From a virus: a DNA stretch of 36,913 nt. The position numbers and the translations under genes are program-made. The notes under the pieces were generated by a model. The model was given only the letters and a program-made list of their open reading frames with translations, was not told the DNA's origin and did not search any database. This document shows positions 1 to 36,913 of the stretch, piece after piece (position 1 is the stretch's first letter; each line of letters begins with the position of its first letter). The DNA is taken from positions 1-36,913 of IMG/VR virus record IMGVR_UViG_3300021197_000526; one strand, 5' to 3'.

Positions 1-50
1 CTTTAGGTGTGGATACCTTAGGTGTCGAAAATAAGCACATAGTTATACCC

Positions 51-293
51 TTACATATATCTCACCCCGCCTTTATTGACGGGTTTTGATCGTTTGCGGC
101 TAGATTTAATACGAACTGAAGACGATTGGTTCGATTGACCAGAATTGCTTCGGTAATTGTCGGGGGCTGAACCTGTTGTGGCGGGGCGTGTTGCTGGGCC
201 AGACCGTCGTGTTGTTCGGGTGCCATCTAAAATCCGTTGATTTGGCGGCCCGGATTTGAACACCTCGGAGCTTTTAGATAGGGGTAAACACAT
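51..293 (-). CDS. Small basic virion protein, T7 gp6.7-like position
   Basis: An 80-residue protein starting Met-Cys, rich in Ser, Pro, Arg and Lys, with the basic tail SSVRIKSSRKRSKPVNKGG. It is low-complexity and has no membrane segment. It sits after the exonuclease and two small genes and just before the gp7.3-like and portal genes (across the contig ends), which is where T7 has gene 6.7, a small ejected virion protein. From memory T7 gp6.7 also starts MC and ends in a basic KSS-type tail, so I infer a homologue. The similarity is too weak to prove by eye. The ATG at 293 is the only upstream start in frame. Confidence 0.55.
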   Translation of the reverse strand: MCLPLSKSSEVFKSGPPNQRILDGTRTTRRSGPATRPATTGSAPDNYRSNSGQSNQSSSVRIKSSRKRSKPVNKGGVRYM

Positions 294-295
294 GA

Positions 296-484
296 TTAAT
301 CAGCTCCCAGAACACTCTCGTTCTGCCTCTTATGTTGTTCGATGAGATAATCGACGGTGGCCCGTTGCCCAGCACGGAACCACACCATGCGGTCTGTATC
401 TTCTAGGCGAGGGGTTTGATCGGGGAACATCCCGTCCAAAGCGTCGAGTAATGACTTGGGTATCGGTGGCATTGTGCCTTCCAT
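296..484 (-). CDS. Small conserved phage protein of unknown function
   Basis: About 62 residues with the core PPIPKSLLDALDGMFPDQTP followed by an aromatic helix (MVWFRAGQRATVDYLIEQH). Small acidic or neutral proteins of this look are common after the exonuclease in marine T7-like phages, and no function is known to me. Three starts are possible: GTG at 493, overlapping the previous stop as GTGA; ATG at 484, with GAGGGGGAG upstream, chosen here; and ATG at 472, preceded by GGAAGG. Confidence 0.6.
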   Translation of the reverse strand: MEGTMPPIPKSLLDALDGMFPDQTPRLEDTDRMVWFRAGQRATVDYLIEQHKRQNESVLGAD

Positions 485-489
485 AAGGG

Positions 490-837
490 TCACTCCCCCT
501 CTTTTTGCTGCTTAGAGCCCACATAAGCGGCAAGCAGACAGATGTAATTGATGACATCAGCACAGGTGTCTTGGAAACTTTCGTCCGACACCTGGAAGGT
601 TCCCGTCTTGCAGAACCCAGAGAGCCGTTTGAACTTGTCGGCCAGGCGGACCATGAAGCCCTGCTCCGTGGTGACTCCCAATCCCATCTCCTCCACGAAC
701 ATGAAGTTCTGGAAAGGGTTGGAGCCGTCTTCGCCCCCAGAGTAGTCGTGGTTCTTGGCCATCGACAGCTGCCGGGCGGCATCGCACAGCTGCTTGTGGA
801 AGGCGAAGTAGTCTTCGCGGTTCATGTTGGATTCCAT
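490..837 (-). CDS. Nmad1/DUF1599-like protein (nucleotide-modification-associated)
   Basis: A 115-residue protein. The string KNHDYSGG followed by NPFQNF, then QGFMVRLADKFKRLSGF and a helix DESFQDTCADVINYICLLAAYV, is the pattern I associate with the DUF1599 / nucleotide modification associated domain 1 family. That family is all-alpha and MazG-like, and is found beside DNA-modification and nucleotide-metabolism genes in phages. Its biochemical role is unproven. The start at 837 has GAGG seven bases upstream and overlaps the exonuclease end by 16 nt; an ATG at 825 would give an ATGA overlap. With the C5 methyltransferase in the same transcription block, a role in the DNA or nucleotide pool is a reasonable inference. 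Confidence 0.7.
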   Translation of the reverse strand: MESNMNREDYFAFHKQLCDAARQLSMAKNHDYSGGEDGSNPFQNFMFVEEMGLGVTTEQGFMVRLADKFKRLSGFCKTGTFQVSDESFQDTCADVINYICLLAAYVGSKQQKEGE

Positions 838-1535
838 AAGATCACCTCTTCAGTTATTGGGTTCCATTCAGTCGTTCGTAAGATGCGGGCGACTCTGGCC
901 TGGGTCAGTGCCACCTCTTCGCTAAGGCCCGCCTTGGCGTAGGCCCCCACCACCTCGTCCCAAGTGCCCTCTGCCAAGATCCTCTCGGCGGACACCGGGC
1001 CGACCTTGGGGCACCCCGAGTACCCATCGGTCGCATCCCCAGTCAGGGCTTGCATCAGGTGGTTTCGATCCGCCTCCTCCTCTGAGATGTGCAGCATCTC
1101 CCCGGCCATTGGTCGGTAGAGGGCTCCGGGGATCGTCTTCATATCCTTGTCGTCCGAGACGATGATGGTGTTCTCTTTCTGGAGAATGCCCATGACGTCA
1201 TCGGCCTCCAGGTCTGTGAAGCAGGCGGTCTCATACGTCTCCCGGATGTGCTCGCGGAGCGGAACGTAGATCACCGGCTTCCGCTTGCCCTTTCGATTGG
1301 ACTTGTAGGTCGCCAGGATCTCATGCCTCCAGTTGGCCCTATCCGACAGGGTGATAAGCACACCATCGGCTTCAAGGTTCTCCTGAAGCGTCTCGATCTC
1401 CTGCGTAATCATCTGCTTGGCCAACTTGGCATCGGCGGTCAGAGACCACCAATCGTTGCCCCAGTGGATGGGTTCTTCCACAGCACTGGACACTTGGTAT
1501 AGCAAGATGTCCCCGTCAATCAGCAGCGTCGTCAC
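822..1535 (-). CDS. 5'-3' exonuclease, T7 gp6-like (FEN/PIN family)
   Basis: A 237-residue protein with the metal-binding acidic motifs of flap-type 5'-3' exonucleases in order: LLIDGDILLY at the N-terminus, LEADDVMG mid-protein, SDDKDM, then TGDATDGYSGCPKVGP, which matches the helix-hairpin-helix region. T7 gp6 degrades host DNA to feed phage synthesis, removes RNA primers and acts in recombination. The start is a GTG at 1535 preceded by AGGAG, overlapping the previous gene by 20 nt. It lies downstream of the DNA polymerase and a nuclease-like gene, the expected replication block. The family call is firm; length is slightly below T7 gp6. Confidence 0.9.
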   Translation of the reverse strand: MTTLLIDGDILLYQVSSAVEEPIHWGNDWWSLTADAKLAKQMITQEIETLQENLEADGVLITLSDRANWRHEILATYKSNRKGKRKPVIYVPLREHIRETYETACFTDLEADDVMGILQKENTIIVSDDKDMKTIPGALYRPMAGEMLHISEEEADRNHLMQALTGDATDGYSGCPKVGPVSAERILAEGTWDEVVGAYAKAGLSEEVALTQARVARILRTTEWNPITEEVILWNPT

Positions 1536-1740
1536 TGTCGTCTTCTCCTACTTTGGCAAGCACCATAAGCCTGCCGGTTTCCACAAGGCCCAAGCACACA
1601 TGCAGAGAGCCTTTATCAGCGAACAACAGGGAGTCCTCGGTCTCACTTCTGTTGATGTCAGCCAGAAAAATCATACTGTCCACTCGGGTCTGGATTTCCC
1701 GAAGGAGCTCGGTAGTCGCCACAAACTCAAGACTACTCAT
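1516..1740 (-). CDS. Small hypothetical protein in replication block
   Basis: A 74-residue acidic protein (…VGEDDSDDAAD at the C-terminus) with no recognised domain. The sequence alternates predicted helix (TTELLREIQTRVDSMIFLAD) and strand (SLHVCLGLVETGRLMVLAKV), so it is probably a small globular protein. It overlaps the upstream nuclease gene by 8 nt and the exonuclease gene by 20 nt, consistent with translational coupling. Similar short genes occur next to the exonuclease in related marine podophages, but I know no function. Confidence 0.65.
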   Translation of the reverse strand: MSSLEFVATTELLREIQTRVDSMIFLADINRSETEDSLLFADKGSLHVCLGLVETGRLMVLAKVGEDDSDDAAD

Positions 1741-2122
1741 CGGTCACCTCATACTTATCAAACCCATAAGTCTTAGCGTGGGCTCCGCCATCTTTGACGA
1801 GATAAATCATGGTCTTATCCGGGAGGGCCTCAAACGGAATGACCCAAAGTCTATCGGTGGGTGCCCATGCAACCAGTAGATCAAAGTCCCCAGGCTTGTA
1901 GAGAACCTTACCGCCCAGTCGGACTCGAGTGTACGTGGAGCCGCTTCGGGTCCAGATAGTCGCGGTCTTGACTTGGACTTTCTGGGTTTCCGACTGGCGG
2001 CTGATAATAAAGTCGCAGGGGCTAGAGCCGCTTGGGGGCCAGAAGACCTCCCAACCACGCTCAGCAAAGTAGGCGGCGGCTTTGTATTCGGTTGATGCGC
2101 CTCTTCGGTGGGTAGGATGCAA
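1733..2122 (-). CDS. PD-(D/E)XK superfamily nuclease
   Basis: About 129 residues. Core: an N-terminal Glu in STEYKAAAYFAERGWEVFWP, then SPCDFIISRQ and VQVKTATIW, which together give the E…D…(Q/E)XK catalytic arrangement of small PD-(D/E)XK endonucleases (Holliday-junction-resolvase-like and intron-endonuclease-like folds). It lies directly after DNA polymerase, so a role in recombination, DNA breakdown or concatemer processing is inferred; it could also be a homing-type nuclease. Start: a TTG at 2122 has AAAGGA five bases upstream and begins after the polymerase stop. An ATG at 2179 would overlap polymerase by 44 nt and add a non-conserved-looking N-terminus. Confidence 0.7.
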   Translation of the reverse strand: MHPTHRRGASTEYKAAAYFAERGWEVFWPPSGSSPCDFIISRQSETQKVQVKTATIWTRSGSTYTRVRLGGKVLYKPGDFDLLVAWAPTDRLWVIPFEALPDKTMIYLVKDGGAHAKTYGFDKYEVTDE

Positions 2123-2135
2123 ATGAGTCCTTTCA

Positions 2136-3938
2136 TTAATGCGTCTCCGACCAGTCCCGTCCAATCTTGTACTCGCCATCCAGAGGGCAGTTGAAGCTGA
2201 AGGGCTTCCCCGACTCCTGGATAGCCTTCACAGTCAGCTCCCCAACCTTCTTTGATACCTTCTCTCCTACTTCGTATTGAATCTCATCGTGAATGTGTGC
2301 GACCTGCCGCACATTGATCTTGGCCATCCTGTGCAGACGGCGGGCGTCTACCGTGGCCTGCTTCATCAGCACCGCCCCAGCGCATTGTAACAACGCATTG
2401 AGGGCTGAATGCTGAGAGCGGATGGGGATGTGACGGCCATCCAGTCCAACGAGGAACCCCCGGGACTTCACACGCTCGTCAATCGCGGACTTCAGGTGCT
2501 TCAACGCTGGCAACTTACTCAGGAATCTCGCCATCAACCGTTGGCCTTCCTTGGCCCCACCCCCCACGATTGATCCGATCTTCTGTGGACCCGCTCCGTA
2601 CAGCCAGGCGTAGATAAACGTCTTGGCCTGATCACGGGTTTGTAGCCCCGCCGCCTTCTGGTTTGCAGTGTGGATGTCGCCCCCGACAATGATGTCTGCG
2701 TAGATGCCACCATCGAATCGAGATAAGTAGTGAGCGAGGCATCGCAGCTCTAAGCCTGAAGCGTCCACCCCGACGAGAACCTTCCGCTCCCCAGCAGTGA
2801 AGAGCCCACGGCACTCTTTGCCATAGGGTGCATAGACAGCAGGAACCTGAGCGACGTTGGGCCTGGAGTGACTGCACCTCGAAGTCACGGTGCCCACTGT
2901 ATTGACCCGCCCGTAGATCCTTCCCTTATCTTCCAACTTGAGCCACGCTTCCTTGCCCTCGGCCAACTGACCGATACGCTTAGCAATGGTCAGGTAGTCC
3001 ACAAGCAGCTTGGCCTCTTCGTGAGGCATGGCCTTTAGAATCGACTCGTCTACTTGTGGCTGACCGTTTGGCGTGAAGACTTCAGGCTTCCAGTCATACT
3101 TGTCGATCAGACACCGAGCGATCTGCTGGCGGCTGTCCGGGTTGAACTGTGTAACCCGCTCCTTCGGTGGACCCTTCCGTATCTCCGCGTCCTTGTGGCC
3201 CGCTTCCTTCGCGGCCTTCTTGGTAGGGTACTTGCCGCCGCCCGCTGCCCAATAAGCCGGGGTCTTCATGACCTCAATAGCCGGGGGGAACGACTTGACC
3301 AACTGCTCCCGGAGGACGCTGCGCTTCTCGGATAGTGTTCCGTAAAGTTCAACAGCCTTGGTGACATCAAAGCCGAAGCCATTCCGCTCCTGCTCCTGGA
3401 TGCACTGGGCGAACTGGTGCTCAAGGGCCACGGCCTCTGGGGCCAGGTCTTCCTCTTGCAGCAGGTTGTAAAGCATCTGGGTGACCTTGGTGTCCTGAAC
3501 GCAGTACACCAGCATCTCCTCAGTCAGCTCGTCCCACCCACCATCGTAGTCGCCCTTGTGTTCTCCAAGCCGGTGACCCCATGCGGCCAGCGAGTGGTGC
3601 CCCACCATGTTGCGTGGGAAATCCTCAAGCTGGTAGTCCTTCTCCTTCTGGTTCGGGAACGCCAACCGAGCCATGAGCACCGTGTCCCGGACCAGGCCCC
3701 CCGGCTTCCAGCCCGGATACAACTTCTGTATCGCAGGAACGTCGAATCCCATAGCGTTGTGACCGACAATCAGGTCTTGGTTCTGTAGGAACTTGAGACC
3801 CTTGACGATCTCATCACCAGTCCACACTGACGTCTTCGACCCCTGCCGGACTACCAGGCAGTGGATCTTGGTCAAGCCTTCCAGGGTGCGGAAGTTATCT
3901 ATGCCGGTGGTTTCGATATCAAAGATGGTTGGTGTCAT
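2136..3938 (-). CDS. DNA polymerase I-type, T7 gp5-like
   Basis: A 600-residue family A polymerase with an intact proofreading domain: Exo I FDIETTG near residue 6, Exo II GHNAMGFD, Exo III YCVQDTKVT. The polymerase domain has motif A VGVDASGLELRCLAHYL, motif B RDQAKTFIYAWLYGAG and motif C HIHDEIQYEV. It is about 100 residues shorter than T7 gp5. The thumb stretch before FNPDSRQQI is only about 40 residues, so most of the T7 thioredoxin-binding loop seems to be missing. The ATG at 3938 overlaps the upstream stop as ATGA; an in-frame ATG at 3983 would extend into the upstream gene and is less likely. Confidence 0.95.
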   Translation of the reverse strand: MTPTIFDIETTGIDNFRTLEGLTKIHCLVVRQGSKTSVWTGDEIVKGLKFLQNQDLIVGHNAMGFDVPAIQKLYPGWKPGGLVRDTVLMARLAFPNQKEKDYQLEDFPRNMVGHHSLAAWGHRLGEHKGDYDGGWDELTEEMLVYCVQDTKVTQMLYNLLQEEDLAPEAVALEHQFAQCIQEQERNGFGFDVTKAVELYGTLSEKRSVLREQLVKSFPPAIEVMKTPAYWAAGGGKYPTKKAAKEAGHKDAEIRKGPPKERVTQFNPDSRQQIARCLIDKYDWKPEVFTPNGQPQVDESILKAMPHEEAKLLVDYLTIAKRIGQLAEGKEAWLKLEDKGRIYGRVNTVGTVTSRCSHSRPNVAQVPAVYAPYGKECRGLFTAGERKVLVGVDASGLELRCLAHYLSRFDGGIYADIIVGGDIHTANQKAAGLQTRDQAKTFIYAWLYGAGPQKIGSIVGGGAKEGQRLMARFLSKLPALKHLKSAIDERVKSRGFLVGLDGRHIPIRSQHSALNALLQCAGAVLMKQATVDARRLHRMAKINVRQVAHIHDEIQYEVGEKVSKKVGELTVKAIQESGKPFSFNCPLDGEYKIGRDWSETH

Positions 3939-4150
3939 AGGTCGTCCAGAATTAAAGGTGTCTGCTCTCCACAGCCCAGACACTTAATGTTGTGATAAAA
4001 CCACTCCAAAGCTTCGTCGGCTTCCATGTTTTGATCCATTAAGGCTTCAATAATTTGACTACCAGAATAAACCGCAATCACAGGGCCAGGGTATTGAGAG
4101 CCATAGCCCACAAGTGCCGTCTCCATGCCGTCAAATATAATCGGTTCCAT
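3935..4150 (-). CDS. Small conserved protein of unknown function
   Basis: A 71-residue acidic protein of a small widespread phage/bacterial family I recognise only by pattern: FDGMETALVGYGSQYPGPVI followed by AVYSGSQIIEALM, EADEALEWFYHNI and a GEQTPLI ending. No function is known to me. The start at 4150 has GAGG five bases upstream; an in-frame ATG at 4174 would add eight residues. The stop overlaps the DNA polymerase start as ATGA, so the two are probably translated together. The upstream region carries one copy of the CAATCCACT repeat. Confidence 0.75.
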   Translation of the reverse strand: MEPIIFDGMETALVGYGSQYPGPVIAVYSGSQIIEALMDQNMEADEALEWFYHNIKCLGCGEQTPLILDDL

Positions 4151-4152
4151 GC

Positions 4153-4177
4153 TTGCCTCAGTGGATTGATTCATACG
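4153..4177 (-). promoter_or_regulatory. CAATCCACT element, copy C
   Basis: Minus-strand sequence TATGAATCAATCCACTGAGG, one of five similar copies (see 8329, 10808, 12555, 24351). It covers the last codons and stop of the methyltransferase and ends at the next start codon. Candidate phage RNA polymerase promoter or regulator site; function inferred from recurrence only. Confidence 0.35.
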
Positions 4178-5048
4178 ATAAAATTGCAGAGCCCAGTACC
4201 TGAGGTATTTGTGGAACAACCGCGTTACCTAATTGCTTAAGTCGGTCCACCCGTCCGGGAAACCCATCAACCACTCGGGGAATTGAGGGTTGAGTTTTCC
4301 ATTGAGAAGTTTCTTGGGCAAATGCGATATGCTCTTCCGTGACCACGAGCCGCCCCACTCCGACAGATACCCCCCCGTCTTGTGATTCCCCGCTGTTGGT
4401 GTCGGCCACACCATCGCCGGAACTGTTCCCTGCGACTCGAAGGGATCTTTCCCATTGAGCATCGCCCTGGCTTCCTGCCGACAGAGCTCCCCCTTCAACA
4501 CCTTGGCCCGTAACATTCGGACGTTCCCTTCGTTCGGTCTCGTGTTGCTGCAAGGGGTAGGCCACGATCCAGATCCGGTCCCTTTGATGAGGCGCGCCAA
4601 CGGCACTAGCGGGTATACAGTGCCATTCAGCGCAATACCCGATCTCGCAGAGATTTTGTAAGACCAGGGTAAGCCCCTTAGAGCGAAGGGCTGATACATT
4701 TTCAATAATTGCCCACGCTGGCCGTACATCTCGGATGAGTCGAAACATCTCCGACCAGAGGCTGGAACGCTCGCCAATGATCCCGACTCCCTTTCCCGCT
4801 CCGCTGATGTCCTGACACGGAAATCCCCCCGTGATGACTGTTGGAACAATTCCATCTGCTTGTAGTCGTTCAACGGTTAGTGTCCTTATGTCCCCGTACA
4901 TCGGAACGTCGGGCCAGTGTTTCTTAAGTACGAGTTGAGCCTTCTCATCCTGCTCGCAGAACGCGACGGTCTCGAACCCGTCCGTCCGTTCCAGTCCCAG
5001 GCTGAACCCACCAATACCCGCAAAGAGATCAAGTACCTTGTGCTTCAT
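4158..5048 (-). CDS. DNA (cytosine-5) methyltransferase
   Basis: A 296-residue complete C5 methyltransferase. Visible motifs: I, LDLFAGIGGFSLGLE (residues 6-20); IV, GGFPCQDIS with catalytic Cys78; VI, ENV (116-118); VIII, QRDRIWIVA (155-163); a short Gly/Ser-rich target-recognition region; and IX-X, RVVDGFPGRVDRLKQLGNAVVPQ-type ending. It would transfer methyl from S-adenosylmethionine to cytosine C5, and in a phage it most likely protects against host restriction. No cognate restriction enzyme is visible. The start overlaps the upstream stop (TAATG). The region from 4229 to 4873 also encodes a second ORF in another frame, described separately. Target sequence cannot be read from the protein. 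Confidence 0.93.
   Translation of the reverse strand: MKHKVLDLFAGIGGFSLGLERTDGFETVAFCEQDEKAQLVLKKHWPDVPMYGDIRTLTVERLQADGIVPTVITGGFPCQDISGAGKGVGIIGERSSLWSEMFRLIRDVRPAWAIIENVSALRSKGLTLVLQNLCEIGYCAEWHCIPASAVGAPHQRDRIWIVAYPLQQHETERRERPNVTGQGVEGGALSAGSQGDAQWERSLRVAGNSSGDGVADTNSGESQDGGVSVGVGRLVVTEEHIAFAQETSQWKTQPSIPRVVDGFPGRVDRLKQLGNAVVPQIPQVLGSAILSYESIH
4229..4873 (-). CDS. Overprinted ORF inside the C5 methyltransferase gene
   Basis: A 214-codon ORF in a different frame, lying wholly within the methyltransferase gene. The translation is not random. It reads ALNGTVYPLVPLARLIKGTG, SWPTPCSNTRPNEG, WPTPTAGNHKTGG and LNPQFPEWLMGFPDGWTDL, which is the signature of a protein family (WPTPTA…LNPxFVEWLMGFPxGWT) that I know as separate genes near phage methyltransferases. 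Those blocks fall exactly on the DNA for motif VIII and motif IX of the methyltransferase. The start is a TTG with AAGGA about nine bases upstream; an ATG at 4855 is an alternative. Whether it is translated, or is a frame echo of conserved methyltransferase DNA, is open. Confidence 0.45.
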   Translation of the reverse strand: MNDYKQMELFQQSSRGDFRVRTSAERERESGSLASVPASGRRCFDSSEMYGQRGQLLKMYQPFALRGLPWSYKISARSGIALNGTVYPLVPLARLIKGTGSGSWPTPCSNTRPNEGNVRMLRAKVLKGELCRQEARAMLNGKDPFESQGTVPAMVWPTPTAGNHKTGGYLSEWGGSWSRKSISHLPKKLLNGKLNPQFPEWLMGFPDGWTDLSN

Positions 5049-5275
5049 TAGTCTTTAGGAACTCGAAGCCCCGCTCCTTCCATCCACTCAAGAATGATCG
5101 GATCGTTCTGCAACTCTGCTTGAAGTTTCAATAGTGCCTTCTCCCCAATCGCCTGAACGCGCTGACGGCTGATGGGTTTCCCCAACGCTACCGTTATGTA
5201 GTCCGTGATGTCTTGCCAGGTCCAAGGCCCTCTGGACTCGTACCCAGTAGGCGTCTGTGCTGGGTTTGCTCGCAC
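5048..5275 (-). CDS. Small sigma-70 region 4-like helix-turn-helix protein
   Basis: With the chosen start, a 75-residue protein whose core WTWQDITDYITVALGKPISR then QRVQAIGEKALLKLQ matches the region 4 helix-turn-helix of sigma-70 factors (…ISRQRVxQIExKALxKLR). It could bind DNA or touch host RNA polymerase. Start: a GTG at 5275 has GGAGG eight bases upstream. An ATG at 5401 would give 117 residues but places the extra part entirely inside the lysozyme catalytic region in another frame. Even with the short form it overlaps the lysozyme 3' end by 188 nt. The stop overlaps the methyltransferase start (TAATG). Confidence 0.6.
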   Translation of the reverse strand: MRANPAQTPTGYESRGPWTWQDITDYITVALGKPISRQRVQAIGEKALLKLQAELQNDPIILEWMEGAGLRVPKD

Positions 5276-5792
5276 CTTTCGGACCTCCGTTCCAGATACG
5301 TGCAAAGGTTTCGTAGTTTCCTTCGGGAGCCCATCGGTCCAGGTATGTCCAGAAGATTCGTTTGGCATATTTGAGGTTCCTGCAATCGTCATAGGTTCCA
5401 CCTATTGCCGGGTCGTGATCTTTGGCGTCTTGCCAACACGCCCGCGAGATTTGTAAGGGTCCAAGTGAACGCCCCCCATCCCCCAAAGCATTCGCAGGGT
5501 CGGGGTGTCCCCCGCTCTCAACCTGGCGAATGGCTTCGCACAACTCAGAAGGGAACATCAGATACATCTGTCCCGTCCCATTCTGATAAGCGTCCGGTAC
5601 GGGGGTCGTACTTAAGACTGGTGCAGACCCCGGTGTCCCCAGTGTATCTGTTTTTGAGTACACGGATTGTCGTGGTGTCTGAGGAGTCTGCGTCTTGCTG
5701 GTCCCTTTCCAGCCCAATGCAAATGTCAGACAGCTGAGCGATGCTGCCACTGCCCCGCAAATGGGCCAGCGAGACTTGTCCACCTTCTTCAT
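5088..5792 (-). CDS. Endolysin, i-type (destabilase-like) lysozyme with possible signal anchor
   Basis: Catalytic region: LCEAIRQVESGG with the probable catalytic Glu, RSLGPLQISRACWQDA, GGTYDDCRN, and FARIWNGGPKGASKPSTDAY then WVRVQRAL, the pattern of phage destabilase/i-type lysozymes that cleave peptidoglycan. Two starts are plausible. The ATG at 5792 has GGGAG five bases upstream and gives 234 residues starting MKKVDKSRW, a hydrophobic stretch (about residues 10-28) and a Thr/Pro/Ser linker, like a signal peptide or signal-anchor. It overlaps the helicase gene by 248 nt in another frame. The ATG at 5567 gives a 159-residue cytoplasmic lysozyme beginning near the helicase stop, with a weak ribosome site. 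The C-terminal 60 codons overlap the sigma-like gene. Confidence 0.75.
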   Translation of the reverse strand: MKKVDKSRWPICGAVAASLSCLTFALGWKGTSKTQTPQTPRQSVYSKTDTLGTPGSAPVLSTTPVPDAYQNGTGQMYLMFPSELCEAIRQVESGGHPDPANALGDGGRSLGPLQISRACWQDAKDHDPAIGGTYDDCRNLKYAKRIFWTYLDRWAPEGNYETFARIWNGGPKGASKPSTDAYWVRVQRALDLARHHGLHNGSVGETHQPSARSGDWGEGTIETSSRVAERSDHS

Positions 5793-7158
5793 GGCTTCTC
5801 CCTTCGGGTCGTTTGAGGTGACTGACGATGATCAGTGAAATCTGCAACTCTTCGACGAGCGATCTCAGCTTGGTCATCGTGTTGTCGAGGAGGCGTCTCT
5901 CATCACCCTCCCCAATCCCGGACACCACAATGCTGAGGTGATCCAGAAAGATATGTGTGCAGCCCATACCTCGGGCCATGAAGCGGATACGGCTCAGGAG
6001 ATTGTCGGAGCCAACAGATCCCCAGTGATCGTAGAGAATGACGCGGCCACTTCCGACCGTGGCTTCAAAGGCTTCACGCTTCTGTTCTTCAGTGATGCCC
6101 GCTTCTACCCAACGGTGTGGAGGGCAGTGAAGATGTAGGCCCATGAGATTGCGGGCCGTCTGCTTTGGATTCTCTTCGAGGGCCAAGAGGCCCACAGTGT
6201 AGCCCTTCTCGATCAGCCACAGGTTTACATGAGCACCGACAAGGGTCTTGCCCTGGCCGGTCCCCGAAGTAAGTGTGACCACCTCGCCCTGCCGGATGCC
6301 TTTGGTCTTGGCGTTCACTCCAGCCCAGGGCCACTCCACGGACTCCGCCTCGGTCTCGTCAATGATGCGATCCCAAAGTTCGGTGCCGGGGATAACCCCA
6401 TCAGGCCGGTAAGGCTGAGCCTCCCACATAGCGGAGATCAGTTCCTTAGACCTCCCCGCCACCAGCATCTCACTAGCATCCTTAAGGGGGAGTGATGCTA
6501 TCGCCGCCTTCCCTGGCGATAACTGCATCGCACACTCAACCGCTGCGTCCTGTCCTGGCTCGTCGTTGTCAAACATGAAGACGACAAGCTCGTAAGTCTC
6601 AAGCCACTCAAGATTGCGGCGGACAGCCTTGGCGGCACCCTTGGCCCCGGAGGGCACAGAGACGACGGGCCAGCGGTTTCCCTGAGCTTGCGATACCGAC
6701 ATGGCATCCAGCTCCCCCTCAGTAATGATGATCCGCTTGCCACCCTCACCCCATAGTCTCTTCCCCCATAGGCTGAGGTGGCGTCCATTCCCAACGATGT
6801 TGAAGTCCTTGGTCCTGGTGCGGAGCTTCTGGGCAATGAGGCGGCCATCATCGTTGTGATAGTTGGCAACCTGAACTGTCTGCCCTCGGTGCTGCGACAG
6901 CCCATACCCAAACTTTCGGCAAGTCTCTTCTGTGATCTGTCGCTGTTGAAGAGCCCGGTAGTCCACAGGCAGAAGGCCCGACTCAGTAGGAGCCGGTGTC
7001 GCAGTGGACACCTCACCATTCGCGTGCTCGTAGTGACCACAGCCGAAGCAGTAGCCATGACCATCATCGTACCGGGCCAGGTTGTCACCGCTCTTGCAAC
7101 TTGGGCAAGGCTCGTGTGACACGAAGTTGCTGTCTTGATCAGATTGTGTAGTAGGCAT
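5545..7158 (-). CDS. DNA primase-helicase, T7 gp4-like
   Basis: A 537-residue fused primase and hexameric helicase. A zinc ribbon is formed by Cys18, Cys21, Cys37 and Cys40. A TOPRIM primase domain follows (IIITEGELDAMS around 144-154; FMFDNDEPG around 194-202). The RecA-like helicase has Walker A TSGTGQGKT (about 297-305), Walker B HIFLDHLSIVVSG, and the conserved LRGSGSIAQLSD region near the C-terminus. It unwinds DNA and primes lagging-strand synthesis with the phage polymerase. The start has GGGGAAG upstream and overlaps the small HTH gene by 20 nt. Its last 248 nt also encode the possible N-terminus of the lysozyme in another frame. Confidence 0.95.
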   Translation of the reverse strand: MPTTQSDQDSNFVSHEPCPSCKSGDNLARYDDGHGYCFGCGHYEHANGEVSTATPAPTESGLLPVDYRALQQRQITEETCRKFGYGLSQHRGQTVQVANYHNDDGRLIAQKLRTRTKDFNIVGNGRHLSLWGKRLWGEGGKRIIITEGELDAMSVSQAQGNRWPVVSVPSGAKGAAKAVRRNLEWLETYELVVFMFDNDEPGQDAAVECAMQLSPGKAAIASLPLKDASEMLVAGRSKELISAMWEAQPYRPDGVIPGTELWDRIIDETEAESVEWPWAGVNAKTKGIRQGEVVTLTSGTGQGKTLVGAHVNLWLIEKGYTVGLLALEENPKQTARNLMGLHLHCPPHRWVEAGITEEQKREAFEATVGSGRVILYDHWGSVGSDNLLSRIRFMARGMGCTHIFLDHLSIVVSGIGEGDERRLLDNTMTKLRSLVEELQISLIIVSHLKRPEGRSHEEGGQVSLAHLRGSGSIAQLSDICIGLERDQQDADSSDTTTIRVLKNRYTGDTGVCTSLKYDPRTGRLSEWDGTDVSDVPF

Positions 7159-7357
7159 ACCGCTTCCCCAGCAAGTCGGTCTTCATCTCGGTTTCGATTT
7201 CCATACCGTCTCGCCGCAGCTCTTCAACTCGGGCTGCAAGGCGGAAGATTCGGTATAAAAACAAAGCCTCTTGCGCAGTTATCGAACCCCTTATCTCCAA
7301 GTGAGATTGGATCGTCTGCCGCTGGGTGAGCGTCTGTTTCTTTGTCGCCGTTGTCAT
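7139..7357 (-). CDS. Small winged-helix (HTH_39-like) protein
   Basis: A 72-residue protein with TQRQTIQSHLEIRGSITAQE then ALFLYRIFRLAARVEELRRD and GKRYAYYTI, the pattern of the small phage helix-turn-helix family I know as HTH_39. These proteins are common among phage replication genes and presumed DNA-binding; the exact role is unknown. The ATG at 7357 is supported by GGAG seven bases upstream. The gene overlaps the RusA 3' end by 134 nt in another frame and the primase start by 20 nt. Confidence 0.78.
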   Translation of the reverse strand: MTTATKKQTLTQRQTIQSHLEIRGSITAQEALFLYRIFRLAARVEELRRDGMEIETEMKTDLLGKRYAYYTI

Positions 7358-7739
7358 TGTCGATCTCCTCGACTACAAGGTCTATTGAGCCCTCGCCCAC
7401 TGCAAAGTCTTTGAAAGCACAGATCCGTTCGATCTGATGGTCATCCTCCCAGATGTACCCGGTGCAGCAGTCGAGAGTTATTTTCATGAAGTTGTCGATG
7501 TCGCCCCGTGGGGTCATGAGCTTTGTGGTCTTCGGCTTCTTGACCGAGAACACCACCCACACCCTAAGCCTCCCGCTCAAAGGAGCGTCGGGGAGAAGTC
7601 CCCCCTCCCGCATACCATCAAGGAGAGCCAACGCTTCTGAGCGGAAGGCTTGGTGCCGCTTGCCGTAATAGGTGCCCCACTTGGAGACACGCGGGCGGCT
7701 GGCAGGCACTGGGTTAAGGTTGAGACGAATCGAGAGCAT
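7224..7739 (-). CDS. RusA-like Holliday junction resolvase
   Basis: A 171-residue protein. RusA signatures: the N-terminal strand LNPVPASRPRVSKWGTYY, then PRGDIDNFMKITLD with the metal-binding Asp pair, and GYIWEDDHQIERI. RusA enzymes are dimeric nucleases that cut Holliday junctions; here it probably replaces T7 endonuclease I (gp3) in resolving branched replicating DNA before packaging. The ATG at 7739 overlaps the SSB stop (TGATG); an in-frame TTG lies three codons upstream. The last 44 codons overlap the HTH gene and do not look RusA-like, so the fold probably ends near residue 125. Confidence 0.85.
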   Translation of the reverse strand: MLSIRLNLNPVPASRPRVSKWGTYYGKRHQAFRSEALALLDGMREGGLLPDAPLSGRLRVWVVFSVKKPKTTKLMTPRGDIDNFMKITLDCCTGYIWEDDHQIERICAFKDFAVGEGSIDLVVEEIDNDNGDKETDAHPAADDPISLGDKGFDNCARGFVFIPNLPPCSPS

Positions 7740-8314
7740 CAGATCCAATCGGTGTCGTCGTCGATGTGCTCTTCAGGAGCCTTCGTACTCATGCTGGCTG
7801 AAGCGGACTCGAAGCCTTCCATCGCCTGGAAAGACACGGAAGAACCTCCGTACTCCTTGAGATCAAGAACCTGTACGCCCCGAAGGCGGAGGGTCACACC
7901 GACTCCAAGAGCCGCGACGAACCAAGGTCGGGGGTCAAAGTCCACGTTGACTTCGGAGCCACTCCCGATTGCCTCAGTCATTGGCTGAGCCTTGGCGTCC
8001 ACCAAGGTTGGGCGTTGGGCCAGGCCGCGTCCCGTCTGTGCCTTCAGTTTGATACGGAACAACCAGTTCCCGGTGGGGTTGCTGTCGTCGTCGTACTCTT
8101 CAGTGAAAGGCAGATCAGCCTTCTTGAGCTTCGGCTTCTTAGCCTTCTTGCACTCGTCCTTGTACGCCTGATCTCGGATGTTCTCGATCTTGTCGATCAA
8201 CTCCTGACCTTCCTCCGGCCCCAAACGGAGCTGAAGCTGGTACACCCCGATGTCGTCGAACTTCGTGTCCGGTTCGTTCAGGTGTGGGTAGATTGCGATT
8301 CCTCTGGCTTGCAT
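7739..8314 (-). CDS. Single-stranded DNA-binding protein, T7 gp2.5-like
   Basis: A 191-residue protein placed directly after RNA polymerase, as gp2.5-like genes are in related phages. It has the OB-fold-like sequence order (PHLNEPDTKFDDIGVYQLQL, TGNWLFRIKLKAQ, VNVDFDPRPWFVAALGVGVT then LRLRGVQV), a Lys-rich segment around residues 56-66, and an acidic C-terminal tail ending EEHIDDDTDWI. The acidic tail with a terminal hydrophobic residue is the feature by which T7 gp2.5 contacts polymerase and helicase. The start has AGGAGA upstream. One CAATCCACT repeat copy lies just upstream. Confidence 0.82.
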   Translation of the reverse strand: MQARGIAIYPHLNEPDTKFDDIGVYQLQLRLGPEEGQELIDKIENIRDQAYKDECKKAKKPKLKKADLPFTEEYDDDSNPTGNWLFRIKLKAQTGRGLAQRPTLVDAKAQPMTEAIGSGSEVNVDFDPRPWFVAALGVGVTLRLRGVQVLDLKEYGGSSVSFQAMEGFESASASMSTKAPEEHIDDDTDWI

Positions 8315-8328
8315 GTTTGTCTCCTTTC

Positions 8329-8353
8329 ATGCACTAGTGGATTGATTCATGCG
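8329..8353 (-). promoter_or_regulatory. CAATCCACT element, copy B
   Basis: Minus-strand GCATGAATCAATCCACTAGT directly after the RNA polymerase stop and 15 nt before the SSB start. It matches copies at 4153 and 10808 over about 18 of 20 bases. A candidate phage promoter for the SSB-to-exonuclease block, or an operator; its CACTAGTG part is palindromic. Confidence 0.45.
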
Positions 8354-10743
8354 TAGAAATACTGACTCTGACGCACTTGTTCTATGTCCAGATTCCCCCG
8401 CTGTGGAGGCTCTGGCAATGTAACTTCCTTCGGCAGATAGTGGGAAATCTCATTAAGGAAATCCTCCATTATGTTGCCATTAAATATATCGATCACTGAG
8501 TCCAGTAGGTTGGCTCGGATCACTGGCATGTCTGTGGCCAGGCCCATGACTGCATCGTGAATAGTGGATTGAAACGTAATACCTTGAGCCGCATTCTTTA
8601 GTGAGGTCAGTGTAATAACAGCCCCATCTACAGAATGTATCTTGTTGGGCGCAAACCCATTACAGGCCCTACGCATACAGAGCTTACCTGTGCCGTACCG
8701 AATCTTATGCTGCCGAATGACATCACCGATAACGGTCTTGACGCTCTGGCTCTGCCAGGTTTCGTAGGCTTGCTTGACCATGAACCCGGTCGGGGTTGTC
8801 CAACGAACCGGCACGTTGTTCTCAATACACACCCTCGCCACCGCACGGAACCAGTCCATAGCCTTCTGAGCTTCACCCACCACATCTCCAATGCTCTGCC
8901 ACACTAGGTCGGCAAGGAAGTGGGGAGGCCGGAATGTTTCCTCGAAGCCGAATGGGTTCTCTTGCTTACGCTTCTTGAGCTCATCGATGAACCACTCTCG
9001 AACATAGTCCCGACAAGCCCATAGCGTCCCCGAATATGGAACGACCATCGTGCTGCGTTTGGTGGTCTTCCTTGTGATCCCAAAGGCCAACCACTTGCGG
9101 GCCATCTCACTGCCGTCCTCCTTCAACCGCCGAACCGTAGCGTCTGCTACATCCTGGTAGATGTCTTGCGGTACAGCGGTTGGGAGGACGTTGGTAGCGA
9201 GAGCCCCCACCGGGTCTCGCATCAGCAGCGAGTAGAGCTGTAGCCCGTTACAACTGCCATCAACAGATATGGGCAGGTGTGTAACAAAGCCCCGGCCCTG
9301 CTTCAGATAGTTCGCCCACTCATGACAGAAGGCGAGGAACAGTTCAGGCTCTTCGGCCCTCCCCCACAGTGAAGTCGTGCCGCGTGGGTCGTCGGCTATC
9401 GTGGTGATCATGTCCCGGTTGGCATGGACCCACTCGACACGACCATCCAGCGTGGATTTATCTTTGCCGAAGACGTTGGCCCCGTGGATCGCAAGCCACC
9501 TCTCGTGTTCATCAGTCTCCATAGGCTTGCCGACTGCGGCATTAAGCACAGCCCTGGCAACCTTCGAGCCCTGCGGCTGAAGGAAGTAAACACGAGGATA
9601 CTTTCGTGAACGGAAATCCATGTACCAAGGAAAGAAGACACTCTGTCCCCGGAACTTGTTCGCCATCCAGAATATCTTTGTCATCTGTAGCCGCTTCGAC
9701 TCGGCACTACGGTTCTCGGCATGAATCCGGGCGGCAGCTTTACGCCACTTGCGACGGGCTTCTTCGTTGTCCGCAATGTCCGCAGGCTTGCTCGGGATCT
9801 TATCGCCCACCGGGCTCGGTAGATCCCCTACCTCAATGTCATTCTCCCAGCAGTACAGGAGCGTATCGAGCACTGGCTCGTTGATATTCCACTCGACACG
9901 CTGCAACACATTGACCGAGGCCATGTCCTGCTCACACCCCGCCTCGTTCAAGTAGTCGAGATGATGCCGATCATTCGTCTTCACCAGTGGCCTGGGGTGT
10001 ACGTTCTCTGTCAGGTAGCCCCCGGTGTAGACGTCTACCCAGTCCGCTGGCCTCTCGACCATCGGCAGGTACATAGGTGACAGATCCTCTGCGTACTTAT
10101 GCGCCTCCTTCATCCAGGCCTGAAGTTCATCAGTCGCATGGACGTAGGTTTCCGACTTGCCCAACAAGCCCCGACGAGTCGTGATCTCAATGATCCCGGT
10201 GGACACACGCATCAACTCGATCAAGGTCATCCCGATCTTGAGCCGCATGTTCCGGGGCCACTTGCTGAACTGGAGGTTGACGAACTTCTCTGTGTTCGAC
10301 AGGAACTTACGCTTCGCATCGTAGCCGGGGATCTTCTTGACCTGATCGGCTTGAAGCCTCCAAAGGTCTGGATGCTTATCCTTCAGCTCTCGCCACCGCA
10401 CCTCGTCCTCGAGAACCCTCGACACCTTGAACGCCGCCTTGGTGAGACGCTCGTGCATCGAGATCGAGTCGATCACGGTACGAGCCGACAACGCGGCGAC
10501 AATCGAGACGTCCAGGATGTCGATGTATGGGTGGCATGAGTTACGGTTGCCGATGGGCTGGCCCTCGACACGTTTCTTCCACGCCCTGATCTCTTCGGCC
10601 AGGCGATCAACTGATTCTGTAAGCAGCCGCTTGCCCAATGGGCTTTGGCTCTCGACTCCATGCTCGGCTGTTCGTTGGACCTTCCGCCAGTAGCGGTTCT
10701 GTCCCAACTCTCTCATCTCAGCTTCAAGGTCTGATTGACGCAT
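8347..10743 (-). CDS. Phage single-subunit RNA polymerase, T7 gp1-like
   Basis: A 798-residue polymerase. Palm motif A ISVDGSCNGLQ holds the first catalytic Asp (about residue 490). The fingers helix GITRKTTKRSTMVVPYSGT matches the T7 O-helix region with its Arg, Lys and Tyr. Motif C STIHDAVMG holds the second Asp (about 727). The end, QSQYFYA, recalls the T7 C-terminal FA foot. It should transcribe phage genes from its own promoters. Start: ATG at 10743 (MRQSDLEAEMRELG); an in-frame GTG at 10773 is possible but the extra ten residues are not family-like. It is preceded by a terminator and a CAATCCACT copy, so the gene has its own transcription unit. Confidence 0.96.
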   Translation of the reverse strand: MRQSDLEAEMRELGQNRYWRKVQRTAEHGVESQSPLGKRLLTESVDRLAEEIRAWKKRVEGQPIGNRNSCHPYIDILDVSIVAALSARTVIDSISMHERLTKAAFKVSRVLEDEVRWRELKDKHPDLWRLQADQVKKIPGYDAKRKFLSNTEKFVNLQFSKWPRNMRLKIGMTLIELMRVSTGIIEITTRRGLLGKSETYVHATDELQAWMKEAHKYAEDLSPMYLPMVERPADWVDVYTGGYLTENVHPRPLVKTNDRHHLDYLNEAGCEQDMASVNVLQRVEWNINEPVLDTLLYCWENDIEVGDLPSPVGDKIPSKPADIADNEEARRKWRKAAARIHAENRSAESKRLQMTKIFWMANKFRGQSVFFPWYMDFRSRKYPRVYFLQPQGSKVARAVLNAAVGKPMETDEHERWLAIHGANVFGKDKSTLDGRVEWVHANRDMITTIADDPRGTTSLWGRAEEPELFLAFCHEWANYLKQGRGFVTHLPISVDGSCNGLQLYSLLMRDPVGALATNVLPTAVPQDIYQDVADATVRRLKEDGSEMARKWLAFGITRKTTKRSTMVVPYSGTLWACRDYVREWFIDELKKRKQENPFGFEETFRPPHFLADLVWQSIGDVVGEAQKAMDWFRAVARVCIENNVPVRWTTPTGFMVKQAYETWQSQSVKTVIGDVIRQHKIRYGTGKLCMRRACNGFAPNKIHSVDGAVITLTSLKNAAQGITFQSTIHDAVMGLATDMPVIRANLLDSVIDIFNGNIMEDFLNEISHYLPKEVTLPEPPQRGNLDIEQVRQSQYFYA

Positions 10744-10807
10744 GTTCTTGTTTCGTCCTTGGCTGTGGCACACTGTAACGCCACAGAAGTCAAACAGGGC
10801 AAGTCCG

Positions 10808-10831
10808 TTGCCACTGTGGATTGATTATGCC
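10808..10831 (-). promoter_or_regulatory. CAATCCACT element, copy A
   Basis: Minus-strand GGCATAATCAATCCACAGTG between the terminator (10832-10862) and the RNA polymerase start 65 nt downstream. It is the cleanest intergenic copy of the repeat. CCACAGTGG is palindromic. Position suggests a promoter, or a regulator site, for the polymerase gene. Confidence 0.5.
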
Positions 10832-10862
10832 AAAAGAAAACCCAAGGGGGTAAGCCCTTGGG
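10832..10862 (-). terminator. Intrinsic terminator after integrase/tRNA
   Basis: Minus strand: perfect 8-bp stem CCCAAGGG/CCCTTGGG (10855-10862 with 10841-10848), 6-nt loop, then TTTTCTTTT. It would stop transcription leaving the integrase and tRNA before the RNA polymerase gene. Confidence 0.85.
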
Positions 10863-10928
10863 AATCCTTGAGAAAGATATGTGTGGAGGAGTGGATGCAA
10901 TCTACACGGATTTTAAGTGCGTTGCAAG

Positions 10929-11016
10929 TGGTGCGAGCGGCGGGACTCGAACCCGCAACCCATTGAAAGGGGGCAGATTTTAAGTCTGCTGTGTATACCA
11001 GTTCCACCACGCTCGC
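10929..11016 (-). tRNA. tRNA-Leu(UAA), probable attP site
   Basis: A complete cloverleaf on the minus strand: acceptor stem GCGAGCG/CGCTCGC, D arm with GG, anticodon stem GCAGA/TCTGC around loop CTTAAAA (anticodon UAA), a long class II variable arm of leucine type, T loop GTTCGAGTC, discriminator A and encoded CCA. It lies 17 nt downstream of the integrase stop. In integrase-bearing T7-like phages the attP next to the integrase is usually a piece of a host tRNA gene, often tRNA-Leu. Here the whole gene is present, so it may both serve as attP and restore or supply a functional tRNA. It could be an independent phage tRNA; only the host attB would settle this. Confidence 0.93.
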
Positions 11017-11033
11017 CTCTCCTTGCCACACGC

Positions 11034-12068
11034 TTATGCCACAACGTCTAACACCAGACTAGGTTGTCGGTTAGGTTCCAAAGACGAAATAGCGTTGACC
11101 AGATTATGCGGAGCCAAATGAGCATAACGGAGCGTAATGTCCATCGTTTTATGGCCCGCCAAATCCTTGACCGTCAGGATCGGGACGCCACGCTGCACCA
11201 GTCGGGAGCAGAACGTATGCCGAAGGGCATGCATTACCTCCTCCCCGGTAGCGGGCCAACCCATATGAAGCCTCAGCCGGTTCCAACGATCTCTTAGGTG
11301 GTGCTTCTTCGTCCACTTGAACGGCCCCTCAGCCTCCCGGTCCATTGCGTTGACCGCCTCTTGTGCTGCTTGGGTCAATGGGACGCCACGCGGACTCTCA
11401 GACTTTGTGTCCGCCAAGATGGCGACGTCCCCTTGGATGTCTCGCCACTCAAGCCCACGGGTCTCGCTGACCCTGAGCCCGGTGTCGGCCTGGAACCGGA
11501 CCCAGTGGGCCATGTTGGGATTACCGAGGTGGTGGAAGTACGCGATCATCTCAGCGAGCTCATCATCAGTGAACCAGCGGAGCCGGTTGACCCCCTCTCG
11601 CATCCTCTGGATCTTAGGCTTCGAGTCGATGATGCCCAGATCCTTGGCGACCGTCAGGCACTTGCTTAGTGAAGCCATCTTCCGGTTGATGGTGGCGTTT
11701 GAGTTGCCCAGATCCTTGAGCGATAGGATCACCCGGTCCAGGGTGTAAAGGTCGATGGACTTCAGCGGCGTATCCAAGCCCACTAATGTCCCCACCAGCT
11801 TTGCGTTCCCGATCAAATGAGAACCAGACTTCGCATCGGACCAGTACCGAGCCGACACGTATTCGATCATTTGACCCAACGTCTTCGGGCGCTCGGACGT
11901 CCCCCGGTCTACGTCGCCCATGTTCGGACGGCGACCAGCAACAGCGTCCGCCTTGGCCTGGGCCTCCCAGACTTCCGCGTCCTCATAGTTGCGGAACTGT
12001 CTCCTCCACCGCTCGCCTTTGTGATTAACGGTAGCCTGAAATCCTCGTTCTCTCGCTTTGATTGTCAT
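11034..12068 (-). CDS. int: Tyrosine integrase (site-specific recombinase)
   Basis: A 344-residue phage integrase. An N-terminal arm-binding-type region (FQATVNHKGERWRRQFRNYE) is followed by a core-binding domain with a typical helical stretch. The catalytic domain has Arg in TGLRVSETRGLEWRDI (about 193), the HALRHTFCSRLVQRG box (about 282), GHKTMDITLRYAHL with the His and the nucleophile Tyr (about 316). It would recombine attP, probably the adjacent tRNA-Leu, with the host copy. The start overlaps the regulator stop as ATGA, so repressor and integrase are coupled. No excisionase is recognisable, though the small ORF at 12261 or early HTH-less proteins could serve. Confidence 0.95.
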   Translation of the reverse strand: MTIKARERGFQATVNHKGERWRRQFRNYEDAEVWEAQAKADAVAGRRPNMGDVDRGTSERPKTLGQMIEYVSARYWSDAKSGSHLIGNAKLVGTLVGLDTPLKSIDLYTLDRVILSLKDLGNSNATINRKMASLSKCLTVAKDLGIIDSKPKIQRMREGVNRLRWFTDDELAEMIAYFHHLGNPNMAHWVRFQADTGLRVSETRGLEWRDIQGDVAILADTKSESPRGVPLTQAAQEAVNAMDREAEGPFKWTKKHHLRDRWNRLRLHMGWPATGEEVMHALRHTFCSRLVQRGVPILTVKDLAGHKTMDITLRYAHLAPHNLVNAISSLEPNRQPSLVLDVVA

Positions 12069-12382
12069 AAGAGTTTCTCCAAAGTCTTTTTAAGTCTTCG
12101 GCCAGAGGCCGTTAGGTTCACCAGTTTTTTACGGCGGTCCATGAAGTCTTCGTGGGCCTCTACAAGTTTCAGACCGGGCCGCTTATGGCGGCTCCAAGCC
12201 CCAAGGGCTGCGACGTTGCGGCTGACCGAAGACTGGGCCAGGCCGATGCGGTCTCCCAGATCACTCATCGATATCGGGTCTGGGTCCGTTCCTGCTACTA
12301 GCAGAAATGTCATCATGGTTTGAGCCTGTATCTCTGGGTCCAACTGTCGAAACAGCTCCAGACAGGCGACTAAGTTTTTCAT
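12065..12382 (-). CDS. MarR-type winged-helix regulator, putative lysogeny repressor
   Basis: A 105-residue winged-helix protein: QTMMTFLLVAGTDPDPISMS, recognition region DLGDRIGLAQSSVSRNVAAL, a wing around KRPGLKLVEAHEDFMDRRKK, then VNLTASGRRLKKTLEKLL, the usual MarR ending (LTxxGRxLxxxL). It is shorter than chromosomal MarR proteins and lacks most of the N-terminal dimer helix. Being coupled to the integrase, it is the best candidate for the repressor or lysis-lysogeny switch protein. Four ACTAAG half-sites surround its start (12369-12580), suggesting autoregulation. The start at 12382 has no clear ribosome site, so it may depend on translation of the upstream ORF. Confidence 0.8.
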   Translation of the reverse strand: MKNLVACLELFRQLDPEIQAQTMMTFLLVAGTDPDPISMSDLGDRIGLAQSSVSRNVAALGAWSRHKRPGLKLVEAHEDFMDRRKKLVNLTASGRRLKKTLEKLL

Positions 12383-12512
12383 TTGGTGTCCACACTAAGT
12401 TGATTCTCCAACAACGTAGAAAGTATTCCCCATCGTCTACCCAGACCATGAAGTGCGCAGGTGGGCTGGCGATGTCAACGTAAAAGTGACCCAGCGGTAA
12501 CTTCAAAAACAT
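12261..12512 (-). CDS. Possible small ORF ahead of the repressor
   Basis: An 83-codon ORF beginning MFLKLPLGHFYVDIASPPAH, rich in aromatic residues and plausible as a small folded protein over its first 45 residues. Its last 122 nt overlap the MarR-type gene in another frame. No family is recognised and there is no strong ribosome site before the ATG at 12512. It fills the space between the repressor promoter region and the repressor. It may be a leader peptide, a small regulator, or not a gene. Confidence 0.3.
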   Translation of the reverse strand: MFLKLPLGHFYVDIASPPAHFMVWVDDGEYFLRCWRINLVWTPNEKLSRLSGAVSTVGPRDTGSNHDDISASSRNGPRPDIDE

Positions 12513-12554
12513 GTGAACTCTAATCCAACACGATTACAAACACCGAAACATGTA

Positions 12555-12586
12555 GTGCCTTAGTGGATTATGCGACTAAGTGTCAA
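12555..12586 (-). promoter_or_regulatory. Repressor promoter/operator region with inverted repeat
   Basis: Minus strand TTGACA (12586-12581) is followed at once by the inverted repeat CTTAGT-10 nt-ACTAAG (12580-12559). No good -10 is seen at the usual spacing. The same stretch (12573-12555) contains a shortened CAATCCACT-type copy, GCATAATCCACTAAGG. Likely the control site for the repressor-integrase unit. Confidence 0.45.
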
Positions 12587-12591
12587 CCTCA

Positions 12592-12640
12592 ATAAAAGGC
12601 CCCGGCCCCCTTCAGGAGTCAAAGGGGACCGGGGACCAGG
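12592..12640 (-). terminator. Intrinsic terminator after early genes
   Basis: Minus strand: long GC stem, GGTCCCCGGTCCCCTT pairing with AAGGGGGCCGGGGCC (small mismatches), followed by TTTTATT. It ends the early-gene unit just after the 25-residue membrane peptide and insulates the repressor promoter downstream. Confidence 0.85.
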
Positions 12641-12646
12641 AGAAAC

Positions 12647-12724
12647 TTAGGAATCTTCTGGGAGGATGATACCAAGTGCCACGAAGAAAAGGGCAAGGAC
12701 GCCTACAACAGATAGAAAAGTCAT
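12647..12724 (-). CDS. 25-residue membrane micropeptide
   Basis: MTFLSVVGVLALFFVALGII plus five residues (LPEDS): a single hydrophobic helix with a short acidic tail. The ATG at 12724 overlaps the upstream stop as ATGA and has AGGAG six bases upstream. It is too short for a normal gene caller. The terminator begins right after it. It probably inserts in the inner membrane; role unknown. Confidence 0.6.
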   Translation of the reverse strand: MTFLSVVGVLALFFVALGIILPEDS

Positions 12725-12909
12725 GACGTGCTCCTGTAGTCGATCACCTGCCCGTTGACGATGACGGTATCCCTGGCCGGTGGGCCTATAGGCCCCTGCT
12801 CCATCCTCGCCTGTTCGTAGGCTTGGCGGTCAACGTGGTAGCGGTTGAACTCGTGGGTAGCCATACGCTCGCGGGCAGCGTCCGATGGGGGTGTAGGTTT
12901 CTGGGTCAT
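12721..12909 (-). CDS. Small early hypothetical protein
   Basis: A 62-residue polar protein (SDAARERMATHEFNRYHVDR) with a C-terminal strand DTVIVNGQVIDYRSTS. No family recognised. It overlaps both neighbours by ATGA-type overlaps, so it is likely part of the early polycistron. Its DNA holds a palindromic cctatagg-like stretch that I judged to be coding coincidence. Confidence 0.6.
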   Translation of the reverse strand: MTQKPTPPSDAARERMATHEFNRYHVDRQAYEQARMEQGPIGPPARDTVIVNGQVIDYRSTS

Positions 12910-13262
12910 TCGGAAGCCCCTTCCGCCTTGGCGATGGCTGCACGGGCTGTATCGAGTACGTGCCCCTCCCAGTCGTGCAGCTCACTGAGTAGAACGTAGT
13001 CGCGGGCGACTTCCAGCAGTTCCGGGGCGGCGGCGACTAAACGGGCATCGGCTTCTGCGTGCGGGCGGCCGCCGTATCGATCTCCCATCGTGACCGTTCC
13101 AACGTGGGCGCATTTATCGGGTCCGATCATATATTGAGAAAGAGATCCGTGGTGTTCGCTTATGACCCACGGGCCAGGCGTGTGGCCTACCGGGCGCCCA
13201 TGCTCCAACTGGTATTTCCCCTGATCGGTCAAGTCGTCGCTAAGGGGTCTACGGTTATTCAT
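12906..13262 (-). CDS. Conserved phage early protein, TPGPW…AAAPELLE family
   Basis: A 118-residue protein with HTPGPWVISEHHG near the middle and EADARLVAAAPELLEVARDY later, ending in an Ala/Lys-rich helix. This TPGPW…NARLIAAAPELLEAL pattern is very common in phages and prophages of many bacteria; its function is not known to me. Start: ATG at 13262, preceded by TCAGGAGAACCAAACA, the shared early leader; an in-frame ATG at 13376 would add an unconserved Pro-rich stretch. Confidence 0.78.
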   Translation of the reverse strand: MNNRRPLSDDLTDQGKYQLEHGRPVGHTPGPWVISEHHGSLSQYMIGPDKCAHVGTVTMGDRYGGRPHAEADARLVAAAPELLEVARDYVLLSELHDWEGHVLDTARAAIAKAEGASE

Positions 13263-13348
13263 TGTTTGGTTCTCCTGATGAAGCGGGCCACCATCGGCCA
13301 GCAAGTCCACGCCCCGGGGGGCGCGGTGTTGCGGGTCGGGGTTCGGGT

Positions 13349-13732
13349 TCAGTGTACGGGGTTCATCCACTCCCACACGCGGCGGGCGGTTTCATCGTTC
13401 GTGATGTCCACGTTGGCCCCGTCGTGCCAATCGAGATGCCAGAACTCGATTCGGTAGCAGCGGTGCGCCCCCTTGTCGAAGTAGAATCGGATTTCCTGAG
13501 AAGGCCCGCCGTATGACAGTTGCCACCTCCAGTATCCCTCCGGCTGATCGTCGAACGTCTCCGGGTAGACCTGATCGAAGCTGAGTCCGTATTCGCAGAG
13601 TCGCCCGAGTTCCGGGTGGCAATCGTCGCCATCATCGTTGTATTCAAGAAGGGTCTTGATGTCATCCAAGCGGGACCGGCATCGGTCGGCGACTACATCG
13701 GCGCAGGTGGGTTGTTTCGTTTCTGGTTTCAT
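13349..13732 (-). CDS. Conserved mobile-element-type hypothetical protein
   Basis: A 127-residue acidic protein. The block YGLSFDQVYPETFDDQPEGY then WRWQLSYGGPSQEIRFYFDK and RIEFWHLDWHDGA matches a small protein I know from plasmids, integrative elements and some phages, always of unknown function and often near anti-restriction or conjugation accessory genes. It is rich in Trp and Tyr. The start at 13732 has AGGAG and the shared early leader. Presence in this early region points to accessory, host-adaptation use rather than virion building. Confidence 0.75.
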   Translation of the reverse strand: MKPETKQPTCADVVADRCRSRLDDIKTLLEYNDDGDDCHPELGRLCEYGLSFDQVYPETFDDQPEGYWRWQLSYGGPSQEIRFYFDKGAHRCYRIEFWHLDWHDGANVDITNDETARRVWEWMNPVH

Positions 13733-13762
13733 TGTGGTTTCTCCTGGGGTGTGGGGTTGGGT

Positions 13763-14245
13763 TCATTCGGATAGAGATAGGAACTCCCTGTATTCAGAGG
13801 CACTGACCGCCACCCGCAAGGCTTCGGGGCCGTAGTCGCGAGGGGGTCCGCTGTAGCCGTGATCGTTCGTATCGACCACCCGATCCCTGGAGACCTGCAC
13901 CGACACCCGGCGCGGGTTGCCGTTCCGATCATTGGGAGCGGCGGCTACGATATGCACCGGGGGGGCGGTCTTCTGGCCGATGCGGATTCCCTCGATCATT
14001 GCGCCGAGTTGATCCCATATGGAACGATTGGTTCCACGGTCGATGATGATGCGGACTCCGCCACCCTCCGCCATCTGCTCCACGCCGACGCCACCATACG
14101 CCCAGTCAAGCAGATAGTGTCCGGCGTTCGACATCAGCCCGCCGTCCTCTCGGCGTACAGGTGCGTAGGGCTCCATGGGCTGACCCGTCATGGAGTTGAG
14201 GGTGTCGATTCGGGTTTGTAGACGTTTCTTCGTGATGCGGTCCAT
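13763..14245 (-). CDS. Conserved mobile-element-type hypothetical protein
   Basis: A 160-residue protein. The N-terminal helix RLQTRIDTLNSMTGQPMEPY and the block AGHYLLDWAYGGVGVEQMAE then GGGVR, with a helix DQLGAMIEGIRIG, resemble a family seen on plasmids and genomic islands (TLNxLTGxPxxP…GxYxLxxAYGGxxLxRM). No function is known to me. The C-terminal 60 residues (RRVSVQVSRDRVVDT onwards) look like an extra strand-rich part. The start at 14245 follows AGGAG in the shared early leader. Confidence 0.72.
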   Translation of the reverse strand: MDRITKKRLQTRIDTLNSMTGQPMEPYAPVRREDGGLMSNAGHYLLDWAYGGVGVEQMAEGGGVRIIIDRGTNRSIWDQLGAMIEGIRIGQKTAPPVHIVAAAPNDRNGNPRRVSVQVSRDRVVDTNDHGYSGPPRDYGPEALRVAVSASEYREFLSLSE

Positions 14246-14272
14246 TGTGTTTCTCCTGGCTGGGGGTTGATT

Positions 14273-14551
14273 TCAGTGATGCCATTGGCCGCACTTGTGG
14301 CGCTTTTCGCCAGACTCACGCACGCCCGCGACCGTTACATCGACCACGGCAATCAAGGTGCAGAAATCACCAATGCCGGTGGTGATTGTGAACTCGATCC
14401 CGTCGCTTTGGACATCGACATCGCCCCGATAGTCTCGGTCCTCATCGAACCATCTTTTGACCTCGGTCCGTAGGCGCTCGATTGCATCCGTTTGGCTTGT
14501 TGCCGTTGCGTATTGGTTCCAACAGAGTTCTTTGGTGAACGCTAAGTACAT
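14273..14551 (-). CDS. Small early hypothetical protein
   Basis: A 92-residue protein starting MYLAFTKELCWNQYATATSQ, with a helix TDAIERLRTEVKRWFDEDRD and a strand-rich second half (IEFTITTGIGDFCTLIAVVD). It ends in a His/Lys-rich tail. No family recognised. The start at 14551 has CCAGGAGAAACCCCC directly upstream, identical in style to the neighbouring early genes. Confidence 0.7.
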   Translation of the reverse strand: MYLAFTKELCWNQYATATSQTDAIERLRTEVKRWFDEDRDYRGDVDVQSDGIEFTITTGIGDFCTLIAVVDVTVAGVRESGEKRHKCGQWHH

Positions 14552-14573
14552 GGGGGTTTCTCCTGGCTGGGGG

Positions 14574-15182
14574 TTAGATGAGTCCGTAACGAGAATCGTT
14601 CAGTTCGCACTCATAGTTCGCGCGGTCCATCGCAATCGCGATGCGGTACTGGAGGTGGACGAGATCCTGATTCTCCTCCGTGTGGAGTGTGACCCGTCCG
14701 GTGTTGGGATCGTAGGTGTTCGCACAAGCGAACTCAGAGCCGCCCAGAACGCCCTGCACGATGGCCCGCATCTCCTTGACTTCGTCCGGCCCATCTGCCT
14801 CCAGATCGAACTCGACGGTCGCGGGCAGTGAATCCAGGAGGTCGGTGGTTTCCGGCTCGTCTTCAATGTGAACGCTCGCCATGTAGCAATTCTCGGGGTC
14901 GTCTGATTCACGGCCCAGAAAGTCCACGCTGGCCGATCGATCCATGAGAGGCTTGAACTGTTCGAGGGCGTGGATGGCATCATCGAGGTCCACCCAGCCC
15001 ATCAACTGATTCGATGGGATTGATTCCCCGTCCGTGGTGGCGTCCTCAACAAGGGCATCGTCTTCCGCCTCGTCGACGTAGTTCGCCCTGATGTTCTTGG
15101 CGGCCTGGAGCAGGGCGGGTAGGCCCTTGATGCCCACGTTGAGCATGTCGATGGTCTGCTGGATTTCGTGATTGTCTTTCAT
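14574..15182 (-). CDS. Very acidic early protein
   Basis: A 202-residue protein with about 44 Asp/Glu and only 13 Lys/Arg, net charge near -31. Acidic clusters include VDEAEDDALVEDATTDGE and EDEPETTDLLDSL. No family recognised. It is the first sizeable gene behind the early promoters, the position where T7 encodes the acidic DNA mimic Ocr, so an anti-restriction or other host-takeover role is a positional inference only. Start: ATG at 15182, after AGGAG nine bases upstream; the in-frame ATG at 15266 overlaps the upstream small gene and is less likely. Confidence 0.75.
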   Translation of the reverse strand: MKDNHEIQQTIDMLNVGIKGLPALLQAAKNIRANYVDEAEDDALVEDATTDGESIPSNQLMGWVDLDDAIHALEQFKPLMDRSASVDFLGRESDDPENCYMASVHIEDEPETTDLLDSLPATVEFDLEADGPDEVKEMRAIVQGVLGGSEFACANTYDPNTGRVTLHTEENQDLVHLQYRIAIAMDRANYECELNDSRYGLI

Positions 15183-15210
15183 GGTCTGATTCTCCTGATG
15201 GGTGTGGGGT

Positions 15211-15354
15211 TCAGTGGTTTCGCTTGGCTTCGCTGGCTCGGCGGGCTTCGCCGTCGCATCGGTCATCGAGCTCGATGATGTGGGGCTCGATCCATTTGCA
15301 TACGGCGACCACAGCGAGCATGGCGGCGAATAGGATTATGAGGTGGGCGATCAT
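15211..15354 (-). CDS. 47-residue single-pass membrane protein
   Basis: MIAHLIILFAAMLAVVAVCK forms a hydrophobic helix, followed by a charged cytoplasmic-type tail (IIELDDRCDGEARRASEAK). The ATG at 15354 has AGGAG eight bases upstream. It lies between two other genes with the same ribosome-site pattern. No family recognised. Confidence 0.6.
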   Translation of the reverse strand: MIAHLIILFAAMLAVVAVCKWIEPHIIELDDRCDGEARRASEAKRNH

Positions 15355-15372
15355 GGTAGGGGCTCCTGTGGA

Positions 15373-15462
15373 TCAGTCGGATGTGATCGCGACGAGGATG
15401 AAGAAGAGAGCCGCAGCCAGAATGGCCAGCATGGCGACAGGGTGAACGGCGAATGGGTCCAT
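15373..15462 (-). CDS. 29-residue membrane micropeptide
   Basis: Hydrophobic peptide: PVAMLAILAAALFFILVAIT spans most of it. The ATG at 15462 has AGGAG nine bases upstream and is the first gene after the early promoter at 15514-15541. Possible leader peptide or inner-membrane effector; nothing more can be said. Confidence 0.55.
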   Translation of the reverse strand: MDPFAVHPVAMLAILAAALFFILVAITSD

Positions 15463-15513
15463 GGCTTGAATCTCCTGAGCCCTCGAGGACCATTCCACTC
15501 GGGCATGCTTTCC

Positions 15514-15541
15514 ATCATCGGATCATTTAGTCCGATGTCAA
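15514..15541 (-). promoter_or_regulatory. Early sigma70-like promoter with operator-like inverted repeat
   Basis: Minus strand TTGACA (15541-15536), 16-bp spacer, GATGAT (15519-15514; 4/6 match to TATAAT). A perfect 7-bp inverted repeat CATCGGA-8-TCCGATG (15537-15516) fills the spacer, the classic place for repressor binding. It would drive the early genes. Confidence 0.6.
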
Positions 15542-15562
15542 GAGGCTCAGTCCAAAGAAATG

Positions 15563-15606
15563 AAAAAAAAGAAACGACGCCCCACCGCAGGGACAGGCCG
15601 CGTTTC
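15563..15606 (-). terminator. Terminator in the early leader
   Basis: Minus strand GAAACG (15606-15601), 24 nt of GC-rich sequence able to fold further, CGTTTC (15576-15571), then eight T. It lies between the two early promoters, about 200 nt after the expected start of the upstream one, so it may attenuate that transcript or end a small RNA. Confidence 0.6.
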
Positions 15607-15650
15607 ATTCGTTCATTCGGATCGATGGATGGATCGAGGCCCATCATCGT

Positions 15651-15671
15651 CATCGGATCAGAGGTCCGGTG
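15651..15671. promoter_or_regulatory. Second operator-like inverted repeat
   Basis: Plus strand CATCGGA-7-TCCGGTG, the same half-sites as the repeat at 15516-15537 with one mismatch and one base less spacing. Two related palindromes 115 nt apart suggest a common regulator. Confidence 0.4.
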
Positions 15672-15800
15672 CGGATCGGCGGTCCCGCTGGCCCCACGGT
15701 CGATCCGGCCCGCGTCCGTGGCATGCGACCCCCCCTCCATCGTCGGAATGGCCCGGGGATTGCCCTGGCCCCATGGGGGAATCGGCGGCTACGCTGTGCG

Positions 15801-15828
15801 TATATAGGCTCTCAGATTTTTCTGCCAA
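15801..15828 (-). promoter_or_regulatory. Early sigma70-like promoter
   Basis: Minus strand TTGGCA (15828-15823), 16-bp spacer, TATATA (15806-15801). It would start near 15794 and be read by host polymerase after DNA entry, as T7 A1-A3 are. From here to 15463 there is no supported gene: the stretch holds this promoter, a palindrome, a terminator and a second promoter. Confidence 0.5.
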
Positions 15829-15865
15829 AAAGGCCGGGGGTCAACAAAGACTCATAGGCTCAAAG

Positions 15866-16138
15866 TCAGCCAGGATAATGAGCCGGGGCCACAGGAGCAT
15901 CGTTATCATAGATCACCTCCATCTTCCTGATGGCCCCCCGAGGTACGCAGTTCACGTTACCGAGTAAAGCCCCATCGTCTTCCCAGCTTCCGGCAACAAT
16001 GACGAAAGCCTCTGTCTCAACGACGAGGACACCTATTGACGTTATCTCGGCTGGCCTAAGACCCTGGGCCTCTTCGGGCTCCCACCAGGGCCTATCGTGG
16101 CCCGTGATGTCTTGCCACTCCAACCGAACGATCTTCAT
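15866..16138 (-). CDS. Small conserved phage protein
   Basis: A 90-residue protein. TSIGVLVVETEAFVIVAGSW then LGNVNCVPRGAIRKMEVI matches a small phage family with a (G)xV(V/L)E…FVV(V/L)A…CIPxGxI core and no known function. It has a compact beta-barrel look. It follows the gene at 16142 by 3 nt and is probably cotranscribed. It lies on the early side of the probable genome end, so it may be the first or second gene to enter the cell. Confidence 0.7.
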   Translation of the reverse strand: MKIVRLEWQDITGHDRPWWEPEEAQGLRPAEITSIGVLVVETEAFVIVAGSWEDDGALLGNVNCVPRGAIRKMEVIYDNDAPVAPAHYPG

Positions 16139-16141
16139 GGC

Positions 16142-16375
16142 TTACTTGACCTTCTTGATCTTCAGCGACCAAGGGTCCATGAGCAGGCTGTAGCCTCCGG
16201 GGCCTCCAGGCCTACGGTTGCGTCCACTGCCTTGAAGTCTCTTGAAGGGGGCGTTGTTTTTAGGCTTCCGAGCGGTGTCGTTGGTGCCCTTCTTAACTGT
16301 GGAGGTCGAGCTGATGTACCCAGTGACTACCCCAGCCCTGTTAGTGATCGGTGATTGAGTCGTTCGTTCGGCCAT
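16142..16375 (-). CDS. Small basic hypothetical protein
   Basis: A 77-residue, strongly basic, Gly/Arg/Lys-rich protein (KPKNNAPFKRLQGSGRNRRP) ending SLKIKKVK, with no membrane segment. Nucleic-acid binding is possible on charge alone. The ATG at 16375 has AAGGA six bases upstream. It is the first gene downstream of the T7-like promoter at 16534 and the 9-bp repeat array. Confidence 0.65.
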   Translation of the reverse strand: MAERTTQSPITNRAGVVTGYISSTSTVKKGTNDTARKPKNNAPFKRLQGSGRNRRPGGPGGYSLLMDPWSLKIKKVK

Positions 16376-16412
16376 TGGAAGTCCTTTCTGGGACGTATTA
16401 GCTTATTGGTTA

Positions 16413-16457
16413 CTTAAGATTCTTAAGGGTCTTAAGAGACTTAGGGGTCTTATCATC
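16413..16457. repeat. Five-copy 9-bp CTTAAG array (T7 SR-like)
   Basis: Units start at 16413, 16422, 16431, 16440 and 16449: CTTAAGATT, CTTAAGGGT, CTTAAGAGA, CTTAGGGGT, CTTATCATC. The period is exact. Further CTTAG/CTAAAG words follow to 16557. T7 has arrays of a CCTAAAG heptamer beside its terminal repeats; the position after the terminase genes fits the same role. Confidence 0.7.
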
Positions 16458-16528
16458 TTCACCACCTACCCCCTTAACCGTCTTTCCTAGACTCAGGGGC
16501 TCATTAGTCTCTTAGGGGGGCTTTAGTT

Positions 16529-16551
16529 CCCCCCTATAGTTAAACTACCTC
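16529..16551 (-). promoter_or_regulatory. T7-like phage promoter
   Basis: Minus strand AGGTAGTTTAACTATAGGGG, with +1 at 16534. It matches the T7 consensus in the ACTATAGGG initiation region and a few upstream positions. It lies past the terminase genes, like T7 phiOR, and reads toward 16375. The 310-nt space from 16376 to 16685 holds no supported gene, only this and the repeats. Confidence 0.6.
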
Positions 16552-16596
16552 CTAAAGCCCTTGTTTTTGAGGGTTGACGGTAGACGATACCTAGAC

Positions 16597-16649
16597 ATGT
16601 CATTTCAAGCCCGTGAGGGCTGATATGTCATAGGAAGCCCGTACAGGCT
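16597..16649. repeat. Tandem 28-bp repeat with hairpins
   Basis: Two copies of ATGTCAT-4 nt-AGCCCGT-GGCT-type sequence start at 16597 and 16625. Each can form a short hairpin (AGCCC/GGGCT in the first; AGCC/GGCT in the second). They may be RNA processing or termination sites after the terminase unit, or part of the terminal-repeat region. Confidence 0.5.
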
Positions 16650-16685
16650 CTCTCAGGTCTTTTGGGTCTTTCTGGACCCTCGGTA

Positions 16686-16934
16686 TCAATCAGCCCACCA
16701 ACTGGTCTCAGGAGGCGTCTCTGGGGGCTTAGGGCTCTTGATAACGATGTCATCTGGCAACTGATCCAGCATCGCCTTCATTTCGTCAGCCAACTCCAGG
16801 TGGTCGGTCTTATCGAGGAGGTACTTCTCGTAGACAGCGATGACGATGTAGGCCCTGGCCACGAGGTCGTTGTAGGCGGTCTTGTAGTCGTCGAGCTTCT
16901 GGAGCAGTTGGAACTTGCTTAGGTTTGCATCCAT
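16686..16934 (-). CDS. Small protein after large terminase (gp19.5-like position)
   Basis: An 82-residue acidic, helical protein (FQLLQKLDDYKTAYNDLVAR, then YEKYLLDKTDHLELADEMKA) with a Pro-rich tail (KSPKPPETPPETSWWAD). No family recognised. It overlaps the terminase stop by 16 nt in another frame. T7 also has a small gene (19.5) here. After its stop a weak hairpin (GGGTC/GACCC, about 16661-16680) has no T run. Confidence 0.65.
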   Translation of the reverse strand: MDANLSKFQLLQKLDDYKTAYNDLVARAYIVIAVYEKYLLDKTDHLELADEMKAMLDQLPDDIVIKSPKPPETPPETSWWAD

Positions 16935-18583
16935 GTGGTCCCCCTTTGGGGCCTTTTGATCGAGTGGTTCATGAAGTTCTCAAGCTCATCTTTGAGCTTG
17001 GTGTTATGGGCCTCGTTGATCAGGCGGTCCCGATCTGCGGCCATCTGCTCCGACCAGTACCCCACCGCCATGGCTAGGACATCCAAACGGTCATCGTGGA
17101 CCAGTGAGCCCTTCTGCCTGGTGATCCGGGAGAGCTGGTAGAACAGCTGATACCGGAGGGCTGACTCGGGCGGGAGGTGCTGGGTGGACTGGAAGTCCTG
17201 CTCGACAATCCGGCGATCTATGATCAATCGGTGACTGGAGAGGACAGGCTCAATTGTGTCGATGATGCGGCGTTCTTTCTGGATACTGTGCCGAACTTCT
17301 TCGATCTCCACGGGGTGGATCTTGGCCATGATGGGCTTGAGCAGGGACGTATACATGCCATCGCCGAAGTTGGACTCGACGATCACCTTGTTGACGTTCT
17401 GTTTCTTGGCCAGCACAGAGAGAGACTTGAGGGTCTCTTCGTCGTAGCCGCCACTGAACCCCCCGGCCTCCAAGATGAAGAGTTGGGAGTTGAGCATCTT
17501 GCAGACGCAGTAGGACGTCTCGTCCTGGCCTCGGCCACTGGGGTCGATGGTCATCACCGATCCGCTGTAAGGCATCCACTCGCCTTGGGTGGCCATGGGC
17601 CTGTAGTACCTATCGCCGTTGAAGCCGACGTTGGGCAACTCGCCATCGATGAGATCCGGGCTGGCTGCCCAGACCACCTTCTCAGGGGCGTCCTCTTGGT
17701 TCAGGTTCATGACGATAAGGTCACTGAGTTTCAGTGGGTAGCGGTCCTGATCGCTGAGCGACGTATCGAGCATGAACTGAAGAGTGAACCCAGCCCGGCC
17801 ATAGCTTGCCTCACGCTCCATGAGATCAATCTCATCAAAGCGTTTGGGGTCCGTGGGCTTACTGGCTAACGACTCATCGGCCTCCAGAGCCTTACGGATC
17901 TTGGGAGCCAGGCGGTCCCCAAGGTTCTTGGAGGTCTTCTCGTCTGGGTAGCGGGCGGGCCATATCTTGACGTCGTAGCCGCGTTCAGGGAGATGGGAGT
18001 AAATCGACATCTCGGTCTGGGGAGTTCCCAAGTAGATGATGCGACCCTCGGGCTTGAGGACTGCCTCGAACTCCTTGGTGGCTGTGACCAGCTTGTCCCT
18101 CATGCCACTGGTGGCTGAGTTGTTCAGGGACTCCGCGTCATCGGAGATAATCAGGTCCGCTCGCTGGCCGGTGATCTGCGACTGAATGCCTCTGGAGGTG
18201 ACCGAGGGGGCGTGACTGGCCGGAGCAGGCCCGACGTCGAACGCGATCTTGGAGTTCCTCTGGTTTTCGTTGGGCGTGAGGTGCTGGAGGATCGGCATCT
18301 CTTCGATCATCCGCAGCGTAAAGGTCGAGAAGTCATCGGCCCGCTGCTTGGAGGCGGACACGACGAGGATGTTCTTAGAGGGGTCGAGAAGTAGTTGGTG
18401 AGTTACAAAGGCCGAGGTAATCCAACTCTTCCCAACCCCTCGGAATGCTTGGATGGCTATTCGCCTGGGGCCATGCTGCAAGTATTCCGCAATGTCGTAT
18501 TGGATAGGTGTGGGCTCTGGGAGCCGGAGATGGTCCCATGCCAGGAACAAGAAGTTGCGGAAGTCGGTTAGTCGTTGATCCAT
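16919..18583 (-). CDS. Terminase large subunit, T7 gp19-like
   Basis: A 554-residue packaging motor. The ATPase domain has Walker A FRGVGKSW (about 47-54 from this start), Walker B LIISDDAES (about 145) and the coupling motif IYLGTPQTE. The nuclease domain has TIDPSGRGQDET, VESNFGDGMY and HDDRLDVLAMAV acidic residues. It translocates DNA into the prohead and cuts concatemers near the terminal repeats. Start: ATG at 18583 overlaps the upstream stop (TAATG); an upstream in-frame TTG is less likely. Length is close to T7 gp19 (586). Confidence 0.95.
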   Translation of the reverse strand: MDQRLTDFRNFLFLAWDHLRLPEPTPIQYDIAEYLQHGPRRIAIQAFRGVGKSWITSAFVTHQLLLDPSKNILVVSASKQRADDFSTFTLRMIEEMPILQHLTPNENQRNSKIAFDVGPAPASHAPSVTSRGIQSQITGQRADLIISDDAESLNNSATSGMRDKLVTATKEFEAVLKPEGRIIYLGTPQTEMSIYSHLPERGYDVKIWPARYPDEKTSKNLGDRLAPKIRKALEADESLASKPTDPKRFDEIDLMEREASYGRAGFTLQFMLDTSLSDQDRYPLKLSDLIVMNLNQEDAPEKVVWAASPDLIDGELPNVGFNGDRYYRPMATQGEWMPYSGSVMTIDPSGRGQDETSYCVCKMLNSQLFILEAGGFSGGYDEETLKSLSVLAKKQNVNKVIVESNFGDGMYTSLLKPIMAKIHPVEIEEVRHSIQKERRIIDTIEPVLSSHRLIIDRRIVEQDFQSTQHLPPESALRYQLFYQLSRITRQKGSLVHDDRLDVLAMAVGYWSEQMAADRDRLINEAHNTKLKDELENFMNHSIKRPQRGTTWMQT

Positions 18584-18840
18584 TACCAAGCCTTGCAGGA
18601 CCAGTATCTGGCCGAGGTATTAGGTCCAGGGCTGTCACAACTATGACGCTTGCGGAAGTTGCTACGACGACCCGGTTCGTTCTTTCGGATCTTCATATTA
18701 GGGTCTCCGAACATCACCTTCTTGACCTTGTTGCCGGTTTTGACAAACACCTTCTTCTTCTTTCGGCCATATCCAGCCTCGCCCTTTGAAATCCGAAGAG
18801 GCTTGTTCAGCGGCACCTTTCGTCCTTGGTACTCAGCCAT
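18583..18840 (-). CDS. Conserved small basic phage protein, RYWSCKxW family
   Basis: An 85-residue basic protein. The C-terminal half, VMFGDPNMKIRKNEPGRRSN then FRKRHSCDSPGPNTSARYWS and CKAW, is a well conserved module (FGDPNM…R..FRxRHxC…ARYWSCxxW) found in many marine phages, in places within head or prohead-core proteins. Two Cys and a His may bind metal. The N-terminal half is Lys-rich. Placement between the terminase subunits suggests a packaging or head role, which is unproven. Confidence 0.8.
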   Translation of the reverse strand: MAEYQGRKVPLNKPLRISKGEAGYGRKKKKVFVKTGNKVKKVMFGDPNMKIRKNEPGRRSNFRKRHSCDSPGPNTSARYWSCKAW

Positions 18841-19070
18841 TAGCCTGCCTCCTCGATGGGTGCTTCGGGGTCGAAAGGAAGAATCTTGGCCAGGTTCATC
18901 ATCGGCTCGCTCTGCTGAGCGTTGACGTCGATGCCGTTGTCCTTGAGGAACTTAATCGCAGCAGAGAGCTCTGCGGCTGTGGCTTCCCCGGACTGGATAC
19001 GAGCCAACAATTCGCCCGCCAATGCTTTGTGCATATTGACCATCAGGTCATTGAGGTCTTTGTCCATCAT
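18840..19070 (-). CDS. Terminase small subunit, T7 gp18-like
   Basis: A 76-residue protein with a helical core HKALAGELLARIQSGEATAA then ELSAAIKFLKDNGID and an acidic C-terminus, the T7-type DNA maturase A pattern; T7 gp18 is 89 residues. It recognises phage DNA and regulates the large subunit. The start at 19070 has AAGGAG upstream. The single-base overlap with the next gene and its position between holin and large terminase match T7 order. Confidence 0.85.
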   Translation of the reverse strand: MMDKDLNDLMVNMHKALAGELLARIQSGEATAAELSAAIKFLKDNGIDVNAQQSEPMMNLAKILPFDPEAPIEEAG

Positions 19071-19285
19071 CCAAGCTCCTTAAAGATCCAAGAAATAACA
19101 GCAGCGGCAACCGAGCCCACCACAGCGGCCCCGCCTAGAACAGCGGCTCGGCCTTGCTCCAGTAAACGGATACGCTTGTCGAGGACGGTAAGTTCTTCGT
19201 CGTGTGTTCGTTGCATGTGGAGCAGCGACTCTACCTTGCCTTCTAGGCGACCGAGAGCCAGGAGTATTTCGCGTGTGTCTTCCAT
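19067..19285 (-). CDS. Holin-like protein (XhlA/T7 gp17.5 type)
   Basis: A 72-residue protein with an N-terminal coiled coil (LALGRLEGKVESLLHMQRTH then DEELTVLDKRIRLLEQGR) and one C-terminal transmembrane helix (AAVLGGAAVVGSVAAAVISW) before IFKELG. This layout is typical of haemolysin XhlA-type holins, and T7 encodes its holin gp17.5 at the same place, between fibre and small terminase. It would time membrane permeabilisation for lysis. A second membrane candidate lies at 34152-34346. Confidence 0.8.
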   Translation of the reverse strand: MEDTREILLALGRLEGKVESLLHMQRTHDEELTVLDKRIRLLEQGRAAVLGGAAVVGSVAAAVISWIFKELG

Positions 19286-19296
19286 GCCTAGTCCTA

Positions 19297-19782
19297 TTAA
19301 GCGTAGTAAGTAATGGTGCCGGAGATTGAAGTAGCCGTACTGGCGGCAATATGTGCGTCAGTCATCCCGCCCAATTGAGTGCCGGTAGAGCTAGGATGGA
19401 CATACAGGTTAATGACTGTGCCACCACTGTTTGCCTGCATTGAAATCGGGGGGCTTCCATCTACATAGTCGTTCAGGAGCACAGAGCCCTGCCCGCTCAT
19501 GGTGGGTGCGACGGGTAACCCCTCAATGGTTACCGTGCCCGTGTTGGTTCCTCGATTGAGGCTAATGCTGAACCAAACGGTAACCTGCTTACCAATCTGG
19601 ATGTGCTTGCCGGTTGCTGATGTAGAGATCGTTGTTGATCCGATCTTCATCACCGGGGTCCAGGTGCCCTCGTCGTAGACGGTGAGGTTGTCTTCGCCAA
19701 GGTTGACCCCTGCGAACGTAGGAGTGTCTGAAGTCGAAAGCCCCAGAGACGATGTTGTCGATGTGTTGAACTTTGTAACCAT
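19297..19782 (-). CDS. Distal tail fibre protein
   Basis: A 161-residue Ser/Thr/Gly-rich beta protein. The block DTPTFAGVNLGEDNLTVYDE then GTWTPVMKIG is a frequent module in phage fibre and tip proteins (…LTVYEEGTWTPxL). It lies after the gp17-like fibre gene and probably forms the fibre tip or a separately assembled receptor-binding part. Its start at 19782 has AAGGA upstream. Host range would be set here. Confidence 0.75.
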   Translation of the reverse strand: MVTKFNTSTTSSLGLSTSDTPTFAGVNLGEDNLTVYDEGTWTPVMKIGSTTISTSATGKHIQIGKQVTVWFSISLNRGTNTGTVTIEGLPVAPTMSGQGSVLLNDYVDGSPPISMQANSGGTVINLYVHPSSTGTQLGGMTDAHIAASTATSISGTITYYA

Positions 19783-19802
19783 GGTGTGGGTCCTTCTGGG
19801 GA

Positions 19803-21398
19803 TTAACCGATTTCAATGCAGTAAATGTCGGCACTTTGGTGTTCAAACTCGTATGTCATGTATTGCCCACCGCTGGTATTAGATGTTGGATCCCATCCAT
19901 CATTAGTGAAATCGGAAGACAGAACGAATGAGTACACCCGAGAAGAAGTAGATCCGCTTGAAATTGCCCCTACAACACTATGGGTGACCGGCTGAGGTGA
20001 CGAATCAACCATCACTGTAGAAGTCCAGTGGATATAACTACTTGTCCCATCAAGTTTAACGTAGTTATCCGCGACCGTTCGTTCATCGGACGGAACTATT
20101 ACACCAGCGGCTCTGTCTGAAGCTCCTGAGTTCAGTATGATCCCAAGTCCCAGGGGTCGGCCCTGTTCCGGCGCGCCACTTCCGTTGTACGCAGGAATGT
20201 TGTGCACTCCGAAGAAGAAGAGTCTTGATGTACTCGATGTCGGTTGGATTGTTATGTCAATCCCCGCGAAGTGCGATCTTTTATCCGCAGCAATCGTTGT
20301 AGTTGAAGTAGACCTAGTCGCTTTAACTACTTGACGGATTTGTAGGGTGCTTGTTCCTCCAACCTGAAGGGCTCCTGTAAGGATATTCAGATTCCCAGCG
20401 ATGCCCCCGGTAAGCGTGGTGGCTCCAGTGACCCCAAGGGTCGAGCCGACTGTGGCAGTACCAGTGATCGCCGCGTTGCCCGTAGCGGTGACATCGACAA
20501 AGGCCGCATCTCCATCTTCGTTTACGGAGGCAAGCACGACCGGGGTAGCAGCTTCGGTTACCCACTCTTGCAGGTTGGCGGCCTGGCCATCGGTGTGACG
20601 CTGAACAGTCAGGGCCACAGCGTCGCCGTCTTCACCCTTAAGCGGCTGCTTGATAAAGTTTCTAGCGACCCCGAAGTTGAGAATGGTAACGATGTCCCCT
20701 GACACCAGAGTCTCACTGCCCATCTTCAGTGTGAGTGTGTACGCTCCTCCAGACTCCGTGATCTCGAAGTCGGTGCCGGGCCTCTGCCCCGCTCCCTTGT
20801 AGTAGACGACGTACAGATCATCGTTGTCACTCAGGGGCGTAGGGGAAGTGAGGACCAGAGTTTGATTTCCACTCCCCCCTGTGTTGGAAAAGTCCGCTCC
20901 GGTCTTAAGCCACTTCTGCGGGACCGAGGCCGCTCCGCCATATACGGCCTGGCTGTCTACATAAGCCTTGGTAGCTGCGTCCTGATCAGAACTGACGTCT
21001 CCGCTGAGGTCTTTGATCCGCTTTGACTGGGCGGTGTAGTTGCCATCCCAATCAATAGGCAGACTAGAGGCACCAGTCTCATCAGCCTCTTGAGCCAGAT
21101 ACAGCAACTGCTGACAGGCTTTATCAAGCTCAGACTCGGACAAGACGCTGCCGTCCTGGAAGTCCACCAGCATGATCTTATTAGTTTCGTCTCGGCCTGG
21201 TGTCTGACGGTAAATCTTGACGATTTCGCCCGCAGCAGCCCCAGAGCTCAAGACAACTTTGTCACCAACGATTGAAAAGGATGTGGTTGCTACGCCATTG
21301 ATTGAAGCCTTGATATGTGTGGCGTCAATGTACGGAAACGTGATGGGAATGTCAGTTTGACCGGCGGTCGCTATGACAGAATTAGATGTGATGGCCAT
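19803..21398 (-). CDS. Tail fibre protein with T7 gp17-type N-terminus
   Basis: A 531-residue protein. Residues about 1-150 (ITFPYIDATHIKASINGVAT … IYRQTPGRDETNKIMLVDFQ … LDKACQQLLYLAQEADE) match the T7 tail-fibre N-terminal domain that attaches to the tail. A middle strand-rich region (VVYYKGAGQRPGTDFEITES) follows, then repeats rich in TATGNAAITGTATVGSTLGV, typical of triple-beta fibre shafts, and a C-terminal globular domain. It has no visible depolymerase motif. Confidence 0.88.
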   Translation of the reverse strand: MAITSNSVIATAGQTDIPITFPYIDATHIKASINGVATTSFSIVGDKVVLSSGAAAGEIVKIYRQTPGRDETNKIMLVDFQDGSVLSESELDKACQQLLYLAQEADETGASSLPIDWDGNYTAQSKRIKDLSGDVSSDQDAATKAYVDSQAVYGGAASVPQKWLKTGADFSNTGGSGNQTLVLTSPTPLSDNDDLYVVYYKGAGQRPGTDFEITESGGAYTLTLKMGSETLVSGDIVTILNFGVARNFIKQPLKGEDGDAVALTVQRHTDGQAANLQEWVTEAATPVVLASVNEDGDAAFVDVTATGNAAITGTATVGSTLGVTGATTLTGGIAGNLNILTGALQVGGTSTLQIRQVVKATRSTSTTTIAADKRSHFAGIDITIQPTSSTSRLFFFGVHNIPAYNGSGAPEQGRPLGLGIILNSGASDRAAGVIVPSDERTVADNYVKLDGTSSYIHWTSTVMVDSSPQPVTHSVVGAISSGSTSSRVYSFVLSSDFTNDGWDPTSNTSGGQYMTYEFEHQSADIYCIEIG

Positions 21399-21412
21399 GT
21401 GTTACCTCGGGC

Positions 21413-24400
21413 TTAGTAGTCCAGCAGGGGCTGGATATCGCGGCCAGCCTTTCTGTATTGCTTGATTTGAGTGTTACGCTTGTCGAGTGCCCGTACCTCC
21501 GGGAACTCCTTGAGGGCCTCTTGCTTGGCGAGTGCCCGATACCGCCGAATCAATTTCCTAAGCTCTCCGACCCGTGGGCTTTCAATGCCTTCAAGGTCTT
21601 CAACAGCCAGTTGCTGATACCGACGCGACTTGATGAGATCCTTCATGGACTGCCGCAGTGTGCGGCCTCCGATGCGAACCGTTCCGTGCAGCTCCAACCA
21701 GCGGTCGTACATCGACTGCCCCCGGCTGTTGCGGGATTCTGTAAGATCAATAGCGTTGGAAATCTTGGACGGCGGAGAGAAGGCGTTCTGGCGACCAAGG
21801 ACCGCCAACTCCTCCATGACCATATCGTCCTTGATCTCGGTGTAGTGGATCGGGAACGGGCTAAGCAGCCCTGGCTTCTCGACCTTCTCACCGAACAGGT
21901 TCCGACGATCCTCCACCCGTGTCGTGATCCCAAGAGCCGCGAGGTCCGTTTCAGACGTCAGGCCGTACTTGGTTCTAATGGCGTCCACGACCCCACGGAC
22001 TTCCTTCTCGTGTTCGGAAGCCCCAATGGTCTGACCAGCCAAGGAGGAGAACGGCATCATCGATGCCACTGTTGATTCTACATACGCACTGCCGTAACGG
22101 TCTGGGTTCGACAAGACGTTGGAGATCCGGGCCATGCCCGTCAGGTAACTCTTATTCGTGACGTTCCTAGCGGCGGTGTTGACAATGGCACCCATCATAG
22201 CGTCAAAGGTGCCTTGGTCTTCCGGGTCCGACTCGGCCAGGGCTTCGTTGAAGTCTGCGACAGTTCCCAAGAACGACGCGAATGGATCAAAGCGGCGGTA
22301 GCTGAGCCACTCATCACCCACCCGGATGCTGTAGGGTTGCCACCCCGTAGCCTCCAACTGACGACGGCGTGCGGGGTCCGATGGTCCGCCTCCGGTAATG
22401 TTTCCCGCGTGGAACGCCATGCCGGTTCCAAACAGAAGCATGTTGCCGGTAGCGAACCGTCCCAAGACGTCGGCCTTTGTGGGACCGCCCTTGGCAACAG
22501 CATCAGCCATCTCTTTGTTCGCCGCCTTCATATGCTTGACGCTGCCTCGGTAGCCCATCTTCGCTAAGTCGATGTAAGCCCCAGCGGTGCGGTTCAAGTA
22601 GAACGACAGGAGGTTGGTTGGGGTCCGAATGAACGGAGTGATCATCCGCATCAACGGGACTTCGTTGACCAGGTTGTTGTACTTGCCTGCGGCCTTAACC
22701 AGCTTGCTTCGATCCGGGTCGTCCAGTGCTCTCGTGTAGGTGACATCACGGCCATACTGAAGGGCCTTCTGAGCCAATACGCTGCGAGCGTTCTCCCCGG
22801 TGTCGGGATCAACATGACGATTCCAATCCTCGTCCATGTATTTACTCGTGAGCTTCTTCATAGCCATCTGGCGTTCGCCGACGTCCTTGATGCCCATCTT
22901 GCTGACCTCATCAGAGGCCCGACGCTCCGCACTGAGCCGTACAGCCTTGTAGGTGTAGTGCTGGCCATCGACGATCATCTTCTCTAAGCCCTCCTCGACA
23001 TGAGAAGAGAGCTCCGCTCCGACCTTCCCGGCAGCCCTTCCCTCATCGAACAGCCCCTTACGGACTTCAGCCCGGTAGTTGAGGTGCTTGAAGAAGGCGT
23101 CTTCGGCCATCAGGAATCGACTCGGGATGTTGAGTGCTTTACCGATCCAGTTGACAGAGGCCCCGCCGATGGTGTTCGACAAGCCTGGCAGGCTCTCGGA
23201 GGAAATGGTTCGCTTGTAGCCCTGCTTGGTATCCACCACGCCCAGCTGATCCAGATCGTCTCCCCAGTTCTTGAAAGCCCCGGAGGCCGCACTCATCGCA
23301 TCTTGGAACTGACTGCCCAAGTGGACGTACATGCCCAGTGCTTCGCCAGCCTGTTTGAACTGAAAGGATGCGAGGTGGCCGAAGGTCTGCTCCAGAGGGA
23401 GGAACAACGTGTTCAACGTGTTCGAGGTCATGTTGACCATGTGGGTGATGGGACCAGAGAGGATCGAGTTGATCCAGTATTCGACAAGCATCTCGGAATA
23501 CTTGCCTCTGTCTTGGAGGTACTTTGCCGCCGCTCCCTCGCCCTGCGCCTCGCGGATCGCCTGATACCTAGCCACGGTGTCTTGTACTTTTTTACGTCCA
23601 CGGGCTAGATCGCCGCCGCCCATTTCAGTCAATACATCCTCTACAAACTTTGGATCAGCCCCATCTACCACCTCCATCGGAATCAAATCCCGATCAGGAA
23701 GCATGTCGGTGCCCTGGATTCGTTGGGCTCCAAGGGCTTGAGCAATCTTTTCTTGGTTACGCTTAACAAGTATGCCCACCGATTCAGCCCGCTGTTGCAC
23801 CAGAACAAACCGGACCTGATCTTCAGCAGTTCCGGTTTTGGCTTTCGCCGCCATTTCGTCGGCAATACGCACATATTGTTGGTGGTAGTTCCGAAGGACA
23901 TTCTGCTTAGCGATCACTTCAGTTAACTGGCCGGTGCTATCTAGCTCTTGAATCTGCCGCTTCGATAAGCTCCGAGCTCCCAACGCACTCAATTCTGCGT
24001 TGGTCTCTATAGCCAGGTCTTGGATCTGTTCTTTACTCAGCCCATCGATGCGAGTCATTTCGGCCTGAACTTCGGGAGACGCAGTTCGAATCTGGGAGTC
24101 GAGCATTTCATCTACTTGCTCAACATCCGACAACCGATTCAGGTTGTAGGGGCTTCCGTCTTTTGGAGTCCGTGCTCCCTTGGGGATTCCAGACTCGTCT
24201 TTAAATGCGTTTGGATCAGCAGCCTTCTCAAGCCTATTCAGGTACTTGACCTGTTTAGGTGGCATCTTCTCTCGCCACTCTGGCCCATGCTGCTTCTCCA
24301 TCTTAGCGGTGTAGTTGTCCACCTTCTTCTGAGCTTTGGCGAACTGTTCGGATGCCCCAGTGGATTGAACTGGTAAAGCCTCTTCAGAGATATCGGCAGC

Positions 24401-26014
24401 AACAGGCTTAAACCGACCCGAAATGGAGGAGGCATCCAGCATACGGGTAGGCTTTACCGAAGAGGGTTGGACATAGCGGCCCTCAAGGAACCCACGGGCT
24501 ACTTTGTCATAAGTCCCTCGGCCAAAGGTAGATTTGATTTCAGTCAGTAGGTTCTGGAAGGTATACCGCATAAATCCTATCAAGCTCTTGGTATCTGCTT
24601 CCAGATCCAAACGCTTGAAGGTAGCGTCAGCCATATTCTCAGCCATCCACTCTTCTGAGTTGGTCAGTCGATACCACTCGTCTTTAGCGATTCCTTCCTT
24701 TGCTACAAACTTTTGAAACGCATCAGTCGCCTCGCCGGTACGGCCTTGGAACATTTCGTCGTAGTCCAGGCCGTGCTGTTTAGCAAAAGATTTTCGAGCT
24801 TTGGCCAGATCGCGGGTCATGGCCTCTAGATGCTTAGGATCAACTACTTCTTCTAAAGCGTGCCAGATTTCGTGGGTAAAAGTCCGCTTGAATCTACCGT
24901 CTTCGACGGTTTGAGTTGCAATAGACACAACCCGCCGCACAAAGTCATAAGTACCCGCTACATTTTCACCACCAAGGTTCTTAGCCGTGCGGAAACGAAT
25001 GCCAGTATTATCAATTCCACCCTGTTGATTAAGCCTATCAATTAAATTATTAGCGAATTGAGCTTCACCGCTTGTCAACTCGCCCTGAGACACCTCTCGG
25101 TTAATCCGGGCTTTCATCTCTTCAACACCCTTAGGAACTGGGTAGTCGTCAGAGTATGGGGGAATCTTCTTAGGCTCTGCTGGAATGTCAAAGAACCTGT
25201 CCAAGTCTTCAGATGTAGGCAGCGGAGCAGGCTCTTCCTGACGGCTGATAGCGTCTGGCGAAAGGTCTTGAGCGACTTCAGACTGCCGAGCCTGTTCAGC
25301 CTCCCAGCTCTTTTGCAACGCCTCGTCTGGGTTCCTTCCAGAAGCCTTGGCCTTGCGGCCAGCCTTCAAGGCCCGAAGGCCCATGATGAACGGCTCGCTC
25401 ATGGCTCCAAGGATGCCACCTTCAATCAGGTTCTTGAGGCGTCCCTCGGCTTCGCTGTCTCCCTCGTCGGCTGCCAGAAACTCGGTCACTGGGTTCTGAA
25501 GCGATGGGAACTGTTGGATCAGGTTGGACAGCCGATGCTCTTGGGCGTCGAAGACCGCGAAGTCTGCAACAGCTCCAGCGGCGGTAGCCTTTCCGAACTG
25601 AGCACTATATGTGATGGCCTTGGCAGTCTTAGCCTTGCCCGCCGCCTTCGCGGCCTGAGCAGCCTTGCCGATCTTACCAGCTTTGAGGCCCACACCAGTC
25701 AGCCCGGAAAGTTTGCCAAGATGACCCACGCCCCACATTCCGGGGACAAACCCCACCATGAACTGTGAGACGCCCTGAACCAGACCACCCGCAAGAGTCT
25801 TAGAGTGCCCAAAGCCAAAGTTGTCTTCAACGTCCGGGAGCCAATCTTGTAAGGCCCAATCCGCCAGGTCGTAGACTCCCTCAGCAGCCCCAGCGATACC
25901 ACGGCCTATAGCAAGATAAGAGGCATCCGCTACAGTGCCCCAGAAGCCCAACTCCTCTTCAGGAGCTTGAGGGCTTCCATCAGGGTTCTGGTAGCCAGAG
26001 AGATCAAATTGCAT
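21413..26014 (-). CDS. Large ejection protein, T7 gp16-like, with zincin-type motif
   Basis: A 1533-residue internal virion protein, larger than T7 gp16 (1318). It should be ejected with the DNA and span the cell envelope. The N-terminus has glycine/alanine-rich helices (GRGIAGAAEGVYDLADWALQ; FVPGMWGVGHLGKLSGLTGV) but no transglycosylase motif. Residues 381-388 read HEIWHALE with E459 in EEWMAEN, the HExxH…E pattern of zinc metallopeptidases. The last 700 residues resemble the structural part of gp16-type proteins (SILSGPITHMVNMTSNTLNT). The DNA for roughly residues 300-790 is clearly richer in A+T than its flanks, suggesting a recombined segment. Confidence 0.82.
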   Translation of the reverse strand: MQFDLSGYQNPDGSPQAPEEELGFWGTVADASYLAIGRGIAGAAEGVYDLADWALQDWLPDVEDNFGFGHSKTLAGGLVQGVSQFMVGFVPGMWGVGHLGKLSGLTGVGLKAGKIGKAAQAAKAAGKAKTAKAITYSAQFGKATAAGAVADFAVFDAQEHRLSNLIQQFPSLQNPVTEFLAADEGDSEAEGRLKNLIEGGILGAMSEPFIMGLRALKAGRKAKASGRNPDEALQKSWEAEQARQSEVAQDLSPDAISRQEEPAPLPTSEDLDRFFDIPAEPKKIPPYSDDYPVPKGVEEMKARINREVSQGELTSGEAQFANNLIDRLNQQGGIDNTGIRFRTAKNLGGENVAGTYDFVRRVVSIATQTVEDGRFKRTFTHEIWHALEEVVDPKHLEAMTRDLAKARKSFAKQHGLDYDEMFQGRTGEATDAFQKFVAKEGIAKDEWYRLTNSEEWMAENMADATFKRLDLEADTKSLIGFMRYTFQNLLTEIKSTFGRGTYDKVARGFLEGRYVQPSSVKPTRMLDASSISGRFKPVAADISEEALPVQSTGASEQFAKAQKKVDNYTAKMEKQHGPEWREKMPPKQVKYLNRLEKAADPNAFKDESGIPKGARTPKDGSPYNLNRLSDVEQVDEMLDSQIRTASPEVQAEMTRIDGLSKEQIQDLAIETNAELSALGARSLSKRQIQELDSTGQLTEVIAKQNVLRNYHQQYVRIADEMAAKAKTGTAEDQVRFVLVQQRAESVGILVKRNQEKIAQALGAQRIQGTDMLPDRDLIPMEVVDGADPKFVEDVLTEMGGGDLARGRKKVQDTVARYQAIREAQGEGAAAKYLQDRGKYSEMLVEYWINSILSGPITHMVNMTSNTLNTLFLPLEQTFGHLASFQFKQAGEALGMYVHLGSQFQDAMSAASGAFKNWGDDLDQLGVVDTKQGYKRTISSESLPGLSNTIGGASVNWIGKALNIPSRFLMAEDAFFKHLNYRAEVRKGLFDEGRAAGKVGAELSSHVEEGLEKMIVDGQHYTYKAVRLSAERRASDEVSKMGIKDVGERQMAMKKLTSKYMDEDWNRHVDPDTGENARSVLAQKALQYGRDVTYTRALDDPDRSKLVKAAGKYNNLVNEVPLMRMITPFIRTPTNLLSFYLNRTAGAYIDLAKMGYRGSVKHMKAANKEMADAVAKGGPTKADVLGRFATGNMLLFGTGMAFHAGNITGGGPSDPARRRQLEATGWQPYSIRVGDEWLSYRRFDPFASFLGTVADFNEALAESDPEDQGTFDAMMGAIVNTAARNVTNKSYLTGMARISNVLSNPDRYGSAYVESTVASMMPFSSLAGQTIGASEHEKEVRGVVDAIRTKYGLTSETDLAALGITTRVEDRRNLFGEKVEKPGLLSPFPIHYTEIKDDMVMEELAVLGRQNAFSPPSKISNAIDLTESRNSRGQSMYDRWLELHGTVRIGGRTLRQSMKDLIKSRRYQQLAVEDLEGIESPRVGELRKLIRRYRALAKQEALKEFPEVRALDKRNTQIKQYRKAGRDIQPLLDY
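24351..24373 (-). promoter_or_regulatory. CAATCCACT element, copy E (inside gp16 gene)
   Basis: Minus strand GTTCAATCCACTGGGGCATC within the gp16-like coding region. It matches the right half of copies A-C very well (CAATCCACTGxGGCA). Being coding, it may be chance (codons for QSTGA); listed because it matches beyond the core. Confidence 0.25.
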
Positions 26015-26020
26015 GTTGAA

Positions 26021-28420
26021 TTACTCGCTTGAAAGAGCCTTGCGGAGCTCGGTAGGAATAGTTGGGTTGGTGTACGCACCAATGCCTCGAAGTTGGAGAG
26101 ACACAAAGTTGTCACGGCCTGTATTAAACGACACTGCATCTTCTTCGCCCACCAGGTCTCGGTAGGCTAAGTAGCCTTCGACAATGCTGTTGTTGGGAAG
26201 TGCTTGCTGGAGCTCTTCTGGAGACAGCCCGTCTGCAACCCCACTCAGTGCTTCAAGGTCTGAGATCAGGGTGTCGGGGTCAATCATCAACTGCTTGTAT
26301 GGGTTCTTGTGGTCAGGGTTGATCGACAGAGGTACACCCCTGTCATCGACACCAGTTCGGAGGTTCTCTGGTGAGTAGCCAAACAATCGACTTGCTTGGA
26401 TGTATTCGTCGGGGGAGCGTTGGGCAATCGAAATTGACGTCTCTGGTAAATACTTCTCAGCGGCTTCAGCCTTGTAAAGGTCTCGGGCACTGAGGATCGC
26501 AAGTCTATCAAACTCTTTGAAATAGGCCCCGGCGTCTGTCCGGGCCTTTTTGTTAAAGGCTGCGATCTGCTCATCACGTTTGGGAGTCTGCTTCTGCTTG
26601 TGAAGCTCCCGAACGTCGTCGATGTTTGCCCGCATGTCCCTATCCAACATGAATGCTCGGCCCTCTTGTAAGTCCATACTGTCTCCAGGGGGCACATCAG
26701 CGCCCATTGGGATGTTAAGATCACTAGCCGCTTGGGCCTGACTGACCTTTTCCATGGTCTTTAGGCGTGAAGGTGTGAAGATTTGTGGGTACATCTTTGC
26801 GGCTTCTCTGGCTGCCTCTAGATTGTAATCAGACCCACCATCAATAATGATGCCATCCCATACGGATGTAATTCCATTGTACGCTTGCATACGAGCGGCT
26901 GTCTGTTCGTCAGGCGTTTCGCCTCGTGCTGCGGACTCCAACGCCGCCTTACGGCCCGCTTCTTCTGGAGAGAGGAGGCGACTGTTTGCTAAATCATTCG
27001 CTTCGGTAGCATCAACCACAGTGCCTGGCTGCGTTCTTTCCAGAAGCTCAAGAGCTGCACTACCTGATAGTTTATTAGGAAACGACACTGCATCTTGTGT
27101 GACCCGCAACACCGCCTGCTCTTGGTTCTGTAATGACTTTACATGCCTTCTGAACTCATCGAGGTGGTTCTGTGGAGCGTCGGAATTGGCAATGAACAAC
27201 TCCATGTCTTGCATACCGCCCAAGCCATAGAAATCATCTCTCAGGGATTCGAGGGCAGCAGGTGAAAGGGTCAGAAGTTGTTTCTGCCGGTTGTTCACGG
27301 TGGGGATTAGATCCTTGGTGTAGTAGAGGTCGAGAGCATTAGTAGACACCCCTTGTTCTACAAGCTCCGGGCGTACCGCTTCCCAAACCTCTTCTGGGTC
27401 AAGGTCTCTATCAGCCGCAGCAATATAGGTCGCCACAGCCAGTTCAATAGACACCCTATCGTCCCTGAGTTCCTCTTGGGTCACTTTGCCTATGGCCTTC
27501 TCTTTAGCGTTGAGTCGATTTTCAATCTCATCGAGTTTATCTAGGTGAGACTCAGACAACGCCAGGCCCCCTGTCTTCTGGAGACGAATCTGGTTGAGTG
27601 TGGATTGAAGAGCGTCAATAGCACCAGCGTCTTCAGCATCGTATGACTGGTTGTCCGCAGCGGCGACCAGACCCGCCACAATGTACTCACGGCCCGCGCT
27701 GTTTTCTAATTCATAGAAGGCATCGGAGTGAGCATCAATCCTCTCAACCGCCTCCGCGAAGTTGATCTCTCCGTCTGCAAGCTCCCGGAATACATGGTAC
27801 GAAGCGTCTCTCAAGTCTTCTCGGTTCTTCGACACCATCCGGGACTGCTTCTGAGAGTTGACCTGTGCCATCCAGTTGGACGACATCGAGTTGTACATCT
27901 CAGTAGCCTTCTGCTGAGCGTAGCCACCCTGGATGTTGAGAGCCTCAAAGGTGTCACGGGCGAACACCGAGGCGTCCTCCTCGCTCAATGGGTTGGAGAA
28001 CCTCGACAGGTTAGCCGTCAACTCCTTGCTGTAATCGTCCCTCATGACACGCTCGGCCAGGTATTCCATGGCCACCATGCGTCGATAGGGATTAGACCCA
28101 AAGGCCAGAAGACCACTCTGCTCGGCAGCCTTGGCCTGCTTCTTGAGGTCGTTGCGGACTTCTTCCTGGCTGAGCTTGGACACCCGCAGCATCTCTTCGG
28201 CGTCAATCGCTTCCTTCTGACGGTCCCACATAGTTTCCCCAAGGTTGAACAGGGAATCTAGAAGCCGGTTGGTGGCGTTGATGTCGTTGCTCGTATCCAC
28301 CGCCAGAGCTACCTGACTAGGACGCTGAGGAAGTTGGGGGGCGGCAGGGCGAATAAGATTGGGGGCGAAGTAGCCATCGCTACGCCCGGACCCCGCTTGT
28401 GGAGAAGGTAGTCTGCTCAT
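26021..28420 (-). CDS. Internal virion (ejection) protein, T7 gp15-like
   Basis: A 799-residue, largely helical protein rich in Glu, Ala and Gln, between gp14-like and gp16-like genes exactly as gp15 (747 residues) in T7. The N-terminus is Pro-rich (PAAPQLPQRPSQVALAVDTS), and long helices follow (NLGETMWDRQKEAIDAEEML). It should form the inner core and then the periplasmic tunnel for DNA ejection. No enzymatic motif is visible. Identification rests on position, length and composition. Confidence 0.78.
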   Translation of the reverse strand: MSRLPSPQAGSGRSDGYFAPNLIRPAAPQLPQRPSQVALAVDTSNDINATNRLLDSLFNLGETMWDRQKEAIDAEEMLRVSKLSQEEVRNDLKKQAKAAEQSGLLAFGSNPYRRMVAMEYLAERVMRDDYSKELTANLSRFSNPLSEEDASVFARDTFEALNIQGGYAQQKATEMYNSMSSNWMAQVNSQKQSRMVSKNREDLRDASYHVFRELADGEINFAEAVERIDAHSDAFYELENSAGREYIVAGLVAAADNQSYDAEDAGAIDALQSTLNQIRLQKTGGLALSESHLDKLDEIENRLNAKEKAIGKVTQEELRDDRVSIELAVATYIAAADRDLDPEEVWEAVRPELVEQGVSTNALDLYYTKDLIPTVNNRQKQLLTLSPAALESLRDDFYGLGGMQDMELFIANSDAPQNHLDEFRRHVKSLQNQEQAVLRVTQDAVSFPNKLSGSAALELLERTQPGTVVDATEANDLANSRLLSPEEAGRKAALESAARGETPDEQTAARMQAYNGITSVWDGIIIDGGSDYNLEAAREAAKMYPQIFTPSRLKTMEKVSQAQAASDLNIPMGADVPPGDSMDLQEGRAFMLDRDMRANIDDVRELHKQKQTPKRDEQIAAFNKKARTDAGAYFKEFDRLAILSARDLYKAEAAEKYLPETSISIAQRSPDEYIQASRLFGYSPENLRTGVDDRGVPLSINPDHKNPYKQLMIDPDTLISDLEALSGVADGLSPEELQQALPNNSIVEGYLAYRDLVGEEDAVSFNTGRDNFVSLQLRGIGAYTNPTIPTELRKALSSE

Positions 28421-28423
28421 TGT

Positions 28424-29194
28424 TTATTCCACCCAACTAGGTTTAGGAGAATTGAGTCCTGTGTACATTTGTCCGCCATAAACCCCTGGAAGGCGGGAAG
28501 CGGGTGCCATTGCTTGAGTGGGCGGGTCCGATCGGGGCTGCTGTGACATATACCACTGCACGCTGTTCAAGGCCCCGGCAGCTCCGTTAAGAATCCAACT
28601 CATTGAGCTGGGCTTACTCGTTACTCCCATTGGGTTGGGAAGAGCTGGCTGCGGGATGGGCTGCGGGTTGGCCGAATCAATGCGAGCCTGAGTCTGGGCC
28701 TGTACATCCGCCATCGCCGCCACGTTCTCGTTGAACCGCCACTCGCGTTCCATACGGACGTTCTGGACGCCCTCTAGCTCATTGAAGGCGATAGAGTCCA
28801 GCAGGTAGTCCACCGACTGTCCAGCCACCTCACGGTCAGCAGCGTTCGCTACGACCATAGCCTGGCCAGCCCTTGAGTCCTTCATGATCTTCTGGATCTC
28901 CATCCCGGCTACCACGCTGTCCTGAGTGATTCGGTCCTGAATCATGTCGTAGCTGCGGAGAGAGGCGTCTACTGCCCGACGAGCGTTCTCGGTGTAGGTC
29001 TCGTTCTGGTGCTCTTGGAGTTGGTTGTTGTACTCACTCTCGGTGAGATACCGCTTCTTCTCGTAGGAGTATGCTCTTCGTTGGTTTTCTGAGGTTGCAC
29101 GAGCCTGAGCAGCTGAGGTTCTCGCTCCTTGAACTGCGGACGTTGCAGATAACGCTAATCCGGCACCAGCAATAGCTGTAACGGGGTCACACAT
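28424..29194 (-). CDS. Internal virion protein, T7 gp14-like
   Basis: A 256-residue protein starting MCDPVTAIAGAGLALSATSA, close in style to the MC…AxxISG N-terminus of gp14-type proteins, with a hydrophobic Ala/Gly segment followed by long helices rich in Gln/Arg (AQARATSENQRRAYSYEKKR). gp14 forms the outer-membrane channel in T7 ejection. The gene starts next to the gp13-like stop (TGAATG) and precedes the gp15-like gene, as in T7. Confidence 0.85.
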   Translation of the reverse strand: MCDPVTAIAGAGLALSATSAVQGARTSAAQARATSENQRRAYSYEKKRYLTESEYNNQLQEHQNETYTENARRAVDASLRSYDMIQDRITQDSVVAGMEIQKIMKDSRAGQAMVVANAADREVAGQSVDYLLDSIAFNELEGVQNVRMEREWRFNENVAAMADVQAQTQARIDSANPQPIPQPALPNPMGVTSKPSSMSWILNGAAGALNSVQWYMSQQPRSDPPTQAMAPASRLPGVYGGQMYTGLNSPKPSWVE

Positions 29195-29671
29195 TCAGTT
29201 GATCCTTACGATTTCATAGAAAGGCAGGCGGCCTACACCAAACTCTTGGTGCAAATTGACAAACGAAAACCCAAGCCACCGAAGCCACTTGATGTGGACT
29301 TCGTTGCGAGCATCGACATAGTTGAACAACAACGTGTGATCCTCGTGAAGTGCTTGCAGGCAGTCCTTGGAGTTCCGTAGGAACCACAGGCTACCGTCCT
29401 CTACTCCCTTGGTGCCGAGCATCCAGGCCATGCCCACATCAGGCATGATGGTGCCGACCCCGAACATACAAATAGGGTCTTCTCGCCATACAGCCGTGAG
29501 GCACCGGGAAGACCCAGCGAGCCCCTTGGCTAAAGCGTCATAGGGCGTGCTGCCTGAGTGGGCGGTTACTTCGGCTACATCAGCCGCTCGCATGTGGGCG
29601 GCAATGTAATCGACATCCTCGGGAATGGACTCCCGAATAAGGTTCTTAGGAGTAGCGTTGTGAACGGGCAT
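29195..29671 (-). CDS. GNAT-fold protein, T7 gp13-like (DUF2833)
   Basis: A 158-residue protein with acetyltransferase-like order: IPEDVDYIAAHMRAADVAEV, PICMFGVGTIMPDVGMAWML, FLRNSKDCLQALHEDHTLLF and HIKWLRWLGFSFVNLHQEFG. T7 gp13 has the same kind of fold and is needed for virion morphogenesis without known catalysis. It overlaps the tail tube B end by 26 nt and precedes the gp14-like gene, matching T7 order. I see no clear acetyl-CoA loop, so enzymatic activity is doubtful. Confidence 0.82.
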   Translation of the reverse strand: MPVHNATPKNLIRESIPEDVDYIAAHMRAADVAEVTAHSGSTPYDALAKGLAGSSRCLTAVWREDPICMFGVGTIMPDVGMAWMLGTKGVEDGSLWFLRNSKDCLQALHEDHTLLFNYVDARNEVHIKWLRWLGFSFVNLHQEFGVGRLPFYEIVRIN

Positions 29672-32069
29672 TTAGTGACAGCTCAAACTCAACAGAGACA
29701 AGCGAACAGGGAAGTGGGGTGTCGTTGCGACACTCGATCTTTACCTGATCAGCCTTTGAATAAACGGGCACACGGAAGGTTCCACTCTCCAAAGGCACAC
29801 TGCCCAGGATGTTGTTACCCGACCCAAGGATTCTAGCGGTAAATGGGTGCGTACTGGCGTCCCGATAGTCGGGAGTAACTACGATCTTGAAGAACCCAGA
29901 GTCTGAAAAGTTCAGGGTGAGATATCGGACTTGAACGCGGCCCTCGGTGATCGGGGCCAGGCCCCCGCCCTGCGTACCTTCACGCATCACGACGTCACTG
30001 AACTCGTAGACCATCTCGTACTTCTCACCGAGCCAATAGGTCGTGGAAGACAGATCCTCTGCAACCACGATCTGGTTGCTGTCGTTGGTCTGAGTAGTCA
30101 CCGGGACTCGTCGCCCGGCTTTGGTAATCACCTCAATCGTCGAGTTGTTGTAAGCCTTGTAAGGCATAGTGATTGTGGTGTTCCCAGTGCCTGAGCTGTA
30201 CGACGGTGTGGCTACAGCCTGGTCTACCCGGCGGTCGAGGAGAGTCCGGTAGGACACCCCGGTATCGACCAAGCCCGACTCAAGACGCATCTTGTCAAGG
30301 AAGATGCCATCAGCCCTCTTGACCACGACGTACAGGGTGGTGTCGATGAACTCGATCCCAAGGATCGTGTCGTTGCTGGAGAACTTGAATCGGCCCCATG
30401 AGGACTGGACCCGCTCGTTGTTCTGATCGAAGAACTTGTAGGCATACAGAGACGACCGATCCCCATCCGACAGGATGAAGAGGATGTCTTCGTGGGACGA
30501 CCCTGCCATGTCTCGGATAGAGCCGTTGATGAACTGGGGTATCTGGCCGGAGATGTCTGAGGCATCGAACAGCGTCTCAGCTGTGTCGGATGCAATGTAA
30601 TACTGCCGGATACCTGAGTATGAGCCTCGGTTGAAACCGAAGTAGATCGACGACCCTATGGTGACGGGTCTGACGTCTGACAGGGACTCGTAGTTTGTGG
30701 TCTTCGTCATGGCGACAGTGCGTGGGCTTAGAGGTGCAGTGCCCTGGAGGACGAACTGCGTTTGCTCTGAGAACAGCACCAACTGCCTGGCGAACGGAAT
30801 AGCGGACTGCAAGATGGAGACCGTGGAGTGTGTGGAGGCCACATCAATGGGGTCGGCGTCCATGAGGTCCGTTACTGTGGTTCTCCAGAAGTTGAAGAAC
30901 TCAGCCGTCTCGGACATCACCACGTTCTCATCAGCCAAGAAGGCCAATCGGTTCTTGAAGAACACGAGGTCGCGGATCGTGGTCCCGACGAAGGTGGGGT
31001 CAGCGTTGCTTACCTCGTCCCCACAGTTCCTCTCGCCCCATGTGGGCAGGGTGGCGTGGGAGCCATCACAGGGTCCGAAGACGAACTCGCCGTTGGCTTG
31101 ACGCACCAGCACATGCGGCATGGTTGCGGGGGTGAACTTGTATTTGATGTTATCCGGGGTGGACTCTTCCCAGTGCCCTGAGCCGAACGCCGCATCATCA
31201 GCTACAAACTTGACGTAGTAGTCATCTCGTGTGTCGGTAGCATCTCCGACAATCTTGACCCGAAAGCCGTTGGGGGCCGTGGTCGGAAGGTCACTGAGGT
31301 TCTGCACCTCATCTTTGATAACTGAAATGGCGGTGTCGCCCAGGCCGTCCGAGGCATCAACAGTAAAGTCAGAGGAGCGTTTGAACCACACCACACCGCC
31401 GGAGCGAGCCACGGTGTAGCCCGTCATTGCTCCATCAAACTGATCTGCGATGTAATCGGTGTTAATGTGTTGACGAGCGTCAGTATCGGTCGCCGCATCA
31501 GTTTGATACGTTAAGGGGTTGGTGCCAATGGTAACCGAGTAGTTGGTCTCGTAATCCCCTTGCTTGACAAACACCAAGGCTTCGGGGTCTCGGGCCGTGA
31601 CCACAGAGGAATCCATGGTGACGGTGGCAGTCCTGTTGACGAAGAACGTGTAGTCCGCAATCGTCAGAGCACGGAGGTTGATATCTGCCGGGGTTGAGGC
31701 GTCTGGCATGTTTAGGTACGCCAGGTCCGTAGCATCCACAACATTGCCCGCAGCGTCCTTAACAACCTTGGGGGTCCCATCGACATCGTGGACCGTCAGA
31801 GTCGTCCCGGTGTTTGTGGCCTTGACTGTGACCACATACCGCTCATCGGCATCACGGTTGATTGTGTGGATGAAGTAGTCAGAGGCGTTACCAGTTGCTG
31901 TCGTAGACAGTTTGGCGACATGCTCCGTGGGCATCCGTTTAGTCAGGCCGTCCAGCACACTCGGTACTGCGTTGTCCTGTACGTCACATTGGTTTTCAAA
32001 CCTTGCGCTATCGGGTTGCTGTGATACGCCCCCGATAAGGTTGGAGATGCCCTTGGAAACTAAAGCCAT
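29646..32069 (-). CDS. Tail tubular protein B, T7 gp12-like
   Basis: An 807-residue nozzle protein (T7 gp12 is 794). The N-terminus VSKGISNLIGGVSQQPDSAR with FENQCDVQDNAVPSVLDGLT is diagnostic for this family. The C-terminal part has the RVQVRYLTLNFSDSGFFKI and RDASTHPFTARILG signatures. Six copies would form the tail nozzle to which fibres attach. It overlaps the tail tube A stop by one base (TGATG). Confidence 0.95.
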   Translation of the reverse strand: MALVSKGISNLIGGVSQQPDSARFENQCDVQDNAVPSVLDGLTKRMPTEHVAKLSTTATGNASDYFIHTINRDADERYVVTVKATNTGTTLTVHDVDGTPKVVKDAAGNVVDATDLAYLNMPDASTPADINLRALTIADYTFFVNRTATVTMDSSVVTARDPEALVFVKQGDYETNYSVTIGTNPLTYQTDAATDTDARQHINTDYIADQFDGAMTGYTVARSGGVVWFKRSSDFTVDASDGLGDTAISVIKDEVQNLSDLPTTAPNGFRVKIVGDATDTRDDYYVKFVADDAAFGSGHWEESTPDNIKYKFTPATMPHVLVRQANGEFVFGPCDGSHATLPTWGERNCGDEVSNADPTFVGTTIRDLVFFKNRLAFLADENVVMSETAEFFNFWRTTVTDLMDADPIDVASTHSTVSILQSAIPFARQLVLFSEQTQFVLQGTAPLSPRTVAMTKTTNYESLSDVRPVTIGSSIYFGFNRGSYSGIRQYYIASDTAETLFDASDISGQIPQFINGSIRDMAGSSHEDILFILSDGDRSSLYAYKFFDQNNERVQSSWGRFKFSSNDTILGIEFIDTTLYVVVKRADGIFLDKMRLESGLVDTGVSYRTLLDRRVDQAVATPSYSSGTGNTTITMPYKAYNNSTIEVITKAGRRVPVTTQTNDSNQIVVAEDLSSTTYWLGEKYEMVYEFSDVVMREGTQGGGLAPITEGRVQVRYLTLNFSDSGFFKIVVTPDYRDASTHPFTARILGSGNNILGSVPLESGTFRVPVYSKADQVKIECRNDTPLPCSLVSVEFELSLNARSQRYS

Positions 32070-32674
32070 CAGGAGATCCTGTTCCTAACTTCACCGCGAT
32101 CAATGACGCGGTAAACGTCGTAGTTGTCAAAGATGGTGTAATCGCCGCCATCGCTCTCTGCCTCTCGAAGCGTAATGAGAGCTTGGAACTCATCGTTCTG
32201 GTTGAAGTCGTGGTGCTTACTGGACCCCACGACTCGATCCTGAAACTTACGGGCTGCTCGGATCATGACGTACTGACGGGCTGCCTGGGGCAGATCGGTC
32301 CAGTCGAGCAGGTAGATCACAGTGCATTTGAGGGCGTCGGTGATCGTGAAGGTCTTGTCAGTCTTGTTGTAAATCTTCTGGCCTCGCTGGATGTACTGAG
32401 TAGTACCAGCGTTCTCAGGCTCCACATCGATTCGAGCGACGTTCTCACTGAGAACAATCTCGTTGGAGGTGTTGGGACTGAGAGAGACCTCGTATTCGCG
32501 GTTGAAGTTCCACCCCGCACTTTGGATTTCACGGGAAACTTCGTCGAGGATCTTCATGGCCATGATGACATCTGAAGTCTGACTCGCCGCGTCAAGGGTG
32601 TTTACTGGAGCCTCACCGATGACAGACATCATCGTGTTGACGGCTTCCAGCCGGGTAGTGTTAGCGAGTGCCAT
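32069..32674 (-). CDS. Tail tubular protein A, T7 gp11-like
   Basis: A 201-residue adaptor protein (T7 gp11 is 196). Signature: RLEAVNTMMSVIGEAPVNTL, VSREIQSAGWNFNREYEVSL, and DLPQAARQYVMIRAARKFQD. It joins portal to nozzle. The start at 32674 has AAGGA upstream. It is separated from the capsid gene by the terminator at 32686-32719. Confidence 0.95.
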   Translation of the reverse strand: MALANTTRLEAVNTMMSVIGEAPVNTLDAASQTSDVIMAMKILDEVSREIQSAGWNFNREYEVSLSPNTSNEIVLSENVARIDVEPENAGTTQYIQRGQKIYNKTDKTFTITDALKCTVIYLLDWTDLPQAARQYVMIRAARKFQDRVVGSSKHHDFNQNDEFQALITLREAESDGGDYTIFDNYDVYRVIDRGEVRNRIS

Positions 32675-32685
32675 GGGTATTCCTT

Positions 32686-32719
32686 AAGAGAAAGGTAGTG
32701 GCCCCCCGAAGGGGGCCAC
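32686..32719 (-). terminator. Terminator after capsid gene
   Basis: Minus strand: perfect 9-bp stem GTGGCCCCC/GGGGGCCAC with a TTCG loop closed by C-G (an exceptionally stable UUCG tetraloop), followed by a weak tract TACCTTTCTCTT. It stands where T7 has Tphi after gene 10, allowing excess capsid mRNA over tail mRNA. Confidence 0.8.
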
Positions 32720-32751
32720 CACCGAGTGGCCGGGACAGTGGCCTAATGGGA

Positions 32752-33738
32752 TCAGACAGCCAGTTCGACGAGAGCTTCCTCTCGGAGAACATCGTGGCCC
32801 ATCGCGTACCGAGCGACCATCAGGGTTCCCTGACGCTCCACCTGGTACTCGGACTCGATTGCGAGATCCATGAGCTTGACCGATCCAAGACCACTACGCT
32901 GGAAGACGAGTGCCTTGGTGGTCGTGCCTGCGGTGCCTGCGAAATCGTAGGTGCCGGTAGCAGTACCGTTATCACCGGCTGCTACAACCCAATCTGCCGT
33001 GGGGACATGATTGGACTTCAGGATCTGGATGCCAGCAACGCTGAGGACCACACCGCTTGCAATGGAACCGTTGCCATCGTTGCCGTAATCACGGTTGATA
33101 GCATCCTTGTTCTCATTGATGAGCAGGTAATACTCTGCTGGGTTCATCACGCAGAACCGATCATTGGCGGGTACATCAGCTTCATCGAGCTTCTGTGCTG
33201 CATCAATGATGCCGCCCAGGAGGTGATCACCGCTGTCGGCGTTACCGATGTCGATGGTCTGGTCGATGGTTGCACCGAAACGATCTGTCGTAGTGCGTGC
33301 GCCGACGAGGCCGTAGCGGATCAGGTTCTTGTCGGCTTCATTAGCCAACGCAAATCCCATCTGCCTGGTGTACTCGGAACGTACATCGTAGTGATTCTTG
33401 GCGTCGTCAAGGTTGGCAACGAAGGCAGCCGAGATAAGCATCTCATTGATCGTGACAACCTTCTCGTTGTGCTTGATCGCCGACAGGTAGTTTGCACCAC
33501 CAGCTTCGGTATCTTCGATGATTGACTCACCAGGAGTGTGATAGGAAGCAGTTGCCTTGCCGATAGCAGGGAACTGCGCAGACTTCCCGGACTGGATAGT
33601 CCGCACGGTGTGCAAGGGCATCATCACGTTTGCTTCTTCAAAGCTCGCGATGACTTCCCCGGCCCACTGCTTAAGGAACAGTGCATCAGCCGTGCCGCCG
33701 TTATTGACGAGCCCCGACCGTGAAAGTGCCATAGCCAT
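32752..33738 (-). CDS. Major capsid protein, T7 gp10-like
   Basis: A 328-residue HK97-fold capsid protein of T7 type: GLVNNGGTADALFLKQWAGE, VIASFEEANVMMPLHTVRTI and SGKSAQFPAIGKATASYHTP. It is near T7 gp10A length (345). There is no sign of a gp10B-type frameshift extension: the stop is followed at once by the terminator. The upstream gap 33739-33830 contains ATAGTGACACCC and TTTTCAATCC, possible promoter pieces not close enough to the consensus to call. Confidence 0.95.
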   Translation of the reverse strand: MAMALSRSGLVNNGGTADALFLKQWAGEVIASFEEANVMMPLHTVRTIQSGKSAQFPAIGKATASYHTPGESIIEDTEAGGANYLSAIKHNEKVVTINEMLISAAFVANLDDAKNHYDVRSEYTRQMGFALANEADKNLIRYGLVGARTTTDRFGATIDQTIDIGNADSGDHLLGGIIDAAQKLDEADVPANDRFCVMNPAEYYLLINENKDAINRDYGNDGNGSIASGVVLSVAGIQILKSNHVPTADWVVAAGDNGTATGTYDFAGTAGTTTKALVFQRSGLGSVKLMDLAIESEYQVERQGTLMVARYAMGHDVLREEALVELAV

Positions 33739-33830
33739 AGTAGTAAACCTCTTTGTGGTTAAGGATTGAAAAGGGTGTCACTATCCTTCACGCCTCGGAC
33801 CACTGGTTATCCGCCTCGACGGGCCAGTTC

Positions 33831-34082
33831 CTAATTCGCAGGGACTTCTTGCGACGAAATAGATCCGGCATACCAACCTTCTGGAAGGTCTACCGAATTG
33901 CTGGACAGCTCCCACGCGGAGCCGCTCCAGTAATAGACATGACCCCGTATTCCGGGGCCAAGTCTTACGAGTGCATCTGATTCAGGGACGAAGACTACTC
34001 TTGTGCCGCCGCAGCCGTTCATTCCAACGACGGCGGACGTTAGCAGGCACATCAGGAGCATCCTGTGCAGTAGGTGCTTCAT
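33831..34082 (-). CDS. Small lipoprotein, possible outer-membrane spanin
   Basis: An 83-residue protein with a classical lipoprotein signal: basic start MKHLLHR, hydrophobic stretch LMCLLTSAVVGMNG and Cys, so the mature protein would start CGGTRVVFVPESDALVRLGP. The end …LPEGWYAG is a pattern I have seen in small phage lipoproteins near lysis or head genes. It overlaps by 101 nt the 57-residue ORF upstream in another frame, the nested arrangement typical of Rz/Rz1 spanins. Spanin function is inferred from topology and overlap only. Confidence 0.65.
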   Translation of the reverse strand: MKHLLHRMLLMCLLTSAVVGMNGCGGTRVVFVPESDALVRLGPGIRGHVYYWSGSAWELSSNSVDLPEGWYAGSISSQEVPAN

Positions 34083-34155
34083 TCGCCTTCTCCCACATAA
34101 ATGGGATCAAAGCCTTGAACAAGGCCACAAAGGCCATGCTTATGGCTTCAATCAT
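33982..34155 (-). CDS. 57-residue small protein overlapping the lipoprotein gene
   Basis: Sequence starts MIEAISMAFVALFKALIPFM (a hydrophobic N-terminal helix), then a polar linker and a strongly basic end VRRRWNERLRRHKSSLRP. The ATG at 34155 overlaps the upstream stop as ATGA, good evidence for coupled translation. It shares 101 nt with the lipoprotein gene in another frame. It could be the inner-membrane partner of a spanin pair, although it lacks the usual long periplasmic coiled coil. Confidence 0.6.
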   Translation of the reverse strand: MIEAISMAFVALFKALIPFMWEKANEAPTAQDAPDVPANVRRRWNERLRRHKSSLRP

Positions 34156-34346
34156 TCTGCTGTCCGTTTCAGCGTGAGCCTGGCTCCGGTGTACCCAAGG
34201 GCAACCAGTGCAGACTGCACCAAGCCAACGACCTGAGCCGAAGTACCTTCAAGAGTGAAGGTTCCAGAAGCCACCAGGGCTCCGAGTACGACGGCGATCA
34301 AGCTCATCCAAAACTCAGTTGTTCTATATCCGGGTTTAGTGTCCAC
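34152..34346 (-). CDS. Small membrane protein, holin-like
   Basis: A 64-residue protein with two hydrophobic segments: TEFWMSLIAVVLGALVASG and AQVVGLVQSALVALGYTGAR, then LTLKRTAE. The TTEFWxS…VxGLxxxALxALGYTxAR pattern recurs in small putative holins of marine phages. GTG start at 34346 with AAGGGG seven bases upstream. It starts a three-gene coupled cassette (with the 57-residue protein and the lipoprotein) between scaffold and capsid. Confidence 0.7.
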   Translation of the reverse strand: MDTKPGYRTTEFWMSLIAVVLGALVASGTFTLEGTSAQVVGLVQSALVALGYTGARLTLKRTAE

Positions 34347-34357
34347 GGCATGTCCCC

Positions 34358-35173
34358 TTACTGGAGGTTAGAAACCGCAAGGCGGTTTGTTACATCAGCC
34401 CGATAGGCCGGATCATTCCGGTATCGAGTGTCCTTCATGGCCTTGGTGACTTCGGCCCACGAGCGGAAGGAAGTGGAAGCACCAGTGCTACCGACTTCTC
34501 CCGCGATCAGATTGGGACGTCCCTCGGCCTGCTGGTAGCGGGCGAAGAGTCCCTGAATGTTCATCTTGACGGTCTCGACGTCGTTGGTGTCCATGGCCGT
34601 GTTGTATGCGTCCTGCTCGGCTTCCGAGAGGTTCTCAGCAGCCCAGGCCGTAAGGGCCTCGTAGGACTCTCGACCACCAACCGACTCCAGCAGTGAGGAC
34701 TGCTGTTCAGTCATCAGGGCCTTTTGACCTGCCACATACGCTTCCACCAAGTCACGAGGGAGCCCGCGAGATTCGAGATCAGCATAGGCATCCTCGGAAA
34801 TATCGCCGTCTTGCAGCACTTGTTGGGTGAAGTCTTGCAACTCGTCCTGGGACACGAGGCCACCCTCCGCCCCCTCGGGCAGTTCGGCGTCTTCGGGCAT
34901 CTGTTCGGCTTCTTCAGACACACCTGATCGCATCTTTTCGAGTTCGGCGTATGATTTGGCGAGGGCTTCGACATCGACGGTCCCATCTTCTTGAATGAAC
35001 TTGTCCGGGACTTCAAAGGCCTGTTGTTCGGAAGCTTGTTCGGCTTGCCCCTGCGGCATGACTTCCTGCTCATTAGCTTCGGAGCCCTCATACATTGGTT
35101 GGTTAGGGGCTTCAGACCCGGTGGTCTCGCCCGACACTTGAATACGTTGTGCGTCCATGTCCCTATGCCTCAT
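34358..35173 (-). CDS. Capsid assembly scaffolding protein, T7 gp9-like
   Basis: A 271-residue, very acidic, helical protein (NQPMYEGSEANEQEVMPQGQ; AEQMPEDAELPEGAEGGLVS) with a basic C-terminus around YRNDPAYRADVTNRLAVSNL, the charge pattern of T7-type scaffolds that leave the prohead before packaging. It lies between portal and capsid. It may start at 35173, overlapping portal by 11 nt, or at the ATG at 35158 preceded by GAGGCATAGGGA. Confidence 0.88.
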   Translation of the reverse strand: MRHRDMDAQRIQVSGETTGSEAPNQPMYEGSEANEQEVMPQGQAEQASEQQAFEVPDKFIQEDGTVDVEALAKSYAELEKMRSGVSEEAEQMPEDAELPEGAEGGLVSQDELQDFTQQVLQDGDISEDAYADLESRGLPRDLVEAYVAGQKALMTEQQSSLLESVGGRESYEALTAWAAENLSEAEQDAYNTAMDTNDVETVKMNIQGLFARYQQAEGRPNLIAGEVGSTGASTSFRSWAEVTKAMKDTRYRNDPAYRADVTNRLAVSNLQ

Positions 35174-36716
35174 CTATTGGGGGTTGAGCGGCCTCTTGGG
35201 ACATCGCGTCGATGACCTGTGGGCCGAAAGTCTGAGCAGCCTGCATCATCATAGCTTGCTGCTGTTCGGATTGAATCTGCTCTTCACTCTTGATGAGCCC
35301 CTCGGTGTCGATGCCCAGTGCCATCGCCCTGCGGTCCATATACTCCCGCATGTTGACGAACTGACTTAGGGCCTCCGGGCCGAGCAGTTGCCCGACACCA
35401 AGCAGGAACTCGTCCATCTTGTTGAGATCGTTGCCACGCCCAAGGGCGTCTATGCCGGTAATGATAGCGGGATGGACCAGATCGGAGGGCAGCTCAGGGA
35501 GTCGTTTGTCTCTCTGCATCTGATCCATCAACCGCTGAACGAGGGGCATCTGGAACTCTTGAGAGAGTACGCTGTAGATGCCGCCCAGTTGTCTTTCAAT
35601 GCTTTGGGTGACCAGGCGGACCTCCGCAGCGGTGACCCGCTCGGCGTTCCGAATGGCGTTGTCTGTCAGGAGAAATGCATAAGACAGACGCTCGCTGATC
35701 GTTTGTATCGTTTGGTATGCGATTGACAGGTCCGCAGCCTTATTAAGCTGTAGAACCGATACGTCCGCTGCGGACCCTTCCACAATGCCACCATTGGGTG
35801 CCTCCGCAAGTACACGAGATCGGGTGACCCCGTTGGGTGATACAAGGAACAAGACCTTAGCGGCTGCCGCCGAAGCCTCCACAATGCTCTGCGTCAGGCT
35901 CTCAAGGCTCTTGAGATCCCCGATGTACTGCTCAACGTATCCCCGGCCATAGTCCTCTCCCTCAGTACGGGCCATTCGGAGGACAATGTAAGGGGACTTA
36001 TCGGAATCAAAGACACCCGAAGAGCCAGGGATAACGGACCCGCCTACCTCTTGGTAGACCTCAATCTTGCCATCATCCCTAGTCTTCACACAGGTGTAGA
36101 TGTCAACCGAGTTCTCACTCGACGTAACATCCAAGTGCTCGCTGGCCAACGGCTGAGCTTCCTTTGGAAGCATCTCCGGGGCCACCGATTCCTTAGTGAT
36201 GATCTTCCGGGGGTTGCCCATGGCGTCACGTTTGACGACATAGCGGTCCAGGTGCAGCACCCGCATCCCCCCGCCTTCGGGAAGATGGAGGCACACGTTG
36301 CCGGTGATGATCAGGTGACGAAGGGCCTCAAAGGCTTGCACCCGGAGGGCCTGAGTCTCGATCTCGCTCATGACTGAGCGTTCGATCTTAGACAACGCCC
36401 CCTCGATATCGGTCTTGATCTGAGCCCCATCCGCCTGGCCCTCCATCTCATTCAGTGCGGTCTGGTCAATGACCAACCGGAAGAATGGGGAGTTAGGCGG
36501 TAGAAGGCTCAGGAGAAGGGCCGAAGCGAGGTTGTTGACGCCACGCGCTCCCACGGACTGATAAGGCGTGGGGAGCTTGCTGGTCGCATTGTGCCCTTCA
36601 TCCGGCATGACCGTGGGGATGGTGAGCTTAGAGGCATCCCGTGCTCTGCGGATGTAGGGGTCTCGGAGTGCGGACAGTTTGGTGTATGCACTCTGAGCAG
36701 CACCTTGCGTCATCAT
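35163..36716 (-). CDS. Portal (head-tail connector) protein, T7 gp8-like
   Basis: A 517-residue portal (T7 gp8 is 536). Signature blocks: YQSVGARGVNNLASALLLSL with LPPNSPFFRL, EALRHLIITGNVCLHLPEGG, DYGRGYVEQYIGDLKSLESL, and ERVTAAEVRLVTQSIERQLG. Twelve copies form the ring through which DNA enters and leaves. The two adjacent ATGs at 36716 and 36713 are both possible starts. GGATC precedes them in the 11-nt gap after the gp7.3-like gene. Confidence 0.95.
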   Translation of the reverse strand: MMTQGAAQSAYTKLSALRDPYIRRARDASKLTIPTVMPDEGHNATSKLPTPYQSVGARGVNNLASALLLSLLPPNSPFFRLVIDQTALNEMEGQADGAQIKTDIEGALSKIERSVMSEIETQALRVQAFEALRHLIITGNVCLHLPEGGGMRVLHLDRYVVKRDAMGNPRKIITKESVAPEMLPKEAQPLASEHLDVTSSENSVDIYTCVKTRDDGKIEVYQEVGGSVIPGSSGVFDSDKSPYIVLRMARTEGEDYGRGYVEQYIGDLKSLESLTQSIVEASAAAAKVLFLVSPNGVTRSRVLAEAPNGGIVEGSAADVSVLQLNKAADLSIAYQTIQTISERLSYAFLLTDNAIRNAERVTAAEVRLVTQSIERQLGGIYSVLSQEFQMPLVQRLMDQMQRDKRLPELPSDLVHPAIITGIDALGRGNDLNKMDEFLLGVGQLLGPEALSQFVNMREYMDRRAMALGIDTEGLIKSEEQIQSEQQQAMMMQAAQTFGPQVIDAMSQEAAQPPIDEA

Positions 36717-36727
36717 GGCGTAGATCC

Positions 36728-36913
36728 TTAGTAGTTAAGTCCCGATCCCGTCATCGGGATTCGGAGAGAAGACTTGCCACGCTTGCGCCTTGTGGCGGCA
36801 TCGCCAGACCTGGCAGCAATCATCTCTTTGGTGTTGGTCCGCTTGGGCTTCGCCACGGCTTCCGCTGTTCGGGCCGGGGGCGGTGCGGGAGGAGGAGCCG
36901 GGGCCATTACGGG
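36728..36913 (-). CDS. gp7.3-like tail assembly protein, N-terminus at window edge
   Basis: An open frame of at least 61 codons running to the right edge. It is Pro/Ala-rich (APAPPPAPPPARTAEAVAKP), then basic, ending GDAATRRKRGKSSLRIPMTG then SGLNY. T7 gp7.3 likewise ends in a basic stretch followed by Ser/Gly and a short hydrophobic end, and precedes portal. An ATG lies at 36907 but no ribosome site is visible in the remaining bases, so the gene probably starts beyond the window or across the contig ends. Likely an ejected virion or tail assembly protein. Confidence 0.65.
   Translation of the reverse strand, partial: PVMAPAPPPAPPPARTAEAVAKPKRTNTKEMIAARSGDAATRRKRGKSSLRIPMTGSGLNY

Follow-up and report, generated by a model that had tools for sequence, protein, structure and literature searches.

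A phage C5-cytosine methyltransferase gene and a conserved second gene nested in its +1 frame: probable halves of one enzyme

Introduction

A C5-cytosine DNA methyltransferase gene of a T7-like virus contains a second long open reading frame on the same strand. Is this nested frame a gene, and if so, is its product a part of the methyltransferase? An earlier note, made from the sequence alone, had described the frame as a second protein family. It described members of this family as separate genes near phage methyltransferases, possibly born by overprinting, and offered two further readings: that these members are echoes of the methyltransferase frame, or that the product is a partner or regulator of the enzyme.

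The window analysed here is the whole stretch of DNA in which the locus lies, a 36,913-base virus record from IMG/VR. It holds T7-like replication genes, namely a single-subunit RNA polymerase, a primase-helicase, a family A DNA polymerase, SSB and RusA. Besides the phage's own T7-like RNA polymerase there is a tyrosine integrase (11034-12068, within 8347-12068, minus strand), so this T7-like phage is possibly temperate. A lysozyme-like open reading frame lies at 5088-5792 on the minus strand (Destabilase, E=4e-4, below Pfam's cut-off). Its start is within the primase-helicase gene (5545-7158), 248 nt in, and it overlaps an open reading frame at 5048-5401 as well.

Layout of the locus

The larger gene, alpha, occupies 4158..5048 on the minus strand and encodes a C5-cytosine DNA methyltransferase of 296 amino acids with motifs I-VIII and X, and no canonical motif IX. 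The nested gene, beta (4229..4873, minus strand), lies entirely within alpha in the +1 frame and encodes 214 amino acids from a TTG start codon. Its frame is open over 645 nt, as the earlier note had stated.

Beta has start signals of its own. A Shine-Dalgarno-like AAGGA (4883..4887, minus strand) stands 9 nt upstream of the TTG. A beta-frame TAA at 4877..4879 (minus strand), two codons upstream of TTG4873, excludes a beta start further upstream in frame. Close relatives have ATG, GTG or TTG in the beta start column, with AAGGA or AAGGAG at the same place, and in other clades the Shine-Dalgarno-like site and the beta start codon move together. Such a site (at least 4 nt) precedes an in-frame beta start in 152 of 201 genes, against 78.6 expected from synonymous shuffles.

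The peptides WPTPTA, VYPLVPLARL and LNPQFPEWLMGFPDGWTDL, by which the family had been recognised, are all present in the beta frame. The claim that they sit over methyltransferase motifs VIII and IX holds in part. The VYPLVPLARL block (4589-4642, minus strand) lies over alpha motif VIII, where it is the beta reading of GAPHQRDRIW (4569..4598, minus strand), and LNPQFPEWLMGFPDGWTDL (4238..4294, minus strand; M203 and G204 invariant) lies over alpha RVVDGFPGRVDRL. WPTPTA, the second of two WPTP blocks (4391..4408, minus strand), lies over alpha VADTNS and not over motif VIII. At least 90% of 101 betas share its T158 and P159, and the same holds for T106 and P107 of the first block (4547..4564, minus strand). 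Alpha RVVDGFPGRVDRL, which had been taken for motif IX, is not canonical; the sequence resembling motif IX sits in the nested frame.

A module with the pattern RPNEGNVR(M/L)LR..VL.G....EA..ML.GK.PF..QG occurs at 4424-4549 of the window (beta residues 109-150) and also in loci L014 and L188. It recurs between the WPTP blocks of divergent betas and is modelled with high confidence as a helical hairpin, as if recognition modules were being swapped. The beta frame of L014 (L014:2338-4143, plus strand) runs to 602 codons, beyond the end of alpha, and contains many more WPTP repeats; it is a long repeat protein downstream of motif IX.

Alpha as a probable catalytic subunit

Motifs I, IV (PCQ), VI (ENV) and VIII are present in order in alpha. 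The motif IV block GFPCQDIS, with the catalytic PCQ (4803..4826, minus strand), lies inside the overlap and is conserved in 75 alphas. PF00145 matches alpha with E=8.6e-41, but only residues 4-169 align, to positions 2-166 of a profile of 324, and TIGR00675 aligns to residues 5-172 only. By sequence, alpha matches Pfam, TIGRFAM and M.HhaI only as far as motif VIII. An in-frame motif IX is absent from alpha, the PF00145 alignment stopping at residue 169, and alpha tails reach a median of -6.9 with a motif IX score matrix, against 24-51 for ordinary enzymes.

Motif X is present, as RLKQLGNAVVPQ (4209..4244, minus strand), a GN..VP helix in which G274, N275, V278 and P279 are invariant in 75 alphas. 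The AlphaFold2 model of alpha ends in helices 266-274 and 280-295. Its catalytic domain and final helices are confident, residues 192-230 fall below pLDDT 50, and alignment with M.HhaI gives Z 25.6 and covers 220 of 327 residues.

Openness and selection in the beta frame

The openness of the beta frame was compared with shuffles that swap synonymous codons while alpha protein and codon usage stay fixed. Shuffles of the window's methyltransferase leave a mean of 8.2 stops in the beta frame, where none is seen, and none of 300 was open; the third frame behaves as expected, with 8 stops seen against 7.7. Across 107 loci, there are zero beta-frame stops against an expected mean of 6.2. In about 106 divergent viral loci the alpha and beta frames are jointly open over about 80 to 380 codons, and the third frame of the fetched viral loci has 4 to 34 stops. 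Since beta was used to find these viral loci, the openness of their beta frames follows in part from how they were chosen. Another 80 loci were therefore fetched by alpha alone; every one of them matches the beta profile in the +1 relation. No beta match was found in 19 ordinary methyltransferases with in-frame motif IX from the genomes searched. Both frames are kept open in hundreds of divergent viral and bacterial loci.

Substitution patterns point the same way. Because beta is in the +1 frame, the alpha wobble base is the second codon position of beta. A set of 72 genes was picked by alpha, with no use of beta. In the alpha frame, their fourfold third-base identity is 0.285 ahead of the overlap and 0.295 beyond it, compared with 0.502 inside the overlap over motifs IV-VIII and 0.857 (column bootstrap 0.778-0.912) under the LNPxWVEWLMGFPxGWTDL end of beta. 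Under this end, the most variable base is alpha codon position 1, which is beta's wobble, and beta identity (0.540) exceeds alpha identity (0.510). Between motifs VIII and IX both frames are variable, with identities of 0.147 and 0.173.

A methyltransferase-only null, in which both alpha proteins are fixed along with the codon sharing observed outside the overlap, predicts 48% identity (maximum 55%) between the beta of the window and that of its relative L006; the observed identity is 75%. In nine of 12 relatives tested, beta identity is above the null maximum, or equal to it within 0.01, and in the three most distant it is not clearly above the null. Taken together, the shuffles, the fourfold sites and this null bear out a second protein family under selection in the other frame. 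The family members are all in alternate frames, yet synonymous changes are not free and stops are not common, which goes against the suggestion that they are frame echoes. By these comparisons, beta is a real conserved gene under selection.

The beta protein has no match among the sequences of solved structures, profile-profile comparison of whole beta with the 19 ordinary methyltransferases gave no signal, and its N-terminal two thirds show no resemblance to anything known outside beta's own family. AlphaFold2 models beta alone poorly (pLDDT 61, pTM 0.33), a result compatible with a subunit that folds only in complex.

Motifs IX and X move between frames

Motif IX was sought in beta with a score matrix built from 19 ordinary methyltransferases of the genomes searched. 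The window beta scores 9.9 and the family median is 6.7, against a 99th percentile of 5.9 for shuffled betas; the best-scoring window is LNPxWVEWLMGFP in 93 of 101 betas. Because the motif is short, this match is of moderate strength alone. Natural exchange of the motif between frames is the stronger evidence.

In four loci (L187, L224, L251 and L362), of which two are viral contigs and two are Rickettsiales assemblies, it is alpha that contains the segment RLNPDWVEWLMGFPSSWT, which continues in frame to motif X; beta is without motif IX, and the motif layout is like that of an ordinary methyltransferase. The beta frame in three of these loci that were checked has 1-4 stops upstream. A rough tree groups these re-joined loci as one clade (support 0.999) that nests close to the relatives of the window. 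Because the tree is rooted at its midpoint and has one ordinary enzyme falling within, it is not leaned on for direction. The opposite arrangement occurs in Streptomyces phage Vash (L314), Gordonia phage Upyo (L316) and an archaeal bin (L188), where alpha ends after motif VIII and beta has both IX and X. In Vash and Upyo, alpha alone would therefore be without IX and X, and their betas also match phrog_116, a single-chain methyltransferase profile, near its C-terminal end. In locus L021, alpha stops after motif VIII, motif IX is in beta and motif X is in a third open reading frame; here the beta frame is open, with motif IX intact, over about 190 codons in which the alpha frame has 18 stops.

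The commonest layout has motif IX in beta and X in alpha, and swaps occur in rare lineages only. Motif IX is in alpha or in beta, not both, in nearly every assessable locus, and complete loci almost always carry IX once and X once, as would be expected of the two halves of a single enzyme. A regular-expression census returned 12 loci with motif IX in both frames, but the listed tails put the true motif in beta only, and these look like false positives of the pattern.

The LNPxWVEWLMGFPxGWTDL end is thus most likely motif IX of the methyltransferase itself, shifted out of the alpha frame. The proposed birth of beta by overprinting therefore fits one part of the protein: the stretch over motifs IV-VIII looks overprinted, and the motif IX end does not. 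We lean, at somewhat better than even odds, towards the view that within this large and old family motifs IX and X have moved from one overlapping frame to the other, and that the N-terminal two thirds of beta were created by overprinting upon the ancient catalytic domain. The family's layouts would be IX in beta with X in alpha (most members), both in beta (some actinophages and the archaeal bin) and both in alpha, the last being a clade that includes Rickettsiales, in which the second frame has lost motif IX and gained stops upstream.

Family spread and annotation

A one-motif search of viral contigs gave at least 600 candidate stretches, of which at least 514 were confirmed, and 338 were confirmed in genomes across many phyla. 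Among about 330 loci there is no stand-alone beta gene. All the family matches that were examined share their DNA with a C5 methyltransferase, always in this +1 relation, so the proposed stand-alone family is not supported. Genes 53 and 54 of Upyo and genes 32 and 33 of Vash are annotated as separate genes, but their open reading frames overlap in this relation too. The nearest approach to a stand-alone beta is L021, with its roughly 190 beta codons without an open alpha frame. Separate-looking database members are probably the nested frame called alone or in part; gene callers that take one of two overlapping open reading frames, or a fragment, would explain them.

Large and old as the family is, no Pfam or NCBIfam model matches beta. 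The profile phrog_1008 ('DNA methyltransferase', 329 positions) is matched by all 101 betas of alignment A4 (best E=1e-42), and by the window beta with E=4.2e-16 (residues 5-212 to profile positions 36-281 of 329). Judged by these matches, phrog_1008 is the nested beta family itself. Under most matches in RefSeq plasmid and E. coli records only 'DNA cytosine methyltransferase' is annotated; some phage records, such as those of Paenibacillus phage Tadhana and K1ind3, annotate both open reading frames. In E. coli strain PCP07014 (L321:1501-2262, plus strand), a prophage alpha is marked as a pseudogene in RefSeq with an internal stop, and the beta frame is broken at about the same place. A Pseudodesulfovibrio bin has two tandem alpha/beta pairs side by side (L270 and L197), with the nested frame in both.

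No general survey of this overlap was found in the literature searched and, as far as that literature shows, the size and age of the family are not generally recognised. Since the RefSeq records examined usually annotate alpha alone, a clone of the annotated gene would be an incomplete enzyme, and methylation capacity inferred from it would be wrong. Hundreds of naturally occurring long overlaps between genes on one strand, together with natural re-joining events, also make the family a resource for tests of the evolution of dual-coding DNA.

Two polypeptides, probably one enzyme

We consider it probable (roughly 0.87) that the locus encodes one C5-cytosine methyltransferase as two polypeptides from overlapping frames, in the manner of M.EcoHK31I. 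This reading draws on the dual coding, selection on both frames, motif complementarity, start signals and rare exchange of IX and X between frames seen in the sequences compared. Alpha (296 aa) would form the catalytic, SAM-binding domain with motifs I-VIII, which motif X would close. Beta (214 aa) would be initiated independently inside alpha, from the Shine-Dalgarno-like site and TTG4873. It would provide motif IX, absent from alpha, and probably, through its variable WPTP region, much of the small DNA-recognition domain. Both subunits would be needed, and their heterodimer would act as a single enzyme, methylating cytosines of the phage DNA at a presumed target sequence. Orphan phage methyltransferases usually protect phage DNA from restriction, and here too methylation would most likely shield the phage against host restriction. 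Of the roles that the earlier note suggested for beta, that of a partner is the best reading, given motif IX complementarity and frame exchange.

Other explanations have to account for the same observations. If alpha alone were translated, the open second frame and its motifs would be by-products of alpha residues and codon usage; every family match is indeed in an alternate frame within methyltransferase genes, and many records annotate alpha only. Such a by-product should not, however, have zero stops in 107 loci where a mean of 6.2 is expected, fourfold sites constrained inside the overlap only, beta identity above the methyltransferase-only null in the closest relatives, or start signals at beta, nor should it stay open with motif IX in L021 despite 18 alpha-frame stops. 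On these comparisons it is already refuted at the level of selection, and is scarcely tenable. Beta might instead be translated as an independent protein (a regulator, inhibitor or anti-restriction factor) that merely shares the DNA. The novelty of its N-terminal two thirds would suit this, but the near-complementary motif IX content of alpha and beta, and the Vash and Upyo betas that also carry motif X where alpha stops after VIII, make it unlikely.

A further reading, in which ribosomes shift frame out of alpha and so make a single chain from motif VIII to IX, with no internal initiation at beta, is highly improbable. Frameshifting is known in phages, and the order VIII (alpha), IX (beta), X (alpha) would call for shifts at both junctions. 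These two shifts would, however, have to be in opposite directions. The start codon conserved in one column of the close clade as ATG, GTG or TTG, with its Shine-Dalgarno-like sequence, favours internal initiation, and the beta frame is constrained far upstream of motif VIII, which a shift after VIII would not demand.

Comparison with known systems

In M.EcoHK31I, the smaller open reading frame is reported to be nested, out of frame, in the larger one (Lee, Kam and Shaw, 1995); the smaller frame of the window likewise sits within the larger, in the +1 frame. M.EcoHK31I (YGGCCR) consists of two polypeptides, of which the larger carries motifs I-VIII and X and only motif IX is on the smaller; its predicted target-recognition domain has been placed on the larger subunit (PMC3404938). 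By this described motif split, alpha of the window, with I-VIII and X but without IX, resembles the larger subunit (PMC3404938), and beta, as the smaller polypeptide with the motif IX-like segment, resembles the smaller one, a likeness of moderate strength given how short the motif is. Unlike M.EcoHK31I, the window pair belongs to a phage, and no restriction enzyme was noted beside it. M.EcoHK31I itself was sought in plasmids and not found there.

M.AquI (CYCGRG), also a C5 methyltransferase, is divided between two polypeptides, the break falling close to the variable region (PMC3404938). The motif split of Vash and Upyo, with alpha reaching to VIII and beta carrying IX and X, is like that of M.AquI; the window differs in having motif X on alpha. 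Among annotated phage genes, ORF29 of Escherichia phage K1ind3 ('putative Mte8-like protein') lies fully inside ORF30 ('putative C-specific methylase') in GenBank, as beta does in alpha, and matches the beta profile with E=7.2e-23. It differs in its divergent IX-like end, LNPAHSRWLMGYPPEW, and its annotation gives no function; the PHROGs label of phrog_1008 is similarly silent on a partner subunit in another frame. The arrangement itself is already known from one bacterial enzyme that has been studied, M.EcoHK31I. Methyltransferases with two subunits read from two frames have passed for an oddity of one or two restriction systems; among phages and the hosts of phages they appear to be common.
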